In this document: positions 1 to 64,000 of the stretch, piece by piece | Numbering within the stretch: position 1 is the stretch's first letter | How the letters are laid out: every line of letters starts with the position of its first letter | From: Promethearchaeota archaeon | Lineage (GTDB): Archaea > Asgardarchaeota > Lokiarchaeia > Sigyniarchaeales > SOKP01 | Reading direction: 5' to 3' | Assembly (NCBI GenBank): GCA_011364925.1 | Contig: RDOA01000015.1 | Location: forward strand, 1-64,000 | DNA: 64,000 nucleotides | Notes under the pieces: model-generated | Database searches by the model: none | What the model was told of the DNA's origin: nothing | Seen by the model: only the letters and a program-made list of their open reading frames with translations | Position numbers and translations under genes: made by a program

Positions 1-814
1 CAAAAAGCAATCTATAATCTTCCTTCTGCAAGGCGCCGATTCCATTTTCAACTCTCTCCTTTGCCTCACGATACATTCTTTTGTATAATTTAATTGGTTC
101 CTTAAGCCCGCACATTGTAAATAAGGGAAAAAGCCCCCCGAAAGTGTCCCGCGTAGAAATCGGGCACGGAACATTTTTTCTCAATTTATAGATATCCTGC
201 CAAACCATACTAAGATTCCAAGAATTTTCGCTTACCTCTCTCGCTTTCTCTTCGTTATATTCGTGCCCAGTAACTTCTTGAATAAAATCGATAAATTCGT
301 GTAATTGTTCTGCGATATATTTCTTAAAATAGTTAAGCTGTCGATTATTAGTATTACTAACTACATGAGGAACATCGATTGAAAAATGAGGGACATTCAT
401 TCTTTCAGCTTGAACTTGAAACCAATTAACATGTGTATCGCATATAACGTCTGTAGAGAGCATGAAAGTTGGTTTTCTGGTACCTCCTTCAGTTATTCCT
501 GCATTACTTGTAACCGCCCCCACGTTTGTTTTAAAATAGGAGCACAAATCGTAGGAAAATCCTTGTTCTTCTGCAATTTCTATAAAGTTTTTTGAAAGTT
601 TCTGAGCAGCACTAACCGTTGCACTATTTTCAGGAAGCATAGGTTGGATATCCATAGCGTATAGCATTTCGACAGGACTTCCTGAAGTAGCCCAAGCGGT
701 TGGTTTACCGTCTCTGTAAGCTTGTTCAATTGCAAGAAAATGTCTTCCCATAACATTTTTTAGCCCTTGAGTTGCGTTTAACATCTTTTTATGCTTTGGT
801 TCAGTTTCTGTCAT
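1..814 (-). CDS. 2-hydroxyacyl-CoA dehydratase family subunit (partial, 3' end outside window)
   Basis: The protein begins MTETEPKHKK and stays open to the left edge, so only about the first 271 residues are visible. Segments such as SGSPVEMLYAMDIQPMLPEN and FGGLFPLFTMCG fit one subunit of the HgdB/FldC-type family. These enzymes dehydrate 2-hydroxyacyl-CoA (or reduce aryl-CoA) using a cysteine-bound [4Fe-4S] cluster and an ATP-driven activator. The start is supported by GAGGTG about 6 bases upstream of the ATG. The stop of the companion subunit at 825 lies only 10 bases upstream, so the two are almost certainly one operon. The usual cysteine before the PvElLyAm stretch is replaced (TSGSP), while C is present in FSYDLCSYF. 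The substrate cannot be told from the sequence, and no activator ATPase is in view. Confidence 0.8.
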   Translation of the reverse strand, partial: MTETEPKHKKMLNATQGLKNVMGRHFLAIEQAYRDGKPTAWATSGSPVEMLYAMDIQPMLPENSATVSAAQKLSKNFIEIAEEQGFSYDLCSYFKTNVGAVTSNAGITEGGTRKPTFMLSTDVICDTHVNWFQVQAERMNVPHFSIDVPHVVSNTNNRQLNYFKKYIAEQLHEFIDFIQEVTGHEYNEEKAREVSENSWNLSMVWQDIYKLRKNVPCPISTRDTFGGLFPLFTMCGLKEPIKLYKRMYREAKERVENGIGALQKEDYRLLF

Positions 815-824
815 TTTTTCACCT

Positions 825-1862
825 CTATATCATTTCAGCGAACGCTGAAAATCTTGTTGATAATTGTTTATACGCCTCTCTATTATATGTTACTTCAGTA
901 AACATATAGGGTATTTCTAATTCTTTAAATTTTTGTCTTAAATATGGGTGATCGTATAAAACGGGTTCACAGAACTTCTGAGCAATATTAATAACACCAT
1001 CTACATTATACTCAGTAGCTAATTTCTTAAGAACCTCAAATCTCTGGTAAGAAGGAAATTTGGTCGCGTGGATTGGTTTATTCAAGTGATATTTAGCAAT
1101 ACTTTCGATTGGATTTCCATTCTCCTCAATATCATTAGTAAAATATTTAGTACCTATTCCTAAGTCATCGATAACGACTTGGAATCCTAAACTTTCAATA
1201 TATCTTATGAATTCAGTATCGTCAAGATCGGACCCGGTCAACAGAATTCTTTTGTAGTCTTTTTTGGAGAATGGTTGGCGCTCTTTTAGATTTTCTAATT
1301 TGGCTTTTAAAATCTCAAGTGCATCATCTTTGTTGAGTTTTTGGACATCTTTCACTAATCCGTGGAATTCTGAACCAGTTATAATCATTTTATTACGATA
1401 TTCAGAGATTTCTCTTAGTAATTTTCGAATCTTATTCGTCTTTTTAATAGCTTCTTTCAAGTCATTTTCTGTTATTTTTATCTTAAAATGATCTTCTAAC
1501 TGTATTATAAATTCGTTAATATCGTTGATGAAAAACTTCAGAGCAGTATTATCGCGTTTTCTTGGTGAATTAAGAAAATACATGAAATCAAGCTTTAAGC
1601 ATTCTCGCCATATATCAAACTCTCGGTTAGTGCGATCGCAACCGTGAGTCGCAATTATACCAACAATATCTTTATCAAGGTAAGTAATTGCTAGTTCTAA
1701 AAGGTTCCTAGTCCATACGCAGTGTGTTGGAGGAATGTGCTCGTTAGCTTTGTTTGGTTCTATTGTTGGGTCTCCAAAAAATCTGTACGGTATAAAACCG
1801 GCCGCTATTATGATTTCCTCTGGAGTATCGACTCCTGAATCAAAGATGCCAATTTTCTTCAT
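825..1862 (-). CDS. 2-hydroxyacyl-CoA dehydratase family second subunit
   Basis: The 345-residue protein has the family landmarks PEEIIIAAGFIPYRFFGDP near the N-terminus, THCVW (Cys48), HGCDRTNREFDIW (Cys75), and FCEPVLYDHPYLRQKF followed by IPYMFTEV near the C-terminus. These are the conserved blocks of the HgdA/HgdB/FldB/FldC family of iron-sulfur dehydratase subunits. It is transcribed ahead of the partial subunit, 10 bases apart, which matches the usual two-subunit arrangement. The pair probably acts in anaerobic amino-acid or acyl-CoA degradation. The exact 2-hydroxyacyl-CoA is unknown, and a benzoyl-CoA-reductase-type activity cannot be excluded. The canonical first cysteine of the block before PEE is valine-aspartate here. 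Confidence 0.82.
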   Translation of the reverse strand: MKKIGIFDSGVDTPEEIIIAAGFIPYRFFGDPTIEPNKANEHIPPTHCVWTRNLLELAITYLDKDIVGIIATHGCDRTNREFDIWRECLKLDFMYFLNSPRKRDNTALKFFINDINEFIIQLEDHFKIKITENDLKEAIKKTNKIRKLLREISEYRNKMIITGSEFHGLVKDVQKLNKDDALEILKAKLENLKERQPFSKKDYKRILLTGSDLDDTEFIRYIESLGFQVVIDDLGIGTKYFTNDIEENGNPIESIAKYHLNKPIHATKFPSYQRFEVLKKLATEYNVDGVINIAQKFCEPVLYDHPYLRQKFKELEIPYMFTEVTYNREAYKQLSTRFSAFAEMI

Positions 1863-1950
1863 ATTTTTGTTCCCTAAATATAGAAATATAGTTTTATTGT
1901 AAAGTTTAATCGTTAAGAATAAAAAAATATTTATTATTTTAAATATTAAA

Positions 1951-1960
1951 TATTCTATAA
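1951..1960 (+). promoter_or_regulatory. possible TATA box for the LSm-L37e operon
   Basis: TATTCTATAA lies about 25 bases upstream of the LSm ATG at 1981. This is the spacing expected of an archaeal TATA box driving a leaderless mRNA, and no Shine-Dalgarno sequence precedes that ATG. The region is AT-rich, so chance matches are easy. Confidence 0.35.
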
Positions 1961-1980
1961 GTTTTTACAGAGTTTTTTAA

Positions 1981-2304
1981 ATGTCGCAGCAAACAATCTC
2001 AAGGACCTTAAGTAAAGCCATTCTTAAACCAAAAGTTAGAATCAAATTAAAGATTTGGAATACGTATTTGACTGGAAAACTAGTGAGGTTTGACAATTAT
2101 ATGAATTTAGTTGTTGAAGACGCGAAAGAAATATATTTTGGTCGTGGCGGTAAAAGGAGTAAAGATCTTGGGACTGTTATGATACGAGGTGCTTCAATCA
2201 TTTTTATCGGACAGGATAGAGAAAAATTAATATTTGCTGATTCTGAAGTTGATGAAAACGTACACGATAAATTAATGCATCGAAGAGAAGAAGAAGACAC
2301 ATAA
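1981..2304 (+). CDS. Sm-like archaeal RNA-binding protein (LSm)
   Basis: This is a 107-residue LSm protein. The Sm1 part reads [20 protein letters not shown] with [10 protein letters not shown] after it, and the Sm2 part is [14 protein letters not shown], matching the invariant L-V-RG-SI pattern. Archaeal LSm proteins form rings that bind oligo-U RNA. The C-terminal tail of about 25 residues is acidic (ending EEEDT) and longer than in minimal archaeal versions. The gene lies 20 bases upstream of the L37e gene, a classic archaeal pairing that supports both calls. There is no ribosome binding site, so the message may be leaderless. Confidence 0.93.
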
Positions 2305-2324
2305 ATACTAAAGAGGGACTGAAA

Positions 2325-2525
2325 ATGGGTAAAGGAACTCCGAGCAAAGGAAAGAAAAATAAAGCTGCAAGCCACAAAGTATGTAGAAGATGTGGAAAAC
2401 ACAGTTACCATAGAAGAAAAAGGTATTGTGCACATTGCGGATTTGGGAGAACTGCTAAATTACGCCAATATAGTTGGAAAACTAGATATAGAGCCTTTAA
2501 CAAAACCAAGGGCTTTCACGCTTAG
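2325..2525 (+). CDS. rpl37e: 50S ribosomal protein L37e
   Basis: The 66-residue basic protein has the L37e signature [11 protein letters not shown] at the N-terminus, then a zinc finger [10 protein letters not shown]...CAHCGFG, followed by [16 protein letters not shown]37e is a zinc-containing protein of the large ribosomal subunit, found in archaea and eukaryotes but not bacteria. Length and motifs are normal. It follows the LSm gene closely and is probably cotranscribed. GAGGGACTGAAA precedes the ATG and contains a weak Shine-Dalgarno match. Confidence 0.96.
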
Positions 2526-2603
2526 ATCATATATTTTTTAAACTAAATTCTCTTTATTTGTTATAACTAGTCAATTTTTTAAAATCTTAAAAGTCTTAAT
2601 AAA

Positions 2604-2993
2604 ATGATTGATCCGTCTAAAATTGAAACTGTAACGAGGGAATTAGAGAAATTAGAATTCGTAAATGGGATAATTGGAACTGCAATCGTGAACCGAAACG
2701 GTTTGACGATTATTTCTAGGCTGCCTAGAGACATTGAAGAGCGAAAATTTGGAGCGATGGCAGCTACTATGTTTGAAGCAATGGAAACAGCATCAACTAC
2801 ACTAAAAGATAATTTGGTAAATTTATCTGTAGAATTTGAAGATTATCAATTGTTTGTTTATACTGTAAATGCGGAAATCATTTTAGTTTCTTTATTGGAG
2901 AAAAATATTGATTTAGGAATTGTTCTTATTGAGATTGAAGAATGTACAAAAATTATCCATAACATATTAAAGGTGGAAAAAAATTTTAACTGA
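2604..2993 (+). CDS. Roadblock/LC7 domain protein
   Basis: The 129-residue protein reads as a single roadblock/LC7 domain. An N-terminal helix (IETVTRELEKLEFVNGIIGTAIV) is followed by NRNGLTIISRLP, then a long helix (FGAMAATMFEAMETAS) and hydrophobic strands LFVYTVNAEIILVSL, ending in a helix. Roadblock proteins (MglB, dynein LC7, Ragulator LAMTORs) commonly dimerise and regulate small GTPases, and they are expanded in Asgard archaea. The 3' end overlaps the E1-like gene by 11 bases, implying translational coupling. No Ras-like GTPase is adjacent. The function here is unknown, but the domain call is fairly secure. Confidence 0.85.
   Translation: MIDPSKIETVTRELEKLEFVNGIIGTAIVNRNGLTIISRLPRDIEERKFGAMAATMFEAMETASTTLKDNLVNLSVEFEDYQLFVYTVNAEIILVSLLEKNIDLGIVLIEIEECTKIIHNILKVEKNFN
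2971..2976 (+). promoter_or_regulatory. Shine-Dalgarno AGGTGG deciding the ATT start of the E1-like gene
   Basis: AGGTGG sits inside the end of the roadblock gene, 6 bases before ATT at 2983. There is no ATG, GTG or TTG in the E1-like frame between the upstream stop at 2968 and the conserved KERYSRQ block. It therefore marks ATT as the likely initiator. Confidence 0.6.
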
Positions 2994-3717
2994 AGCTCAA
3001 AAGGAAAGGTACTCAAGGCAAATAATATCTCCTCATATTGGAGAAAAAGGACAGGAAAAAATAGCTCAAATTAAAGTTTTACAAATCGGTGCGGGAGGTT
3101 TAGGATCACCTTTCGCACTTTATCTCGTAGCAGCTGGAATAAAAGAATTAACCATCATCGATAATGACACCGTAGCGATTTCTAATCTTCAAAGACAGGT
3201 ACTTTACGATGAACCTCAAATCGGAGTGGTTAAAGTGGATGCTGCACAAAAGAGGTTATCATCTCTTAACTCTGAAGTAGAGATTAAAATCCATAAAGAG
3301 TATACAAACGAGGATTCAATAAAAAAACATCTTAAAGATATAGATTTCATAGTTGACTGTAGTGATAACTTCGGTACAAAGTTTCTAGTTAACCGTGTTG
3401 CTATAGAATTTGAAATAAAAGCTGTTATTGCAGGTGTTAAAGACTTTTTTGGTCAAATTATGACAATTAATCCAAAAGTATCTGCTTGCTATGAATGCGT
3501 TTTCGATCAGCCAGTTTCATTTGAGACTTCAGAGAGCCCGTTACCTGTAATTGGCGTCACGCCAGGGATTTTAGGTACTTTAGAAGCGTTAGAAGTGCTT
3601 AAAACCACATTGAAACTGCCTAATCTAGAAAATAAGCTCCTAATGGTAAACTTACTAAATTTATCATTTGATATCATTGATTTAGTAAGGAATGAAAACT
3701 GTTTCTGCTCAAAATAA
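2983..3717 (+). CDS. E1-like ThiF/MoeB/HesA-family adenylyltransferase, probable ATT start
   Basis: The reading frame from the ATT gives a 244-residue protein beginning LTEAQKERYSRQI, the normal start of MoeB/ThiF proteins. It carries the nucleotide-binding GAGGLGS (residues 36-42), TIIDNDTV, NLQRQ with the catalytic arginine, and DCSDNF. A zinc pair is formed by CYEC and the C-terminal CFC. Family members adenylate the C-terminal Gly-Gly of ubiquitin-like or sulfur-carrier proteins. The cysteine that forms the thioester or persulfide in ThiF/Uba4 lies before the VxGVxPGxxGTLEALE helix; here that stretch is SESPLPVIGVTPG with no cysteine. A first ATG occurs only at 3226, which would delete the nucleotide-binding fold. 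The gene is coupled to the roadblock gene. Partner candidates include the ubiquitin-like protein at 12682. Confidence 0.85.
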   Translation: MLTEAQKERYSRQIISPHIGEKGQEKIAQIKVLQIGAGGLGSPFALYLVAAGIKELTIIDNDTVAISNLQRQVLYDEPQIGVVKVDAAQKRLSSLNSEVEIKIHKEYTNEDSIKKHLKDIDFIVDCSDNFGTKFLVNRVAIEFEIKAVIAGVKDFFGQIMTINPKVSACYECVFDQPVSFETSESPLPVIGVTPGILGTLEALEVLKTTLKLPNLENKLLMVNLLNLSFDIIDLVRNENCFCSK

Positions 3718-3775
3718 AATTTTATTGAGCTAAATATAAAAAAAAAGTGAAGAATTTATTCTCTACTTTTGAGAT

Positions 3776-4294
3776 TCATTCTTTGCTGAATAGGAAGGAG
3801 AAACATCCATAGAAAAATGCATTAATTATTCCAGGCACTATAAAGTATAATATTGCGCCGAATAATTGATATATCGACACAAGCGACGGCCACATAGAAC
3901 CAATAGTAGGGGAAACACCAGGAGCGAAGATTATAAGTAATAGGTAAACAACGCAAGAGATAATAGCAGTTAAAAACCAAGATAAAAATGAGATTTTGCC
4001 TGAATCTCCTAATCTCGCTCCCACGATTACCGCTACGAACGGAGGGACAATAATAATAAGAATCGATAGAAGTGCCATAAGTATATCTGGTGCGAGGTGC
4101 AATAAACCAAAACCACGTAAAGCAATATCTGGAGTGGTTATAATTGGCGCAAATAGAGTAGATATCACAAAATAGATATCATCGAGAGGGAATCCCGAAA
4201 CTAAAAAAATGGTAATCAGAAGAAAAATAGCATTTAATCCTAAGTAAATCACGAGTGTTATTAAAAAAGTTTTTATTAAATTCGTTTGAATCAC
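3776..4294 (-). CDS. Hypothetical membrane protein, 4-5 TM segments
   Basis: The 172-residue protein is mostly hydrophobic. Segments run near residues 8-32 (FLITLVIYLGLNAIFLLITI), 70-92 (ILMALLSILIIIVPPFVAVI), 100-125 (FLSWFLTAIISCVVYLLLII) and 140-168. No family was recognised. The central PPFVAVIVGARLGDSGK loop is the most distinctive part. It is a single gene on the minus strand, convergent with the E1-like gene (58 bases apart) and ahead of it in a different transcription unit. It is most likely an integral membrane protein of unknown role. Confidence 0.65.
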   Translation of the reverse strand: MIQTNLIKTFLITLVIYLGLNAIFLLITIFLVSGFPLDDIYFVISTLFAPIITTPDIALRGFGLLHLAPDILMALLSILIIIVPPFVAVIVGARLGDSGKISFLSWFLTAIISCVVYLLLIIFAPGVSPTIGSMWPSLVSIYQLFGAILYFIVPGIINAFFYGCFSFLFSKE

Positions 4295-4451
4295 GCTTTT
4301 TATTTTTTGATTTTTTAGACGATTTTGTTATAAATTAGTAGACTATTTTGATATTTAAACATTTTAGAAATCGCGATTTTCATCAAAATTGAGTTATTTG
4401 GAACAGTAAATAGTTCTAAAATAAGGTATATAATACTGAAAAGAAAAAGAA

Positions 4452-5000
4452 TTATAAATTTGAATAGTCTGGATTCTTTTCGAAAAATTCTTTAAACATT
4501 TTGCCGTTATTAGCGTATTCACCAGAAGTTTTTTCTCCTTCCATTTTACCTTTTTGAAGTAGCTGTTTTTTAATATCAGCAGGAACACCGGCAGCTAAAA
4601 CGCGTGGTGGAATTTCTTTTCCAAGTAAAACAGCACCGGATCCAAGGATCGCTCCTTCTCCCATTTTAGATCTATGTAACACATTCGCACCAATTCCGAC
4701 TAAGCAGCCATTTGCAATAGTACAGGGGCCGTGTATCATCGCATGGTGCCCAATGATACAATTATCACCGATTTCCACTGTAGATCCTATTTCGTTGTGA
4801 ATAGTAACATTTTCTTGAACACTCGTGTTTTTTCCTATAATAATTGTACCCCAATCTCCTCTTAAGACAGCTCCAAACCATATATTACTTTTTTCTCCAA
4901 TAGTAACATCTCCTATAATAACTGCAGTTGGTGCTATATATGCTGATTCGTGGATTTGGGGGACTTTTCCCGTTCTTGGGCTAGGCATGATAAGTGGCAT
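4452..5000 (-). CDS. Gamma-class carbonic anhydrase-like hexapeptide-repeat protein
   Basis: The 182-residue protein is a left-handed beta-helix of hexapeptide repeats (APTAVIIGDVTIGEKSNIWF, VEIGDNCIIGHHAMIHGPC). The histidines fit the gamma-carbonic anhydrase zinc site: one in VTIHNE and two in GHHAMIHG. The set RGDW and SVQENVTIHN is typical of the Cam/CaiE/YrdA branch. These form cytoplasmic trimers; some hydrate CO2 and others have no proven activity. The C-terminal helix after VPADIKKQL is normal. Gene neighbours give no pathway. Whether it is a true carbonic anhydrase or an inactive homologue cannot be decided by sight. Confidence 0.83.
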   Translation of the reverse strand: MPLIMPSPRTGKVPQIHESAYIAPTAVIIGDVTIGEKSNIWFGAVLRGDWGTIIIGKNTSVQENVTIHNEIGSTVEIGDNCIIGHHAMIHGPCTIANGCLVGIGANVLHRSKMGEGAILGSGAVLLGKEIPPRVLAAGVPADIKKQLLQKGKMEGEKTSGEYANNGKMFKEFFEKNPDYSNL

Positions 5001-5088
5001 GATGTCTTCATAAAGTTATCGTATTTTAAAGATGAAAAATTAAAGGAATAATAATAAGCTTTTTGTATTAAAAAAAAGGAAAAAAGAA

Positions 5089-6768
5089 TTACTTGATGAG
5101 GTTTGCATCACTTAGAATTTTTTTATGATCAAATGCTAGCTCAATATTTTGAAGTTCAGTAATAGGAATTAATTCAGCATCTTTAGAATCATCACCGCCT
5201 CTTAAATCAGAAACTCCACCAATTATTCGACATTTATACGCTGTAGTGTGTACGTTACCTCTTGGATCTCGTCCTTCTTCTGTGTAAATACCTATTTTTG
5301 ATTCAACTTTTATGTCTAAATTTGTTTCTTCTTTAACCTCTCGAATTACAGCTTCAACTGGTTTTTCTCCCTCTTTTATAAAACCACCGGGTAATGCGTA
5401 GTAATTTTGGAAAGGTGGGTATTTTCTCTTAATTAAAACTACATTTCCCTCCTGATCTTCAATTATAGCATCAACAGTTAAGCCCACAGTTGGTTTATTA
5501 ATTTGAATCTTAATATAGATATAATAAACGATCGTTACTACTAATATTCCGATTATGATCGTACCAATTAGACCATTTAAAAGCGAAGTAAAGAGTGTTC
5601 CTTCTTGCAAGTTAAGAGTGAGCATAATTACTCCTGCTAAATCCGCCAGTACCCCCGCTCCAAAGAGTAGATTCAATAAATTTAAACCTCTTTCTGTTTT
5701 TTGTTGATTTTCTTCACTTTTTTTATGATACAAATTTTGCATTGCGTCGTAAATCGTTGTGAACTTTTGATTTATACGATTAACTACGTTTTCTATCTCA
5801 AATTCATTTAAAAGATGTTTCAAAATTCTTGTATAATGTTGTCTCCTATTATAGTCAAGTTCATTATAGATCATGCTTAAGTTAGTTTGAATTAATCCTC
5901 TTAGCAATCTCAAATTTTTAATTTTATCTTCAATAGATTTTAGGTCTTGAAACATCTCCGATTGCATTTTTAAGAAAAGCAAATCTAATGACTCGTTAAT
6001 GGATCGCAAAGCGAACAATACTGCTCGCATTTTTGGTGTCGGATCGAGAACATACTTTATCATATATGATTCGAAAAATTTATCGTAACTATCCTCAACC
6101 ATATATACAAATCCTGAATTTCTACGGATAAAATGGAGTTCTGACAACCGATTTGACAGATTATTTTCAATCCTTTTGTTGTATAAAGCTTCTGAATAAT
6201 CTTCCCATTGCCCTGAATAAATTTCTGTCCAATCACCTATTAATCTTTTATACCTTTCAATATTTTCTTGAGTCCATTCAATTGTACTCGGTGTGGTTTT
6301 ATTCGAAGTCAGAAACACATAAACTGGGCTTTCAGTATCAAGTAATATGCCGGGATAAGAGCTTCCTTTAAAAAATTCTTTTAAATCGTCTAAAATAAGA
6401 TAAGGAATTTGTTGTATCAGCATAGGGACTAATCTTTCTTTTTTTAGCGGTTGATGGGGATAATACTCAACCTTGAATTGAAAATATCCTACGGTATTAA
6501 ACGCTCTATCAGTATTTTCATCTCTATACGGAAAACTTTCAAGATAAGGGACCCAGCTACATTGAATAGATATATTTTGAACCATATCAATTATTTTATC
6601 TTTAAGATCTTGACGATAAAAGTCGTCTGGAGTCAAGTTGTTGAACTTATTTTTAATAAACTCTTCGATTTCTTTAGCAGTTTCTTCTCCACTTATTGTC
6701 TTACTATTTAAGAACGAGCTAATATACCAGAACTCTTCGCGATAAATAAAAGAAAGTTGTTCACTCAT
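5089..6768 (-). CDS. Membrane-anchored Nudix hydrolase with long N-terminal alpha-helical region
   Basis: The 559-residue protein has an unassigned N-terminal part of about 360 residues. Its second half is helical and coiled-coil-like (LLRGLIQTNLSMIYNELDYN, NRINQKFTTIYDAMQNLYHK). Two membrane segments follow at roughly 362-385 and 393-420, then a Nudix domain from about 430 to the end. The Nudix box begins at Gly462 (GFIKEGE...REVKEETNL), with the catalytic REVKEE intact and the usual later Gly replaced by Asn483. Nudix enzymes cleave nucleoside-diphosphate-linked compounds. The helical stalk plus two TM segments recalls the general layout of CorA-like proteins but has no GMN motif, so I do not call it a transporter. 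The gene is divergent from nadA (97 bases), which could suggest an NAD-related substrate. That is inference only. Confidence 0.75.
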   Translation of the reverse strand: MSEQLSFIYREEFWYISSFLNSKTISGEETAKEIEEFIKNKFNNLTPDDFYRQDLKDKIIDMVQNISIQCSWVPYLESFPYRDENTDRAFNTVGYFQFKVEYYPHQPLKKERLVPMLIQQIPYLILDDLKEFFKGSSYPGILLDTESPVYVFLTSNKTTPSTIEWTQENIERYKRLIGDWTEIYSGQWEDYSEALYNKRIENNLSNRLSELHFIRRNSGFVYMVEDSYDKFFESYMIKYVLDPTPKMRAVLFALRSINESLDLLFLKMQSEMFQDLKSIEDKIKNLRLLRGLIQTNLSMIYNELDYNRRQHYTRILKHLLNEFEIENVVNRINQKFTTIYDAMQNLYHKKSEENQQKTERGLNLLNLLFGAGVLADLAGVIMLTLNLQEGTLFTSLLNGLIGTIIIGILVVTIVYYIYIKIQINKPTVGLTVDAIIEDQEGNVVLIKRKYPPFQNYYALPGGFIKEGEKPVEAVIREVKEETNLDIKVESKIGIYTEEGRDPRGNVHTTAYKCRIIGGVSDLRGGDDSKDAELIPITELQNIELAFDHKKILSDANLIK

Positions 6769-6865
6769 CGATTTTTACCTTTATATTTATTATAATTTGA
6801 ATTAAATTGTATTATGTATTTATAACATTGATTATTTAAGAATTTCACATAAAATATAGAAGAAA

Positions 6866-7807
6866 ATGTCAGTAAAACAGATTCAAGAAGAGATCCTTAA
6901 GCTGAAAAAACGCTCGGATACAATAATATTGGCTCATTACTACCAACCAATCGAAATACAAGAAATAGCTGATCATTTAGGGGACTCTTTAGGGTTGTCA
7001 CGGCTAGCTAAAGAAACAAATTCAGAATATATTGTTTTTGCGGGTGTAGATTTTATGGCGGAAACTGCTTCCATATTGAATCAAGATAAACATGTTCTAA
7101 TACCTAATCCTGAATCTTGTTGCCCAATGGCGGCATATTTAACTGCTCAAAAAGTGAGAGATTTTAAATCACAATATCCAAATCTACCCGTTGTAGTATA
7201 TGTAAATTCCACTGCTGAGACTAAAGCTGAGTCGAATATATGCTGTACATCGTCTAATGCCGCCAGAATCGTAAAAAGAATCTCTGAATCGGGAAATACT
7301 GATGCAGTTTTATTCGGACCCGATGCTAATTTAGCAGATTACGCTGAACAAAAATCCGGAATTAAATGTATTAAAATGCCCGAAAAAGGTAATTGTTACG
7401 TCCATTCTCAACTAACTATTGAGGATATGAAGAAAATCAAAGCCCAGTATCCTAATAGTCAAATATTAGTTCATCCAGAGTGCATAAGAGAAGTCAGAGA
7501 ATTAGCAGATTTTGTCGGCTCTACTGCTCAAATGTATAACTTAGTAAAAAAGAGTAATAATAATAATAGTGAGTTTTGTATTGGAACCGAAAGAGGTTTG
7601 CTGGAGCGAATGACTCAAGACTTCCCGAATAAAGAATTCCATCTCATTCACGAGAAACTTCTATGTTATAATATGAAAAAGAACACAATAGAACTCATGA
7701 GATATGTACTCGATCATCTAGACGATCCGATGTTTGAAGTTAAAGTACCGCCTGAAATCGCTAAGAGAGCTTTGAGACCCATTGAAAAGATGCTGGAGTA
7801 TTCATAA
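6866..7807 (+). CDS. nadA: Quinolinate synthase NadA
   Basis: The 313-residue protein is a full-length NadA, which condenses iminoaspartate with dihydroxyacetone phosphate to quinolinate in NAD synthesis. Landmarks are ILAHYYQ, GDSLGLSRLA, FAGVDFMAETA, CTSSNA, GPDANLADY, HPEC and GTERGLLERM. The three conserved [4Fe-4S] ligands fit Cys86 (CCPMAA), Cys177 (GNCYVH) and Cys267 (CYNMKK). NadB and NadC are not in the window. It is divergently placed from the Nudix gene. The call is secure. Confidence 0.96.
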   Translation: MSVKQIQEEILKLKKRSDTIILAHYYQPIEIQEIADHLGDSLGLSRLAKETNSEYIVFAGVDFMAETASILNQDKHVLIPNPESCCPMAAYLTAQKVRDFKSQYPNLPVVVYVNSTAETKAESNICCTSSNAARIVKRISESGNTDAVLFGPDANLADYAEQKSGIKCIKMPEKGNCYVHSQLTIEDMKKIKAQYPNSQILVHPECIREVRELADFVGSTAQMYNLVKKSNNNNSEFCIGTERGLLERMTQDFPNKEFHLIHEKLLCYNMKKNTIELMRYVLDHLDDPMFEVKVPPEIAKRALRPIEKMLEYS

Positions 7808-7856
7808 ATTTACAGTTCCAACATGAAGAAAAAAGGATATAAAAAATGAAATGTAT

Positions 7857-9530
7857 CTATTTTTCTAGTTTCTTGATTTCTTTTTCCCTTAAAGCTCTTC
7901 TAAGGATTTTTCCCACTCCGCTTTTTGGAAGACTTCGAACAAACTCTATTTCTCTAGGATATTTATAAGCTGCTAAATTTTCTTTGGCAAATTGAATTAT
8001 GTCTTCCTCAGAAACTTTTCCTTTACTTTCGGTTTTAAGTAGTACAAACGCTTTAATGTTTTCACCTTTCATAGGATCAGGAACGCCAATTACCGCGCAT
8101 TCTTGAATCGCTGGATGTTCGTATAATACTTCCTCAATCTCCCTCGGATAAACGCTATGTCCTTTGTATTTTATTAGATCTTTTATCCGATCTAATAAAA
8201 ATAAGTAATATTCGTTATCAAGCCTTCCATAATCACCAGTACGCAACCATTTATAGCCACCCGCTTCAAAAAATACAAGTTTGTTTTCCTCTGGTCTGTT
8301 GTGGTATCCCACCATTACTTGCGGTCCAGATATAACAATCTCTCCCTCCTCGCCGATTGGAACGAATTCAAGATTCTCATTTACGATACCTACAAGAGTA
8401 TTGGTGAATGGATGTCCTACAGAGCCTCGTTTTAATTTTGACCATATTGTAGCTGTTATAGCGCCTGTACTAGTTTCGCTAAGGCCATATCCTTCTGCCA
8501 TTCTGAAACCCGTTCGTCGCTCCCATTCCAAGGCTAGCTCGTCAGGAAGCGCACCAGCACCACAGTTTGCGAATTTCAGGCAAGTCATATCTACATCTTT
8601 CATATGAGGCGAGTTTAAAATGTTCACAAACATCGTGGGCACTCCAAGTAACATATTTGGACGCCATTTTTTGATTACCTCTGCAATTCTTTGAAGATCA
8701 AATGAGGGAAGGATGTACGCTTTTGATCCAACTAAACAACCCATTAATAGTTCACAAGCTTGTCCGTAGATATGATACCAAGGTAATATAGAAAGACCTT
8801 TTATATTTTCCTTAAGGTAATTCTCGATCATATAATCAGTAGTTTGTTTTATTGCCCAAAGCATTGATACCACATTATAATGCGATAAACAAGCACCTTT
8901 TGGAAGTCCAGTCGTTCCTCCTGTATATTGAATTATAGCAATATCTTCTTTTGGATTAATTTTGACTTCAAATTCAAGAGGTTCTTGATATTTGTCCATT
9001 AATTTATCGTAATGAGTGATGATGTCTGTCTCAGGGACTGTAATTTCTTCTCCCATTATGTTCAATATAATTACTTTGTTAAGCGATATTTTTTCGGCAA
9101 CTTTTTCGTATTCCCGGACGAATCTATCCATGGTAACTAAAATACTAGCACCAGAATCTTCGATTTGATAAGCAAGTTCTCTTCCAGTAAATAAGGGGCT
9201 AATAGCTGTTAAAGTAGCTCCGAGATAAATTGCAGCATAATACGCAATAGAGAATTGAGGACAATTAGGAAGCCATAATGCAACAATATCCCCTTTCTTT
9301 ACACCCAAATCTTTTAACACTGCAGCAAATCTTCTAGTTAACACATCTAATTGTTTCGTATTAAATTCTTTCCCAAAGAAATCCATTACAACTTGGTCAG
9401 GAAAATTTTCACCGCGATACTTCCATACATCAATCAACGACATGTTTTTAGGTAGTTCTAAGTCTACTGTTAGACCATCCGGTAAAAATTCTTCCCAACT
9501 ACGATTTTTTATATAGTCTGGAAGTTCCAT
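7857..9530 (-). CDS. Long-chain acyl-CoA synthetase (AMP-forming)
   Basis: The 557-residue protein is a typical ANL-superfamily enzyme. The P-loop-like A3 motif reads YTGGTTGLPKG, with AEGYGLSETS, a GYHNRPEENK block, LRTGDYG, DRIKDLIKYKGHSVYP and the C-terminal lysine region PKSGVGKILRRALR. It activates a fatty or other carboxylic acid to acyl-CoA via an acyl-adenylate in the cytoplasm. GGAGGT stands about 11 bases before the ATG. It is convergent with nadA. With the enoyl-CoA hydratase, CoA transferase and 2-hydroxyacyl-CoA dehydratase genes nearby, it points to acyl-CoA metabolism. Chain-length preference is not readable. Confidence 0.92.
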   Translation of the reverse strand: MELPDYIKNRSWEEFLPDGLTVDLELPKNMSLIDVWKYRGENFPDQVVMDFFGKEFNTKQLDVLTRRFAAVLKDLGVKKGDIVALWLPNCPQFSIAYYAAIYLGATLTAISPLFTGRELAYQIEDSGASILVTMDRFVREYEKVAEKISLNKVIILNIMGEEITVPETDIITHYDKLMDKYQEPLEFEVKINPKEDIAIIQYTGGTTGLPKGACLSHYNVVSMLWAIKQTTDYMIENYLKENIKGLSILPWYHIYGQACELLMGCLVGSKAYILPSFDLQRIAEVIKKWRPNMLLGVPTMFVNILNSPHMKDVDMTCLKFANCGAGALPDELALEWERRTGFRMAEGYGLSETSTGAITATIWSKLKRGSVGHPFTNTLVGIVNENLEFVPIGEEGEIVISGPQVMVGYHNRPEENKLVFFEAGGYKWLRTGDYGRLDNEYYLFLLDRIKDLIKYKGHSVYPREIEEVLYEHPAIQECAVIGVPDPMKGENIKAFVLLKTESKGKVSEEDIIQFAKENLAAYKYPREIEFVRSLPKSGVGKILRRALREKEIKKLEK

Positions 9531-9670
9531 TTATTGTAATACCTCCAATTTTATTTTTCAAAATCAATTAATTGTTAGTCTAAAGATTCTCATATCATAT
9601 TTAAGTTTTATTTGAAGATGGAGATGTAACTTAGTACTAAAAAAAACAATGTTTATAGAACAAGATAATT

Positions 9671-11143
9671 TCATAATAAATCTAAAAATTTCGTAATTCG
9701 CAACTGTTTTTTATCATCTAGATATCTTAAAAAACCTTTGGTGGGAGCACCAGCTCGTAATGCTATTTTAGAACTTGTTTCCTCGTATCGCTTGATACTT
9801 TTAAAATCAAAATTGAACTTTGCCATAGAATCTCTCACTTTCAATTGCCACTTTACAAAATTTTTATATAATCGATTATTCACTCTCGCTCGGGAGATGT
9901 AGTGATTTTCATAATATTGAATTTCCCGAAGGTTATAATTTGTATAATATCTGAAGTTTTGCCCCATCCAGAAAAAATGTGAAACTAATTCTGAATATTT
10001 CCCAAGACTACAACCTACTAATTTTAATACCTTGAGAAAAGGTAAATCGTTTAAGTATTCGGGTATTTCTTTAATTTCAACATTCCCAGATAAATCGAGC
10101 CATTCTAAATTCTTTAATTGACTTAAACCTTTGACATTTTTTATGTAGTTATTCTTTAAGTTCAGCTTTCTCAAATTTTTTAAACGATCTAATCCTTTTA
10201 TTTCAGTAATTTTATTATTACTTAAATCTAAATGCTCTACCTTTGTTTCAATATCCTCTAATCCTTTTATTTCTGAAATATTCTCAATTGTTTTGTTAGA
10301 AAGGTTTAAAAGATTGTTTTGTAGCATTCCAATAAAATTATTTTTATATATAATGAGTTTTACATCTAAACAATCATAATTAATTATCGCTTTATTAAGG
10401 AATTTAAGGAGAGGAAAACTCTTGTTTTTTTTATACCGATTATAAATAATTTCAATAAAGGATTGCTTGAACTCGTCAGGAATGTTTTCAATTGATTTAA
10501 TTAAAATTAAATATTTATAAGACAGCCGAAAGGATCCTAAAAATTGCGAAACAAGCGATTGAATTTGCCGTTCAGAATCGGAATTTATACCCCCTTTTAG
10601 ATGTGAAGTAATCTTCTTTGAAAATTCTTCTATGCTTGGAAAATCAATATCGACCAGGATACTTTCAAATTCATCTTCTGTTAAGTAATTTAGATAACCA
10701 TTTTGGGTTAAAAATCGAACTACGGTAGGATGACCAGTAGCGTACCTCATTGCTATTTCTTCTTTAAATTTTCGTTTAGCTATTATATCTCCCGCATCAC
10801 ACAACGCTTTTAACAGAGGAAAAGCTAAATTACGATGAAGAATTCGAGTATCATAATCATTATCAACCCACGCTTGGATGTTTGAACAATGACCCCAGAA
10901 CTCTGTTTCAGGCGGGACTAATCTGTGATTGCGTTCCATGTTGCGACTCAACCTTACTGCAGCTTCGTCTATTGATCTTATTTCATCATATCTTTCTATT
11001 TCGTGAACGGGAATATCCAGTAGTAGATACATGCATTGTCTGAAAGGTCGACCATTTACATAAATGATCGTTCTTCCACCCTCCAGTTTTAAGGTTAAAA
11101 GGTCGTTAATCTTAAAATCCTTTTTAGTCGTGGGAGCATACAT
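9671..11143 (-). CDS. Intracellular leucine-rich-repeat protein with an Asgard-type N-terminal domain
   Basis: The 490-residue protein has no signal peptide or membrane segment. Residues 1-170 form a conserved-looking domain (YVNGRPFRQCMYLLLDIP, PPETEFWGHCSNIQAW, HRNLAFPLLKALCDAGD, RYATGHPTVVRFL). In my knowledge this precedes LRRs in many Lokiarchaeal proteins. Residues about 270-375 carry 4-5 LRRs of the SDS22-like type, with L-LSNN-I-I-GL-L-NL consensus. The last 110 residues are basic and helical. SDS22-like LRRs usually bind proteins, and the N-terminal domain has no known function. The regulator at 11299 lies upstream in the same direction, 155 bases away. Confidence 0.82.
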   Translation of the reverse strand: MYAPTTKKDFKINDLLTLKLEGGRTIIYVNGRPFRQCMYLLLDIPVHEIERYDEIRSIDEAAVRLSRNMERNHRLVPPETEFWGHCSNIQAWVDNDYDTRILHRNLAFPLLKALCDAGDIIAKRKFKEEIAMRYATGHPTVVRFLTQNGYLNYLTEDEFESILVDIDFPSIEEFSKKITSHLKGGINSDSERQIQSLVSQFLGSFRLSYKYLILIKSIENIPDEFKQSFIEIIYNRYKKNKSFPLLKFLNKAIINYDCLDVKLIIYKNNFIGMLQNNLLNLSNKTIENISEIKGLEDIETKVEHLDLSNNKITEIKGLDRLKNLRKLNLKNNYIKNVKGLSQLKNLEWLDLSGNVEIKEIPEYLNDLPFLKVLKLVGCSLGKYSELVSHFFWMGQNFRYYTNYNLREIQYYENHYISRARVNNRLYKNFVKWQLKVRDSMAKFNFDFKSIKRYEETSSKIALRAGAPTKGFLRYLDDKKQLRITKFLDLL

Positions 11144-11298
11144 AATAAAATGATTTCAGTTGAATAGAAATTTATTAAATGGATTTACTGTCTAACTGAT
11201 GAAGTATTCAGTTGATAAATAAACAGTTTGTTAAAATTTTTAAAAGAAAAGAGAGAATTAATTTTCAAAAAAAAATCAATATGTATAAAATTTTAAAC

Positions 11299-12414
11299 TT
11301 AGTTGTCAATAAGAGTTAGAGTGTTTAGGTTCACAGACTCCATTTTTGTACCTTTAAAAATTACTTCTCTTAATAATTTTCCTTCTTTAGACATTTCAAG
11401 TTTACGAGATTGAGTTAAGCCCTCCATTAACTTATCCCTTTCGATGTTCAAGAATCCCATCTCTATAGCATTATTAATAATTAGATTTAGTACTAATAGT
11501 TGAAATTGTTCCATTATTTCGTCCCATAATAACCCCATTTCCTTTAATTCTACGGTGATTTCTTCAGACATTACATCTAAATCGTAAATCTGATTTGAAA
11601 TTCCTTCTTGTAAGTTAATTATCTCGTCTATTAATCGATCTTTTATCAATCTTAAGGTTGTAGTCCCAAGTAAATCTTCCTCGTGAAAGAAAAAATCGCT
11701 ATCAGCTCGTTTGATAAGGTAAAAACCAAATTCATGTTTTATGAGTTTTATTCTTGCTAAATAGGTAATTGCCTCTCTATCAACTTTAAAAGTTTCACAG
11801 AATTGGTCCAAATCTAATTTGTATCCCTTAAAATTTGGTGAAGGGATGTCAAATCTCCAATATTTTTTTGCAAAAGCACCTTGTCCGAGGATTGAATTAT
11901 AAAAAATATAAAAAAGCGACATGTATAAGTCCCTATCTTGCTGTAATTCAAAGAAGTTATCGCCAATTTTTGAGACTATTCTTACGATGTGAATAATAAA
12001 AGCTGCTTCTAAATTTCTCTGTTTATAAAAATCGATTAAATCCTCGAGCTTTCTTACGTTTTCTTTAAGTTCATGGACAACAAATAGTTCGTCCTTCAAT
12101 TGTAGTGGTTCCTCGCCTAATTTCTCTACACCCTTGTCAGTAATGACATAGAAACGATATTGTTTATTCGAATCTTTATCTGTAATAAGCCTTTGTTCTA
12201 TCGTCTTATCTTTACTATGTAATGTAAGATATTTAGATACAGTTGACCTGCTTAATTTTGAGTGCTTAACCAAATTTGTAAATCTTTGCGGTCCTAAATT
12301 TCTTAAAATGAACAAAATTCTTCGACTGTTATCTTGAATATTATCAGATTTCGTTAACAATTCTCTTTTTAATTTTTCAGAGATTTTCCAACTCTCCATA
12401 TTTATATTATACAA
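11299..12414 (-). CDS. Winged-helix transcriptional regulator-like protein
   Basis: The 371-residue protein starts with a winged helix at residues 25-100. NSRRILFILRNLGPQRF is followed by a recognition helix in KLSRSTVSKYLTLH and a wing ending in RFYVITDKGVEKL, an ArsR/MarR/PadR-like layout. The remaining 260 residues are helical and unassigned, perhaps a sensor or oligomerisation part. A second in-frame ATG at 12399 (MESWKISEKL) is an equally good start, since neither has a clear Shine-Dalgarno sequence. It precedes the LRR gene on the same strand and could regulate it. The DNA target is unknown. Confidence 0.72.
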   Translation of the reverse strand: MYNINMESWKISEKLKRELLTKSDNIQDNSRRILFILRNLGPQRFTNLVKHSKLSRSTVSKYLTLHSKDKTIEQRLITDKDSNKQYRFYVITDKGVEKLGEEPLQLKDELFVVHELKENVRKLEDLIDFYKQRNLEAAFIIHIVRIVSKIGDNFFELQQDRDLYMSLFYIFYNSILGQGAFAKKYWRFDIPSPNFKGYKLDLDQFCETFKVDREAITYLARIKLIKHEFGFYLIKRADSDFFFHEEDLLGTTTLRLIKDRLIDEIINLQEGISNQIYDLDVMSEEITVELKEMGLLWDEIMEQFQLLVLNLIINNAIEMGFLNIERDKLMEGLTQSRKLEMSKEGKLLREVIFKGTKMESVNLNTLTLIDN

Positions 12415-12670
12415 ATTTAATATTTTAAATCTATACTTTTTTTTTGGACTTATACTAAAAGATTTCTAAAAAACAAAAAATATTAGTTTGAGTATAGTAT
12501 TAAAATCGGAGATAAAAAGCCATAGCCCAGCAACAAGAAAAAATATATACCCAAATATTACTTTCCTTAAAAATAAAATATGATTTAGACTTAAGTATGA
12601 ACAATAAGACCACATTCTTTAAAATATTGAATTCTAATAATATTATTAACAATAATAAAAAAAATATAAA

Positions 12671-12675
12671 GTGAT
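12671..12675 (+). promoter_or_regulatory. GTGAT-type Shine-Dalgarno for the ubiquitin-like gene
   Basis: AAGTGAT ends 6 bases before the ATG at 12682. GTGAT is complementary to the AUCAC just 5' of the CCUCC in archaeal 16S rRNA. The same element precedes four other genes in this window. Confidence 0.55.
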
Positions 12676-12681
12676 ATTGAA

Positions 12682-12933
12682 ATGACCCAATACAGGTTTA
12701 GGCTCACAGGAGTGCCCCCAGATCAAGCAATCAAGCTCATTGAAGTAGATCCTAATCAATCAATCGCAGAGATTAAGAAAACAGTTCAGAGAGAGTATAA
12801 ACTTAATCCTATTCTAGCGATTCAATTTATCTTCAAAGGAAAAGTACTCCCTGATCAGTTAAAATTCGCTAAAATTGGAATTCATCCAAAGAAGGATGTT
12901 ATAACCGTTATGGCTACACAAGCTGGCGGATAA
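12682..12933 (+). CDS. Ubiquitin-like beta-grasp protein with C-terminal Gly-Gly
   Basis: The 83-residue protein aligns by eye along the whole length of ubiquitin. A first hairpin (YRFRLTG) is followed by IKLIEVDPNQSIAEIKKTVQ for beta2 and the helix, then AIQFIFKGKVLPDQ, matching ubiquitin's IFAGKQLEDG with Lys54 at the Lys48 position. IHPKKDVITVM is the last strand. It ends exactly in AGG, so no protease is needed to expose the di-glycine. Such proteins are adenylated by E1-like enzymes and act as protein modifiers or sulfur carriers. The pattern is closer to ubiquitin than to MoaD or ThiS. No E2, RING or JAMM gene is adjacent; the only E1-like gene here is at 2983. Its promoter region (12415-12681) is divergent from the winged-helix gene and very AT-rich. 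Confidence 0.85.
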   Translation: MTQYRFRLTGVPPDQAIKLIEVDPNQSIAEIKKTVQREYKLNPILAIQFIFKGKVLPDQLKFAKIGIHPKKDVITVMATQAGG

Positions 12934-12999
12934 AAAATATTTTTTTCTCTTTTTATTTTGTTTCGAAATCTTTTTACTTCTTATATATGATTTTTTATT

Positions 13000-14223
13000 A
13001 TGGACTCTATAACTAAAATTGGAATTCAGAAAATTGAAAATGACAATGTAAAAGCAGCTGTATTTTCAACTCTCAAACTCATAGATGCTCAACAACTAAT
13101 GCGTAAAGAAAATATGGTAGTTGTGTTAAAACCAAATCTATTAATGGGTAAACCAGCTGAAAGAGGTGTTAACACTCATCCAGAAGTTGTTCGAGCTGTA
13201 ATTCAATGGGTAAAACAATTCAATCCATCAAAGATTTACGTAAGTGATTCTGCTGGAGGTCAAAAACCAGGAATCACAGAATTGGCTATGAAAGAGAGTG
13301 GAATTCAAGAAATTTGCGACCAAGAAGGAGCAATTTGTGTACCATTTGAAAAAACGGAGAGAGAAATTTATGAAGTTAAAGATGCTCTTGAATTAAAAGA
13401 AATTTCGAGTTCTCGATTGCTTAAAGAAGCTGATTTAATTATAAACATCCCCAAAATTAAAACTCATTGGCAATGCACTTTAACATGTTGTATTAAAAAC
13501 ATGTTTGGAACTATGCTTCTTGCAAATAAAGCGAAAACTCACGCTCAAACTGCAGTTTTGGAACGCTTTTGTTCAGCGTTAGCTGATATTTATTCAGTCT
13601 CTAAGCCACAATTAACGGTAATAGATGGATATTATTGTATGGAAGGTCAAGGACCATCGAGCGGTGATGTAGTTAAGTTAGACATAATTATGGCGGGATA
13701 TGACGGTGTTGCTTTAGATACAGCTGTTTGTAAAATAATTGGATTTGATCCATCAGAAATATTGTATCTGGGTAAAGCGGTAGAAAAGAATTTAGGTACT
13801 ACAAATCTTGAAGAAGTGGAAATCTTAGGTGAGACAATTGAATCCGTTTATCGAAAATTTAAACGACCAAAGCTTAAACCAATTTCAATGCCTCTACCAA
13901 AATGGTTCGCAGATTATATTGGGAAAACAATATTTAGAGCTAAAGTTAAATTCGATAAAAAAAAGTGCAAATTATGTGCTACTTGCTGGACAAATTGCCC
14001 AGTAAGTGCGATCACACCCCCAGATGAGTTAAAAAAAGGAAATGTCCCAAATTGGGATAGTAAGAAGTGTATTACCTGTTTCTGTTGCGTGGAGTTGTGT
14101 CCTCATGAAGCGGTTAAGTTTAAAATCAATTACATTAAAAATGTTCTAGCTTCATGGTTAGGATTGGGTTGCATTATAGTCTTAGGTTTAATAACGATTC
14201 TTATTCTATGGTTAACTCTTTAG
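13000..14223 (+). CDS. DUF362 protein with two [4Fe-4S] ferredoxin motifs and C-terminal membrane anchor
   Basis: The 407-residue protein has a DUF362 domain (VVLKPNLLMG, HPEVVRAVIQWV, SDSAGGQ, NIPKIKTHWQCTLTCCIKNMFG, DGYYCMEGQGPSSG) at residues 1-290. A dicluster ferredoxin-like domain follows at about 315-375, with CKLCATCWTNCP and CITCFCCVELCP, each giving four cysteines. The last 25 residues are a membrane segment (WLGLGCIIVLGLITILILWL). The DUF362 function is unsettled; fusion to ferredoxin domains is common in anaerobes and implies electron transfer. The anchor would place it at the cytoplasmic membrane. It follows the ubiquitin-like gene by 66 bases on the same strand, though there is no clear functional link. 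Confidence 0.87.
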   Translation: MDSITKIGIQKIENDNVKAAVFSTLKLIDAQQLMRKENMVVVLKPNLLMGKPAERGVNTHPEVVRAVIQWVKQFNPSKIYVSDSAGGQKPGITELAMKESGIQEICDQEGAICVPFEKTEREIYEVKDALELKEISSSRLLKEADLIINIPKIKTHWQCTLTCCIKNMFGTMLLANKAKTHAQTAVLERFCSALADIYSVSKPQLTVIDGYYCMEGQGPSSGDVVKLDIIMAGYDGVALDTAVCKIIGFDPSEILYLGKAVEKNLGTTNLEEVEILGETIESVYRKFKRPKLKPISMPLPKWFADYIGKTIFRAKVKFDKKKCKLCATCWTNCPVSAITPPDELKKGNVPNWDSKKCITCFCCVELCPHEAVKFKINYIKNVLASWLGLGCIIVLGLITILILWLTL

Positions 14224-14305
14224 AGATCTTCAATTGTGTCTTAGCTTTTCTTAAAATTGTAAAAAATTCTAATTGAACAATAAATGGGCCCACTCTTCTA
14301 TGATA

Positions 14306-15067
14306 TTAACGACCCTTGAATATAGGCTTCCTATTTTCCTTAAGCGCTGCCTTTCCTTCTTTGAAGTCTTCGCTGACTAATTGAGGTTGAATAAAAGTAT
14401 TAAATTCCTCCTGTGCTAAACGCATAGCCTTTCTTCCTTCACTCTCCATGCTTTTGTAATGCCCATATTTAATAGCTTTTAGTGATAGTGGTGCATTATC
14501 CCGTAATATTTGAGCCATTTTAATAGCTTCTATCATAAGTTCTTCTTTATTTTTTGTTACATGATTGATTAGACCTAATTCATAAGCTCTTTGAGCACTC
14601 ATCGGTTTCCCTGACATGTAAAATTCCATAGAAGCCTTGAAAGGCATATAGGGTTTATATTCTACAACAGCACCAACAATTCCAACATAAACCTCACCAA
14701 AAATAAACTGAGTATCTTCTGTCGCATAAGTTATATCTGTGCTTAAAACTCCGAGCCCATATCCACTACCAATTACATTTCCATGAACCGCTCCGATGAT
14801 TGGTTTCAGGATTTTGGTACCATTTGGAGGAAAAGCTTTAAGAAGATCTTTTAACAAGCCCTTGACAAAAATATCTGCACCACGACTAAAATCGGGACCT
14901 TTTGCACTGAGAATTGCCACTCTACTTTCTGCATCTTTCGCAAAACGCTCCCATGCTTCTCCTAAAGCTCTACATAAAGGGGGATCCAATCGATTATTCT
15001 CTGGATTGTCAATTGTAATGTAGGCAATCTGATCCTTGACCTCGTAAATTAAAACATCCTTCGTCAT
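14306..15067 (-). CDS. Enoyl-CoA hydratase/isomerase family protein
   Basis: The 253-residue crotonase-fold protein starts MTKDVLIYEVKDQIAYITID. A longer frame up to 15172 exists, but its first 35 residues (MCSRLLSFFP...) have no family counterpart, and a TATA-like run lies inside them. Conserved points are NPENNRLD, RVAILSAKGPDFSRGADI for the CoA-binding loop, and GAVHGNVIGSGYGLGVLSTDI for the oxyanion hole. GEVYVGI keeps a glutamate at the second catalytic site. The first catalytic glutamate position (usually G-GCELA) is not glutamate here, so hydration is uncertain and isomerase or lyase activity is possible. It is convergent with the DUF362 gene. Confidence 0.85.
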   Translation of the reverse strand: MTKDVLIYEVKDQIAYITIDNPENNRLDPPLCRALGEAWERFAKDAESRVAILSAKGPDFSRGADIFVKGLLKDLLKAFPPNGTKILKPIIGAVHGNVIGSGYGLGVLSTDITYATEDTQFIFGEVYVGIVGAVVEYKPYMPFKASMEFYMSGKPMSAQRAYELGLINHVTKNKEELMIEAIKMAQILRDNAPLSLKAIKYGHYKSMESEGRKAMRLAQEEFNTFIQPQLVSEDFKEGKAALKENRKPIFKGR

Positions 15068-15391
15068 ATTTTTATTCACTTTATAGATATAATACATGTT
15101 TAAATGAATGTTATATATATAATTTATAGTTAAATCATAAATCGGAAAAAAAGATAAAAGTCTGGAACACAATCATTCTCTATTTGTTCTTATTATTATA
15201 TTAATTTAAAAATTTAAATATAATTGTAATTAAATCTACAGAGAGTATAGATCAGTACTTATAGAGTTTCTAAGAAAAGGAGTGGACAAAGATTAATAAA
15301 AAGAAAAACATTAATTAAAGAATTATTTCCTTTTTTTACACATTTTATAGTTTATTACAGAGAATAACAATCGAAGAGGAAAGAGCCGAAG
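15068..15391. promoter_or_regulatory. Divergent intergenic region between enoyl-CoA hydratase and cupin genes
   Basis: These 324 bases hold no convincing gene. TTATATATATAATTTATA at 15111-15128 is a good TATA-like run on the hydratase side. Near the cupin side the sequence contains a poly-T run and then AGAGGAAAGAGCC, a plausible ribosome binding site, just before the ATG at 15392. No inverted repeat long enough to call an operator was seen. Confidence 0.4.
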
Positions 15392-15736
15392 ATGAGTAAA
15401 GAAAAGACTGTCCATGAGACAAAAGGTGTTGCGGTGAAGCTACTAGCAACATTTGACCTTGGCCCTGAAATAGAGGGGATGGAAGGGCGTCAATTTCGAA
15501 TGCGTATGGTGACCTTCGAACCTGGCGGTGTCTTCGGTCCGGTTCACGACCACAAAGACAGGCCGGGTATGGTCTATATACTGCAAGGAACGATCACAGA
15601 CCATCGAAACGGAGTAGCTACGGACTATGGGCCAGGAGTGGGCTGGCCTGAGGATAAGAACACCACACACTGGCTTGAGAATAGAAGAACAACGCCGGCA
15701 GTGGAAATCTCAGTCGATATCGTCAAACAAGAGTAA
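15392..15736 (+). CDS. Cupin-domain protein, compositionally foreign
   Basis: The 114-residue protein is a single cupin barrel. VHDHKDRPGMVYILQGTI corresponds to cupin motif 1 and THWLENRRTTPAVEISVDI to motif 2. Two histidines of motif 1 and one of motif 2 remain for a metal, but the motif 1 glutamate is missing. It could be a small metal-dependent isomerase, dioxygenase or sensor; nothing sharper can be said. By hand count 129 of 240 bases between 15421 and 15660 are G or C (about 54%), far above the AT-rich neighbours. Codons such as GGC, CCG and GCG are used freely. This suggests recent acquisition. A Shine-Dalgarno-like AGAGGAAAG precedes the ATG. Confidence 0.8.
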   Translation: MSKEKTVHETKGVAVKLLATFDLGPEIEGMEGRQFRMRMVTFEPGGVFGPVHDHKDRPGMVYILQGTITDHRNGVATDYGPGVGWPEDKNTTHWLENRRTTPAVEISVDIVKQE

Positions 15737-15804
15737 GTCATATTTTATTCACTTTTTTTAAATTTAAAGAAATTTCTTGACAGATATAGAGAATATTATT
15801 TCTT

Positions 15805-15897
15805 CTAAAAAATAAAAGGCAACCAATCATACCATCGATCGCGTTCTTTGATTCTAGTAGAGCCACATTTAGGGCACCTAAGATATTTTGTTTTTCT
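15805..15897 (-). pseudogene. Fragment of a zinc-ribbon protein
   Basis: On the minus strand a short open stretch ends KYLRCPKCGSTRIKERDRWYDWLPFIF-stop. CPKCGSTRI followed by basic and aromatic residues is typical of the first half of a small zinc-ribbon domain, but the second CxxC and any normal start codon are absent. It lies between the penicillin acylase stop and the cupin stop. It is best read as a gene remnant, possibly tied to the cupin insertion. The evidence is thin. Confidence 0.3.
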
Positions 15898-15967
15898 AAA
15901 GGAATAAATTAAGATCTTTAACCATATAATATAAAAAAAAAGGGTATTATAATTTGAATTTTTAATC

Positions 15968-18454
15968 TTATAGCCATAAATTATATCTCCAAACAGACTC
16001 AGCAACTCTCTTAATGTCACTGAAACGGAAGAGAACTGGTTTATAAGTCCAAGTGTCGTATAGTGGTAGTTGATCATAGGCATGAGGGCTTGGTCCAGTT
16101 AAAGCACTAAAGAATCCACTTTGACCTGGTGGAATTACATTTACGGCGTGAGGCGTTGATTTTTGGAACCAGTGGCGCCAACTGTATTTTGGCATTTCAG
16201 CTATGTGATTATAAGTTCCTCGATTCATGTAATGCATTGTTGGAGTGGGTAATGCTCCTAAGGAATTAAGTTTTACGATAATGACTGGTGTAAGCCATTC
16301 ATCTATATCATCACCTCTCGTTGCTTTTAAGTCAGCTATTGCCATTTTTAAAGCACGATTAATTACCACGTTTCTATCTTCTCCATTAAGATAATCAAAA
16401 TTAAGCGGTAATTTTGAATTAGCTCCATCAAAAACATGAATAAGGGTACTTGGGTTTCCATTTACAGCAAGTTCATCAAATACTTCATCAAAAATCCTGT
16501 TGTACCACGCATCAAATATAGTTAATCCTGGATCGTCATATGTTGCATCGGGGTCGGGATAAATTGGAGCTATCTCATCGTTATAATGATGATTCCACGC
16601 TTCAAGATAGGGAAAAACATCCTTTATCTCCTGATCATCTGATGTACCAGCAGCTTCTACAAGATAATGGAGAAAATTCATCCCTGCAATATGATTGTAT
16701 CCTGCTTCCATGTTAATCCTATTCATATCTTCAAATGTAAATTTATCTCCAGCTGCCAAGACTTCTTGGATCCATTTAACACGATGTCCCTCACCCCAAT
16801 CTGCTTCTGAATATGGCCAATTAGCAATAGGTTTATTATTCCAGTTTGCCATATAACCTTGAGTTGGATTAACTGCTTTAGGCATTTCTTTAAAGCCAGT
16901 TAGACCAATCCATTCTTCTTCTCCAGTTCCGTATAATGGGAATCGATCATCGATTAATCTTGGGCCATCTCCAAAATCTTTACCATAAGTTGGTTTAATT
17001 GGGTATTTTCCAGAATGCCAATATGCAATATTTCCACATCGATCAATCCAATAGAAGTTATGACTTAAATCTACTCTTTTAGCAGCCTCTTGCATGTCGT
17101 ATAGATTTTCAGCTTGTTGAAAGAGCATCCAACCTTCTTCAGCTGTTAATTCGTCTTTGTAGAATGGGACCTTCATGGTATACGCACGATTATTTGCTAA
17201 ATCCCATCCATAAACAGGATGGATGAGGGGTCCGTGTACTGTACGATAAATTGTGTAATCTACAGGGTTCGTTTTAAAAGGGCCATATATCGTTTCTGTT
17301 CTTTGTTCCATATCAACCCATTCACCATTATATTTGTATTGGTATTGATTGGCAGGATTTAATTCCTCAATGTATGTATCAACTAGATCTGAAGAACCGG
17401 TTGTTGATGTCCATGCACCATCTTTACTCACTCCAATCAAAATTGTGGGAGCCATAGGCATCATCATACCTACGGCATCTATGCCTGCACCATGAAATCC
17501 TATTTCACTAACAATTTGAGGTGTTGAATGGCCCATTTGAGGACCTCCTACTTGCATAGCATTTCTTGAGACCGATTTCCATGGATTAACCATCCATGCA
17601 TTGCTTCCGAATTTTGTTGGTAAACCCATCGAATCAAAAAATTCATCTTGACCCATTCTAAATTCCTCGTAACATTGAGCAATATTACCTATATTGCTAG
17701 GAAGATGAGATGGTTTGCTACCGTATCCTTTTAAATCAGGGTAACTAGCCCCACTTGGTATGGTAACTTCTGCTCCTGGATCTTGTTGAGGGTAAAGATC
17801 ATTAAAGATTTCCCAAGCTAAATCTGGGCCATAAACTGATTCAAGAGCTTCATAACGACTTGCATAGGTTAGTTCATTTCCTCCTGTTGCTCCAAATCTC
17901 CATGCCATCATCACAAAAAGAGCAACACTATCCTCGATTGTCCATGGTTCGAGTGGAAACCCATAAGCCAGATACTCAGCAGGCATAAGAGAGGGATCGC
18001 CATTCATGAGAGCCTCATTAGCTTCAGCAATATACAAGTTCAAACCGTCTTTATATGCTACGATCATTTCTTTCAGCTTTTTTCCTGGAAATGAAGGTTC
18101 CCAATTATCCCAAATTTCTCCTAATTCTTCCCTGCTATACCCTAGTGATCTTGTTATATAATCATTATTATAACTTCCTATACCAAATTCAAAGAGATTA
18201 CCAAAAGCTTGTTTTCGGAATAGATCTGCTTGCCATAATCGATCTTGACCAATGGCATAACCAGCACCAAAAGCTAATCCCTCCTTTGTGTTTGCAAAAA
18301 TATGAGGTACTCCATAATTATCTCGTATTATAGTCACTTTATCTTTTTCTTTTCTCTTTCTACCACATGCATTAGCAGGTTGGGTGGGTAAGAGCATTAG
18401 CAATATTATTACAAAAGTTGTACAAACAATCAGCTTTTTTTTCATTTCATTCAA
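15968..18454 (-). CDS. Exported penicillin acylase-family Ntn hydrolase
   Basis: The 828-residue precursor starts with a signal peptide (MKKKLIVCTTFVIILLMLLP, residues 4-23), with Cys30 just after, so processing or lipid attachment nearby is possible. The alpha-chain part shows VTIIRDNYGVPHIFA and GYAIGQDRLWQADLFRKQAFG. The autocatalytic junction is at GSNAW, with Ser284 as the expected new N-terminal nucleophile of the beta chain. Further conserved parts are STTGSSDLVD, HGPLIHP, YWHSGKYP and the terminal GQSGFFS. Family members hydrolyse amide bonds of acylated compounds such as penicillins or acyl-homoserine lactones; natural substrates are often unknown. The enzyme would act outside the membrane. 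Base composition is a little richer in G+C than the neighbours, which could reflect transfer from bacteria. Confidence 0.93.
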   Translation of the reverse strand: MNEMKKKLIVCTTFVIILLMLLPTQPANACGRKRKEKDKVTIIRDNYGVPHIFANTKEGLAFGAGYAIGQDRLWQADLFRKQAFGNLFEFGIGSYNNDYITRSLGYSREELGEIWDNWEPSFPGKKLKEMIVAYKDGLNLYIAEANEALMNGDPSLMPAEYLAYGFPLEPWTIEDSVALFVMMAWRFGATGGNELTYASRYEALESVYGPDLAWEIFNDLYPQQDPGAEVTIPSGASYPDLKGYGSKPSHLPSNIGNIAQCYEEFRMGQDEFFDSMGLPTKFGSNAWMVNPWKSVSRNAMQVGGPQMGHSTPQIVSEIGFHGAGIDAVGMMMPMAPTILIGVSKDGAWTSTTGSSDLVDTYIEELNPANQYQYKYNGEWVDMEQRTETIYGPFKTNPVDYTIYRTVHGPLIHPVYGWDLANNRAYTMKVPFYKDELTAEEGWMLFQQAENLYDMQEAAKRVDLSHNFYWIDRCGNIAYWHSGKYPIKPTYGKDFGDGPRLIDDRFPLYGTGEEEWIGLTGFKEMPKAVNPTQGYMANWNNKPIANWPYSEADWGEGHRVKWIQEVLAAGDKFTFEDMNRINMEAGYNHIAGMNFLHYLVEAAGTSDDQEIKDVFPYLEAWNHHYNDEIAPIYPDPDATYDDPGLTIFDAWYNRIFDEVFDELAVNGNPSTLIHVFDGANSKLPLNFDYLNGEDRNVVINRALKMAIADLKATRGDDIDEWLTPVIIVKLNSLGALPTPTMHYMNRGTYNHIAEMPKYSWRHWFQKSTPHAVNVIPPGQSGFFSALTGPSPHAYDQLPLYDTWTYKPVLFRFSDIKRVAESVWRYNLWL

Positions 18455-18540
18455 CTTTTTTTTTATGAATTTCTTTTTTTTTTTAGATTATTTTGTGTAT
18501 AATTTTTTTTGACATAATTATATATAAATCTTTTTGTTAA

Positions 18541-18684
18541 CTTGTAAAAGCAAGAGCTCGTTTACATCAAGCACCTTACCAAAACTCCATGTACCCATAA
18601 CTATCACCCCATAGAAGGAATACCAAAATTGAAGAAGTTGAGACCGAAAACGACTTTGAACCTACCGATGACGAAGACGATTAA
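18541..18684 (+). pseudogene. Probable decayed coding remnant with acidic C-terminus
   Basis: Between the acylase and flavodoxin-like genes, a patch with more G+C than its surroundings reads in one frame as LVKARARLHQAPYQNSMYP, a stop, then on to TKIEEVETENDFEPTDDEDD and a second stop. No start codon or domain is present. The coding-like composition ending in an acidic tail suggests the broken 3' end of a former gene. The rest of 18455-18768 is AT-rich with two poly-T tracts and no gene. Confidence 0.3.
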
Positions 18685-18768
18685 ACTTAATTTATATTTT
18701 TTTTTTCTTGTTTTAATTTGAAATTTCAAAGCTTAGGATTTTTAAATTGTAAATCATGTACCTTTGAT

Positions 18769-20160
18769 ATGAAATTCGTCGTCTTAAATGGCAGCCCTAA
18801 AGGTGATGAAAGTGTTACAATGCAATATATTCATTATATCAAGAAGAAACATCCAGAGCACGAATATAATATTATTAATGTAGCGCAGCAAATTAAAAAG
18901 ATTGAAAAAGATGAAGAAAGATTTAATAACATTATACTCCAAGTAAAAGAAGCAGATGGTGTGATTTGGGGGTTTCCTTTATATGTTATGTTAGTATGCT
19001 CCCAATATAAGCGATTTATTGAACTCATCTTTGAGAGGAATGCTGAAGCTGCCTTTGAAAATAAATACACGATTGTTCTATCAACTTCTATTCATTTCTA
19101 TGACCACACTGCTCAAAATTATATGCAAAGTATAAGCGACGATTTAAGTATGAAGTACGTAGGGAATTACCCAGCAGATAGTTGGGACCTTCTGTGGCCA
19201 AAGCGCAGGGCTCGATGGTTATTGTTTGCCGAAGAATTTATTAATCATATCGAAAACAACTATCCCACTTCAAGACATTATACTCCTTTAAATCCAAGAG
19301 ACTTTGAATACAAACTTGGTAAACGTTTAGATGATTCCGAGAAAATTGATACAAGTGGTAAAAAGATTCTTGTTCTAAGCGATGAAACCGGTGAGAATAC
19401 GAATTTGGGAAAGATGATAAAGAGATTTAAAGATTCTTTTTCGAGCGAGATAGAAGTTATTAATCTTTACGATGTAGATATAAAGGGCGGATGCATCTCT
19501 TGTTTACAATGTGGTTACGATCATCAATGTTCATATATCGGAAAGGATGGTTTTATCGATTTCTGGGAAAGTAAGGCAATGACTTCTGATATTCTGGTTT
19601 TTGCTGGTGTAATAAAAGATCGATATCTCTCAGCAAGATGGAAAATGGTACAAGATCGTGCCTTTTACATGACGCATACACCCTCACTAATAGGAAAACA
19701 GATGGGTTACATTGTCTCTGGACCGTTAAGTCAAATTCCAAATCTTGCTGAGATGTTTCAAGCTCACATAGAATTGCAAGGCTCAAATTTTGTGGACATT
19801 ATTACTGATGAATTTGGGACGTCGGAAGAGATAGATGCTTTACTTCACGATTTTGCTAGAAGGTTAGTTAACTTTTCCAATGTTGATTACTTTAAACCCT
19901 TAACATTTTTAGGAGAAGGAGGACAAAAGATATGGCGCGATGATGTTTATGGAAGAGATCGATTTGTATTCCTAGCTGACCATGAGTATTACGAGAAACA
20001 TGGATACTATGATACATTTCCGCAAAACGACGAGCGTGCTAAAAAGATGAACGAAAAATTAATCCCGTTAATGAGAATAGATAAAATAAGAAAGAAAACT
20101 AACATGAAACAAGAATTTCTTCGTCCTTTTCTGAGAGTAATTGAGGATCCTAATAAATAA
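18769..20160 (+). CDS. Tandem flavodoxin-like NAD(P)H-dependent FMN reductase-type protein
   Basis: From the ATG at 18769 the protein is 463 residues and starts MKFVVLNGSPKGDES, the standard FMN-phosphate loop of the FMN_red/flavodoxin_2 family. An upstream in-frame TTG would add 17 unconvincing residues. A second flavodoxin-like domain begins near residue 200 (KKILVLSDETGENTNLGKM). It carries CISCLQCGYDHQCSYIGKDGF, like the Cys-rich loop of iron-sulfur flavoproteins (Isf). The second half may therefore bind a cluster, while the first does not. Such proteins shuttle electrons in anaerobes and may protect against oxygen. The duplication inside one chain is unusual. The small gene at 20183 follows on the same strand. 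Confidence 0.78.
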   Translation: MKFVVLNGSPKGDESVTMQYIHYIKKKHPEHEYNIINVAQQIKKIEKDEERFNNIILQVKEADGVIWGFPLYVMLVCSQYKRFIELIFERNAEAAFENKYTIVLSTSIHFYDHTAQNYMQSISDDLSMKYVGNYPADSWDLLWPKRRARWLLFAEEFINHIENNYPTSRHYTPLNPRDFEYKLGKRLDDSEKIDTSGKKILVLSDETGENTNLGKMIKRFKDSFSSEIEVINLYDVDIKGGCISCLQCGYDHQCSYIGKDGFIDFWESKAMTSDILVFAGVIKDRYLSARWKMVQDRAFYMTHTPSLIGKQMGYIVSGPLSQIPNLAEMFQAHIELQGSNFVDIITDEFGTSEEIDALLHDFARRLVNFSNVDYFKPLTFLGEGGQKIWRDDVYGRDRFVFLADHEYYEKHGYYDTFPQNDERAKKMNEKLIPLMRIDKIRKKTNMKQEFLRPFLRVIEDPNK

Positions 20161-20182
20161 TACATAAATGAATTGAGTATTA

Positions 20183-20365
20183 ATGGCATGGGGAGGCTCG
20201 TTAAATAAGGAAGGTTCTGAACATCTGAGAAATCTAAGAGAAGCTGATAAAGTATTAAAGTTTCTTGAGGGATTAAAGCAAGAATTGAAAGCTGATGATC
20301 AATCGATAGTATCAGAAACAATCAAAATTATTGTAAAGCACTACACAAAAAAGTCTGGAAGTTAG
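20183..20365 (+). CDS. Small hypothetical helical protein
   Basis: A 60-residue frame MAWGGSLNKEGSEHLRNLRE continues as charged amphipathic helices (KVLKFLEGLKQELKADD, SIVSETIKIIVKHYTKK). It lies 22 bases after the flavodoxin-like gene and its stop overlaps the stop of the convergent protease gene by 3 bases. No family was recognised. The start has no clear Shine-Dalgarno sequence. The composition looks coding, but the short length keeps confidence moderate. Confidence 0.5.
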   Translation: MAWGGSLNKEGSEHLRNLREADKVLKFLEGLKQELKADDQSIVSETIKIIVKHYTKKSGS

Positions 20366-20991
20366 ATGGATTGAATTAATTTTTTAATTACTTTTATCAG
20401 TTTATCAGCTTCATCTTTTATTGTTTTAGTAAGATTTATTTCGAAGAACGGGAGCTCAATGTTATTCGATCGCTCTTCAAGAGATATAGTTTCTTCTTTA
20501 TAGAGCTTTAGATCTTTAAACCCCTCTAAACTTTCGGGAACAAATCCGATCATAAAAACATTTAACTCCGATAATTTTTCTACAATTAAATCAATTACAA
20601 TATGTACGGGAATAGTGTGAGTAGATATTGGCACATATTCCTTAATCGATTCACGTTCCAATATAGATATTGTTCCCGGAGGTTTGTTCAGAGTGCAAGT
20701 GTCAATTAGGATGAGATATTCTGGATTGAAGTTAACGACATCATCAACTCGAGCCATAGGATCTGTTCCGGCGTTTAGAAATAGGAACTTTTCGTTATCA
20801 GCCCAAGGAAGGAGCTCACTAATAATATAGGGCCCAACCCCGTCGTCGGATAATTTCTCTTCTCCAATCCCCATAAAGACTATCCTGTCAACTCCACTTA
20901 GTCTGTCTAAAAATAAGCGGTATAGTTCATCCACAATAATTTTATGAATTGTTTTTTTTACATTAATTTTTGTGTTTGAAATGAAATACAA
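20362..20991 (-). CDS. Hydrogenase maturation protease-like protein (HycI/HyaD family)
   Basis: The 209-residue protein has the family opening VFMGIGEEKLSDDGVGPYI, matching GxGNxLxxDDGxG with Glu at the Asn position. LILIDTCTLN supplies the metal-binding aspartate, and STHTIPVHIVIDLI supplies the histidine. MIGFVPESLE corresponds to the iGIqPe segment. These nickel-dependent proteases cut the C-terminal tail of [NiFe]-hydrogenase large subunits after metal insertion. About 35 residues precede the usual start. No hydrogenase gene is in the window, so the target is elsewhere. It is convergent with the small gene at 20183. Confidence 0.85.
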   Translation of the reverse strand: MYFISNTKINVKKTIHKIIVDELYRLFLDRLSGVDRIVFMGIGEEKLSDDGVGPYIISELLPWADNEKFLFLNAGTDPMARVDDVVNFNPEYLILIDTCTLNKPPGTISILERESIKEYVPISTHTIPVHIVIDLIVEKLSELNVFMIGFVPESLEGFKDLKLYKEETISLEERSNNIELPFFEINLTKTIKDEADKLIKVIKKLIQSI

Positions 20992-21032
20992 TTTAGTAAT
21001 TTTTTTTATGAATACTATACTCTTTTTTTATT

Positions 21033-21917
21033 ATGTTATTAAAAGGGAAAAATATAGTAGTTACTGGTAGCGGAAGGGGTATTGGAAAATCTGTAGCAAT
21101 TGCATGCGCTAAAGAAGGAGCAAATATAGGATTGATATCAAGAACATTAGAAGAATTGGAGGATACTAAACAAAAAATCCTTGATCTTAACACAGGAGTA
21201 AAGGTTGTCTTAAAAACAGCAGATGTCACAAAATTTGAAGATATTGAGAATGCGATTAAGAGTTTCGCAAGTGAGCTTGGTTCACTAAATGGTGTTATCG
21301 CGAATGCGGGTTATTCCCGTATGTGGGCAACTCATGAATTTGATAATGAGAAGTTTTCTCAGATCTTGGATGTTAATATTTTGGGTGTTTTTCATACATT
21401 TAAAGCATCATATCCTTACATGAAAAAAGATGATAAAAATGATAAAGCAAGATTTGTAATCACTGGTAGTGAGGCATATCCTAACGCACCATCAAGACTT
21501 ATTGCGTATGTTGCTAGCAAATACGCAGTGGTAGGAATGCAAAAAGCATTAGCAGCGGAGTATAAACGAGAAAATATCAATTTTAACATGGTCTTGCCTA
21601 CACAGGTAGATACGCGTCTATTAAGAGGAAAAAATGCTGGAGATGGTAATAAAGCGGCTCATGTCTTAAATCCATGGGATTTGAACGAATTCTATGTCTT
21701 TCTTTTAAGTGATTATGCCAATAGAGTTGACAATGCTTTGATTTTTACCCAGGATTTAAACGAAGTCAAAAAACTATTAGCTGAAGCCCCTGCTGGAAAG
21801 AAAGAAAATTGGGAAGTTTTTAAAGATTATTTAGAAGAAATAGCTCCTCAAATTTTTGAAAATGTAAAAAATCTTGGAAAACTAGTGGATTTTATCATTG
21901 AAAGAATGAATAAATAA
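21033..21917 (+). CDS. Short-chain dehydrogenase/reductase (SDR)
   Basis: The 294-residue protein is a classical SDR. TGSGRGIGKS is the cofactor loop, GVIANAGYS the NAG motif, ITGSEAY supplies the catalytic serine and YVASK the Tyr and Lys. An arginine after the second strand (ISRTLEEL) favours NADP(H). The end after about residue 230 is longer than in simple SDRs. It resembles 3-ketodihydrosphingosine-reductase-like members, which have a C-terminal extension. The substrate is unknown. It is divergent from the protease gene with only 41 bases between starts, so the promoters overlap. Confidence 0.88.
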   Translation: MLLKGKNIVVTGSGRGIGKSVAIACAKEGANIGLISRTLEELEDTKQKILDLNTGVKVVLKTADVTKFEDIENAIKSFASELGSLNGVIANAGYSRMWATHEFDNEKFSQILDVNILGVFHTFKASYPYMKKDDKNDKARFVITGSEAYPNAPSRLIAYVASKYAVVGMQKALAAEYKRENINFNMVLPTQVDTRLLRGKNAGDGNKAAHVLNPWDLNEFYVFLLSDYANRVDNALIFTQDLNEVKKLLAEAPAGKKENWEVFKDYLEEIAPQIFENVKNLGKLVDFIIERMNK

Positions 21918-22016
21918 GTGCTACCTATTTTTAATCTAGTAGATATACTGTAAGAATTATTTAATGCTAAAAATGATTAGATTCTTTAAAAATGAAATCC
22001 TAAAAATCATAAGCAG

Positions 22017-22634
22017 ATGACCGAAAAACGGAATGAAGAAGCGGAAAAAGCAGAAAAAGCTCAGTTTGAAGGGATTCTTCAAAAAGATAAGTTAATTATC
22101 TCTAATCTAGATGGCATTAATGAAATCTATTTTAATTCTTACATCGGTACTTTGGAAAAAAATGATGATAATAAGGAAATATTAGTTTTAGATCCTGTAG
22201 AAGTTTTATTATTATGTGAACGAAAGCGGATTTTAGTATATTCTGACATAATCAGAACAGAAGAAAATCTATACGAATTCGAAGATTTGTTGGAATATTT
22301 TAGCCAATTTGACGATCGCTTATGGCAGAAATACATTATCTACATGGATCTTCGCAAGAGAGGTTATATCGTCCGAGCGGGATACGGAGAAGGCATCGAT
22401 TTCCGTGTATATAAAAGAGGAGCTGATTTTGAAAAAGATTCGGCGAAATTTTTGATATATCCCGTTTTTGAAGGTTATCCTATCGATTTAAGAGACCTTG
22501 ACAAAATGTCGCGAGTAGCGATGAGCTCACGCAAAGACCTCGTAGTAGCTACTGTTGACAGACTGAGTAAACCAATTTACTACAGTGTTAATAAATTTGA
22601 AATTATGAATAAAGTGGAAGAGGAGGAGGAATAG
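22017..22634 (+). CDS. endA: tRNA-splicing endonuclease EndA-like subunit lacking the catalytic histidine
   Basis: The 205-residue protein has the archaeal EndA pattern. An N-terminal part (residues 15-85) is followed by a catalytic fold with YMDLRKRGYIVRAGYGEGIDFRVYKRG, then KFLIYPVFEG and DKMSRVAMSSRKDLVVATVD. Of the Tyr-His-Lys triad, Tyr132 and Lys173 are present. The segment that normally starts with the histidine (HSxYLV) reads DSAKFLI, with no histidine nearby. It may be a structural partner in a heteromeric enzyme or a divergent active form. The stop is followed after one base by the TTG start of the PINc ATPase, so the two are cotranscribed. Six consecutive acidic residues at the C-terminus (EEEEE region) encode the AGGAGGAGGA Shine-Dalgarno of the next gene. 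Confidence 0.86.
   Translation: MTEKRNEEAEKAEKAQFEGILQKDKLIISNLDGINEIYFNSYIGTLEKNDDNKEILVLDPVEVLLLCERKRILVYSDIIRTEENLYEFEDLLEYFSQFDDRLWQKYIIYMDLRKRGYIVRAGYGEGIDFRVYKRGADFEKDSAKFLIYPVFEGYPIDLRDLDKMSRVAMSSRKDLVVATVDRLSKPIYYSVNKFEIMNKVEEEEE
22621..22630 (+). promoter_or_regulatory. Strong Shine-Dalgarno for the TTG-started PINc ATPase gene
   Basis: AGGAGGAGGA inside the last codons of endA stands 5 bases before TTG at 22636. It makes this TTG the clear start, and no ATG follows for many residues of the PIN domain. Confidence 0.75.
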
Positions 22635-22635
22635 A

Positions 22636-24297
22636 TTGTCAGAAAAGTATGCGTGTGATACTTCAATCATATTCAACGGAATCGTGTTAGAACTGATAAA
22701 TGATGGCGACTTAGGTGATATGCCAGAGATATATGTCCCTAACGTAGTTGTTGCTGAAGTTGAATATCGGACCAATGTGCAAAAAGAAATAGGATTTTAC
22801 GGTTTAAATGTGTTAAAAGAACTAAGGCAATTACACAACGAAGGTAAAATAATTCTTCATATAGTAGGAAAGCGTCCTACTAGAGAAGAAATAAAAATGA
22901 GTCCGGGTGGAGAACTTGATGCCCTCATTAGAAAATCAGCGTTAGAATACAACGCAACTTTAATTACTGCAGATAGGATACAAGGCGATGTTGGCATTTT
23001 CGAAGGACTTAATATCATGTATGCAAAAGAAAAGATAATTCCTAAGAAAAATGAACCACTTTCGTTGAAATTACTAGAATATTTTGACGAAAATACAATG
23101 AGTGTGCATCTTAAGCAAGGATTGCCTCCATATGCTAAGAAAGGTAGCCCAGGGAACTGGTATTTAGAAAAGATAGGAGAAGAACAAATATCTGCAAAAC
23201 TAATAGATGAAATTGCTATTGAAATAATAGAAATGGTTAGAGAAGACGAACATTCATTTGTCGAAATTGAAAAAATTGGTGCTGTAGTCGCTCAATTGCG
23301 AGAATTTAGGATCGTGATAACCCGTCCTCCATTTTCTAACGATGTTGAAATCACAGCAGTTCATCCACTTGTGACGCTTGCATTAAGAGACTATGCCATT
23401 GATTCTCGACTCCATAAAAGATTAGAAAAAGCAGAAGGAATTTTAGTAGCGGGAGCTCCTGGTGCAGGAAAAAGTACTTTTTCAGCAGCTTTAGCAAACT
23501 TTTATTTAGAAAAAGGTAAGGTTGTAAAAACATTAGAAAGCGTTCGAGATTTACAAGTTAAAGATGAAATCACGCAGTATACTAAATTAGAAGGAAGTCT
23601 CGAAAATTCCGCCGATATCCTCTTATTAGTAAGACCTGACTTCACAATTTTCGATGAAGTTCGTACAACGAATGATTTTCAAATCTACGCTGATTTTCGA
23701 CTTTCAGGTGTAGGCATGGTCGGAGTCGTTCATTCTTCCTCTGCTATTGATGCAATTCAGAGGTTTATAGGTCGAATTGAGCTTGGAATGCTCCCATCGA
23801 TAATAGACACGATTGTTTTTATTGAGGGTGGAGATATTTCAACAGTTTTAATTCTTAAAATGACAGTAAAAGTTCCACATGGATTTAGAGATAAGGATTT
23901 GGCCAGGCCTGTTGTAGAAGTGAGAGATTTTAAAACTGACCGATTAGTTTATGAAATTTACTCTTTCGGTCAAGATATTGTAATTAATCCAATAAATCCT
24001 ATTGATCATAAAAGTTCTTTTAAACCCAGAGAACAATATCGAATCGATCACTTTGGCAGAAAGAAAAAAGAAGAGGAGATTGAATTAGATGTCGAGATCA
24101 CAAAGCAGAAAATAGTCATAAAAGCGAGCCCTGAATACGCAAGTAGCAACATTATTGTATATGCTAATGGGTATGAAATCTTTACTGGCTCTTTAAGTCG
24201 TTCTAGCAGTATTACGCTCTCTCTTTCGAATAAGGAAGGAAGGAGGGTTCTAAAAGAATTCGATAGAAATAAAAAATTATACGGAATTTTAAAATGA
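22636..24297 (+). CDS. PINc-domain and KH-domain PilT-type ATPase
   Basis: The 553-residue protein starts at TTG. Residues 5-140 form a PIN domain (CDTSIIFNG, VVAEVEYR, GELDALIRKSALEYNATLITADR) with the acidic residues of a nuclease site. A PilT/VirB11-like ATPase follows, with Walker A GAPGAGKS (273-280), Walker B FTIFDEVR and HSSSAIDAIQRF. The C-terminal region (EIELDVEITKQKIVIKA to the end) fits a KH-like RNA-binding part. This archaeal family (MJ1533-like) is thought to handle RNA. Its operon with endA agrees with tRNA or RNA processing. Direct evidence of function is lacking. Confidence 0.87.
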   Translation: MSEKYACDTSIIFNGIVLELINDGDLGDMPEIYVPNVVVAEVEYRTNVQKEIGFYGLNVLKELRQLHNEGKIILHIVGKRPTREEIKMSPGGELDALIRKSALEYNATLITADRIQGDVGIFEGLNIMYAKEKIIPKKNEPLSLKLLEYFDENTMSVHLKQGLPPYAKKGSPGNWYLEKIGEEQISAKLIDEIAIEIIEMVREDEHSFVEIEKIGAVVAQLREFRIVITRPPFSNDVEITAVHPLVTLALRDYAIDSRLHKRLEKAEGILVAGAPGAGKSTFSAALANFYLEKGKVVKTLESVRDLQVKDEITQYTKLEGSLENSADILLLVRPDFTIFDEVRTTNDFQIYADFRLSGVGMVGVVHSSSAIDAIQRFIGRIELGMLPSIIDTIVFIEGGDISTVLILKMTVKVPHGFRDKDLARPVVEVRDFKTDRLVYEIYSFGQDIVINPINPIDHKSSFKPREQYRIDHFGRKKKEEEIELDVEITKQKIVIKASPEYASSNIIVYANGYEIFTGSLSRSSSITLSLSNKEGRRVLKEFDRNKKLYGILK

Positions 24298-24329
24298 ATC
24301 TTAGAAATTTTGATAATTGCTCTTTCTAA

Positions 24330-24710
24330 TTATTTGGATAATGCAATTCGAGCTCTTTTTATATCATCTACTCCAATGACAATTTTGTTATGCTCCGCTA
24401 AATAGATGAGATCAATATTAACACCAACATTGCCTATTTTACGGGCCAATTTCCCACCAGATCCTGGCTTTCCTGCAATATTGCCAATATCTAATACTAA
24501 TACCTCGCGTACTGCACTAACTTTAAAACCAGCGGATTCTAATACGTATTTGGCAACAGTTTCATCATCAACTAATATATGAATAATTCCTTCATCATTA
24601 AGGGGAATGCCACACAAACCATTCATATTTATACCATTTTTACCTAAAAGTTCTCCCATATCAGCTAACGTGCCAGGACTATTTTCCAATATAACGGTTA
24701 TATCTTTCAT
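24330..24710 (-). CDS. Double ACT-domain protein
   Basis: The 126-residue protein has two ACT-like repeats. The first is DITVILENSPGTLADMGELL with GINMNGLCG; the second is KLARKIGNVGVNIDLIYLA with NKIVIGVDD. ACT domains bind amino acids or other small ligands and regulate enzymes. Stand-alone double-ACT proteins are common and mostly uncharacterised. AGAGGA precedes the ATG. It is convergent with the PINc ATPase and lies 98 bases after the CoA transferase start region on the other side. Confidence 0.82.
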   Translation of the reverse strand: MKDITVILENSPGTLADMGELLGKNGINMNGLCGIPLNDEGIIHILVDDETVAKYVLESAGFKVSAVREVLVLDIGNIAGKPGSGGKLARKIGNVGVNIDLIYLAEHNKIVIGVDDIKRARIALSK

Positions 24711-24808
24711 TTTTTTTCCTCTATAGTGATTTTTTCTATTGCTTAATTATGTCGACTCTATATTTAAGCTTTCTTTTGAGGTTGCATTCGATTCTTTCAT
24801 AATTTGTG

Positions 24809-26704
24809 CTATTTTGAGATATCAAGTGTAAATAAGACTTCTCCATATTCTACATTTTTTGATTTCATAGGATATCCACTATTATTAAGAATATAGAGCA
24901 TTGGTTTGTTTTCGAGAAGAATAGAACCTGTAAAATATTTGTAATTAAGCTCTCTAGCGATTGTAATTAGGTACTCTAGTAAAAATTTAGCGATTCCCGA
25001 CTTACGAAAATTTTTCTTAACAACTATACCCAATTCAACAGTAGAAGGTTGATGAGTTTTAAAAAAAGCTGCGGAAGCGACAATTTTCTGTTCACCTTCT
25101 TCAATAGTTTCTCCTACTATTATCATATCAGTTTGATAATCGATATTGACTAAAGGTTGCACAAATTTATGGGGGAATTGTCGATCGTGAGCGAAGAATC
25201 TTAAATATCTATCATTTTCGTCCAAAGAGTAATAAAGACCTTGCAATAATCGTTCATCCGTAGGTTTAACAGGTCGGATTTTAATATTTGTACCGTTTTG
25301 CATTTGAAAGTTTGTTTCATATTTATCGGGATACAAGCTTAACCTCCCATCGATAGATATTGGTAATTTTTGGTCGGAATATACATAGTTTATTTTTTTT
25401 GCATATCCCAAAAGTTCTTCTCTAAAATCTGGATGAGCTACATTAACAAGTTGTAAAACTCGTTCTCTTATACTCTTTCCGAAAAGATAAGCTATTCCCC
25501 ATTCAGTCACAACATAGTGGATGTCTCCCCTTGTTATAACTACTCCCGACCCAGGTTCAAGATATGGAACTATCCTAGAAATTACAGTCCCATCCTTTAA
25601 GGTAGCTGTACTTGGAAGCACAGCTATAGGTTTTCCGTCTTTAGAATGGTTTGCTCCTCTTACGAAATCTACTTGACCGCCTATTCCGCTATAAAATACA
25701 TGTCCTAACGAGTCAGCGTTCACTTGTCCCGTTAGATCAATGGTTAGAGTAGCATTAATTGCTACTTGTTTCTTATTTTGACTAATTATAAATGGATCAT
25801 TGCAGTAATTACTCGGATGGAACTCTACAAAAGGATTGTTATCTACAAAATCATAAAGCTTTCTTGATCCCATGACAAAGGAACAGATAATTTTGCCCTT
25901 ATGAATTGATTTCTTTTTACATGTTATTACTCCCTTCTCAACTAGATCAACGATACCATCTGAAAATACTTCACTATGAACTCCTAAGTCTTTTTTATCA
26001 TCTAATTCTGCTAAAACTGCATTTGGTATTGTTCCAATACCAGTCTGTATCGTCGATTCATCTTCTATAAGGGATGCAACATATTTTCCTATTTTTGTAA
26101 CTGTCTCGTCCGGAGGATCGTAAGTAAACTCAATAATATCGTGATCTGCTATAACAAACGCGTCGATATCATCCATATGAATAAATGAATCACCTAGCGT
26201 GCGAGGCATTTTAGGATTGATCTCAGCTATCACAAATTCAGCTGACTCTGCAATAGGTTTAGCAATATCTACATTTATTCCATAGCTACAAAAGCCGAAT
26301 TCATCAGGAGGACTTACTTGAATTAAAGCGGTCTTTAAATGCATTTGCCCTCGTTCAAAAAATTTTGGAATGTCTGAAAGTAACATGGGGGTGTAATCTG
26401 CTAAACCATGTTTGACAGCGTCTCGAAGATTTTCGCTTATAAAAAATACATTATGTCGAAATAAATCTTCTTTTCCTCCCGCAGTTTTATAATAATCGAG
26501 ATCAGACAAGCTTATAAAATGGATCATCTCGACATCTGAAAGCTGAGGTCCAAGTTCAATAAGTTTTGATGTGAGATTAATTGGTTCAGAACATCCAGAA
26601 TCGATAAAAATGCGATCTCCCGGTTTGATGTATCTTTTGATAGCATCTTCCACATTTACATGTTTACGTTTATATTTTTTAGTATTCATTAAATCAATTG
26701 ACAT
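24809..26704 (-). CDS. Acetyl-CoA hydrolase/CoA transferase fused to a GNAT acetyltransferase domain
   Basis: The 631-residue protein has an AarC/Cat1-type CoA transferase at about 1-455. Visible blocks are RIFIDSGCSEP, GIGTIPNAVLAEL, GIGGQVDFVRGANHSKDGK, YVVTEWGIAYL and ERVLQLVNVAHPDFRE, the family's catalytic and CoA-binding parts. A GNAT domain follows from about 465 (IKIRPVKPTDERLLQGLYYS), with LGIVVKKNFRKSGIAKFLLE as the acetyl-CoA loop. The first part moves CoA between acetate and another acyl group, or hydrolyses acetyl-CoA. The GNAT part could sense acetyl-CoA or acylate a protein. The sirtuin gene lies immediately upstream on the same strand, 33 bases away, which invites an acylation/deacylation pairing. 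Confidence 0.87.
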   Translation of the reverse strand: MSIDLMNTKKYKRKHVNVEDAIKRYIKPGDRIFIDSGCSEPINLTSKLIELGPQLSDVEMIHFISLSDLDYYKTAGGKEDLFRHNVFFISENLRDAVKHGLADYTPMLLSDIPKFFERGQMHLKTALIQVSPPDEFGFCSYGINVDIAKPIAESAEFVIAEINPKMPRTLGDSFIHMDDIDAFVIADHDIIEFTYDPPDETVTKIGKYVASLIEDESTIQTGIGTIPNAVLAELDDKKDLGVHSEVFSDGIVDLVEKGVITCKKKSIHKGKIICSFVMGSRKLYDFVDNNPFVEFHPSNYCNDPFIISQNKKQVAINATLTIDLTGQVNADSLGHVFYSGIGGQVDFVRGANHSKDGKPIAVLPSTATLKDGTVISRIVPYLEPGSGVVITRGDIHYVVTEWGIAYLFGKSIRERVLQLVNVAHPDFREELLGYAKKINYVYSDQKLPISIDGRLSLYPDKYETNFQMQNGTNIKIRPVKPTDERLLQGLYYSLDENDRYLRFFAHDRQFPHKFVQPLVNIDYQTDMIIVGETIEEGEQKIVASAAFFKTHQPSTVELGIVVKKNFRKSGIAKFLLEYLITIARELNYKYFTGSILLENKPMLYILNNSGYPMKSKNVEYGEVLFTLDISK

Positions 26705-26737
26705 TAAATCAACCTATTTTTTAATTTGATTAGAATT

Positions 26738-27493
26738 TTAATTTGAACTCATCATTTCTTTTACTCTCTCAATAATTTTAGGAAGTACTTCTCCAATTTG
26801 CTCGAAAAACCTTAAATCAACTACGTCATCATAAGGTGTCTCGCCTTGATTTAAAATTATCAATTTTGCTCCGTTTCTCCATGCGATTCCTGGCATATTT
26901 GCTGCGGGAGTGACAACCAAGGATGACCCGACTACGAAAAAAACATCAGAACTTTGAGATCTTCTCTCTGACTCTAGGAGTTCGTCCATTGGTAAAGAAT
27001 CACCAAAGTTAACTATGCTTGAAATTAACCTGCCTCCGCAATCTGGACAATTTGGTTGATTTTTGCGAACTAATCCCGTCCTGTATCCCGAACCCCACTT
27101 TTTTTTATCCCAACCGGCTTCTTCAAAAGTGAGTTTTTTTCCGCAAGCTAAACACTTCATGAAATACATATTACCATGGAGTTCAGCTAATTTGTCAAAT
27201 GGTATGCCTGATTTTGCGTGGAGTCCATCTACATTCTGAGAGATTAGATAATCTAACTTACCTAATTGAAGTAATTCTAGAATGGCATAATGTCCTTGAT
27301 TTGGTTTAACTTGGTCCCATGGTGGTGATTTTGGGGGAGGCAAGCCTTTATCCCGACGAGTCCAGACTCCATCTGGACCTCTATAATCTGGTAACCCACT
27401 TTCTGTAGATATTCCAGCACCAGTGAATACAACAAGGTAATTAGATTCGTAAATCCATTTTGCGGCTAATTCAATTTTTTCTTCGAGTTCCAT
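26738..27493 (-). CDS. Sirtuin NAD-dependent protein deacylase, SIRT6/7-like
   Basis: The 251-residue protein carries GAGISTESGLPDYRGPDGVW, SQNVDGLH, catalytic His106 (AELHGNM), zinc cysteines 114, 117, 149 and 152, and GSSLVVTPAANMP. Sirtuins remove acetyl or longer acyl groups from lysine using NAD. GVWTRRDKGL, DKLAELHGNM and the 31-residue spacer between the cysteine pairs resemble the class IV (SIRT6/7) pattern more than bacterial CobB. It lies just upstream of the CoA transferase-GNAT gene, 33 bases away on the same strand, and is probably cotranscribed. That suggests reversible acylation of metabolic enzymes, as in bacterial Pat/CobB systems, though this is inference. Confidence 0.92.
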   Translation of the reverse strand: MELEEKIELAAKWIYESNYLVVFTGAGISTESGLPDYRGPDGVWTRRDKGLPPPKSPPWDQVKPNQGHYAILELLQLGKLDYLISQNVDGLHAKSGIPFDKLAELHGNMYFMKCLACGKKLTFEEAGWDKKKWGSGYRTGLVRKNQPNCPDCGGRLISSIVNFGDSLPMDELLESERRSQSSDVFFVVGSSLVVTPAANMPGIAWRNGAKLIILNQGETPYDDVVDLRFFEQIGEVLPKIIERVKEMMSSN

Positions 27494-27638
27494 ATTAATA
27501 GAATGAGTTTTTGAGAATAAAAATATAATTCATTCAGTTTCTTAAGAAAGTTTAATGATAATAAGTAAATATATTGAACTCCCATTTTATTTTAGCTTTA
27601 AAATTGAATAATCTAGATATGACATTAATTTCTTTTCC

Positions 27639-28373
27639 TCACGCGGGACTTTTCTTATCTAGTGAATCTACTAAATTGTTAAGATTCTCTTCCAAATTAT
27701 AGAATTCTATCATTCTATATGCACTTTCTATATCTCTCAAGCTTGATATATGATGAGAATCACATCCAATTGACACTTTAATGTTATATTCCTTCAATTT
27801 TTTAAAGAAGATTTCTTGTTTTGGAGAGTAAAATTGTGGATAACTTGAATTAAACTCTATTATTACATCATATTGTTTCAAAAAATCTACTAAGGTATCT
27901 AATCCTCTAATTATAAAAAATGAAGGATCAAAGTGAGCAAGCCCGACAATTGGGAAAATTGGGTATTTTTCTTCCCAATAAGTGAAAATCTTTTTTAGGA
28001 AAGCTATTCCTTCTAATGATTCGAGATATTCGAATAAAATCAAATCAAACCTGTTAGGAATGATATTATTAAGAATAAAATTTTCGGAACTACCCAAATC
28101 TATTTCAATTCCTTTGAGTAGTGTTAAATTTTTGTTCTCTTTTGAAATAAGTTCTTGATAGTACGTTATTTCGTCTAAATATCTCATAATTTTATCAAGG
28201 TTATTAAGATTAGGGATGTGATCGGCTTTCCATGAATCTGTAAAATGATCTGTTATACAGATGTATTCTAGATCAGTTTTCAAAGCAGCTTTTACTATTT
28301 GCTTAATTGAGTTTCTACCGTCTGAATAAGTCGAGTGAGTGTGTAAGTTTAATTTAGGGTAATCTATGTTCAT
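27639..28373 (-). CDS. PHP-domain phosphoesterase
   Basis: The 244-residue protein begins KLNLHTHSTYSDGRNSIKQIV, the first PHP metal motif. CITDHFTD follows, then KGIEIDLGSSENF, VGLAHFDPSF, FNSSYPQFY and KVSIGCDSHHISSL. These are the histidines and acids of the trinuclear metal site. PHP proteins include histidinol phosphatase, polymerase exonuclease domains and cyclic phosphodiesterases. The single-domain form here does not allow a substrate call. It is in the same direction as the sirtuin gene, upstream by 145 bases. Confidence 0.87.
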   Translation of the reverse strand: MNIDYPKLNLHTHSTYSDGRNSIKQIVKAALKTDLEYICITDHFTDSWKADHIPNLNNLDKIMRYLDEITYYQELISKENKNLTLLKGIEIDLGSSENFILNNIIPNRFDLILFEYLESLEGIAFLKKIFTYWEEKYPIFPIVGLAHFDPSFFIIRGLDTLVDFLKQYDVIIEFNSSYPQFYSPKQEIFFKKLKEYNIKVSIGCDSHHISSLRDIESAYRMIEFYNLEENLNNLVDSLDKKSPA

Positions 28374-28418
28374 TGTATCTATTTTAAAATATTTGAGAGA
28401 AATTATACTTTAGGTAAA

Positions 28419-30293
28419 TTAAATCCCTAAAGACTTTACTTCTATATTACGATACCAAGATAATATTCCATAAATAGTAAGAATTGCCCCAAAAATAAAA
28501 AGAATTGAAGTAAAAAGAATTGTTCCTGCAATACTTGAGATATATGTAATAGAAGAACCTAAGTAAACAGTTAAATCTTGGATTACGAAGGATTTATTAA
28601 CGAACATAAATACTACACCAAAAATAATTACTCCGGAGATGATTTGTAAAGCTGCGATTATAAGATTTATATTATGGATTGCTCTAGATCTTTTTTTGCC
28701 TAAATCAATAATCTGAGCATTCCCAATATTAATTGCAACTTTTTCTCTGTCGACAAATTTAACATAATAATAAGCTAATTCTCTAAGAGGCAATAAGTCA
28801 AGTATAACTGTTATTATAGTAAACACGCATATTCCAATTACAATTCTATTTATAATAATTAAGTCAGGAGCGACTACGGAAAAATTATTTATAGCCATTA
28901 TAAATAATCCTAATGCTAGAGAAAAGACGAATTTTATACCTGTTAAGGTCAGATTCTTGGAGGGTTTATCAGTCATTATCAATAACTGATATGTAAAACC
29001 AATTATCACTATTATAAGTCCCATAACTAAGGCAATTGGTTCAATTATAATACCTAGAATTACGGCGAAAGCTAAGAAGCATATAAAAATAAAGATAGGT
29101 AAAAATGGAAAAAATGGTGCTTTAAACGGACGATCTAATTCTTTTCTTTTTCGTCTTAACTTTACTGCTGCATAATTTACAAAAGCTAAAGCAAAAAAGT
29201 AGATAAAGTTAGTTATATTAGCAGCTAAAAATTTTGCACCGGCAAAAATCGTGAATAAAAGGATTATAACCACAGAAATTACCAATCCTAATATTGGTAA
29301 ATCTGATTTAGATTTAGTTTCTCTAACTTTTTCGGGTATAAATCGATCTCGTGCTAATGCAGTTATAATACTTACTGCTGAACCTAATGCAGCATTTATC
29401 GCAATCATAGTTGAGATTAAGGCGGCAATAACCATGATATAAAAACCAAATGAACCGATGATACTTTCAAATACATTAGCTAATAATATGGGACCTTCAA
29501 CTAACTCTACTGGAGTTCCTCCCATATTAACTAAAACAACAAGAGTAATTAATATGTATATAATTAATGTAGAAAGTATAGCATACATATTCGTTTTTGG
29601 AATATTTCTTGAGGGATTTTTTATCTCAGGGTTTAAGAGTGCTAGATTTGTAGTGATCGAAGGATATAAAATAAATAGAAATAAAAAGCCCGGAATGATT
29701 CCTTCGCTTTTAATCGGTGGAAGAAGAAAATTAGGATTTGTAATAGGTTGGAGTAATAATCCCAAAACGATAAAAAGCGCAAACAAGCCTATTAGTATGA
29801 AAGTTAACACCAATAATGCATTGGTAGCGATTGTTTTTTTCCTAAAAATAATTATACTTGTGAAAAGAATAGGTACAATAGAGATTCCTGTTACAATAAT
29901 ATCTGAAATTGGTAGGTTTAATTTAATAAAAACATCCTGAATCACAATAGCAAATATTTGGGCTGAAAAGGCACATGCTGCGATGTTTGCTATCCATAAA
30001 AAAAAGCCGATAATAAAAGCTAAGAACCCACCAATTCCTTCTTTACCAAAATTGTAAACACCTCCTGCTACTGGAAGGCTAGTAGAAACCTCGGCATAAT
30101 TTAATCCAGTAAAAAATATCAATATTCCTCCTAAGAGTAAACTAAAAATTAGTCCCGATCCTGCCTCATTAATTCCTAATCCTAACAGTGCGAATATGGA
30201 ACCACCTATTCCACATCCTATACCATAAATTACCCCTTGAGATAATTTTAATGTTCTTTCCGGCAGAACTTCTTTTGGCTTTACCTCATTCAA
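28419..30293 (-). CDS. APC-family amino acid permease with extended C-terminus
   Basis: The 624-residue membrane protein starts with KLSQGVIYGIGCGIGGSIFALLG and LLLGGILIFFTGLNYAEVSTSLPVAGGVYNFGKEGIG, the TM1-TM2 signature of the amino-acid/polyamine/organocation superfamily. About 12 TM segments are expected for the core, up to roughly residue 455. A further four or so hydrophobic segments (near 465-500 and 535-615) extend it beyond the usual length, separated by a short hydrophilic part (FVDREKVAINIGNAQIIDLG). It probably imports amino acids. The function of the extra membrane part is unknown. The PHP gene follows 45 bases downstream. Confidence 0.88.
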   Translation of the reverse strand: MNEVKPKEVLPERTLKLSQGVIYGIGCGIGGSIFALLGLGINEAGSGLIFSLLLGGILIFFTGLNYAEVSTSLPVAGGVYNFGKEGIGGFLAFIIGFFLWIANIAACAFSAQIFAIVIQDVFIKLNLPISDIIVTGISIVPILFTSIIIFRKKTIATNALLVLTFILIGLFALFIVLGLLLQPITNPNFLLPPIKSEGIIPGFLFLFILYPSITTNLALLNPEIKNPSRNIPKTNMYAILSTLIIYILITLVVLVNMGGTPVELVEGPILLANVFESIIGSFGFYIMVIAALISTMIAINAALGSAVSIITALARDRFIPEKVRETKSKSDLPILGLVISVVIILLFTIFAGAKFLAANITNFIYFFALAFVNYAAVKLRRKRKELDRPFKAPFFPFLPIFIFICFLAFAVILGIIIEPIALVMGLIIVIIGFTYQLLIMTDKPSKNLTLTGIKFVFSLALGLFIMAINNFSVVAPDLIIINRIVIGICVFTIITVILDLLPLRELAYYYVKFVDREKVAINIGNAQIIDLGKKRSRAIHNINLIIAALQIISGVIIFGVVFMFVNKSFVIQDLTVYLGSSITYISSIAGTILFTSILFIFGAILTIYGILSWYRNIEVKSLGI

Positions 30294-30353
30294 GATTAAT
30301 CTTTATATATTGTAATTTTTTTGGTGTGTATTCTTGAGATTATGAATCTACAC

Positions 30354-31808
30354 TTAAGATTTTTCAAGATGGAAAACTCCGCTAGCGATTGAGAAAACAC
30401 CTGCGATTATTAGGATAAGAAAAAGCAAGCTTTCCATGTCGCCAAAGTTTAATACTCTAGTGTAACCGAGGAGTACTATTATTATTATAAGGATTCCAAC
30501 TCCAATGAGGATGCCCCCGAAAAATTTCGATAATCTATAGACTAATGAAAGGAATTCTAATCTGTGGATCCTGCTTTCTTTATCACGAATTTCTTCCTCT
30601 TGGGTATCTAGTTCTAACTTTAATTTCTGAAGAAGATTTTTAGCATCATTAGTACTCTGCTCAATAACTTCTTTCGATTTAACGAGTCTTTCATGCTCTT
30701 CATTCATATAGTTTAATTTCTCAGTAATAGAATCTAATCGTTCTTCTCGTTCAGCATATTCAAGATTGGAAGTTTCAATATTCTTTTTCAGATCTTCTAA
30801 TCTAGTTTGGTTTGCTTTAATTAAATTTTCTTGACTTGCTATTTGCTCAACAATAGAGTTCATTGCATCTTTTTGTTGTTGAACTCGTGATTCGACATCA
30901 ATTAATTGTTCTTGCTTTTCTGTTAGCTGAACCTTGTATTTTGCAATAAGTTCTTCGTAAGTTTCTCTTTGTTTTTCCATTTCTGGAAAACCATCCTTAT
31001 AATCCTCTATTGTTTTCTCAATGATTTTGATCCTAGCCTCGTTTTTTTCAATCTGTTCGTTCAATAACTTTTTCTCTTCTTCTTTTGCTTCTATTTCATT
31101 GTTAGTATGCTCTAATTCATACTTATTTTTACCTATTGAAACTTGAAGCGCTTCTTTCTCAGCAGTTAAACTTTTAATCCTTTTTTCCAACGCCTCAGCA
31201 GCTTCTCTTTGCCGTTCGCGTAAACTTTCTTTTTCTTGTATTTCTTGGTTCAGTTTTGTGATGCTATTTCTGAGTTCTTCTTGATTAGCTACTTTCTCTT
31301 TTACACTATCCGTTAAAACAATTAAATCTACCTGTCTTGTTTCAAATGTGTTGACCAATTGTTCATTATTTTTTAATAATTCTTTATACTCATCCTCTAA
31401 GTTTTCTTTACTCTTCTTGATTATTTCGAATCGTTCTTCTAAATTATGTAATTCCTCATTTTTTGTATTGTATTTATCTTCATGTGTCTTTATTGTCTCT
31501 TCAATCGCAGCTAAATATTCCTCTTTATCATTGATCTTACTTTGAATTGATTCTAGCTTTTCTTGGGCTTCCTGGATTTCTTCAGTAACTTTTTCGTTTT
31601 TGCGTTCTCGCTTTTCTGGTTCTGTTTCACCAGTTTTAATTGTTTCTGAAATGTCTTCAATACTATTTTCGAAAGTCCTAAGTTTCTTTTCTATCATATC
31701 TCTTGAATCCTTAGCTTTTGACAAATATTCTTTATCTACTTTTTCAACTTCCTTTTCCGACTTTTCTCCCGATTTTTCTAGTTCTTCTTCGATCTCGTCG
31801 TCTGTCAT
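30354..31808 (-). CDS. Long coiled-coil protein with two C-terminal membrane segments
   Basis: The 484-residue protein is almost pure charged coiled coil from about 20 to 420 (for example KLESIQSKINDKEEYLAAIE and ELEHTNNEIEAKEEEKKLLN), with no globular domain. It ends in two TM segments near 429-449 and 460-479 and a short HLEKS tail. A coiled coil of about 400 residues could span tens of nanometres. The topology resembles membrane-anchored tethers such as golgins, but sequence alone cannot show homology. It stands upstream of the permease on the same strand, 60 bases away. Confidence 0.85.
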   Translation of the reverse strand: MTDDEIEEELEKSGEKSEKEVEKVDKEYLSKAKDSRDMIEKKLRTFENSIEDISETIKTGETEPEKRERKNEKVTEEIQEAQEKLESIQSKINDKEEYLAAIEETIKTHEDKYNTKNEELHNLEERFEIIKKSKENLEDEYKELLKNNEQLVNTFETRQVDLIVLTDSVKEKVANQEELRNSITKLNQEIQEKESLRERQREAAEALEKRIKSLTAEKEALQVSIGKNKYELEHTNNEIEAKEEEKKLLNEQIEKNEARIKIIEKTIEDYKDGFPEMEKQRETYEELIAKYKVQLTEKQEQLIDVESRVQQQKDAMNSIVEQIASQENLIKANQTRLEDLKKNIETSNLEYAEREERLDSITEKLNYMNEEHERLVKSKEVIEQSTNDAKNLLQKLKLELDTQEEEIRDKESRIHRLEFLSLVYRLSKFFGGILIGVGILIIIIVLLGYTRVLNFGDMESLLFLILIIAGVFSIASGVFHLEKS

Positions 31809-32224
31809 ATTACGATTATTATTTTTAGATTTTTAATTTTGCATTTAATAAAAGGAGAATTTGAAATTTATAATTTAATATTTATTTATATACAAGAAAT
31901 ATATTTTATTTTGCTCAACGATTTGTTGATACAAATAAATCTGCATTTTCTACATCAAAACTAACTTCTTTATAAAATATACCCTTTCCAAATATTTAAA
32001 CTTTTGACATTAATTTATTTTGAAGGACTATCGTTTCAAGATCTAGCGATAAATTTATATAAGAGTATCTATGGAAAGATAGAGTGAAGAGGTTTTTCAA
32101 AGCTCTAATTTTCAGAAACTATAATCCAGATTACGGATTATCTTTTTTAACATTATCTAAAAGGTAAATATATTATCCTCCTTAGAAAAATAGTTTATTC
32201 TATTTTATTCTGATTATAGGAGAC
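31809..32224. other. Intergenic region, no gene seen
   Basis: These 416 bases are very AT-rich. The part next to 31808 must hold the promoter of the coiled-coil gene (candidate TATA run TTTATTTATATA near 31877-31888, minus-strand sense). The region 32040-32180 is less extreme in composition, but every frame is soon closed and no tRNA-like cloverleaf or strong hairpin was found. A small RNA cannot be excluded. Confidence 0.4.
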
Positions 32225-33718
32225 TTAATTAAAACGTTGCTGTTTTATATCCACTTCTTTGATCAACTTAACCTTAACATTAATAAAAAAAGTTCTTGGT
32301 CCAAAAGTTACTAAGGTATAGTAATTTTCACGACTCCCAATTTCTAATTTTCTATCAACAATTGGTAATATAAATTGGCGCTTTCCATAAATGCTTGCTA
32401 ACTCATGATCATAGTGGTTAAAATCAGCTCGATTTTCGAGTGCTCTTACTGTATGCAGAAATTGGGAGCTATCTCTTGAGGACATTTCAGCAAAAAAATA
32501 ATGCAGATCAAGATAATTTCCATATTCATGCTCATTCATAAGTAAACTTACGGTTGTATGGTAAGGTCTAATGACTAATTCTCCACTTTTTAGATCTGGA
32601 TTATCCTCTAAAGTTGAATTTAAGATTTTTTCGAGAATGTTTGTAATAAGGAGTAATTGGGTTACACCAAAGCTCCTTAACTTAATTTTATAAGAAAAAA
32701 TTAATTCATTTTTATTTTCAATTCGATCTATTTCTTTAATTTCTTTCAATGGTTCAAATATTTTAGGATCAATAGAAGGCGTAAAATAAATTGGATTTAA
32801 CCTAGTTACATTTCTAAAACCCCAAGTTTTCAAAATATTTTTATGCGAGAAATTTAGAGTTTCAATAGCTTCCAAGAATCCCCTCATCATTTGAGATACT
32901 TCTAAAGTCGGAGTAGCACTTCCAATCGTAATTCTATGCCATGAGTTTTGAATAAATCCCGGCATCGAAAATAATTGACGAAAGGAATTAGTAGGCGTCA
33001 TCCCCCCAAAAGTTCTTGGGTCGATTTCAATCCACACATTATTATAAAGCCTTAGGAGTTGATAATACAAATTAAAATCACCTGAAATATCAAGACCACT
33101 TAAAATTGTAATAATACCTGTGTGTTGGGATAAGAATGACTTGATTTTATCATAAGTAACATACTGAGCGTGATTGTCAGGGATACTAGTATTTCCGACG
33201 TCTAATTTAAGAAACAAATGGTGTTCTTTACAATATTCAATTAGTTCGTTGAGATTTTGGTTATCGTTTTTAGTTATATCTAATTCTATAAAGGAGGGAT
33301 AAATTACAATACCAACAACCGGAATCTCATCTTGGATGGCTTTTATTGATAAAATCACACTCTCTTTAAGATCAAACGATAGAATTGCTTTAAATAATTC
33401 AGGGTCTTTTTTTACAACCGTGATGACATCTTCATTAGTTATTCCATAAGATCTATTCATTTCCATTGCTTGAATTAATCCGTATTTCATATCTGAGCAA
33501 ATTAGTTCTAGTTTTTCATCCTCTAAAGATATTTTTCTGGTATAAAACAAATTATTCCCATAACTGTCCTTAAGTTTAAATAGATTTAATAGAGCATTAG
33601 AGGGTTCAAAATCGGTAAAAATTGGCCAGATCAAACTATCTATTTGACCGTAAATAAAAGCACTGGCGTATTCTTCTCCAAATATCGAACTAAAATCTGG
33701 CTGATACAACCTTTCCAA
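32225..33718 (-). CDS. Fusion of an amidohydrolase-like TIM-barrel region with a YjbQ (UPF0047) domain
   Basis: The 497-residue protein has an N-terminal part (1-345) that alternates strands and helices like a TIM barrel (PVVGIVIYPSFIEL, HLFLKLDVGNTSI, TIGSATPTLEVSQMM). It resembles amidohydrolase-2-like proteins but lacks the early HxH metal pair. From about 350 a YjbQ/UPF0047 domain follows (SYKIKLRSFGVTQLLLITNI, HTTVSLLMNEHEYG, NHYDHELASIYGKRQFILPI, TFGPRTFFINVK), whose bacterial members have thiamine phosphate synthase side activity. HTTVSL keeps the family histidine. No such fusion is known to me. The gene is divergent from the metallophosphoesterase (122 bases). Confidence 0.65.
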   Translation of the reverse strand: MERLYQPDFSSIFGEEYASAFIYGQIDSLIWPIFTDFEPSNALLNLFKLKDSYGNNLFYTRKISLEDEKLELICSDMKYGLIQAMEMNRSYGITNEDVITVVKKDPELFKAILSFDLKESVILSIKAIQDEIPVVGIVIYPSFIELDITKNDNQNLNELIEYCKEHHLFLKLDVGNTSIPDNHAQYVTYDKIKSFLSQHTGIITILSGLDISGDFNLYYQLLRLYNNVWIEIDPRTFGGMTPTNSFRQLFSMPGFIQNSWHRITIGSATPTLEVSQMMRGFLEAIETLNFSHKNILKTWGFRNVTRLNPIYFTPSIDPKIFEPLKEIKEIDRIENKNELIFSYKIKLRSFGVTQLLLITNILEKILNSTLEDNPDLKSGELVIRPYHTTVSLLMNEHEYGNYLDLHYFFAEMSSRDSSQFLHTVRALENRADFNHYDHELASIYGKRQFILPIVDRKLEIGSRENYYTLVTFGPRTFFINVKVKLIKEVDIKQQRFN

Positions 33719-33840
33719 TTTAATGACCCATTCTTCTAATTTGAACCATAAATTAAGGACATTTTAAATAAATTATTTTAATGTAGGAACCCAAATAATA
33801 ATTATTAAGTTAATTCGACTTACTATTGATTATTGTATCA

Positions 33841-35826
33841 ATGATCGATCTCACATTAGGAAATTATCCGATAATAATATCTCCGAACTTAGGGAATCCA
33901 ATCTTACTCAATTTAAGAAATAATAAAGACCATTCTCAATTTCCAGTAAAGAATTTATCTTTTAAGGCTCTCGTAATTGCTTCTAAGTCTTATTCAATTA
34001 AAAAAATTTTGGAGAACTTTCACCAGAATCTATTTATACAACCAATTTTGAAGGATAGTGGCGATTTTTCAAAAAGAAGAGGAGAATTGATAGATTTACA
34101 TCTCGTTGAAATTAAAAAAGTTGAAAAACTAGATTTCAGAGACGAACCCGTTTTAGAGGAGGAAAACTGCATTATTTGGGACATATTTAATTGTGTCTTT
34201 AAACATGATGACGTTTTCGGAAAAAGAAAAGAGCTATATAAGATAAAATTAGAAGTGAGAAATCTCCCAAAAATTGAACAATTATTAAAAGATTCTGACA
34301 GAGATTTTCTACTCTTCGATATTGTTCACGATATCCCTAATCTAAGCGAGAATAAGGTAAATTACCATAGTATCGCTGTATTTAATAAAGATTGGAAGGA
34401 TTTCAAATTCATACATGCTTCAGATTTTCATGTTGCGAGGAGAAATGATTTCATTATAAATTATTTAAGGGAAAATGTAAGATCTAAATTAGAGAGGTTT
34501 GATTCAAAAGAAAAGAAATTATCAAAGATCGATAAATTTGTGTTAACACGAGATTTTGAATTTAAAGAAGAATTCCAAGAAGAACGATACGAGGAACTAA
34601 GATATGCAAAGTATAATTTCAATTATAGTCTAAGGAAATTAATAGAATTTGCAAATATGGAAGTGTCAGAGAAAAATCTCGATTTCATGCTTATGACGGG
34701 TGATTTAATTGATTATTTAGACATAGCAAGAGGGAATTATCAATACAAAAATAATTATTTAGTGTTTTTAGACATATTGCTTGGTTTGAACAAAGGTCTA
34801 GAAGATCCTCCATACTTGGGTAATGATGATGAATTTATAAATAAACAAGAGATTTTAGTCCCTATTTTTACTATTCCGGGTAATCACGATTACAGAAAAA
34901 ACCATTACGGAATGCGTTTCGGCCAAATTCACAAAATTTTTGGAATGACTCATTCAGATGTAAAAGGATATTACGATCATAAATTTTTCAATTATCTTAC
35001 TGCTCTTAGGGCTAATGAGAGATATTTGAAAGATTATCTCAGATACATAAATCCTAATCTTAATTTTAATCTTAGAATAGGTGAGAATTATAATTTCATT
35101 TTTCTTGATACTGGACAAGACTCTGTAGCAGACATGCATGATTTGCTTAAGGGTGGTCCTAGTACAAAGGGGATTAAAGATTATCAGGTTGACTTATTAC
35201 GAGCGTATATCAAATTAGCACATAATGAAAAGATTATAGTCGTTATGCACACTCCTCCAGTTTCTCCCAATCTTAATGCCAATAAAAGAAGAAAGTATAA
35301 GAAGAAATTAAATATAAAAAATAGGCCACTAAAATGGTCAGATTTCTACGAAGAAAATTTAAAGAGCCACGATGGAACTGGAAGGTTAGATAAAATGTTA
35401 AATCTAAAATATCAGACTATAATGTATAATTGGGCTACTGTCTTGAGGATTTGTACTGGTTCAGATAAGGAAATTAGAAGAAAAGTAGATCTTGTAATTT
35501 GCGGACACACGCATACGTTAAAAGAATATCGTTTGAAAGAGGCAAAAGAAACCGAGCGAATAAATTTTGGGTTCTTGATTTTTCCTATCTACATAGAAGT
35601 ACCGTGTGAAGTATATACTTCTCGATATAGAGATAAATTTAAAGAAATAAAAGATCCAAAAGATTTACAAATTTGGTTTGATGTGAATAAACCCTTTGTT
35701 CTTCAAACGCAAGCAGTTGGACCGCTTTCGGCAAGCTTTAAGTTTAAACCGCCAGGATTTAGACTTTATACAATAAAAGAGAACCAAATAGTTAGTGCAA
35801 AAGTATTTTCATTACATCTAAAGTGA
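33841..35826 (+). CDS. Calcineurin-like metallophosphoesterase, large
   Basis: From the ATG at 33841 the protein has 661 residues; an in-frame TTG five codons earlier is less likely. After about 190 residues of unassigned N-terminus come the dimetal motifs FIHASDFHVARRN, MLMTGDLIDY, IPGNHDYRKN, VVMHTPP and VICGHTHTLKEY, all complete. The enzyme should hydrolyse a phosphodiester or phosphomonoester in the cytoplasm, as no signal peptide is present. The charged insert between the first and second motifs (about 60 residues) is unusual. The N-terminal domain may set specificity. The gene converges with the PfkB kinase gene. Confidence 0.85.
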   Translation: MIDLTLGNYPIIISPNLGNPILLNLRNNKDHSQFPVKNLSFKALVIASKSYSIKKILENFHQNLFIQPILKDSGDFSKRRGELIDLHLVEIKKVEKLDFRDEPVLEEENCIIWDIFNCVFKHDDVFGKRKELYKIKLEVRNLPKIEQLLKDSDRDFLLFDIVHDIPNLSENKVNYHSIAVFNKDWKDFKFIHASDFHVARRNDFIINYLRENVRSKLERFDSKEKKLSKIDKFVLTRDFEFKEEFQEERYEELRYAKYNFNYSLRKLIEFANMEVSEKNLDFMLMTGDLIDYLDIARGNYQYKNNYLVFLDILLGLNKGLEDPPYLGNDDEFINKQEILVPIFTIPGNHDYRKNHYGMRFGQIHKIFGMTHSDVKGYYDHKFFNYLTALRANERYLKDYLRYINPNLNFNLRIGENYNFIFLDTGQDSVADMHDLLKGGPSTKGIKDYQVDLLRAYIKLAHNEKIIVVMHTPPVSPNLNANKRRKYKKKLNIKNRPLKWSDFYEENLKSHDGTGRLDKMLNLKYQTIMYNWATVLRICTGSDKEIRRKVDLVICGHTHTLKEYRLKEAKETERINFGFLIFPIYIEVPCEVYTSRYRDKFKEIKDPKDLQIWFDVNKPFVLQTQAVGPLSASFKFKPPGFRLYTIKENQIVSAKVFSLHLK

Positions 35827-35843
35827 AAAAAGTATAGTATACT

Positions 35844-36806
35844 TTACTTTTGGGATTTCATTAATTCAATAACTTCCTCGAATGATGTGTCTGGCATAGG
35901 ACCGAAAAATTGAACTTTTAATGCACCAGCAGCGTTTGCAAACATTCCTATTTTCTTTAAATCCCACCCTGCTAAGTATCCAACGATAAAGGCTCCATCA
36001 AACGAATCACCTGCACCCGTTGGATCTATTTCCACAGCATTGTAACCGGGAATTTTAATTCCGTTAATATTTTCTCGAGAAAATATAGTACAACCTTCCT
36101 TGCCTTGTTTTAAAACTACCAAATTTAAACCTTTCTCTAATAACTTTTTACATGCATTTATTTCTCCTTTCACTCCCGCTAACATTTCTACTTCTTCTCC
36201 GCTTGGGAATAAGACAGTAGCATTATCTAAGATAGGTTTGGAAATGTCTAAAATCGTGTTTAGATCTAGCATCTCAGGTCTTAAGTTAGGATCAAATGAT
36301 ATTATCACATTTGGATTTATAGTTTTTGCAATTTCTATTGCTTTATAACAGGAATTCCGAGAAATTTTGCTTATTGAAAGGGAACTTCCCATAATATGAA
36401 GAGCTCTAACATTCGAAAAATAATCTTCATTAAGATCTTCTGGAGATACTTGTCCTGCTGCACCCGTTGCGAAAATAAACTTACGAGAACCGTCAGAGTT
36501 ATATTGATTAAACGCAATTCCAGTCGTGCAATTATCATTAACTTTTATCTTGGATACATCAATATGATCAGATCTCAGTTTTTCGAGTATTACCTCACCA
36601 AACTCATCATTTCCAATAGTACCTATAAACCCTGTTGAAAAGTTAAACGGGATCGCCATTCGAGCTACAGTATCTATGTAGATTGCCGGAGCTCCACTAG
36701 GAAATGGTCCATTATATTGATGACCAATTATTCTATGTGGTACATCCTTCTCTGTTCTCATAATTTCAACGAGTAGCTCGCCTAAACAAATAATCTCGGG
36801 ATTCAT
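35844..36806 (-). CDS. PfkB-family carbohydrate kinase
   Basis: The 320-residue protein matches the ribokinase/PfkB family. The start reads PEIICLGELLVEIMR, with YNGPFPSGAPAIYIDTVARMA and FIGTIGNDEFGEVIL, VVLKQGKEGCTIF, and the signature EIDPTGAGDSFDGAFIVGYLAG containing the catalytic aspartate. It phosphorylates a sugar or related alcohol with ATP. Features close to 2-keto-3-deoxygluconate or fructose kinases are not decisive. It is convergent with the phosphoesterase, 17 bases apart, and is divergent from the monooxygenase gene. Confidence 0.9.
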   Translation of the reverse strand: MNPEIICLGELLVEIMRTEKDVPHRIIGHQYNGPFPSGAPAIYIDTVARMAIPFNFSTGFIGTIGNDEFGEVILEKLRSDHIDVSKIKVNDNCTTGIAFNQYNSDGSRKFIFATGAAGQVSPEDLNEDYFSNVRALHIMGSSLSISKISRNSCYKAIEIAKTINPNVIISFDPNLRPEMLDLNTILDISKPILDNATVLFPSGEEVEMLAGVKGEINACKKLLEKGLNLVVLKQGKEGCTIFSRENINGIKIPGYNAVEIDPTGAGDSFDGAFIVGYLAGWDLKKIGMFANAAGALKVQFFGPMPDTSFEEVIELMKSQK

Positions 36807-36971
36807 CTTTAAATTTAAATTTTTTTACTTTTATTAAATTAAAATTAAGGTATCCTATAAATACAAGAGATTTAGAATTTAATTTCTGTATTTAAAGATT
36901 CAAAAAGGTTATTTACTTCATTTCATAATATTTTCATAAGAAAACTATAATTACTTTAATAGGGAAAAAGA

Positions 36972-38006
36972 TTGGGTTTAAAAACTAGCATAACCGAGAT
37001 GTTTGGGATTAAATATCCTATTTTAGCCGCCCCAATGGGTCCATTTTACACCACAGATTTGACTGTAGCTGTTTCTGAAGCAGGAGGTTTAGGGGTTCTC
37101 AGCCATACTAATTTGTTTGGAAAAAGTAGCTTAGCTGAAATGAAGAAAAATATGGAATTTGTTGTAGAGCATACTGATAAACCTTTTGGCTTCAACATAA
37201 GAACCTCAAGATTACAACTTGATGCTCCTGGGCTTTGCAGGGCAATTCCTAGATTCATTAATAATAATCCTAAAATTAAGGAACAGTGTTTATATGTAAT
37301 TACTAGCGCGGGTACTCCAAAGATGCTATATAATAACGCTTTTAATAAATTAAAAGAAGGAGGATCAAATATAAAGCATTTTCACGTTGCTCCTGCTCTC
37401 TGGTTGGCAGATAAGTGTGTAGATGCGGGATGTGATGGAGTTGTCGTTACAGGTTGGGAAGGCGGAGGCCATCAATCGTATGAAAAAATAAGCTCGTTAG
37501 TACTTCTACAACAAGTTAAAACTAAATATCCAGACCTCCCACTAATAGCATGTGGAGGAATTGCTACTGGGGAGGGGATGGCTGCAGCTCTATCGCTTGG
37601 AGCTGGAGGAATTGCTATGGGATCTAGATTTATAGCCTCAAAAGAAAGTGAATTTCACGATAATTATAAAAACATTATTCCTAGCGCAGAAGCAAGTGAT
37701 ACTATATGGGTTACAGGCGTATTAGGTCCTATTCGCCTTTGGAAGAATAATTATTCACAAAATCATGGCGTAGTAAGTTCTAAGGATGAAAAGATGGCTC
37801 TTGAAGCTCAAATTACTCCTGAAAAGGCTTTAAAAGACCAAAAGCATTACGAAATGACGTACAAAGGAAATATTAACGATGGTGCGGTGTTATTAGGACA
37901 AAGTATTGGAGTTATTAAATCTATTGAAAGTGTCAAAGATATCTTGGATAAGATGGTGAAGGATGCCGAGAAAGCTTTAATTAATGCCTCAAAAATGGTA
38001 ATCTAG
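36972..38006 (+). CDS. Nitronate monooxygenase/2-nitropropane dioxygenase-family flavoprotein
   Basis: The 344-residue protein starts at TTG (TTGGGTTTA) because no ATG occurs before the conserved ITEMFGIKYPILAAPMGPF. Other landmarks are AGGLGVLSH, CDGVVVTGWEGGGHQ, LPLIACGGIATGEGMAAALSLGAGGIAMGSRF. These are FMN phosphate-binding and active-site parts of the NMO/FabK-like TIM barrel. The VTGWEGGGH histidine is the expected catalytic base. The natural substrate of archaeal members is unknown; enoyl reductase activity is an alternative. It begins a same-strand run with the small zinc protein and flavin reductase. Confidence 0.88.
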   Translation: MGLKTSITEMFGIKYPILAAPMGPFYTTDLTVAVSEAGGLGVLSHTNLFGKSSLAEMKKNMEFVVEHTDKPFGFNIRTSRLQLDAPGLCRAIPRFINNNPKIKEQCLYVITSAGTPKMLYNNAFNKLKEGGSNIKHFHVAPALWLADKCVDAGCDGVVVTGWEGGGHQSYEKISSLVLLQQVKTKYPDLPLIACGGIATGEGMAAALSLGAGGIAMGSRFIASKESEFHDNYKNIIPSAEASDTIWVTGVLGPIRLWKNNYSQNHGVVSSKDEKMALEAQITPEKALKDQKHYEMTYKGNINDGAVLLGQSIGVIKSIESVKDILDKMVKDAEKALINASKMVI

Positions 38007-38067
38007 TCTGTATAATGGGTAATTTAGATTAATCATAATTTTTTTTAATAATTTAATTTAAAATTAA

Positions 38068-38072
38068 GTGAT
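38068..38072 (+). promoter_or_regulatory. GTGAT-type Shine-Dalgarno for the small zinc protein
   Basis: AAGTGAT stands 4 bases before ATG at 38077. The GTG of this element is itself in frame and would be mistaken for an earlier start. Confidence 0.5.
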
Positions 38073-38076
38073 ATTG

Positions 38077-38328
38077 ATGGGAAGAAAACTAAATAATAGG
38101 AAAAAAGTTGAATTAATAAATGAAGTATTAGATAGATACGACGAAGGTGCGTGTTTATATTGTGGAGGGACTCTAAATGGTGACTTAGAAAGCAGTGACT
38201 TCGATGAGGGTTATTCAGACGACTGGTGTGGCAATTGCGCGAAGGAAATTGATCCTACTGATGACTGGGAAGAAGCATGTTTAATCGCAATTGATAAAGT
38301 AATTCACGATAAAGAATTTAAGCCATAA
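38077..38328 (+). CDS. Small acidic putative zinc-binding protein
   Basis: From the ATG at 38077 the protein has 83 residues (MGRKLNNRKKVELINEVLDR). CLYCGG and, 25 residues later, WCGNCAKE supply two CxxC pairs that could bind one zinc ion. Between and after them the chain is strongly acidic (DLESSDFDEGYSDD, DPTDDWEE). No family was recognised. It lies 70 bases after the nitronate monooxygenase gene and 17 bases before the flavin reductase gene, so it is probably in their operon. Confidence 0.68.
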   Translation: MGRKLNNRKKVELINEVLDRYDEGACLYCGGTLNGDLESSDFDEGYSDDWCGNCAKEIDPTDDWEEACLIAIDKVIHDKEFKP

Positions 38329-38345
38329 GTACTTACGATTTAAGG

Positions 38346-38825
38346 GTGTTTGACTCTTTGTATAAAAGAATAGAGATAAATCCATTTGATTATCTTGACA
38401 GTTTTAACAGAAATACTGCTTTAATGGTTACAATAGATAAAGCAGGTAAATGTAATGTTATGGCGCTAGATTGGAAAAAAATCACTGAGTTTGAAGGTGA
38501 CCCTGTCATTAGAGCTCAAGTAGCGTATAGTCGATATACATATACTTTATTAACCAAGGGAGAAGCCGAATTTACGATTAATATCCCTTCAGAAAGAATT
38601 AATAATGCTGTGGATATAGCTGGATCTTTTTCTGGGAGAAATACCGATAAAATCAAAATGGCGAAATTAGAATTAATTCCCGGTGGAGCAACTAAAGTTC
38701 CTACTTTGAAAAATTGTTTATTGAACTATGAATGCAAGATAATTCATGACGCAAAGTCAGAGATTTCTAGTCATCACTATTTCTATGGTAAAATAATTCG
38801 TGCTTATGGTTCAGTTGATCTATAG
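38346..38825 (+). CDS. Flavin reductase-like (DIM6/NTAB) domain protein
   Basis: The protein, 159 residues from a GTG at 38346, shows YDxLDxFNRNTALMVTIDKAGKCNVMALDW-type opening blocks. QVAYSRYTYTLLTKGEAEFTINIPSE and DIAGSFSGRNTDKI follow, typical of flavin reductase-like FMN proteins. AAGGGTG overlaps the GTG, so a TTG at 38358 (YKRIEINPFDYL) may be the true start instead. Such proteins bind FMN and transfer electrons. They often pair with monooxygenases, in line with the nitronate monooxygenase gene upstream. Confidence 0.8.
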   Translation: MFDSLYKRIEINPFDYLDSFNRNTALMVTIDKAGKCNVMALDWKKITEFEGDPVIRAQVAYSRYTYTLLTKGEAEFTINIPSERINNAVDIAGSFSGRNTDKIKMAKLELIPGGATKVPTLKNCLLNYECKIIHDAKSEISSHHYFYGKIIRAYGSVDL

Positions 38826-38864
38826 AAAAATAGATTCATGCTAACCTTTAATGTCGCAAGCAAT

Positions 38865-39473
38865 TTATTCTTCAGATTCAATAGAAACGAATATCTTATT
38901 AAATACTTGAGGTAGTCCTTCGATTATATTTTTTCTGGAAGCGATAATTAATAGGATTGAAAAAACCGCAGCAACTATGAATTGAAAAAAGTTCCCCGGT
39001 ACTTCTGCTAAAGCAGTAAAAACTCCAAGCCTAAGAATAAATGCTTCGTAAATAAAATAACCAAGAGGAATGAGAATTCCACCAATAATTACAGCTAAAC
39101 CGTCTCGGAGTGAAATTCTTCCTTTACATCCTTTAGGGTTGGAAATTATTCCAATAACGAAACCTTCAATTCCTTTGATAATTAATGTAGCAGGAGCGTA
39201 GATAATGTATGGTCCCGAGAAAAAATCAGCCAACATCGGACCCAAACCGCCAGTAATACCACCTATAATAGGCCCAAATAGGAGAGCTGTAAACATCACG
39301 GTTATATCACCTACATTGATATATCCTCCTGTTGCAGGAATTGGAATTTGAATCCAATAAGTTACTATAAAATTTAAAGCTGTAAAAATGGCTATAATTG
39401 AGATAGATAATACATTGTTGGGTAAAAGATAGCCTAGGAAATTTCGACCTTCCACTATTCTTGTTCTCTCCAT
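38865..39473 (-). CDS. ECF-type transporter substrate-binding (S) component
   Basis: The 202-residue membrane protein has about six hydrophobic segments. A middle region reads GGYINVGDITVMFTALLFGP, then GGITGGLGPMLADFFSGPYI, the fold landmarks of the ECF S-component family. The GPYIIYAPATLIIKGIEGFVIG block continues it. The start is the ATG at 39473 because GTGATT stands just upstream; a GTG at 39485 is part of that ribosome binding site. S components capture vitamins or metals and share EcfA/EcfT energising units, which are not in this window. The ligand cannot be named. No riboswitch was seen in the leader. Confidence 0.82.
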   Translation of the reverse strand: MERTRIVEGRNFLGYLLPNNVLSISIIAIFTALNFIVTYWIQIPIPATGGYINVGDITVMFTALLFGPIIGGITGGLGPMLADFFSGPYIIYAPATLIIKGIEGFVIGIISNPKGCKGRISLRDGLAVIIGGILIPLGYFIYEAFILRLGVFTALAEVPGNFFQFIVAAVFSILLIIASRKNIIEGLPQVFNKIFVSIESEE

Positions 39474-39480
39474 ATTCAAA

Positions 39481-39485
39481 ATCAC
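39481..39485 (-). promoter_or_regulatory. GTGAT-type Shine-Dalgarno for the ECF S component
   Basis: On the minus strand AAGTGATTTTGAAT precedes ATG at 39473 with 7 bases between GTGAT and ATG, parallel to the elements at 12671, 38068 and 56428. Confidence 0.5.
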
Positions 39486-39666
39486 TTACTTAATTATTAT
39501 TTATTTAATTTAAAACTTATCTCTACGCCTTGCGGATTTTTATCAATGGGCAATATTTGGGAAATATATATATTGAATTATTTTTATTATGTCTTCGAAA
39601 TAATCTCTAGATTATTTTTTAACCGCAATTATTAGGGTAATATACTCGAAGAGGTAGGTACTTAAA

Positions 39667-41232
39667 ATGGTTCTTAATAACAACAAGATTGATGATCTAG
39701 AAATCGATAACCTCTTCGAAAGAATTATTGCTTTATACAATGCTCTAATGAAGTCATTTCCTGATTTAGTCGTCATATTAGGATTAGAAGGAAAAATAAT
39801 TAATATTTCTCGTAATGTACAAGATTTTTACACCTCCAAGAATAAAGATGATTTTATAGGCAAAAACATTGTCGAACTTATTGTACCTGAGGATAGAAAC
39901 TTAATCGAAAAAAACCTTGCCGAGGCGTTGTCTCAAGGATTTTTAAAAATGATTGAATACACTTTTTTGGGAGACAATAACACAGATTTTATAGGAGAGC
40001 TAAGTCTTAGTTTGATTAAAGATAAAAATGATAGTCCTAATTTTTTCATTGGGATAATAAGGGATATAACAAATCAAAAAAGGATTGAAAGCGAGTTAAG
40101 AGATAGTAAACAAATGTTCCAGCAAGTAATGGATAATATACCCCAATTAATATCGTGGAAAGACGAAAGCTCAATATATATGGGATGTAATAGTAATTTC
40201 GCTAGAGTTGCAGGACTTGAAAAACCTGCTGAGATAACAGGTAAAACCGATTATGAATTGCCATGGAAAGTTACTGAAGCAGAATCCTTTTATGAAATAG
40301 ATCAATTAGTCATGGATACCAAGAAAACAGAACAACATATAATATTACCTCAACTTCAAGCAGATGGAAAGCAAGCTTGGCTTGATGCAAATAAAATACC
40401 TCTACTTGATTTAAATGATAAGGTAATAGGTTTGTTAAGCACTTACGAAGATATCACAAATAGAATTAAAGGAGAAGAAGCTTTAAAAAAATCTGAAAAG
40501 AGGTATAGGGAAGCATTTAATAGAGCGGAGTTTTATAAAGATGTTTTTGCACACGATGTAAGTAATATTTTGCAAGGTATACTCTCTTCCATCGAGATGT
40601 GTAAATTGGGGTTAAGTAATCCTCATGGGGAAACAAATCTCTCTAAGTTTTATGATATTATTGAAGATCAAGTAAATAGAGGAGTTAAACTTATCTCAAA
40701 CATAAGAAAAATTTCTTCTATTGATGATATGGAGAATTCTTTTATCCCTATTGAACTATGTAAGATTATTAAGATTTCTTTAGAACAGATACACTATCTC
40801 TTCCCAAAGAAAATCATTCAAACTAATTATGAAGCAGAATTCGACGAAATATTTGTAATTGCTAATAATCTTTTTCAAGATGTCGTTGATAATATCCTTC
40901 ATAATGGAGTTAAACATAACAATAGTCCTGTCATTGAAATTTCAGTGTCTATCTCAAAATTAATCAAAGATAATATGAATTACATAAGAATACAATTTAT
41001 AGATAATGGATTAGGAATCTCAGATACCTATAAGTCTATGATCTTTCAAAGAGGGACATTAGATCCAAAAAATTTTTATAGATTAGGGTTAGGTTTATCG
41101 CTAGTTAAAAGGTTAGTTGAAAGTTATGATGGAGAGATTTGGGTTGAAGATCGCGTGGAAGGAGATTATAAGAAAGGAAGTAAATTTATTATATTGATCA
41201 AAGAATATACAATTCTTTCTGAAAATAAATAA
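39667..41232 (+). CDS. PAS-PAS sensor histidine kinase, cytoplasmic
   Basis: The 521-residue protein has two PAS domains. The first spans about 20-140 (FPDLVVILGLEGKIINIS, with its PAC end DITNQKRIESEL). The second spans about 150-275 (FQQVMDNIPQLISWKDESS, ending YEDITNRIKGEEAL). A kinase core follows, with phospho-accepting His296 in FAHDVSNILQGIL, N-box NILHNGVKHNN, G1 FIDNGLGIS and G2 LGLGLSLVKRLVE. No membrane segment is present, so it senses an internal signal. AGGTAGGTAC precedes the ATG. No response regulator lies nearby. The GH20-like gene starts 32 bases after it and may be cotranscribed. Confidence 0.92.
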   Translation: MVLNNNKIDDLEIDNLFERIIALYNALMKSFPDLVVILGLEGKIINISRNVQDFYTSKNKDDFIGKNIVELIVPEDRNLIEKNLAEALSQGFLKMIEYTFLGDNNTDFIGELSLSLIKDKNDSPNFFIGIIRDITNQKRIESELRDSKQMFQQVMDNIPQLISWKDESSIYMGCNSNFARVAGLEKPAEITGKTDYELPWKVTEAESFYEIDQLVMDTKKTEQHIILPQLQADGKQAWLDANKIPLLDLNDKVIGLLSTYEDITNRIKGEEALKKSEKRYREAFNRAEFYKDVFAHDVSNILQGILSSIEMCKLGLSNPHGETNLSKFYDIIEDQVNRGVKLISNIRKISSIDDMENSFIPIELCKIIKISLEQIHYLFPKKIIQTNYEAEFDEIFVIANNLFQDVVDNILHNGVKHNNSPVIEISVSISKLIKDNMNYIRIQFIDNGLGISDTYKSMIFQRGTLDPKNFYRLGLGLSLVKRLVESYDGEIWVEDRVEGDYKKGSKFIILIKEYTILSENK

Positions 41233-41264
41233 ATCTTATTTTTTATTGAGAATAATTTAATCAT

Positions 41265-43859
41265 ATGTATATTTGTGTTAATAACTTAATTCAAACAGAG
41301 CAAAATGTTGAAGAAGTTCTGTTAATTCCCGAACCTCTTCACTTTAAGTTATTGAATTCTAATGGGTTAAAAATTGGTAAAGGAACTTCAATCGTAACTG
41401 ATTTACAAAAAGATGATTTACATTTAATCGACAAATTCTTGATACAATTGAATAAATTAGGATTCAATGGAAATTTAGATGTTATCTATTCTCAAGAATA
41501 TCCAAGAGTTTCTGACGATTCTACATTATTGGGATTGTGCGAAAAATTATTTCCTGAATTAAATATTAAGCTTCTAATGCAGCGTAAATTGGCAATTAAA
41601 CAAGGTTATGTCTTAATTACAGATGGCTCAAGATTATACTTAAAAGGGGAATCCTTACACGGGATTTTTTATGGGATTCAAACGCTAATTCAATTATTAA
41701 ATTCTAATCCAAGCGAAGGATTATTCCCTTCAATAGCAATAGTTGATTTTCCCCTTTTAGAAATTAGAGGTGTTTCTGATGATATTTCAAGAGGCCAAGC
41801 CGCGACAATAGACAATCTTAAGAAGTTTATTCAAGTTCTCAGCCACTTCAAAATAAATCATTATTATCTGGTTTATATGCAAGATATGTTTAGATTTGAA
41901 AATTATCCAGAAATAGGAAAAGGGAGAGGAGGATACACAAAAGCGGAAATAGAAGACTTATTTAAATTTGCGAAGGATAACTTTGTAGAATTAATCCCTA
42001 TATTTCAAACGATCGGGCATTGGGATAATATACTATATCAAGAAAATTTTTGGCAATACGGTGAATTTCCTGGTTCAAATAGTTTGAACATTGCTAACGA
42101 AGAAATTTATCCTATCTTAGATAATATGATAAAGGAATTAAGTGAAGTTTTTAAATCTGAATATTTCCACATAGCAGCTGATGAAAGTTGGGATGTTGGA
42201 AAAGGTAAATCGAAAGAATATATAGAGAAACTCGGAATTGACAAAGCGTATTTGAAACATTACAAGATAATTCATGACATAGTAAAGAAGCACGGGTATG
42301 ATAAAATCATAATATATCACGATATACTTTGCAAATATGATGAAGTGCTTAAAGATTTACCTAAAGATATGATTGTGATGTATTGGAAATACAATATAAA
42401 AGAAAAACATCCACTTTTGGAAAAAATAAAGGAATTTCACCTACCATTCATAGTTAGTCCTTCCATTATGGATTATAATCGCGTTTTTCCATCATTAATT
42501 CGAGCAGAAAAAAATATCACAAATCTAATAAAGGATGGATACAAAAATGGTGCAATAGGTGAAATAACTTCAAGTTGGGGCGATTACTATAACAAAGAAA
42601 TAAGGGAAAATAGAATGTATGGATTTATATACTCGTCTCAAGTAGGTTGGAATCCACAAAAGGGATTTAATATCGTTAAATACTGGAAAAGCTTTTTAAT
42701 TCATTTTTTCGGTATATACGATGAAAAATTGTTTAGAGTAATAAAAATCCTAAGATCAATTGAAAGCGAAAGGCGGTTACATACAAGACCCACATTTTAC
42801 TATAATCACTTTTTTAGCCATCCATACAATAAAAAAAGTTCTACATATAAAAAAAGCTTAAAAACTTCTAAATTCGATAAACTAGTCGAAGAATTGGATG
42901 AATTAATTGCAATATGCAGTGATTTTGAATCAAAAGTATTAAGAAATAAGGAGAACCTTTTAAATCTTGCTTTTGTTGCTAAACACATCAAATTTTATTG
43001 CAGAAAACGTATAAATTCCAGGAAGTTAGTTGACTTTTCCCCTGCTTTGGCAAAAAATGAATACAAACTACTACTAATTCAAGAAATTGAGTCGTTAATA
43101 GATGAGCTAATGGCTCTCTTAAAAGAATACGAATTACTGTGGTTAAAAGTCGCAAAAAAAGAAGGTTTTGCTCCAATAAAAATGAAATACATGTGGTTAT
43201 CTAATTTTTATACGAGTAAAATTGAAAATTTAAAAAATAATATTGAATGGCAAAATCCGAATATACCCAGCAAAACTATATATCTCGATGCAAAAGAACG
43301 GCATCAAATTTCAACGACATACTATAAAAAAAATATTACGATAAATGAAGAGATTGAAACAGCACATATCCAAGTAATGGGAGGAACTTTTGCTAAAGTT
43401 TTTGTAAACGATAATTTTGTGGGTTATGTAATTACTCGTCATTCGCTTAATTATGTAATTCTAAAAAACAATATTAAAATATTTGAGATAAAAGAGTACC
43501 TGAAAGCAGGTGAAAATCAAATTGTTATAGAAAATACCGATTATAGCGGTGGCATTGGATTGATTAACATATATGGTGAGATTCTACTAAAGTCTAATCA
43601 AAAAATTCGAATAGTGTCAGACAAATCTTGGCTAGCTGTAAGAAATCGTGATTTAGAATGGGACAAAGTTAGAAGCTTTGGCTCTCCACCTAAATTTATA
43701 GGAGGACTCTGTTATCCAGATTTTAAAAATAATCAACATTCGTTAGAAAGTGATATGATGACTACATTTAATGCTTTAATTAGTCGCTTTCCAAAAAGAT
43801 TGTATTGGTTATTAAAGGTAGTCATGAAGTTATTTAACCGGTATAATATTATCGAGTAG
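41265..43859 (+). CDS. Glycoside hydrolase family 20-like protein, probably cytoplasmic
   Basis: The 864-residue protein has a GH20b-like alpha/beta N-terminal domain (about 15-155, ending [18 protein letters not shown]). A TIM barrel starts at [15 protein letters not shown] and includes [15 protein letters not shown] and [11 protein letters not shown]. Asp306-Glu307 fit the catalytic D-E pair of hexosaminidases, although the usual H-G-G-D-E is changed. A helical region and a C-terminal beta domain (about 665-830; [28 protein letters not shown]) look like a carbohydrate-binding jelly roll. There is no signal peptide, so it should act inside the cell on amino-sugar substrates. It follows the histidine kinase closely. 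Confidence 0.78.
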
Positions 43860-44090
43860 TTCCTTAAATCTTAAAAAAATAGAAATTTAAAAATTATTTT
43901 AATTTCTTTATAAATCCTAGCTTAGTTTTGCAACTTTTTTGGGTTGATTTCTAATGTGACTTTGGGTTTGCCGTCAGATGGAATCGATATTCTTTCTATA
44001 TTAAAAAAAGATATTAGATTCGTGAAAAACTTAAGTAGGAGCTTTTGGAATAAAGAAAATAAAATAAATGAAGTTTATATTGAAGATTTT

Positions 44091-45047
44091 TTAAAAGTTG
44101 GAATAGATCATGAACTTATTTGCCGAACCTAAACTATATATTTCGAATTTTGATCCTTTCTTAGTCTCACAAAACATTTGGATCATAGGAAAGAGATAAA
44201 TTTGAGTAGTAATTTGAGCTTCTTTATCTTTATCGTAGGTTTTAAAATCGCTTCCTGCGGAACTGATTGTCTTTTTGATATTTTTATTCCAGTAACCTAA
44301 AGATGGCTCGGCTTTAGATTCTAATTCTTTAAAGTCATTAAATCTTATGCCTTCAACTTCTTCGATCATTTGGTGAAGGTCACGCTCAATCTCTTTTTCA
44401 TATTTCGTTTGAGCACTACTATGAAGAACTGGGATTCCTGTAACAACAGTTTTATAAGGAACTGGGAGAATTTGGTATTTGTACAAACTTTTATGTCCTC
44501 CACAATCTCTACACGGCTCTTTACTCGTGCCAGAGCCATAACAAACCCCACATGAATAAGAAAACGTTTTATCTTCTTTTTTTTGTTCTTCTCCCGTTAA
44601 GATACCCAACTTCTCTTCAATTTTTCCCGTTCCTTTGCATATTCTGCACTTATCTTCTATATATCCCTTACCATTACATTTTTTGCACGAGACAGCCTGA
44701 ATAGTCTCGTAGGTCGGTACTTTATCATCACCCTTCCAATTTTCTTTATTAACCTTCGATGTTCCCTTGAAAGAATAGAATGTTTCTCTCGGTACTTTTG
44801 GTGCAAGAACAGTTTTTTCTTCCGTTCCCTTGGGAACTGCGCCTACTGTTTTTTTAATCGCAAAATAGATTGCTGCTTCTTTTTGTGTGTCTTTGACATA
44901 TTCTGCTGCACTTATAGCATCTAAAGTAAAAACAGCACCTTTTGTGCCGAATTGTTTTTCCATTTTCTTTTTGTCATTTCTGACTGACTGAAGCTTCCAT
45001 TTTTCAAAAATATCGTCTAGATTAGGAGTTTTTATTCTCACTGACAT
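44091..45047 (-). CDS. DnaJ-type zinc-finger protein without a J domain
   Basis: The 318-residue protein has four CxxCxGxG-like repeats at residues 121-185 (CKKCNGKG, CRICKGTG, CGVCYGSG, CRDCGGHK). This is the cysteine-rich zinc domain of DnaJ, binding two zinc ions. There is no HPD-bearing J domain in front, and the C-terminal half (KYQILPVPYKTVVTGIP...) is unassigned, with LHQMIEEVEG and YWNKNIKKTI stretches. Such domains bind unfolded protein. It could be a substrate-binding co-chaperone or have another role. No DnaK or GrpE gene is nearby. It is divergent from the small gene at 45256. Confidence 0.8.
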   Translation of the reverse strand: MSVRIKTPNLDDIFEKWKLQSVRNDKKKMEKQFGTKGAVFTLDAISAAEYVKDTQKEAAIYFAIKKTVGAVPKGTEEKTVLAPKVPRETFYSFKGTSKVNKENWKGDDKVPTYETIQAVSCKKCNGKGYIEDKCRICKGTGKIEEKLGILTGEEQKKEDKTFSYSCGVCYGSGTSKEPCRDCGGHKSLYKYQILPVPYKTVVTGIPVLHSSAQTKYEKEIERDLHQMIEEVEGIRFNDFKELESKAEPSLGYWNKNIKKTISSAGSDFKTYDKDKEAQITTQIYLFPMIQMFCETKKGSKFEIYSLGSANKFMIYSNF

Positions 45048-45255
45048 AATTAATAATCTTCCATCTGGTTTAATTCTATAATTGAAATTGAATAATAAAC
45101 ATCTAGAATATAAGCTTAATTTTAAAACTATTTATCCTTTTTTTACACCATTTAGTTCAATTTTGAAATTGTAAATAGTTAAATTAGAGTAATTAAATTA
45201 TTTTATATAGAGTTAAAAAATATTCATGTTACAAAATCATATTCCAATTCTTATC

Positions 45256-45423
45256 ATGTCGTCAGAAGAGCGTCAAGCAGTCGAGTATTTTAAACAGTGG
45301 ATGAGCCCTAATGGTGGGGGTTTGGCACAGTGGATTGAGCATTTCTTAAATCAAGGCGATGAAGCGAAATTGAGACAAATTAAACAGGTTTATGACAAGA
45401 TAAAAGCTGTATTTGGTTTTTAG
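45256..45423 (+). CDS. Small hypothetical helical protein
   Basis: The 55-residue frame starts at an internal ATG (MSSEERQAVEYFKQWMSP) rather than the ATG at 45226, whose extra residues LQNHIPILI look unconserved. The chain is an amphipathic two-helix protein around a GGGLAQW loop, ending KIKAVFGF. It precedes the helicase gene by 63 bases. No family was recognised, and the codon pattern is believable but the length is short. Confidence 0.5.
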   Translation: MSSEERQAVEYFKQWMSPNGGGLAQWIEHFLNQGDEAKLRQIKQVYDKIKAVFGF

Positions 45424-45474
45424 GTTTTAAATTTATATTATTTTGGCGACACAATCAAGTGTATTATAAGATCA

Positions 45475-45479
45475 GTGAT
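45475..45479 (+). promoter_or_regulatory. GTGAT-type Shine-Dalgarno deciding the helicase start
   Basis: GTGAT lies 7 bases before TTG at 45487. A GTG start at 45475 would be the ribosome binding site itself. This favours the TTG. Confidence 0.45.
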
Positions 45480-45486
45480 TTTTCTT

Positions 45487-48153
45487 TTGATTACCATTTC
45501 TAGAGCCTATTTTATTGCTTTCGATAAAAATTGGGAGAGCAAAAAAGAACAAAGCTTTATTGTGAACTTCTTTTATTTGAAATCGTTTAAGAAGAAAAGC
45601 CAGACATATTCGTACATAAAAAAACCTTTTTTGAAAGGAATCGTAATCTTTGGATTAGACTTTAAAGACAAGATTCGTCCTGTTAGTTTTTCTAAGATAG
45701 AGGTAGATGGAAAATTAGAACCAATTAATCCACGACTTCTTAAAGGTTTTTTAATTGATGAGAGAAATAAGTTTATCGCTTTTTCAAGTCAAACTAACCA
45801 AGAAGAATTTACTCCTATCATAAAAATGCTTGAAAATCTTCAATATGATAATGATAAAATTATAACTATGACTTTTTGCAAATCATGCTTAAATGATAAA
45901 AAATTTACAATTTTAAGCGAAAAATCTAAGATTAAATCAGTAAATAATCAGTTTCTTTGTCCTGATTGTGCGTTAGATGCTGTAGTGAATCAAGCGCAAA
46001 CAATAGGAATCATATCATCTGATAAACTTAGTCCTAAGCTCAAAAATTTCTTCATGCACTTAATACTCAAGTTCCGAGATATAAATAGAATACTGAACAC
46101 TTTTAAAGCAGATTTCAACCCAATAAAAGACAGAGAAATGACTATTTATGATATCGAAAAAAATCCATCAATTAGTAAGAAATATCAAAATTATATGATT
46201 GATGATGTAAATATACCTACAAAATTTAATAATTTATTAAAAGAACTTAATATTTCAAAACTCCTACCAATACAAGCGATTTCAATAGAGAAGGGTTTAA
46301 TACACAATCACAAAAACCAATTAGTTATGGCTCCAACATCAGCAGGTAAAACTCTTATTGGTGAATTAGCAGGAGTATCAAGAATTCTAGAAGATCACCG
46401 GAAACTTTTGTATTTAGTACCAATTAGAGCCCTTGCAAGTTTAAGAACTGAAGAATTCAAAAATAAATATAAACCACTGGAATTGAAAATTATTAAAAGA
46501 ATAGGAGAATCAATATTAGAAAAAAAAGATTTAGAGACGATAGAGGAATTAACAGATGCTGATATAATCATTGCTACATATGAAGCAATTGACTATATTT
46601 TAAGAAGCGGAAATAAAGATAAATTGGGCTCTATAGGGACGATAATTATTGATGAAATTCAGACTTTAATTGACCAAGAGCGCGGATATATATTAGATGG
46701 GTTAATAGCTCGTCTAAAATCATTTTTTAAGGATACACAATATTTGTATTTAAGTGCGACAATAGGAGCACCAGAAGCCTTGGCTAAAAAACTGGACTGC
46801 ATTTTAATTAAGTACAACAATAGACCAGTTCCAATCGAACGGCATTTAATCCTTTGTTTGAACGAGGCTGTCAAATTAAGAATTCTGACTAAATTAGTGC
46901 GAGCAGCCTTCTTAGAACGCTCATCATATGGATTTAAAGGGCAATCTATAATATTTACAAATTCAAGAAAAAAGTGCGAGTCGTTAACGAATTATCTACA
47001 AAATAAAGGTTTAAAAGTAAAATCTTACCATTCAGGACTAACTAATGAAGAGAGAGCAGAAATTGAAAATGAATTTCAAAATCAATATATCTCTGCAGTT
47101 GTAGCAACTGCGGCTTTAGCTGCTGGTGTTGATTTACCCGCTAAGCAAGTAATTTTTGAATCCTTAACTATGGGTATAAATTTACTGACAGTTGCAGAAT
47201 TTGAACAGATGTTGGGAAGAGCGGGAAGGTTAAAAAAGCATGATATTGGAAGAGCATATCTTCTTGTCGAACCTGGAAAGATCTATTCTCATAAAACAAA
47301 AATTACTGAAGATAATATTGCTATTAATTTATTAAATGGAAAAATAAAAGATTATGAATTACAACCCGATGGAGATAAATCTTTAACTGAACTACTCGCT
47401 CTTGTTTCAATGTATCAAGATGGAATCGAACGAGAAAAAATTTATAGATTTAATGAGTATTTAATTAATTCCGATTATGAGATAGAGGAATTCTTAAAAA
47501 AACTAGTTAACTTTCAATTAGTTAAATTAGAGAGCAGATTTATTTTCAAATGTACCTTTTTAGGCCAATCAATCGCTAAATCTTTTCTTACCGTTGAAAA
47601 AAGCTTGGAAATTGTGGAGTTTCTTAAAAAAAAAGAAAAAACGATAGTTGATATTGTCCTTGAATTGAAACCGCTCAGAAATGTTTATCTAACAAAGAAA
47701 GTAGTTGCTGATTTATCAAAACACAGAGCTGCAAAGTATTCCTCAAATAATTTCTTTAGCGCTAGTGTTCTCTCGTTGATGGATGCAAATTATGTTAGAA
47801 AGAGGAAATCCTTCTCAGATGAGTTTATTGAATATGTAGTAAAATGGACTCAAGAGATTTTTAATTGTGAATGTAAGGATAAACCCTATTGTGAATGCGG
47901 TAGAATTAATCTGGAACGAATAATCTTAGACTTAAGGATTGAAAAAAGATTGTCAATTAGTGAAATTAGTGAATATCTCGAAGAAGAGCTAAAAATCTTA
48001 ATCTATAAAGGAGATATAACTGATTATTTAGAAAATTTAATCTATTCTTTCGAAAGTATACTTAATATTTCACAAGGTATCCCTAATTTGGACTCAGAAT
48101 ACGAGAAAGAAATCTCTCAGATTCCCAAAATTATTGAAAATATTAAAAATTGA
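45487..48153 (+). CDS. Ski2-like DEAD/DEAH-box helicase with N-terminal zinc region
   Basis: With the TTG at 45487 the protein has 888 residues. An N-terminal domain of about 240 residues contains FCKSCL and, later, FLCPDCAL, which may bind zinc; it resembles archaeal DUF5814-type helicases. The motor has the Q-like LPIQAISIEKG, motif I APTSAGKT, Ia PIRALASLR, II DEIQ (a DEVH/DEIQ variant), III LSATIGAPE, IV FTNSRKKCES, V ATAALAAGVDLPAKQ and VI QMLGRAGR. Ski2-like helicases unwind RNA or repair DNA. C-terminal CECKDKPYCECG is a further cysteine cluster. The longin-like gene follows on the same strand, 125 bases away. Confidence 0.9.
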   Translation: MITISRAYFIAFDKNWESKKEQSFIVNFFYLKSFKKKSQTYSYIKKPFLKGIVIFGLDFKDKIRPVSFSKIEVDGKLEPINPRLLKGFLIDERNKFIAFSSQTNQEEFTPIIKMLENLQYDNDKIITMTFCKSCLNDKKFTILSEKSKIKSVNNQFLCPDCALDAVVNQAQTIGIISSDKLSPKLKNFFMHLILKFRDINRILNTFKADFNPIKDREMTIYDIEKNPSISKKYQNYMIDDVNIPTKFNNLLKELNISKLLPIQAISIEKGLIHNHKNQLVMAPTSAGKTLIGELAGVSRILEDHRKLLYLVPIRALASLRTEEFKNKYKPLELKIIKRIGESILEKKDLETIEELTDADIIIATYEAIDYILRSGNKDKLGSIGTIIIDEIQTLIDQERGYILDGLIARLKSFFKDTQYLYLSATIGAPEALAKKLDCILIKYNNRPVPIERHLILCLNEAVKLRILTKLVRAAFLERSSYGFKGQSIIFTNSRKKCESLTNYLQNKGLKVKSYHSGLTNEERAEIENEFQNQYISAVVATAALAAGVDLPAKQVIFESLTMGINLLTVAEFEQMLGRAGRLKKHDIGRAYLLVEPGKIYSHKTKITEDNIAINLLNGKIKDYELQPDGDKSLTELLALVSMYQDGIEREKIYRFNEYLINSDYEIEEFLKKLVNFQLVKLESRFIFKCTFLGQSIAKSFLTVEKSLEIVEFLKKKEKTIVDIVLELKPLRNVYLTKKVVADLSKHRAAKYSSNNFFSASVLSLMDANYVRKRKSFSDEFIEYVVKWTQEIFNCECKDKPYCECGRINLERIILDLRIEKRLSISEISEYLEEELKILIYKGDITDYLENLIYSFESILNISQGIPNLDSEYEKEISQIPKIIENIKN

Positions 48154-48278
48154 TTTTATTATTGTAGAATTAAAATTTAATGATAAAGATTTAATAAATA
48201 TATTACTATTCGAATATTAATCGGTTACCAATATTTCTGATAAAAATGTAAGGATCAATTACAATTTTCTGTACTTAT

Positions 48279-49238
48279 ATGATTTATTCCATTTTTCTTT
48301 ATCAAAGCCACACTGGATTATTGATTTACGAAAAGAGTTTTCAAGATATTAGTGCGGGAAAAATGGAAATGTTTAGTTCTTTTTTCTCAGCGATTAAAAC
48401 TTTTGTTTCTGAACTTGTTTTAGGGGATTCTCAGGATCGCTCAAATGAATTGACAAACATCGAACTAAAAGATTATATCATTCTAATCACCTCTTTACCT
48501 AAAATTAAAGTCGATATGGCAATTATCGCTGATAAAGAAGATATTAAATCCATAAACAAAGTTATACCAAAATTAATTAAATTGTTAAACAAATACGAAC
48601 AACTATTTCTTTTATGGAATGGAAATAAGGATGAATTAACTATTTTAGATAACCCACTTACAGAATCAATTGTATCTAATGTAAAAGTTGTGAGAAAATC
48701 TTTGTTAGAACATCCTGGTCAGATGTTAAAATCAATTTGGGCGCATAAAAAGAAACTCTCAGAAGAAAACGTTGAAAATCTAATCCAAGAACGAGATTTA
48801 TTAATTTACAAAATTGAGAATATTGGGAATCTCCCAACTAAAATTGCTATGTCTAAAACCGTTATTGATTTATCAGAGAAATTAAACGATGAATTAACCT
48901 TTCTGAAATATCAGGATGAGATTATTAAGCTAAAAAATGAATTAAACGATGTTAAGTTCAAATTGAGCTATTACTTAGAAAAAACAAGAGAAGCTTTAAA
49001 TGAGGCTATATGTAAGTTAGGTGATAAACCACTTCATTTAGGCGATTTTAAAAGCACATATCTTAATTTGTATTCCTTTAGCACAAAGCTGAAATTAATA
49101 AAAGAAAGTGGTTGGGAAATCTATCGCGATTCTGCAACTAAATTAATTGAAAAAGACATGGTAAGTGAACATGATCTTTCTCAAATTATCCAAGATTTGT
49201 TAAAAATGAGTACTAATGTTGAAGATTATTTGAGTTAA
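48279..49238 (+). CDS. Longin-like domain protein with C-terminal coiled coil
   Basis: The 319-residue protein opens IYSIFLYQSHTGLLIYEKSF, then GKMEMFSSFFSAIKTFVSEL, with ELKDYIILITSLPKIKVDMAII strands. This is the strand-helix order of the longin/SRX-like domain frequent in Asgard archaea (residues 1-125). The second half is helical with coiled-coil stretches (EKLNDELTFLKYQDEIIKLK). Longin domains in eukaryotes act in vesicle traffic and bind small GTPases. Its stop is 28 bases from the stop of a DRG-like GTPase gene on the other strand, beyond which a second longin-like gene sits. The domain call is by fold pattern and is not proven. Confidence 0.66.
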   Translation: MIYSIFLYQSHTGLLIYEKSFQDISAGKMEMFSSFFSAIKTFVSELVLGDSQDRSNELTNIELKDYIILITSLPKIKVDMAIIADKEDIKSINKVIPKLIKLLNKYEQLFLLWNGNKDELTILDNPLTESIVSNVKVVRKSLLEHPGQMLKSIWAHKKKLSEENVENLIQERDLLIYKIENIGNLPTKIAMSKTVIDLSEKLNDELTFLKYQDEIIKLKNELNDVKFKLSYYLEKTREALNEAICKLGDKPLHLGDFKSTYLNLYSFSTKLKLIKESGWEIYRDSATKLIEKDMVSEHDLSQIIQDLLKMSTNVEDYLS

Positions 49239-49266
49239 CTATATCTATTTCAATTCATTCTAATTT

Positions 49267-50469
49267 TTATTTAGTATGTAATTCGATTATATCATTTTCT
49301 TTTAACTCGTAATTTAAACCAACTTTTTTCTTTTTTTGTTTTACGCCTTTCCGAATAACGATAGCATAATCGAATGATTCGTAAAAACTTCGATGTATTT
49401 TAATTGCTACATCCCTTATCGTAGGCTGAATTTGGATACAATCAAGAATAAGCGGTTTTTCTGCAATTACACCCTTATGCATAGTATAAATTTTGATTTT
49501 TTTTAAAAAGGTCAGTACGATTTTTCCAAAATCCTCTGGAATTTCCCCCTTTATAGCACTCGTCCCTATTACCAATGGGAACTGGTTAGAATAATAATTT
49601 TGTAATTCAAAAAATGTATTTTTGGTAAGTGATAAGTCTCCTTTAGTTCCCAATATGATAGCTTTCTTGTATGCTACAGAAGGATTTAGTGCATCTACAA
49701 CCTGATCAAGCTCAATCTGTCCAAAAATTTTAACAATCCCGTTCCGTATACCTCCAGCGTGAACTATTTCTGTAATTTTCTCTGTCAATTCTTCAAGATT
49801 ATTATTTTTTTTAGCTTCACTTGTTAAATAAAATACTTGAATTTTATTGGATCCTGTTTTTTCGATTGTAATTGGAGGAGGAGGGAGATTAATTCGTATG
49901 TGAGATTCACTTAATTCGTTAAGTAGCAAATTCATTTGCTCCTGATAATTACGTGATAAATCAACGCAAAAACATATTAGATCACATGCTCTTAATTGAG
50001 AAATTATTTCTTTGCCATTACCTATTCCGTTCGCTGCCCCTTCCATTATGGAAGGCATGTCTACTATTTGGTAACGAACTTTATTATACTCATAAATTCC
50101 TATTTCAGGTAAAGGTGTAAATTTGCCAATCTTTTCTTTTGCAGTTCCTGTTAATAAATTGAGAATAGAAGTTTTTCCTACTCCGGGAGTATGATAATCA
50201 CTTATTAGAATCAATTGGATTCCTTCTTTTTTTATAGAAAAGGGACTAACTTGCTTACCCATAGATTTACTACGAATTTTTTGAGCTTCTTGTTCTCTTC
50301 TAAGTTTAGCAAGCCGCGATTTGTTTAAGGCAACAATTTTCTCTGTAGCTTTGTGTTTTGGAACTAAGGAAAGAAATTCTTCTAAGCGGTTAATCCTTTC
50401 ATCAATCGTAGTAGCATCTAAATACTTTTGATAAGCGGCTTCAGCTTCTGGTCCTATATTTGAACTCAA
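49267..50469 (-). CDS. Divergent DRG/Obg-family GTPase with C-terminal TGS domain
   Basis: The 400-residue protein has the DRG start (ALNKSRLAKLRREQEAQ), a G domain at 80-330 and a C-terminal TGS (KIHRSFYESFDYAIV, KVGLNYELKENDIIEL). It fits DRG in order and length, but its GTP sites have changed. The P-loop is HTPGVGKTS, with histidine at the first glycine position. G3 is DMPS (137-140) instead of DxPG, and G4 reads TKGD. EGAANGIGNG is DRG-like. Typical DRGs bind ribosomes with DFRP partners. This paralogue is preceded by a longin-domain gene in the same operon (33 bases), so a different role is likely. Whether it hydrolyses GTP is uncertain. Confidence 0.82.
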   Translation of the reverse strand: MSSNIGPEAEAAYQKYLDATTIDERINRLEEFLSLVPKHKATEKIVALNKSRLAKLRREQEAQKIRSKSMGKQVSPFSIKKEGIQLILISDYHTPGVGKTSILNLLTGTAKEKIGKFTPLPEIGIYEYNKVRYQIVDMPSIMEGAANGIGNGKEIISQLRACDLICFCVDLSRNYQEQMNLLLNELSESHIRINLPPPPITIEKTGSNKIQVFYLTSEAKKNNNLEELTEKITEIVHAGGIRNGIVKIFGQIELDQVVDALNPSVAYKKAIILGTKGDLSLTKNTFFELQNYYSNQFPLVIGTSAIKGEIPEDFGKIVLTFLKKIKIYTMHKGVIAEKPLILDCIQIQPTIRDVAIKIHRSFYESFDYAIVIRKGVKQKKKKVGLNYELKENDIIELHTK

Positions 50470-50502
50470 TAAAAAAGACCTCTCTTAATTTGTATTTATA
50501 AT

Positions 50503-50958
50503 TCAAAAAATTGACCGGAATCTATCTTCGGTTTTTAGTTTTAAATCTCCTATTATTTCATTAATTCGAACTTCAAATTTTTGAAAGAATTTTTCTTTTT
50601 TTGAGAAAATATCGTTAAGAGAGTATCTATTTAAAAAACGGGAATTAACTTCCCTTAGATGTTTCTTTACAATGGTTGAATCTGTTTCTTTTTCAGTTAT
50701 TGCGAAAGATATCAAAGGTTGCTTGTTCGATTCGTCGTCTGGTAAAGAGATTAAATCACAATAACATACCAGTTTAAATGAGGCTAGAGAAATGACATTT
50801 ATATCATCACCAAATACTTCTGATGTGAAACTTTCGAGAGCAGAGAGAAAACCGGCTCTTAATTCGGGATCTAACCCCACTCCAGTATCTGAATCATAAT
50901 ACTTTATATTTAAAAGATTCCGTATCCCTAAATTTATTCCAAGTTCTAAGATGGCCAT
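50503..50958 (-). CDS. Longin-like domain protein upstream of the DRG-like GTPase
   Basis: The 151-residue protein reads IRNLLNIKYYDSDTGVGLDP, then ELRAGFLSALESFTSEVFGDD, ISLASFKLVCYCDLISLPD and PLISFAITEKETDSTIVKKH with a last helix. This is the layout of Asgard longin-like domains, with the typical helix that follows two strands (xGFLSALxSFxxE). It is transcribed before the GTPase gene with a 33-base gap, so both probably work together. The protein at 48279 shares the same helix pattern (SSFFSAIKTFVSEL). It has no membrane segment or signal peptide. Confidence 0.68.
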   Translation of the reverse strand: MAILELGINLGIRNLLNIKYYDSDTGVGLDPELRAGFLSALESFTSEVFGDDINVISLASFKLVCYCDLISLPDDESNKQPLISFAITEKETDSTIVKKHLREVNSRFLNRYSLNDIFSKKEKFFQKFEVRINEIIGDLKLKTEDRFRSIF

Positions 50959-51059
50959 TTTTCAAATTAGGTCAAATTTTAATTCTAACCTTATTAGGTT
51001 GTAAGTATAATAATAACTTTTTTGTTTTTTGATATAATATAATCGAGGTTTTATTAAAG

Positions 51060-51917
51060 TCATAGATTCATTTGGTTTTTATACGCATAGAAAGTGTTTT
51101 GTAGTAAGAAGCTAACAGTCATAGGACCCACGCCCCCGGGATTAGGTGTAATCCATGAGCACTTATCGAACACACCTTCATAGTCAACATCACCGCATGT
51201 TTTTCCGTTAACTCTATTCGTTCCTACATCTAGAATAACAACGCCTTCTTTTATTTTCTCTTTAGTTATGAAATTGGGTTGACCTACTGCGACTATTAAA
51301 AGATCTGCTTTCTTAATAAACTCATTTATATTCACTGTTGATGTATGGCAGATCGAAACAGTAGCATTTCTTTTTAAAAGCATAAATACTAATGGTTTAC
51401 CTACTAAATTAGACCGATTAATAATGACAGCGTATTTTCCTTTGATTTCTACATTATAGTGTTCTAAAAGAGAGATTATCCCTTTTGGAGTACATGGTAC
51501 GAGATCTTCCTTGTAGTCAAATAATTTCCCCCGATTGAACGGATGAAGTCCATCTACATCTTTTTGAGGACTTATTTTCTCAATAAATTCATTAGTAGAA
51601 TCTTTTAGTTCCTTTGGAAGAGGAAGTTGTAAAATTATACCATGAACAGAATTATCTTCATTGAACCGTTTTATTTCATTTAGTAAGGTTTCTTTTGAAG
51701 TCTCTTTCTCAAGATTTACAAGTAATGAATCTATTCCAACTTCAGAACAAGTTCTTCTCTTGATATTTAAATACAATTCTGAAGCAGGATTATTACCAAC
51801 AAGAATGCCCGCTAATTTTGGTTTCACACCAGTTTTTTTGGAAATCAATAGTACTTTCTCTTTTAATTCCAAGTTTAATTTTTGCGACAAGAGCTTTCCG
51901 TCTAATACTTTTCCCAT
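51060..51917 (-). CDS. folD: Methylenetetrahydrofolate dehydrogenase/cyclohydrolase FolD
   Basis: The 285-residue protein has all FolD landmarks: GILVGNNPASELYLNIKRRTCSEVGI with the catalytic lysine, VHGIILQLPLP, SPQKDVDGLHPFNRGKL, PCTPKGI, INRSNLVGKPLVFMLL, ATVSICHTST, and ITPNPGGVGPMTV. It interconverts methylene-, methenyl- and formyl-tetrahydrofolate in the cytoplasm using NAD(P). It supplies formyl-THF used by PurH (61116), so folate C1 chemistry is present rather than only methanopterin. Length and motifs are standard. Confidence 0.95.
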   Translation of the reverse strand: MGKVLDGKLLSQKLNLELKEKVLLISKKTGVKPKLAGILVGNNPASELYLNIKRRTCSEVGIDSLLVNLEKETSKETLLNEIKRFNEDNSVHGIILQLPLPKELKDSTNEFIEKISPQKDVDGLHPFNRGKLFDYKEDLVPCTPKGIISLLEHYNVEIKGKYAVIINRSNLVGKPLVFMLLKRNATVSICHTSTVNINEFIKKADLLIVAVGQPNFITKEKIKEGVVILDVGTNRVNGKTCGDVDYEGVFDKCSWITPNPGGVGPMTVSFLLQNTFYAYKNQMNL

Positions 51918-52020
51918 AATAATCTTTACTATCGAAAGTGTTAACTTAATTTAAATTATAAACAAGGTTTTAATAGAAATAAAAAGAATTATTATAAGCT
52001 TATTAAATGATAAAAAGAGT

Positions 52021-53130
52021 TTAAATTCTTCGACGACGCTGAATTATGTAAGCAATCAAAACAATTGCTCCAATAACTGTTAATAATATAATTAAAATTA
52101 TATAATTAAACTCGACCATGAATATATCTTCGTTCAATAAATCTAATAAACCTAGTGATTGTAAAATCTTGAATGCAGAATAAGTTGTACCAATAGAAGA
52201 AAATTTTTGATCAGTCCCTTCAATCGAATCGCCAAAACCACCATCAAGAAAATTTTGATGTTTTAAGACCCAATTTGAGGTTGCGTCTTTATTTAATTCA
52301 TTTATATCTATAATTTTAATTCCTTCAACGCAGAGAAGGGTACTTCCTAATAATGTAACTTCAGAAAATAGATCTGGTAAATATCCACCATAGTTATCAA
52401 GATTATTAGAATCTCCGATATAAAGCGACTTAAAGTAATCGAGTGTCGCAGTTGTGTTTACTAAATTACTAATTGTACCTAATTCGGTTGTTAAATAAAC
52501 CGCAAAATTGGTTGTTGTTAAAGTAGATGGTAGAGTTTGGTTTCCTCCATAGCCACCATCAGAATTATAGCATGATGAGATCCAATTTAAATGTGTTGTC
52601 TTATTTTTGACTGGTTCATTAAGCAAAGAATATATATTATAAATGTAGTATGTTGAAACCATGTTAGCATGCCCAGATTCGTTTGTGGGACTAAATCCTC
52701 CACCAATTTGGTAAGTTTCATTTATATATCTATAAATTTTATTATGAAGAGATGTATTTAATGCTGTACTTAATGGTTCCAATACATTTAAAGCTTCTAA
52801 GTTATATTTTATAGTGTATATATCGATTGTTTCAGAAGAAAACATTTGATTAATTTCATTTTTAAGGTAATTTTTCAATTTGAGGATGTCAACGCTTTTG
52901 GTCCCGCTAAATGCGTTATAATAGGCTATAATTTCTATTGCATTAGCAGTTTCTTGGGAATTAACGCCAAAACTTTGATCTTTATGTTGATATTTGTAAA
53001 TAAAATCAACTAGATAACTCTCACGGGTTTTCGCGAGCACGATAGGAGTGATACTTAACATTACTATAATAACTAAAAACACAAATGATAAATTTCGAAC
53101 TCTCTTATTCAAATCGAAGTGAAACCCCAA
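52021..53130 (-). CDS. Exported, membrane-anchored alpha/alpha-toroid protein (prenyltransferase/squalene cyclase-like repeats)
   Basis: The 369-residue protein has a signal or anchor (VRNLSFVFLVIIVMLSITPIVLA, near 11-33). Repeats carrying the QW-like or prenyltransferase-beta motif follow (NSDGGYGG, IGGGFSPT, LDGGFGDS, DNYGGYLPD), with hydrophobic helices between them. A C-terminal TM segment (FNYIILIILLTVIGAIVLIAYII) is followed by RRRRI, positive and so on the inside. The repeats fit the toroid fold of protein prenyltransferase beta subunits and terpene cyclases. An external location argues against prenylation of cytoplasmic proteins. Metal ligands or DxDD motifs were not seen. It is likely a surface binding protein or an orphan enzyme. 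Confidence 0.76.
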   Translation of the reverse strand: MGFHFDLNKRVRNLSFVFLVIIVMLSITPIVLAKTRESYLVDFIYKYQHKDQSFGVNSQETANAIEIIAYYNAFSGTKSVDILKLKNYLKNEINQMFSSETIDIYTIKYNLEALNVLEPLSTALNTSLHNKIYRYINETYQIGGGFSPTNESGHANMVSTYYIYNIYSLLNEPVKNKTTHLNWISSCYNSDGGYGGNQTLPSTLTTTNFAVYLTTELGTISNLVNTTATLDYFKSLYIGDSNNLDNYGGYLPDLFSEVTLLGSTLLCVEGIKIIDINELNKDATSNWVLKHQNFLDGGFGDSIEGTDQKFSSIGTTYSAFKILQSLGLLDLLNEDIFMVEFNYIILIILLTVIGAIVLIAYIIQRRRRI

Positions 53131-53259
53131 TCTGGTTTTAACTAAAATTTTAATTTTTTAAATTTAACGTATAATTAAAAATTAACGATCTTTTGTGTTT
53201 TCAGTCAGATTATCTAAGAAATTATATTAGAATAAGATGTAATTTGATAGAAGGTTAAA

Positions 53260-54786
53260 CTAAAAAATTTCACTTATGCTCTTGTATAGAGTAGCACTAT
53301 TGGACTGAAATTGTTCGTGGGTTACAAATAAACTTTGAAAGCTTGGAAGACTCCCAAGTATGCTCGCACCATTAAATATAGCAAACTGTAAGTTTTCTGG
53401 GACAAAAAATCTTAAAACTTCTTCTGATGATTCGTAGAAACCTGAAAATTCTTTTGCAGGTGTAGTATTCTTAATAATCTCGGGAGGAATCTCTGGAATT
53501 CTTGTTGTTTGAATACTTGCTCCACAATACGGACAAAAAAATGACTTAACGTCTTCAATTTCTTTATTACAATTAGAACATAAAATTTTGCCACCTTCAA
53601 GCTTGGAATTTTTAGCCATTTTTACACCTCCAATTGTAAGTTCTGGTAATGCGATTCGACCGTTACAAGATGGACAAAATTCTTTACCATCTGTAAGATC
53701 TACAAGCGTACCACAATGTGGGCATGTATCTTCCTTCTTTTGCGATTTTTCCTTTGGTTTTAACTTTTGCCTTCCTTCCCGCGAAGGTTGAGTAATTTTA
53801 GGTTTAGGGATCTTTCCTAATTGAGGGAGTAATTGGTTTAATTCTAATCTCAGTCTCTCTTCAAATCCAGAATATGAGAGATTTCCACCCGAAATCATAA
53901 TATGAGAAAGAAGATCACTCCAGAAGTATTTATCGATTCCTTGTAAACTATTTATCATTGCCTCTGGTATATTCATAATATTATATCCCAATAAATTAGG
54001 CTTAAACATTACCTCTGGAGCTTCATGGAAAATATAATTTGGAATATTAATGTTTGAACCATCTGGCATCGCAAAACTATAACTTTCATCTACTTTTGGA
54101 GGGTTCTCGGGATCTAAAGCAAAAAAACAATTCTTTTCTTTGATATCTTTAACTATTTCATCTACAGCGCTTGATTCTATATTGATCCCTTCTCTCATAA
54201 GCAAATTTTTTAAATGCTGATTTACATCTATACCAGCTAAAGTTAATTTTTGGACTGATTGCTCAACCATTTCTCCATTTAGAATCGGGCATACCCAAGT
54301 TATCCCATCACCACTTTCTACAACAATTCCAGTCGTAAGACCTACACTGAATAGTGAAAGTATTGGTGTTGGGATCATTATTAAACTTTTTACTCTATGC
54401 GTTTCAAACAAAACTCGGGCAATGTATTCCTTAGTCTCTCGTTGAACAAATGGAGATTCAGTATATAACACGGGATAATTAGCCATGTTTTCGATTCTAA
54501 GTAACGAATAAAAGATGTAATTTAATATTTCATAGTAGTCGTTCCAATCCGTTATCGCACCTCGTTCGATTGGGTGCTTTATTTTTAGAACACCTCTCAT
54601 TTTTGAAGCGTCTGATCCAATATATATATTTCGAGCTCCCACATCAACCATCACAGCTTTATATTTTTCTGTACCTGTGATTGTGGGGAACACAAATCTA
54701 GGACTGGGCTCTCCTGCGAATCCTATTTTAGTGTAGGCTGATCCAATGTCAACAATAATCGGAGTTCCGGGTAATGGGATTGCCAT
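53260..54786 (-). CDS. Actin-related protein with inserted double zinc ribbon
   Basis: The 508-residue protein has the actin core. IVDIGSAYTKIGFAGE (11-26) is the first phosphate loop, GAITDWNDYYEI (76-87) aligns with the actin W-D segment, GIVVESGDGITW (153-164) is the second phosphate loop, HIMISGGNLSYSGF (295-308) is the adenosine motif, and NLQFAIFNGASILGSL near the end matches actin's GGSILASL. Between the last two lies an insert of about 110 residues with a basic linker. It contains two zinc ribbons (Cys355/358/371/374 and Cys403/406/418/421). The insert sits where subdomain 3 continues. The protein may polymerise or act as an ARP scaffold. It is a single gene on its strand with no clear operon partner. 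Confidence 0.88.
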   Translation of the reverse strand: MAIPLPGTPIIVDIGSAYTKIGFAGEPSPRFVFPTITGTEKYKAVMVDVGARNIYIGSDASKMRGVLKIKHPIERGAITDWNDYYEILNYIFYSLLRIENMANYPVLYTESPFVQRETKEYIARVLFETHRVKSLIMIPTPILSLFSVGLTTGIVVESGDGITWVCPILNGEMVEQSVQKLTLAGIDVNQHLKNLLMREGINIESSAVDEIVKDIKEKNCFFALDPENPPKVDESYSFAMPDGSNINIPNYIFHEAPEVMFKPNLLGYNIMNIPEAMINSLQGIDKYFWSDLLSHIMISGGNLSYSGFEERLRLELNQLLPQLGKIPKPKITQPSREGRQKLKPKEKSQKKEDTCPHCGTLVDLTDGKEFCPSCNGRIALPELTIGGVKMAKNSKLEGGKILCSNCNKEIEDVKSFFCPYCGASIQTTRIPEIPPEIIKNTTPAKEFSGFYESSEEVLRFFVPENLQFAIFNGASILGSLPSFQSLFVTHEQFQSNSATLYKSISEIF

Positions 54787-54989
54787 GCTATGATCAATTA
54801 AATTTTTTAAAGTTCTATGTTCTTTTATATAAATCTCTTAATATAAGTATTAGTAAAATACTATTATAAATTGATTTTCCTTAATTAAATAATTTTTCCA
54901 AAAGAAGAAAGATATTTTGAAATATTAAATTAGGATGAATACCTTATTAGTGAGAGAATTAGGCAATACTTTTTTTGTCAAGAATAAAT

Positions 54990-55412
54990 TTACTCGATTT
55001 TTAAAGATTTTTCTAACTTCTTTTCTATATCTTCTAGCTCCACGAAAAGAGTTTTATAAGTTTTAAGTAAATAGTGACCCCAATCGTTTAATTTAACCCA
55101 TCCTCCTCCACCAAGACCCCCTTTTTTGGTTTCTACGGGTGATCTTCCTGATCGCTCTTTAATTTTTTTTAAGATATTCCACGCATATTTATAAGAGTAT
55201 CCACATTCCATTGCCGCTTTGGTTAATGATTTGGGCTCACCCATATCAGCATCATTAATAGAATCAAGTAATTTAGCCCAGCCTGATCCTAATATGTTTT
55301 TGCGATCCTCATCTTGAAATTCTAACCAAAATTTAATACCAAAACCAATTTTACTTTTTAATTTTTCAAAGTTCGAGTTTTTACTCAATTTTTCACTAGA
55401 TGGATCTTCCAT
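54990..55412 (-). CDS. ModE-type winged-helix transcriptional regulator
   Basis: The 140-residue protein has the LysR/ModE-type helix-turn-helix: GWAKLLDSINDADMGEPKSLTKAAMECGYSYKYAWNILKKI is the helical core, followed by a glycine-rich wing GGLGGGGWVKLNDWGHYLL. Molybdate-dependent ModE proteins have a C-terminal ligand domain, which is missing here, so only DNA binding is indicated. A short coiled-coil tail (FVELEDIEKKLEKSL) may dimerise. It could control molybdenum-related genes elsewhere. The motif start and length suit the N-terminal half of ModE. Confidence 0.82.
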   Translation of the reverse strand: MEDPSSEKLSKNSNFEKLKSKIGFGIKFWLEFQDEDRKNILGSGWAKLLDSINDADMGEPKSLTKAAMECGYSYKYAWNILKKIKERSGRSPVETKKGGLGGGGWVKLNDWGHYLLKTYKTLFVELEDIEKKLEKSLKIE

Positions 55413-55518
55413 ATTAATTAATTGATTTCCTCGTTTTAATTGTTTTTTATAGGAGTAAAGAGAAAAACATTAAAGTTAAGTCAATTTTTATTTTGTAAAA
55501 TACCGATTGGTGTCGAAC

Positions 55519-56271
55519 ATGTTTTTTTCTGGTTCAGAGAGTCCAGCAAAAAGAGGACAAAAAGTAATTGGAGAAGTCTATTATTTTGAAGAAAATCCGA
55601 TGCTAGACTGTAATCAATTCGTGATAAACGACAGAAAAACTGGGGAGCTCGCACTTTTTGATTCTGGAAACGGTATATCCTTAAAAAGCCTATTCGAAGG
55701 TATGAAAACATTGGGATTAAATTATCAAAATATAACTAAAGTATATCTAACACACGAGCATGTAGATCATGTTCTTGGGTTATATCCACTTATGAACATT
55801 TTGAAAAATAATCCCCCCGAATTGCACGCGTATGGTGAAACAGCTAAGATCTTGCGTGAGGGAGATGAATCAAAAATCTTTCCGGGAAATCTAGGAATCA
55901 GCCCTAAAATGTTTGGTTTAGAAATTAACCCTTTAGCTATCAATGAACTTGATATTAATGAACCTATTCAAATAGGGTCAGAAATCTCGTTTCAAGTTTA
56001 TTATACTCCTGGTCACTCGCTAGGTTCAATTTCTTACTATGAACCAAATAAAAAAATCCTAATTCCCGGAGATTTAGTGTTTACAGGAGGGAGTTTTGGA
56101 AGATACGATTTTCCAGGGGGATCTTTAGGCGCGTTAATTGAATCTATTAAGTTTGTTAATGAATTGGATGTAAAATATTTACTTCCAGGACATATGGGGA
56201 TAAGTGACAATGGAAACCAACAAATCGATTATTCCTACAAAATGGTTCAATCACTTAAAAACTACTTTTAA
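55519..56271 (+). CDS. MBL-fold metallo-hydrolase
   Basis: From the ATG at 55519 the protein has 250 residues (MFFSGSESPAKRGQKVIGEVYY). TTG and GTG codons just before it are less likely starts. The metal ligands are VYLTHEHVDHVLG, YYTPGHSLGSISYY, IPGDLVFTGG and LLPGHMG. These form the dinuclear site of beta-lactamase-fold hydrolases, of the glyoxalase II-like subgroup. The substrate, perhaps a thioester or phosphodiester, is unknown. The gene stands alone and is divergent from the ModE-like gene with 106 bases between. Confidence 0.88.
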   Translation: MFFSGSESPAKRGQKVIGEVYYFEENPMLDCNQFVINDRKTGELALFDSGNGISLKSLFEGMKTLGLNYQNITKVYLTHEHVDHVLGLYPLMNILKNNPPELHAYGETAKILREGDESKIFPGNLGISPKMFGLEINPLAINELDINEPIQIGSEISFQVYYTPGHSLGSISYYEPNKKILIPGDLVFTGGSFGRYDFPGGSLGALIESIKFVNELDVKYLLPGHMGISDNGNQQIDYSYKMVQSLKNYF

Positions 56272-56427
56272 CATTTAATACATACAGCCCAACTATTTCA
56301 TCTAATTATGAATCTAAAAAACCTAAATTCATATCTCTCTTGATATGTAATTGATAAGAACATTTTTTAAGTCAGATTCTATATAAAAGTTAATCACTAC
56401 ATTAAAAAAAATATCAAATTATAATTT

Positions 56428-56432
56428 GTGAT
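56428..56432 (+). promoter_or_regulatory. GTGAT-type Shine-Dalgarno for the PH-like membrane protein
   Basis: GTGAT at 56428 is 4 bases from ATG at 56437. As with the genes at 38077 and 39473, its GTG is in frame and could be miscalled as a start. Confidence 0.5.
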
Positions 56433-56436
56433 TAAA

Positions 56437-57099
56437 ATGTCTGAAAAAAAAGAAAAAGCGGTAACTGAAATTTATCTTAGATCGTACCCAAAAGTTATCT
56501 TTTTTTGGCCAACGGCACTTGTATCGTTAGTACTATGGCTTTTGCAATTGATTTATCCAACACCCGTTGCGTGGTTCGGGAATGTCTGGCTAATAGTATT
56601 TTTTGTAAATATGTTTATCGTAGCGTTCGATTTTAGCAGTACGAAATTTTTTGTTTTAATCCTTGTTGTCGTAGTTGTGATTATACTCCTGATTTTCCTT
56701 GTACCAGATTTATTTTCTGGAATTGGGACAGGATCATTTAATCCAGGATTGACTGCAGAATTCTATTTTGTTGTCACAATCATAATGGCATTTATTTTAG
56801 GGCTTGTTGTATTGGGATCTCGATTCGACTATTGGAAAATTGAAAGAAATGAGATTTACCATAAAACTGGAATCTTCTCAAGTGCAGAAAGAATTCCTAC
56901 AAAAAGCCTTAGAATTAAGAAGGAAATCCCAGATGTATTTGAATTTTTCATCCTACGTGCAGGCTCAATTACGCTTATGCCAGGCCATGGTGATGTCATC
57001 CCCTTACAAACCGTGCTTAATGTCAACAAAAAGCAGAAACAGATTGACTTCTTATTAAGTTACGTTTCAGTAGAACCCGATGAAGTAGACAACATATAA
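56437..57099 (+). CDS. Membrane protein with C-terminal PH-like (bPH2-type) domain
   Basis: The 220-residue protein starts MSEKKEKAVTEIYLRSYPKV. Four TM segments run near 20-45, 48-65, 70-90 and 105-130 (for example FFVLILVVVVVIILLIFLVP). The C-terminal 90 residues begin FDYWKIERNEIYHKTGIFSS, then ERIPTKSLRIKKEIPDVFEFFILRAGSITLMPGHGD. This resembles YdbT/bPH2-type pleckstrin-homology-like domains of membrane proteins. It would sit at the membrane with the PH-like part facing the cytoplasm. Its function is unknown. The HAD gene follows 66 bases on. Confidence 0.7.
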   Translation: MSEKKEKAVTEIYLRSYPKVIFFWPTALVSLVLWLLQLIYPTPVAWFGNVWLIVFFVNMFIVAFDFSSTKFFVLILVVVVVIILLIFLVPDLFSGIGTGSFNPGLTAEFYFVVTIIMAFILGLVVLGSRFDYWKIERNEIYHKTGIFSSAERIPTKSLRIKKEIPDVFEFFILRAGSITLMPGHGDVIPLQTVLNVNKKQKQIDFLLSYVSVEPDEVDNI

Positions 57100-57165
57100 A
57101 ATTGCATTTTTTTTTTTATTTTTTAATTAAATTTATGAAGTAATCTATATTTTTAAGTAATATTA

Positions 57166-57891
57166 ATGACATATCCTCTTATCTTATTATTCGATTTTGA
57201 CGGCGTAGTAATTACTCAAAAAGCTCTTGAATTTACTGCTTTAAAATTTCTTAAAAAAGAATTTTATAACTGGAAAAATACTGAATCATTAAGATTAATA
57301 GATTTTGCTCGGCTATTTGAGGAATCAGACTCCAGTAATAGATTAAAAGCACTTTTTAATGTTTATCGCGTATATAAAAATTATATCCCAAGTCGATGGA
57401 GGCGGATCTTATTTTTTATAAAATTTAGGAGAACTTATCCAAAATATGAAAAATATGAGACTCTTAAACCTAACTTGAAGGATACATTACTAGAATTAAA
57501 AAAAAAAGGAGTAATATTTGGGATTGTATCTAATACAAGTGGAGAAAGAATAGCTTTTTTCAGAAAGGAATTAAATTTAGATGAGTATTTTTCCGTTTAT
57601 ATTACTCGTGATGATTCAATAATAAGGAAACCTCATGCTTATCCCGTTTTAATTGCGTTAAGGCAAATCAAAAGAGTTTTAGATGTCCCTATAGATAAGT
57701 CAAAGGTGTACCTAATTGGAGACCTTCCAACTGATATCGAATGCGCAATCAATGCGGGAGTGAAGAGTATTGCGCTACTTTCAGGTCATGGCACTCAAAC
57801 TGACTTGGAAATGGCTAATCCAACGATTGTTCTTCAAGAAATTAAGGATATTTTAGAGATTGACCCATTCAAAAATTTATTATTAGATTAA
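57166..57891 (+). CDS. HAD-superfamily hydrolase (phosphatase-like)
   Basis: The 241-residue protein has motif I FDFDGVV, motif II FGIVSNTSG with the Ser/Thr, motif III lysine in IIRKPHAYP, and motif IV YLIGDLPTDIECAINAG. The cap is alpha-helical between 20 and 95 (IPSRWRRILFFIKFRRTYPK). This fits phosphoglycolate-phosphatase-like HAD hydrolases, which dephosphorylate small metabolites in the cytoplasm. The substrate is unknown. It begins a same-strand pair with the 911-residue gene, separated by 19 bases. Confidence 0.88.
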   Translation: MTYPLILLFDFDGVVITQKALEFTALKFLKKEFYNWKNTESLRLIDFARLFEESDSSNRLKALFNVYRVYKNYIPSRWRRILFFIKFRRTYPKYEKYETLKPNLKDTLLELKKKGVIFGIVSNTSGERIAFFRKELNLDEYFSVYITRDDSIIRKPHAYPVLIALRQIKRVLDVPIDKSKVYLIGDLPTDIECAINAGVKSIALLSGHGTQTDLEMANPTIVLQEIKDILEIDPFKNLLLD

Positions 57892-57910
57892 TTATTAAAT
57901 CTCTTTAATA

Positions 57911-60646
57911 ATGTTTAATCTGGAAGAGTTTGAACAAGATCAAGTAGTATATCCTCTCGTTGAAAAACTTAGTAAGTTACTTGAAAAGAATAAGATTGAT
58001 AAGATTGAAAAAGTGATTAAACAGTTAGAAGAACTTTTAAGAGAGGAAGAGCATGCCACAACTGTTTCCTATATTCTTAGTATCATAGCAGAAATCAATC
58101 CTAACTTAATTAGTGAGAGTATACTTACTGAACTAGAAAGCTATATTACCACGGGCAATCCAAAATTAAAAATTAATACATTCATTATAATTGGATTTGC
58201 AATGCTTTCAGATCAGAAATATCTTGATAGGTATTTACCAGAATTTATTCTCCATCTAAAAGATTTAAACAAAGATGTGCGAGGTAATATCTATTACTTT
58301 TTACAGGAGGTTGGAAATTCTAAGCCTGAAAGGTTATGCGCTTATAAAATTGATATTATAAATGCGTTAAAAACCGAAAATGTTGAAGAGAATCTAATTT
58401 CGCTAATGAGTTTTCTTGAAAAATGTACGCAATTTGACTTTGAAAACTTATACAATGTTAGAGAAGTTTTAAAAACACTCGTTAAACGGTATTATTCCAC
58501 TGACTCTTCTGCAATTTATAATAAAATATTAAATCTAGTGAAAAAGTTATTTCCATCCATTAATGATTTAAACGTTGAGGATTATGGATTAGATCAGATT
58601 TTAGACGCTGTTCAGAATTGCTTTTTAATGAAGAAACACAATTTTACTGAGATATCTGAGTCACTAAATGTTGATTTAAAAGATTACATTAAAAATTTGA
58701 GTGAGAAAGACCATAACGACCGAAAGATATCTTTTTACATAAACCAAAAGGAACAAAAAGAAACATATATCTATGAACTTGAGAAGGAAAAACTATTAGA
58801 TTTATTCGGAAAGGAAGAAAAATTACAAAAAAAGAATATTCTTCGGGTTTTTTCTCCGATTATTCATACAGAGCCCGAATTAAGACAATTTATAAATATG
58901 TTAATTAAACTAGGGCATATAAAAGGATTTTATTCAAAATTGGGTTTCTTTTACTCGTATAATTATTTAAAATCAGAAATATTAAATGATTTTTATAATC
59001 ATGGAACAATTGATCTTACGAAATTTGACTATTTCCCCCCTGAATTCGTTAATAATATTATAAGAGATATATCAGATCTAACTAAACAAGTATTTCTGAT
59101 GGGGAAAAATAACACTACTTACTATTCTTTAAAAAAAATTCAACAAGAAATTAACACTGAAGCAGCGAAGAATACTATTATTGATTTAAAAGAATACCGT
59201 GAACATCTATTAGAAAAGGATTTTATTCGACTGATCAAAAATCTCCCAAAGGGTTATTTAACTTTCTTTAGATCAGGGACTCAATGGTTAACAAATGTTG
59301 GATTATTGAAGGTTAAAAAAGAGATTGAAAATTCTAAACTTATTGGATATTATTCAATTCCAATGCTCTCAGAAAAATTACATGTTAAAAGAGAGTTGTT
59401 AGTTCAAGTTCTTGAGACCTTCATTGATATTAGAAGTGGAATATTCGATAAAAACAAGGAAATTTTCTATTATACTAAGTTTCTAAATCAGGAGATCGAG
59501 AAAATTAACACGATAATAGATCAAAACGAGAGAGAGAAACAAATAAACTTAATGGCAAAAAATTTAAACATCGATAGGAGTCATATCATTACAAAATTGG
59601 ACGAGAATTTAAAATCAATAGGGGAAGAAATTAAGGAGATGGACACGATCAAAATTAACGATTATATTGAAAAAACAGGCATGTCCTATAACCTGTTTAT
59701 CGAATTTATCAATGATCTCGGTTTAAATTATTTCAAGAAAGGAGGCGAACTCATTTTTAAGGAGAGTAAAATCGAAGAATCTAAGCACAATATTAAACTA
59801 ATGCTGATTAATAAATCTAAATCTGAGGACATCATACATTTGGGAGATCTCGATGTTACTTCTAGTATCGTTGAGGAATTACTTAAGGAGCTCCAAAACG
59901 ATGAAAAAGTTAATGGAGTTTTTCATTTTCACGACGGGGAGCTAATTTTTTACACTGAAAAAGGAATTGAAAATTTAATGTTGGAAAATAGTTTCATGTT
60001 TTCATTTAATGATTTTTTTTACGATAAAATCTTGGATGATAAAGAAATAGAAACTTTATTATCTATTTTTAATAAGTTGGTTAGTAAGAAGCTTTTGAAA
60101 GGCACTTTTGATAATGATTCGTTAACATTTGCCAGTTCTGATGTAATCTTCGCACAAGATTATAATAAAATTTTATCTCAATTCGAAAAAATAGTAACAG
60201 AATATACGACGATTTTTAAAACTGAATTTGAAAAGATTAAGAAGATTTTGACTAAATCTAAAGAAACGATATTTCCTCAAGAAATTAAATTTATCCAAGA
60301 AAGAATTGATTTGATCAACGAAAAGTATATACATTGGAGAAACGGAATAGAATCGTTTGTAAGAAAAGCTAATGCTTCACTCCTAAAGAAGCAAGGGTTT
60401 ACCATCAAAAAATACAAAACTATGACGATTTCAGCAGAAAAAAAAGATGAAATTAAGTATTTTGAAGAAGATCCATATATTCTTGATTTAATTTCTGAGT
60501 TTAATAAATGGGTAAAAGCATTCAATGAGTTAGAATTAAAATATGGGAATGTAATATTTTATCAAAAAAGATTAATAAATGATGCAGATAATAAGGACAG
60601 TAGGAAAGTATTAGATGATTTATTGAAGAAATTAAACTTAATCTAA
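57911..60646 (+). CDS. Large helical-repeat protein with tandem winged-helix-like segments, unknown function
   Basis: The 911-residue protein has no membrane segment or catalytic motif. Residues 1-230 are short helices like HEAT repeats (NTFIIIGFAMLSDQKYLDRYL, NKDVRGNIYYFLQEVGNSKP). From about 250 to 790 repeating helix-helix-helix-wing units occur (KNTIIDLKEYREHLLEKDFI, GYYSIPMLSEKLHVKRELLVQVLETFID, KINDYIEKTGMSYNLFIEFI). These look like tandem winged helices. The end (780-911) is helical and basic. The layout recalls UFL1, PCI or cullin-like scaffolds, but I see no specific residues to claim that. It overlaps the HAD operon. Confidence 0.72.
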   Translation: MFNLEEFEQDQVVYPLVEKLSKLLEKNKIDKIEKVIKQLEELLREEEHATTVSYILSIIAEINPNLISESILTELESYITTGNPKLKINTFIIIGFAMLSDQKYLDRYLPEFILHLKDLNKDVRGNIYYFLQEVGNSKPERLCAYKIDIINALKTENVEENLISLMSFLEKCTQFDFENLYNVREVLKTLVKRYYSTDSSAIYNKILNLVKKLFPSINDLNVEDYGLDQILDAVQNCFLMKKHNFTEISESLNVDLKDYIKNLSEKDHNDRKISFYINQKEQKETYIYELEKEKLLDLFGKEEKLQKKNILRVFSPIIHTEPELRQFINMLIKLGHIKGFYSKLGFFYSYNYLKSEILNDFYNHGTIDLTKFDYFPPEFVNNIIRDISDLTKQVFLMGKNNTTYYSLKKIQQEINTEAAKNTIIDLKEYREHLLEKDFIRLIKNLPKGYLTFFRSGTQWLTNVGLLKVKKEIENSKLIGYYSIPMLSEKLHVKRELLVQVLETFIDIRSGIFDKNKEIFYYTKFLNQEIEKINTIIDQNEREKQINLMAKNLNIDRSHIITKLDENLKSIGEEIKEMDTIKINDYIEKTGMSYNLFIEFINDLGLNYFKKGGELIFKESKIEESKHNIKLMLINKSKSEDIIHLGDLDVTSSIVEELLKELQNDEKVNGVFHFHDGELIFYTEKGIENLMLENSFMFSFNDFFYDKILDDKEIETLLSIFNKLVSKKLLKGTFDNDSLTFASSDVIFAQDYNKILSQFEKIVTEYTTIFKTEFEKIKKILTKSKETIFPQEIKFIQERIDLINEKYIHWRNGIESFVRKANASLLKKQGFTIKKYKTMTISAEKKDEIKYFEEDPYILDLISEFNKWVKAFNELELKYGNVIFYQKRLINDADNKDSRKVLDDLLKKLNLI

Positions 60647-60663
60647 ACAATTATAATTATCAC

Positions 60664-61014
60664 TTATTTTACTTGCCCTTCTTCAATTTGAGATATGATT
60701 TCCTCAATATCGATTTTTTGGGAAGATTTAATCTTATATGATTTTGGTGAATATGTACCATTCACTTCCAAAATACCTTCTTTTTCAAGATAATTAAGAG
60801 ATCTCCATATAAAATTAATTTTTGAGCGATTTGAGGCTTTAATGTTATTACATCGTCTTATACTCTTAGTGGTAACTAAGTTGATGTTATTATCAATTAA
60901 TTTATTTATTGCTTCCAACGTCTCCCTCAAATTACTTGAAAAAAAGTCCATAGAAAACTCGCTCATCAAAAAAAGAATTTTACTAATCGGTGTAATTAAT
61001 TTATTCTTAAGCAT
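60664..61014 (-). CDS. Winged-helix-like DNA-binding protein
   Basis: The 116-residue protein has helices LRETLEAINKLIDNNINLV, KSIRRCNNIKASNRSKINFIWRSLNYLEKEGIL and a short wing ending in EVNGTYSPKSYKIK. This is the shape of a winged helix. The first 16 residues before the second methionine (MSEFSMDFF) may not belong, and a start at 60966 is possible. It could be a transcription regulator. It converges with the 911-residue gene (17 bases) and lies after PurH on the minus strand, 101 bases downstream. Confidence 0.6.
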   Translation of the reverse strand: MLKNKLITPISKILFLMSEFSMDFFSSNLRETLEAINKLIDNNINLVTTKSIRRCNNIKASNRSKINFIWRSLNYLEKEGILEVNGTYSPKSYKIKSSQKIDIEEIISQIEEGQVK

Positions 61015-61115
61015 TTAAAAACTTTTTTTCTACGGAAATAAAACAGCTCAAAACATTTATTATGAGATCATTACATACTCTATCCATAATAAAAAGGAAA
61101 ATTAGATTGACATTC

Positions 61116-62714
61116 TTAATGCCGAAAAACTCTCTTACCGCAAAACACTAATGCACAATCTAACTCATTTGCGCGTTTGATGACAGCGTCATCACGAATG
61201 GAACCTCCTGGATTGATGATAGCTTTAGCACCTGCGTTCACAGCTGCTTCTAATCCATCAGGAAATGGAAAGAAAGAATCTGTACCCATCACGGAATTCT
61301 TCAGTTCATTTTCATGTCCAAATTCCAACGCTTTTTGTGCCGCTAATTTGACTACATGTACTCGACTATGTTGTCCAGCACCTATACCAATTGTATAAAT
61401 TCCATTATCATAGTATTGAGCAAAACAAGCAGAATTAGATTTTGTCCATTTCGAGACTCTATAAGCAAAAATTAACGCTTCCTTTTCTTTGCTAGTTACT
61501 TGTTTATTGCTTACAACATTCCATTCTTTAATGATAGGTTTATGGTCATATTCTTGTACTAATATACCACCCAATACCCCCCTGATTTCCAAGTTTTCAT
61601 ATATTAAGTCTCGCTTTTCCAGTAAATCTCCAAATTCAATAATCCTCATATCTTTTTTTTGTCTTAATATCTCTAATGCTTCATTTTCAAATGAAGGAGC
61701 TAAAATAACTTCTACAAATATCTTTTCTTTGTTTACAATGTAATCTGCCGCATTTACCGTAAGTTCTTTGTTTACTCCCCAAATTCCACCGAATGCGGAT
61801 AAGGGATCTGTCTTGAAGGCCTTCTTAATAGACTCTAATTGGTCTGATTTATCTATGGCGATCCCATTTGGACTGGTATGTTTCAAAATTGCCGATATAT
61901 AGGTATCTCGATCGAAATCTAGAAGCATTTGAATACATGCATCAATATCTAAAAAGTTATTGAATGATATTTGTTTTCCTCCTATTTGTTTAAGATCATG
62001 GAGTCCGTATCTACTTGAGAGATCTTTATAATAAGCAGCAGCTTGATCCCAGTTTTCTCCATAACGACAATCTTGAATTTTCTCATATGCATTAAAAAGG
62101 TGGGTTTTCATAAGTTGTCCTGGGTGAAAGTGGTTTTGCAAATAATTCGAAATTGTTGCGTTATAATCAGCCATAATTGTGAAGACTTCTTGAGCTAACA
62201 TTGCTCTCGTTTCGTTTTTAATACCTTTTAATTCTTCTAATTCTTTAATAATTCTATCGTAATACTTGGGGCTTGGCACAACGACAACATCAGGAAAGTT
62301 TTTTGCAGCAGCTCTTATCATTGTAGGACCACCTATATCGATCATTTCCAATGCTTCAGGTAAAGTGATATCTGGCTTAGAAATTGCCTCCTTAAATTGA
62401 TATAAATTACAAACAACCATATCAATAGGTGGAATATTATATTTAAGGGCATCTTCGTAATCCTTGATTAGTTCTCGTCGAAAAAGTATTCCTCCTTCAA
62501 TTTTAGGATGCAATGTCTTGACTCTCCCATCAAACATCTCTGGTGAACCTGTGTAATTAGAGATTTTCTCAAATTTGATATCATTTTTCTCTAAAAGCTT
62601 TCCTGTTCCACCTGTCGATATGACTTCAATTCCAAATTTAGTCAACGACCTAACAAATTCAATAATGTTATTCTTATCAAAGACACTAACAATAGCTCTT
62701 TCTATTTTTTTCAT
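61116..62714 (-). CDS. purH: Bifunctional AICAR formyltransferase/IMP cyclohydrolase PurH
   Basis: The 532-residue protein carries the cyclohydrolase domain (ERAIVSVFDKNNIIEFVRSL, STGGTGKLL, FDGRVKTLHPKIEGGIL). The AICAR transformylase domain follows (CRYGENWDQAAAYY, FNNFLDIDA, LKHTSPNGIAI, FGGIWGVNKEL, GAGQHSRVHVVKLA, FFPFPDGLEAAVNAGAKAIINPGGS). It uses formyl-THF to make IMP, the last two steps of purine synthesis. Classical PurH is rarer in archaea than PurO/PurP, so this gene may be a transfer from bacteria. The next gene upstream is IMP-dehydrogenase-like, giving a purine cluster. Length is normal. Confidence 0.95.
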   Translation of the reverse strand: MKKIERAIVSVFDKNNIIEFVRSLTKFGIEVISTGGTGKLLEKNDIKFEKISNYTGSPEMFDGRVKTLHPKIEGGILFRRELIKDYEDALKYNIPPIDMVVCNLYQFKEAISKPDITLPEALEMIDIGGPTMIRAAAKNFPDVVVVPSPKYYDRIIKELEELKGIKNETRAMLAQEVFTIMADYNATISNYLQNHFHPGQLMKTHLFNAYEKIQDCRYGENWDQAAAYYKDLSSRYGLHDLKQIGGKQISFNNFLDIDACIQMLLDFDRDTYISAILKHTSPNGIAIDKSDQLESIKKAFKTDPLSAFGGIWGVNKELTVNAADYIVNKEKIFVEVILAPSFENEALEILRQKKDMRIIEFGDLLEKRDLIYENLEIRGVLGGILVQEYDHKPIIKEWNVVSNKQVTSKEKEALIFAYRVSKWTKSNSACFAQYYDNGIYTIGIGAGQHSRVHVVKLAAQKALEFGHENELKNSVMGTDSFFPFPDGLEAAVNAGAKAIINPGGSIRDDAVIKRANELDCALVFCGKRVFRH

Positions 62715-62865
62715 TGTAGTCTACTCTATTATTATCTAATATTATAAGCAAAATTGACATTATAAAGTAAAGAAGAGTAATGTTTTAAGTTAATTAATAG
62801 GCATTTAATAAAAGTGTATTCTGTTAAGTCTATAATGTTGTAAAAAATTGAAAAATGGATGAACG

Positions 62866-64000
62866 CTAATATCTACTAAGGAGATCGTGAGGTCTACTTT
62901 CACGCTGCCCAACATAAGAGACAATTCCAACTTTTGCCTTCTTCATCTCATCTATACATTTTGCTCCAGCATATATCATACCATTTAAAAGACCTTCCTT
63001 TAAGGAGAGCATCACTCCTTCCATATCACCGACAAAAGGGACATAATCGCTAACACCCTCTGGTAGCATCTTTGAACTTTCAGTGTATCGATCCGAAACA
63101 TATCCAGAGGTCCTCGCTTCTTTAGATCCCATGCCCCTATATATCTTTACTTTTCTACCTTGTATAGTGTCAACATAACCTGGACTTTCTGTTGATCCGG
63201 CAAAGAAATGACCGCTCATAATTAAATCTGCACCAGCAGTAAAGGCTTTAGGTAAATCTCCCGGATTTTTAAATCCGCCATCCGCAATCAAACTAATCTT
63301 GGAATTGTAATCTATTATTGCATCTGCCACTTGAGCTGTCGCAAAGAGAGTAGGAGCACCTACTCCAGTCTGAATGGATGTAGTGCAGATTGATCCCGAA
63401 CCCATTCCAACTTTTATACCAATAAATTTCTCCTTATCAAAATCACCTTTTGAGATAAGGTACTCAGCCGCTTCATAAGTTCCGATATTGCCTAATACAA
63501 AATCAGAATCTAGAAAATCCATAAGTTTTTTAGTACCTTTTATATCAGACACTTTATAAAAGTCTGCTACATCAATAAAGAAGATGTCTACATAATTTTC
63601 GATTTCTTTTAATAATTTTTGGGCGTGTGACGATTCAGGAAATTTTGGAGAAATCGCAAGAGCGCATATCAAATGTCCTTCACTATCCATGGATGCTAAA
63701 GGGAACTCTGGAGCTAAATCTTTTTTAGTAATTAATCCTTTTAAATATCCTTCCTTATCTATAATTGGGAGCTTTTCCTTTCTGGATTCAAAAAGAACAT
63801 CTAACGCTTTTTCTCTGGAAGCTCCAGGTTCGATAGATATGACTTTTTTTGTCATAAAATTCCTTACTTTACCATTATTGATATCATTTTCTGAGAAAGG
63901 GATGTCTCGTTTAGTGAAAATTCCACATACTTTATTTTCATCATTGACAACAACGATGCCGCTAATATTGTAGTTTTCCATCATATATTTTGCTTTTGAA
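62866..64000 (-). CDS. IMP dehydrogenase-type protein (partial, 5' end outside window)
   Basis: The frame runs from the right edge (first visible residues SKAKYMMENYNISGI), so only the last 378 residues are seen; the ATG at 63984 lies inside the first CBS domain. Two CBS repeats (residues 1-95) are followed by a TIM barrel: DIFFIDVADFY, GMGSGSICTTSIQTGVGAPT with the catalytic cysteine, ISLIADGGFKNPGDLPKAF, YRGMGSKEA. SDRYTE is the flap Arg-Tyr used in IMP hydrolysis. Thus IMPDH is favoured over GMP reductase, although CTTSIQTGVG shows some GMPR likeness. It makes XMP from IMP, the product of PurH located 151 bases downstream. Confidence 0.85.
   Translation of the reverse strand, partial: SKAKYMMENYNISGIVVVNDENKVCGIFTKRDIPFSENDINNGKVRNFMTKKVISIEPGASREKALDVLFESRKEKLPIIDKEGYLKGLITKKDLAPEFPLASMDSEGHLICALAISPKFPESSHAQKLLKEIENYVDIFFIDVADFYKVSDIKGTKKLMDFLDSDFVLGNIGTYEAAEYLISKGDFDKEKFIGIKVGMGSGSICTTSIQTGVGAPTLFATAQVADAIIDYNSKISLIADGGFKNPGDLPKAFTAGADLIMSGHFFAGSTESPGYVDTIQGRKVKIYRGMGSKEARTSGYVSDRYTESSKMLPEGVSDYVPFVGDMEGVMLSLKEGLLNGMIYAGAKCIDEMKKAKVGIVSYVGQRESRPHDLLSRY

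Follow-up and report, generated by a model that had tools for sequence, protein, structure and literature searches.

A longin gene paired with a divergent DRG-type GTPase gene in Lokiarchaea, and an Asgard-wide clade of DRG paralogues

The longin fold is usually seen in regulators of membrane traffic, and longin and roadblock domains act as platforms for the GTPases of eukaryotic traffic and nutrient signalling. Asgard archaea encode dozens of such domains for which, to our knowledge, no partner has been described. The known partner of DRG GTPases is DFRP, and in yeast Rbg1 and Rbg2 are paired with Tma46 and Gir2. We know of no longin counterpart in the yeast system of Ski2/Slh1 and Hbs1/Ski7. 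The function of yeast Rbg1 depends on its HTH and TGS domains, of which TGS binds the DFRP partner, and growth assays have combined rbg1 rbg2 mutations with slh1, the SLH1 product being a Ski2-like helicase (PMC3510508). Yeast Rbg2 on stalled ribosomes touches the 40S and 60S subunits and the A-site tRNA (PMC8040806). A genetic link connects RBG and SLH1 in yeast (PMC3510508, PMC8040806). In the Asgard archaeon MK-D1, small GTPase genes generally lie outside operons with longin genes (PMC10933270), and longin partners are therefore hard to guess. A conserved pair of longin and GTPase genes, such as the one described here, gives a concrete and testable partner. The longin and the DRG GTPase are proteins of known kinds; what appears to be new is their pairing and the paralogue clade to which the GTPase belongs. 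We found no report of either in the open-licence literature, in line with the first-pass annotation, which had put the cluster forward as a candidate for an undescribed system.

We analysed a stretch of 64,000 nucleotides (the window) from an Asgard genome of 3.9 Mb (G000), to which Lokiarchaeota MAGs are the closest among named relatives. LonginA (P0003; 50503..50958, minus strand), a protein of 151 aa with a single longin domain, is encoded by the first gene of a presumed two-gene unit. The second gene, on the same strand, encodes a DRG-paralogue GTPase of 400 aa (P0002; 49267..50469). The 33-bp gap between them (50470..50502) carries GAGAGG, a Shine-Dalgarno-like stretch, ahead of the TTG start of the GTPase, and to judge from the sequence is short for a separate promoter. 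A further longin protein of 319 aa, LonginCC (P0001; 48279..49238, plus strand), is convergent on the GTPase gene from 28 bp away. The first-pass annotation had placed all three genes and both gaps correctly. The Ski2-like helicase gene (45475..48153, plus strand) encodes a DUF5814 domain and a CxxC..CxxC motif; its product matches PDB 7ujb at E 8e-129, its exact family name being tentative, and it is adjoined by the gene of a DnaJ-like zinc-motif protein (44091-45047, minus strand). The window also encodes an actin-family protein of 508 aa (53260-54786, minus strand; Pfam Actin, E 1.8e-71) with a double zinc ribbon, its two zinc-ribbon motifs lying between actin segments near the C-terminal end. 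A gene of that size is retained in nearly all relatives of family f1.

Profile searches of Pfam, NCBIfam and the PDB returned no significant longin match for either LonginA or LonginCC. Predicted structures did confirm the longin-like folds, and the coiled coil in LonginCC, that had been proposed from the letters alone. AlphaFold2, given alignments of relatives, predicts the longin topology (beta-beta-alpha-beta-beta-beta-alpha-alpha) for the whole of LonginA (E-E-H-E-E-E-H-H; pLDDT 83.7, pTM 0.79) and for residues 1-111 of LonginCC, followed by a helical or coiled-coil C-terminal half (whole-model pLDDT 83.8, pTM 0.59). In Foldseek searches the top matches of LonginA were the longin folds of VAMP7, AP sigma and Bet5 (3cue_C), with a best E value of 4e-4; those of the LonginCC domain, which were weaker, were AP sigma, Ykt6 and TRAPP proteins (best E 0.01, probability 1.0). 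The two proteins share fold and topology with the longins of TRAPP (Bet5/Trs23), AP sigma and VAMP7/Ykt6/Sec22. However, identity to these is below 20%, neither a SNARE motif nor a transmembrane segment was seen, and the genomic coupling is to a DRG-type GTPase rather than a Rab. Asgard archaea also have fusions of a longin to an Arf- or Rag-like GTPase, and one of 297 aa is encoded in the window's own genome amid several small GTPase genes (L207:4206-5099, G000:C38). The longin of this fusion (L007/L207) matches the profiles of both LonginA and LonginCC, its homology to LonginA being weak (E 1.5e-5). In such fusions the GTPase is a small one of the Ras superfamily, whereas here the genes are separate and the GTPase is of the Obg/DRG class. 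A 40-sequence alignment revealed a family-wide motif at the C-terminus of LonginA, GDLxLKxEDRFRS[IL]F. We considered it as a DRG-binding signature and rejected it, as it is present also in copies that do not adjoin a DRG gene.

The GTPase is DRG-like over its whole length, and the DRG N-terminus and TGS domain claimed at first reading are both borne out. In a phmmer search of the PDB its residues 20-397 align with residues 9-373 of yeast Rbg1 (4a9a, E 5.9e-31), that is, with the full length of that protein; identity is 39% in the HTH and 33% over the N-terminal portion of the G domain. Pfam recovers MMR_HSR1 and TGS above the cut-off, and MMR_HSR1_Xtn below its curated cut-off. The order of modules is that of the DRG family: an N-terminal extension and HTH, a G domain with altered G1, G3 and G4 motifs, the S5D2L region, and a C-terminal TGS domain. 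The nucleotide site differs from that of DRG1/DRG2 (Rbg1/Rbg2). The canonical motifs GxPSxGKS, DxPG and NKxD occur in 100% of canonical rows of our motif table, and the Lokiarchaeal branch has replacements for them. The first P-loop glycine is replaced in 15/15 sequences, and ahead of it lies an insertion; the DxxG glycine is missing in 15/15; NKxD has become TKGD in most, and the switch-I stretch is shortened. The altered motifs noticed in the window (HTPGVGKT, DMPS and TKGD) are indeed there and are conserved in relatives. The P-loop lysine and serine or threonine and the G4 lysine and aspartate are retained almost everywhere, which makes nucleotide binding plausible; normal hydrolysis or switching seems doubtful from these sequences. 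A copy of 183 aa comprising only the C-terminal part of the GTPase (S5D2L region and TGS) adjoins a full-length helicase gene in one genome (L108:8035-8586, G123:C1), and the full GTPase elsewhere in that genome adjoins a shortened helicase copy.

Relatives of the GTPase were found throughout the Asgard phylum. A tree of 89 sequences is divided by a split with 100% SH-aLRT support into canonical DRGs, comprising those of Methanoliparum-phylum archaea, Asgard DRG and yeast Rbg1/Rbg2, and an Asgard-only clade, clade B, that contains the GTPase of the window. The protein thus falls outside the canonical DRG1/DRG2 orthologue group. That it is a DRG paralogue agrees with the first reading; it is no local oddity, being the Lokiarchaeal branch of an Asgard-wide clade. 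Clade B proteins carry an extra N-terminal helix of ~20 residues. The search beyond Asgard covered one archaeal phylum, the Methanoliparum phylum, where 58/60 genomes had a match, each to a single DRG apart from one genome with an additional weak match, and none of the 60 showed a clade-B copy. No canonical DRG was detected in the window genome at E 1e-40; 31 of ~61 genomes of family f1 have one and about half are without. The clade-B locus L096 belongs to a genome placed in the same order (G160, family f4); in the tree it clusters with family f20, and its contig is possibly misbinned.

The known DRG partner was not found in these genomes. DFRP (PF16543) gave no match in the window genome at E 0.1, which thus shows no encoded partner for a DRG-DFRP complex, and DFRP_C scored above the cut-off in 0/224 Asgard genomes. 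Because the HTH, S5D2L and TGS modules are retained, action on ribosomes or tRNA appears the likeliest role for the GTPase, and we infer that it most likely still acts there. In many Asgard loci outside Lokiarchaea, the clade-B gene is flanked by a HemK-like or TrmY-like methyltransferase gene on one side and a SpoU/TrmJ-like methyltransferase gene on the other, a translation and RNA-modification context.

In Lokiarchaea, LonginA directly precedes the GTPase gene on the same strand in 49/50 loci that have both, with a gap of 7-176 bp (median ~25 bp, mostly 20-40 bp). This adjacency, which has lasted through most of the order, suggests, without proving, that the two are partners. It might instead be synteny inherited without function, the block having stayed unrearranged while the longin serves other GTPases. 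In family f1 the whole block from MBL to Zn318 is syntenic, and control pairs are equally conserved (PT369-FolD in 40/40 and FolD-LonginA in 42/44 cases), so f1 adjacency alone proves little and the weight rests on f3, the family of MK-D1-like and Prometheoarchaeum genomes. There the pair is intact in loci L081, L082, L086 and L088, where FolD, the actin-like gene, LonginCC and the helicase are not its neighbours and the MBL gene is a shared flank. The short same-strand gap is thus kept despite mostly different flanking genes, and insertions and deletions occur on both flanks of the pair and almost never within it. On the other side, Lokiarchaeal longin genes are numerous, with 41 predicted longin domains (PMC10933270), and LonginA persists without the GTPase in G089, where it abuts a Rab-like GTPase gene, and as more distant homologues in G086, G087 and G093. 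In a mirror-tree analysis the partial correlation of LonginA with the GTPase is weak (0.32) and below that of the GTPase with the helicase (0.50). On balance we consider inherited synteny without function somewhat unlikely.

What is conserved is not the cluster of three genes. The first-pass annotation had made recurrence of the neighbourhood in relatives a check on its reading; the longin-GTPase adjacency does recur, and LonginCC is at the locus in only 21/51 cases. In family f2 LonginA and the GTPase gene are ~9 kb apart. Second copies of LonginA were considered as neighbours of another DRG; those examined adjoin HDAC, DUF7000 or unrelated genes. No LonginA was found on plasmids. The suggestion that the GTPase was recruited to a longin stays conjectural, LonginA also occurring without it in G089.

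The helicase of the window offers a further context. Ski2-like helicases with DUF5814 are present in 191/224 Asgard genomes, mostly in single copy, and families f1, f2 and f3 retain the pair of helicase and DnaJ-like zinc-motif protein. In most f1 loci the helicase gene follows the GTPase gene, either immediately or with one gene in between. In f17, a distant Asgard family, LonginA has an orthologue by reciprocal best hits, and its gene comes immediately downstream of that for the window helicase's orthologue in 8/8 genomes in which the helicase was found. On contigs that are long enough, the longin is followed by a conserved protein of 125 aa, which has no Pfam match, and then by a paralogue of EF1A-like GTPases. 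The full row (L226-L230, L235, L198) runs from a methyltransferase gene through those of the Ski2-like helicase and the longin to the 125-aa protein and the EF1A-like GTPase paralogue; some of these loci also have a gene for a PHP-domain protein. A helicase beside a longin was not seen in families f2, f3, f4, f7, f9, f10, f12, f18, f20, f25, f26 or f28; we accordingly rejected a general Asgard longin-helicase link, which among the families examined is confined to f1 and f17. The f17 arrangement recalls yeast Ski2/Slh1 and Hbs1/Ski7 in placing a Ski2-like helicase and an EF1A-like GTPase together, here in one operon with a longin; unlike the yeast system, the Asgard link is known from genes alone, and in f1 the helicase gene is nearby and not co-transcribed. 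Its bearing on the Lokiarchaeal pair is post hoc and suggestive. The company of the f17 longin favours a ribosome or RNA-surveillance context over a membrane platform. The first reading had left the choice between the two, and its membrane half finds no support: no C-terminal lipidation cysteine or transmembrane segment was seen in the LonginA or GTPase sequences, and in other Asgard lineages the neighbouring genes point to translation, RNA modification, an RNA helicase and an EF1A-like GTPase.

LonginA might chiefly regulate a Rab-like small GTPase, with the DRG paralogue as a passenger or second client. Its weak homology to the longin of the Arf fusion fits such a role, as do the gene orders MBL - longin - Rab-like GTPase in G089, with no clade-B gene between, and longin - DRG - Rab-like GTPase, all in one direction, in the MK-D1-like genome G088, the latter order also being compatible with inherited synteny. 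Small GTPases are bound by longin and roadblock platforms elsewhere (PMC10933270). However, the Rab-like gene is off-locus in f1, f2 and the other f3 loci, where the DRG is mostly present, and the f17 longin accompanies a helicase and an EF1A-like GTPase rather than a small GTPase, so that we regard this role as quite improbable. A TRAPP-like heterodimer of LonginA and LonginCC, with the GTPase as client, would suit the 20 loci in which both flank the GTPase gene and the f2 genome (G085) in which the two longin genes are adjacent, co-directional and about 200 bp apart, but it is very unlikely, since LonginCC is off-locus in 30/51 loci and not found anywhere in several genomes and the two longins match only weakly in a direct profile comparison.

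The reading we tentatively prefer, at a little short of even chances, is a Lokiarchaeal two-gene unit of stand-alone LonginA and the DRG-paralogue GTPase, likely ribosomal, in which the longin takes DFRP's place. It builds on the predicted folds, the paralogue clade, the conserved adjacency on one strand and the changes in the nucleotide-site motifs; the replacement of DFRP is a proposal made from genome context. The two genes would be co-transcribed and their products would bind each other. The GTPase would act at the ribosome or tRNA through its HTH, S5D2L and TGS modules, as yeast DRGs do at the ribosomal A site. LonginA, as a homodimer or sometimes together with LonginCC, would substitute for the missing DFRP. 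It may stabilise the GTPase, regulate its altered nucleotide site and couple it to other factors, plausibly those of RNA surveillance such as the Ski2-like helicase. A broader possibility, which we hold to be decidedly doubtful, is that an Asgard longin is dedicated to ribosome-acting GTPases, the DRG paralogue in Lokiarchaea and the EF1A paralogue in f17, and forms with the Ski2-like helicase a longin-based module of ribosome surveillance.

The Asgard-wide clade of DRG paralogues is a finding separate from the gene pair, and work on eukaryotic origins should distinguish its members from the DRG orthologue. A longin-based ribosome-surveillance module, if real, would put the longin fold to work in something other than membrane traffic. 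Should the pair prove to act on ribosomes, longin roles beyond membranes would predate eukaryotes.

Follow-up and report, generated by a model that had tools for sequence, protein, structure and literature searches.

A conserved family of Asgard actin-related proteins whose filament-contact loop carries zinc ribbons

Results

We analysed a 64,000-nucleotide stretch of DNA (the window) from an Asgard genome of 3.92 Mb in 112 contigs. An actin-related protein (ARP) gene lies on its minus strand at positions 53260..54786, where an uninterrupted reading frame with an ATG start and zero internal stops encodes 508 residues. The protein consists of an actin fold (residues 1-322; 53821..54786, minus strand), an insert that carries zinc ribbons (residues 323-455; 53422..53820, minus strand) and the last actin block, which forms the C-terminal part (residues 456-508; 53263..53421, minus strand). 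The Pfam Actin family (PF00022) matches residues 9-324 at 1.8e-71, which places the protein in the actin superfamily. The actin core of the AlphaFold model is confident, and model residues 3-505 superpose on beta-actin 2-375 with a Z of 46.0 (368 aligned residues, rmsd 2.0 Å); PDB alignments put the short last actin block at residues 458-500. The host genome has five actin homologues: two Lokiactins and two other ARPs (L002, L003, L004 and L005), together with the zinc-ribbon ARP. The L004-type ARP has D137 and R161 instead of the catalytic residues and carries no insert. A tRNA scan found no tRNA genes in the window.

The insert stands in place of the actin loop at about residues 322-326, a longitudinal contact on the barbed face of subdomain 3. 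It starts after the P322 equivalent and extends almost to the strand that begins near K328. The gap between the conserved actin blocks is about 131 residues longer than in Lokiactin, and the ribbons make up 67 of these; the other Asgard actins that we aligned have at most four extra residues at this site. A first-pass annotation had described an actin-related protein with two CxxC-CxxC ribbons spanning Cys355-Cys421, and this description holds. The CxxC pairs start at residues 355, 371, 403 and 418, forming ribbon 1 (residues 355-374; 53665..53724, minus strand) and ribbon 2 (residues 403-421; 53524..53580, minus strand), and the double zinc ribbon family PF12773 (DZR) matches residues 355-422 with 28.5 bits, above its gathering score of 27.3. 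The pair of CxxC-CxxC ribbons is common to PF12773 and the ARP, but in the ARP it is placed inside an actin fold, and only a single ribbon occurs in family f4 (Sigynarchaeum and kin). The annotation had also placed the insert before the last actin block, where it could decorate or block subdomain 3, and the replaced contact loop bears this out. Its length estimate of about 110 residues was too low, and the basic linker that it described is not a conserved feature, as detailed below. In F-actin, the subdomain-3 loop 323-327 touches the 242-247 loop of the neighbouring subunit (PMC3990709).

Ribbon 1 is present in every complete orthologue that we read, f4 included. All eight ribbon cysteines are retained in every complete orthologue read from families f1-f3; ribbon 2 is less conserved and is absent from f4, which has four ribbon cysteines. 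Among five close orthologues, identity is 85-100% for ribbon 1 compared with 78-91% for the actin core, 58-68% for ribbon 2 and 29-81% for the linkers. E446, which lies in the linker C-terminal to the ribbons, is almost invariant, and its surroundings are possibly a short motif. The annotation had named several ways in which it could fail, and none occurred: homologues have the ribbons, there is no frameshift, and the fold is actin-like at Z 46. The reading of the gene as an assembly or frameshift artefact, or of its cysteines as chance, is practically impossible; it is refuted by orthologues in 70 genomes and by the invariant cysteines, purifying selection on ribbon 1 also argues against it, and we found nothing in its favour.

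Three linkers in the insert (331-348, 381-398 and 426-448) have pLDDT values below 50 in the AlphaFold model, and the ribbons reach about 70. The ribbons are therefore likely to be tethered rather than rigidly placed. The charge of linker 1 is +7 in the window ARP and runs from +9 to -4 across orthologues; the corresponding ranges are -7 to +6 for the ribbons and +8 to -14 for the entire insert. Basic charge is not a conserved property of the insert, and nucleic acid is a less likely partner than protein.

Residues that bind the nucleotide (D11, K18, K213 and G301/G302) are retained in all or nearly all zinc-ribbon ARPs, but the catalytic positions have changed. In the window ARP these changes are Q137 to T, D154 to E and H161 to W. 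Position 137 is T, S or A and never Q in all 28 representatives that cover it, and H161 is mostly W, with H in only two of 28, both from f4. D154 is mostly E, and D157 is additionally lost in the Prometheoarchaeum/Harpocratesius group. Lokiactins retain both Q137 and H161. The earlier claim that all actin nucleotide motifs are present is thus correct for the binding residues, including G302, and incorrect for catalysis. These substitutions suggest that the ARP would keep ATP bound with slow hydrolysis or none; in Arp8, Q137 and H161 correspond to E and S (PMC3510490). Three Prometheoarchaeum-type proteins (L056, L058 and L059) carry an extra CxxC, within GCGLCTICP at residues ~167-174, in the actin fold near the nucleotide loop.

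We compared the two filament faces with residue lists that we take to represent the pointed face (the D-loop, 61-65, 200-208 and 241-247) and the barbed face (166-171, 283-294 and 322-325). Compared with Lokiactin, the zinc-ribbon ARP has an identity of 0.49 across the pointed face, 0.31 across the barbed face and 0.37 in total, and the L004-type ARP gives 0.34 and 0.42 for the pointed and barbed faces, respectively. Within the zinc-ribbon family, identity is 0.61 on the pointed and 0.49 on the barbed face. The fraction of circular shifts that match the raw face contrast is 0.028, and 0.008 match the contrast relative to the L004-type ARP. The D-loop and PDG 243-245 are kept, as is much of the target cleft (L346, L349 and F352), and there are pointed-face losses as well, such as E205. 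Together, these values suggest that the pointed face is still Lokiactin-like and that the barbed face has drifted, the contrast being moderate. In F-actin, residues 284-290 enter between subdomains 2 and 4 of the neighbour, and the D-loop goes into the neighbour's subdomain 1/3 cleft (PMC3990709). The barbed end is met by the D-loop or subdomain-4 side of the incoming monomer (PMC12674126), and a subunit with its pointed face kept and its barbed face changed would therefore cap.

At E <= 1e-75, a protein search across 227 genomes of the phylum matched 73. Four of the 73 were canonical actins outside the order and were excluded, leaving 69, and a profile of the insert and last block added one more, a fragment in G048. 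The spread of the insert, which the annotation had proposed to map, is thus 70 of 79 genomes of one Asgard order, and none of the 148 genomes from outside the order has it. No ribbon-inserted actin was found elsewhere in the phylum, where profile matches covered the ribbon part only. Records with the protein include Lokiarchaeota/Lokiarchaeia MAGs, CR_4, Sigynarchaeum, Prometheoarchaeum sp. and Harpocratesius repetitus; none of them bore the name of the cultured Ca. Lokiarchaeum ossiferum or Promethearchaeum syntrophicum. It is missing from nine of the 79 order genomes, including G028, which is rated 100% complete, and so loss is possible. A search for viral carriers found none, and the literature that we searched, whose coverage left out most subscription papers, held no description of a zinc-ribbon actin. 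Locus L131 holds an actin that is 42% identical over residues 10-276 and is cut by the contig end; its contig was binned as a Firmicutes MAG and is probably mis-binned Asgard DNA. Locus L117 encodes a zinc-ribbon ARP among Sigynarchaeum-like neighbours in a MAG labelled Bathyarchaeota (Bin_245), a label that is probably wrong.

In a tree built from actin columns without the insert, with a sampling that left out eukaryotic Arps, the zinc-ribbon ARPs form one clade (95/95), to which neither the L004-type ARP nor Lokiactin with eukaryotic actin belongs, and the insert is read as ancestral to the clade. This position, the absence of Q137 and the presence of H161 in only two representatives set the protein outside the Lokiactins. 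Within the clade, f4 branches off first and has one ribbon as against two elsewhere, which fits either gain or loss of the second ribbon.

Downstream of the ARP gene, across a gap of 130 nt, lies a gene for an alpha/alpha toroid protein (52021..53130, minus strand) with a predicted signal peptide, a C-terminal transmembrane helix and a basic tail, RRRRI, so short that only about six residues are cytoplasmic. The toroid (about residues 34-333; model pLDDT 88) has the protein-prenyltransferase-beta fold and aligns to RabGGTase beta with a Z of 28.1 over 274 residues. Unlike prenyltransferase beta subunits, it has the predicted signal peptide and membrane helix and no invariant zinc triad: the toroid alignment shows no Asp/Cys/His set of zinc ligands in columns that are invariant or nearly so. 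The toroid gene is directly downstream of the ARP gene in 63 of 67 loci, covering all four families, and most other flanking genes change outside f1. Both genes occur in 68 of the 79 order genomes and neither occurs in eight, a co-absence that is partly trivial, being inflated by physical linkage in incomplete genomes. Two genomes have the ARP only (G162 and G163, with no strong toroid match), and in one, G137, the toroid occurs alone (a contig-edge fragment). Distant toroids occur across Asgard archaea (E 1e-40 to 1e-16), and no actin gene lay near them in the 12 loci that we read outside the order.

Upstream of the ARP gene, a winged-helix regulator resembling the ModE N-terminal domain (54990..55412, minus strand; 7.6e-13) is found in 53 of 67 loci, though not in f4. 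This winged helix is a stand-alone protein, and a CBS-domain protein lies between or near the ModE-like gene and the ARP gene in 28 loci. FolD (51060..51917, minus strand) follows the toroid gene in 56 of 67 loci and is probably a bystander. The complete genome G028 lacks the ARP, the toroid and the ModE-like gene but retains FolD. No remodeller-like gene was present among the ARP neighbours searched. The nucleic-acid role that had been suggested by analogy with nuclear ARPs is not borne out, given a basic linker that orthologues do not keep, near-neutral ribbons and a neighbouring gene for a membrane-anchored toroid rather than a remodeller.

Discussion

The zinc-ribbon ARP is a real, conserved, order-specific family with its ribbons in a filament-contact loop. 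Loss of Q137 and H161, the asymmetry between pointed and barbed faces and the conserved gene pair are new relative to the first-pass annotation. We propose, with a probability of roughly 0.4 and on the basis of sequence features, that the protein is an ATP-locked ARP that docks on Lokiactin barbed ends and blocks the next subunit, with the ribbons as a tethered adaptor; the sequence gives good support to an ATP-locked adaptor, and barbed-end capping would be its likeliest mechanism. The ARP would hold ATP and cleave it slowly or not at all, and it would make no long homopolymers. Through its pointed face it could join a Lokiactin filament at the barbed end or associate with a Lokiactin monomer, and an ARP that cannot take the next subunit would become a cap. 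The ribbons, chiefly ribbon 1, would recruit a protein partner from flexible linkers at the exposed face, with the toroid protein as a candidate partner or a co-regulated surface protein. Its role in the cell's actin is probably that of an ATP-locked cap or anchor and not of a filament subunit. As a counterpoint, the flexible insert might swing clear of the interface and thereby permit copolymerisation. The earlier idea of an adaptor survives in part, given the lost catalytic residues and the ribbons on low-confidence linkers, but its nucleic-acid binding finds little support.

Like the zinc-ribbon ARP as proposed here, Arp2 and Arp3 are paralogues of actin with a role at filament ends. Arp2/3 serves as the template for a new filament; the zinc-ribbon ARP would have the reverse polarity, since its barbed face looks degraded and its pointed face kept. 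It shares with Lokiactin the actin fold, the nucleotide-binding residues, the D-loop and the pointed face, at 37-41% identity over ~315 residues, but Lokiactin has Q137, H161 and a short 322-326 loop, whereas the ARP has ribbons and forms a separate clade. F-actin-like filaments composed of Lokiactin have been reported (PMC9834061). Arp4 and Arp8 of INO80 are similar in having an actin fold with large insertions, a nuclear-Arp feature that the zinc-ribbon ARP also has, in the alteration of Q137 and H161 in Arp8, and in ATP binding with weak hydrolysis, which for the zinc-ribbon ARP is a prediction. Arp4 and Arp8 cap the actin barbed end (PMC6167448). However, the insertions of Arp8 cover the pointed end, the D-loop and the hydrophobic plug, whereas the only large insert of the zinc-ribbon ARP is the zinc-ribbon segment in the barbed-face subdomain-3 loop, and its loci have no remodeller context.

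The resemblance to Arp4 and Arp8 raises the alternative of a monomeric, ATP-bound scaffold in a cytosolic or chromatin-associated complex, with no Lokiactin filament contact and with ribbons that bind protein or nucleic acid. Catalytic loss and an in-fold insert fit this account, and Arp8 is itself monomeric, with insertions, Q137 to E, H161 to S and a small barbed-end insertion in subdomain 3 (PMC3510490). Yet an insert whose charge runs from +8 to -14, a basic linker that is not kept, the lack of remodeller-like genes among the neighbours searched and a Lokiactin-like pointed face, as opposed to the covered one of Arp8, make it rather unlikely. The preserved D-loop and PDG 243-245, together with much of the target cleft (L346, L349 and F352), could instead belong to a second, specialised filament former that polymerises with itself and displays ribbons outside the filament. 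This is improbable for a protein that has lost Q137 and H161, in which barbed contacts 166-171 and 283-294 have drifted and the insert sits in a longitudinal contact; moreover, the barbed face is more variable than the pointed face within the family.

We find it similarly improbable that the ARP is an ATP-dependent switch in a membrane signalling or surface unit, working with the toroid and the ModE-like regulator independently of actin dynamics. The finding that 63 of 67 loci pair the ARP with the toroid, the ModE-like gene in 53, and the absence of all three from the complete genome G028, which keeps FolD, would suit such a unit, but similar distant toroids across the phylum lie away from actin genes, and f4 has no ModE-like neighbour.

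Returning to barbed-end capping, we hypothesise a membrane link for the ARP. If the toroid is its partner, the capped end would be at the membrane; this is the weakest step of the proposal, the adjacency of ARP and toroid may reflect shared regulation only, and the short cytoplasmic tail of the toroid also speaks against it. The full arrangement, a prokaryotic actin-to-membrane linker in which the ARP caps Lokiactin barbed ends and the ribbons tie them to a single-pass membrane protein with an external toroid, is a long shot; if true, the Asgard cytoskeleton would be anchored at the cell surface. Asgard actin filaments have been observed, and we know of no Asgard ARP whose function has been assigned. 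The zinc-ribbon ARP family, present in almost every genome of one order, and its gene partner are concrete candidates for an archaeal filament-end regulator, and they indicate that ARPs with large in-fold inserts arose outside eukaryotes too.
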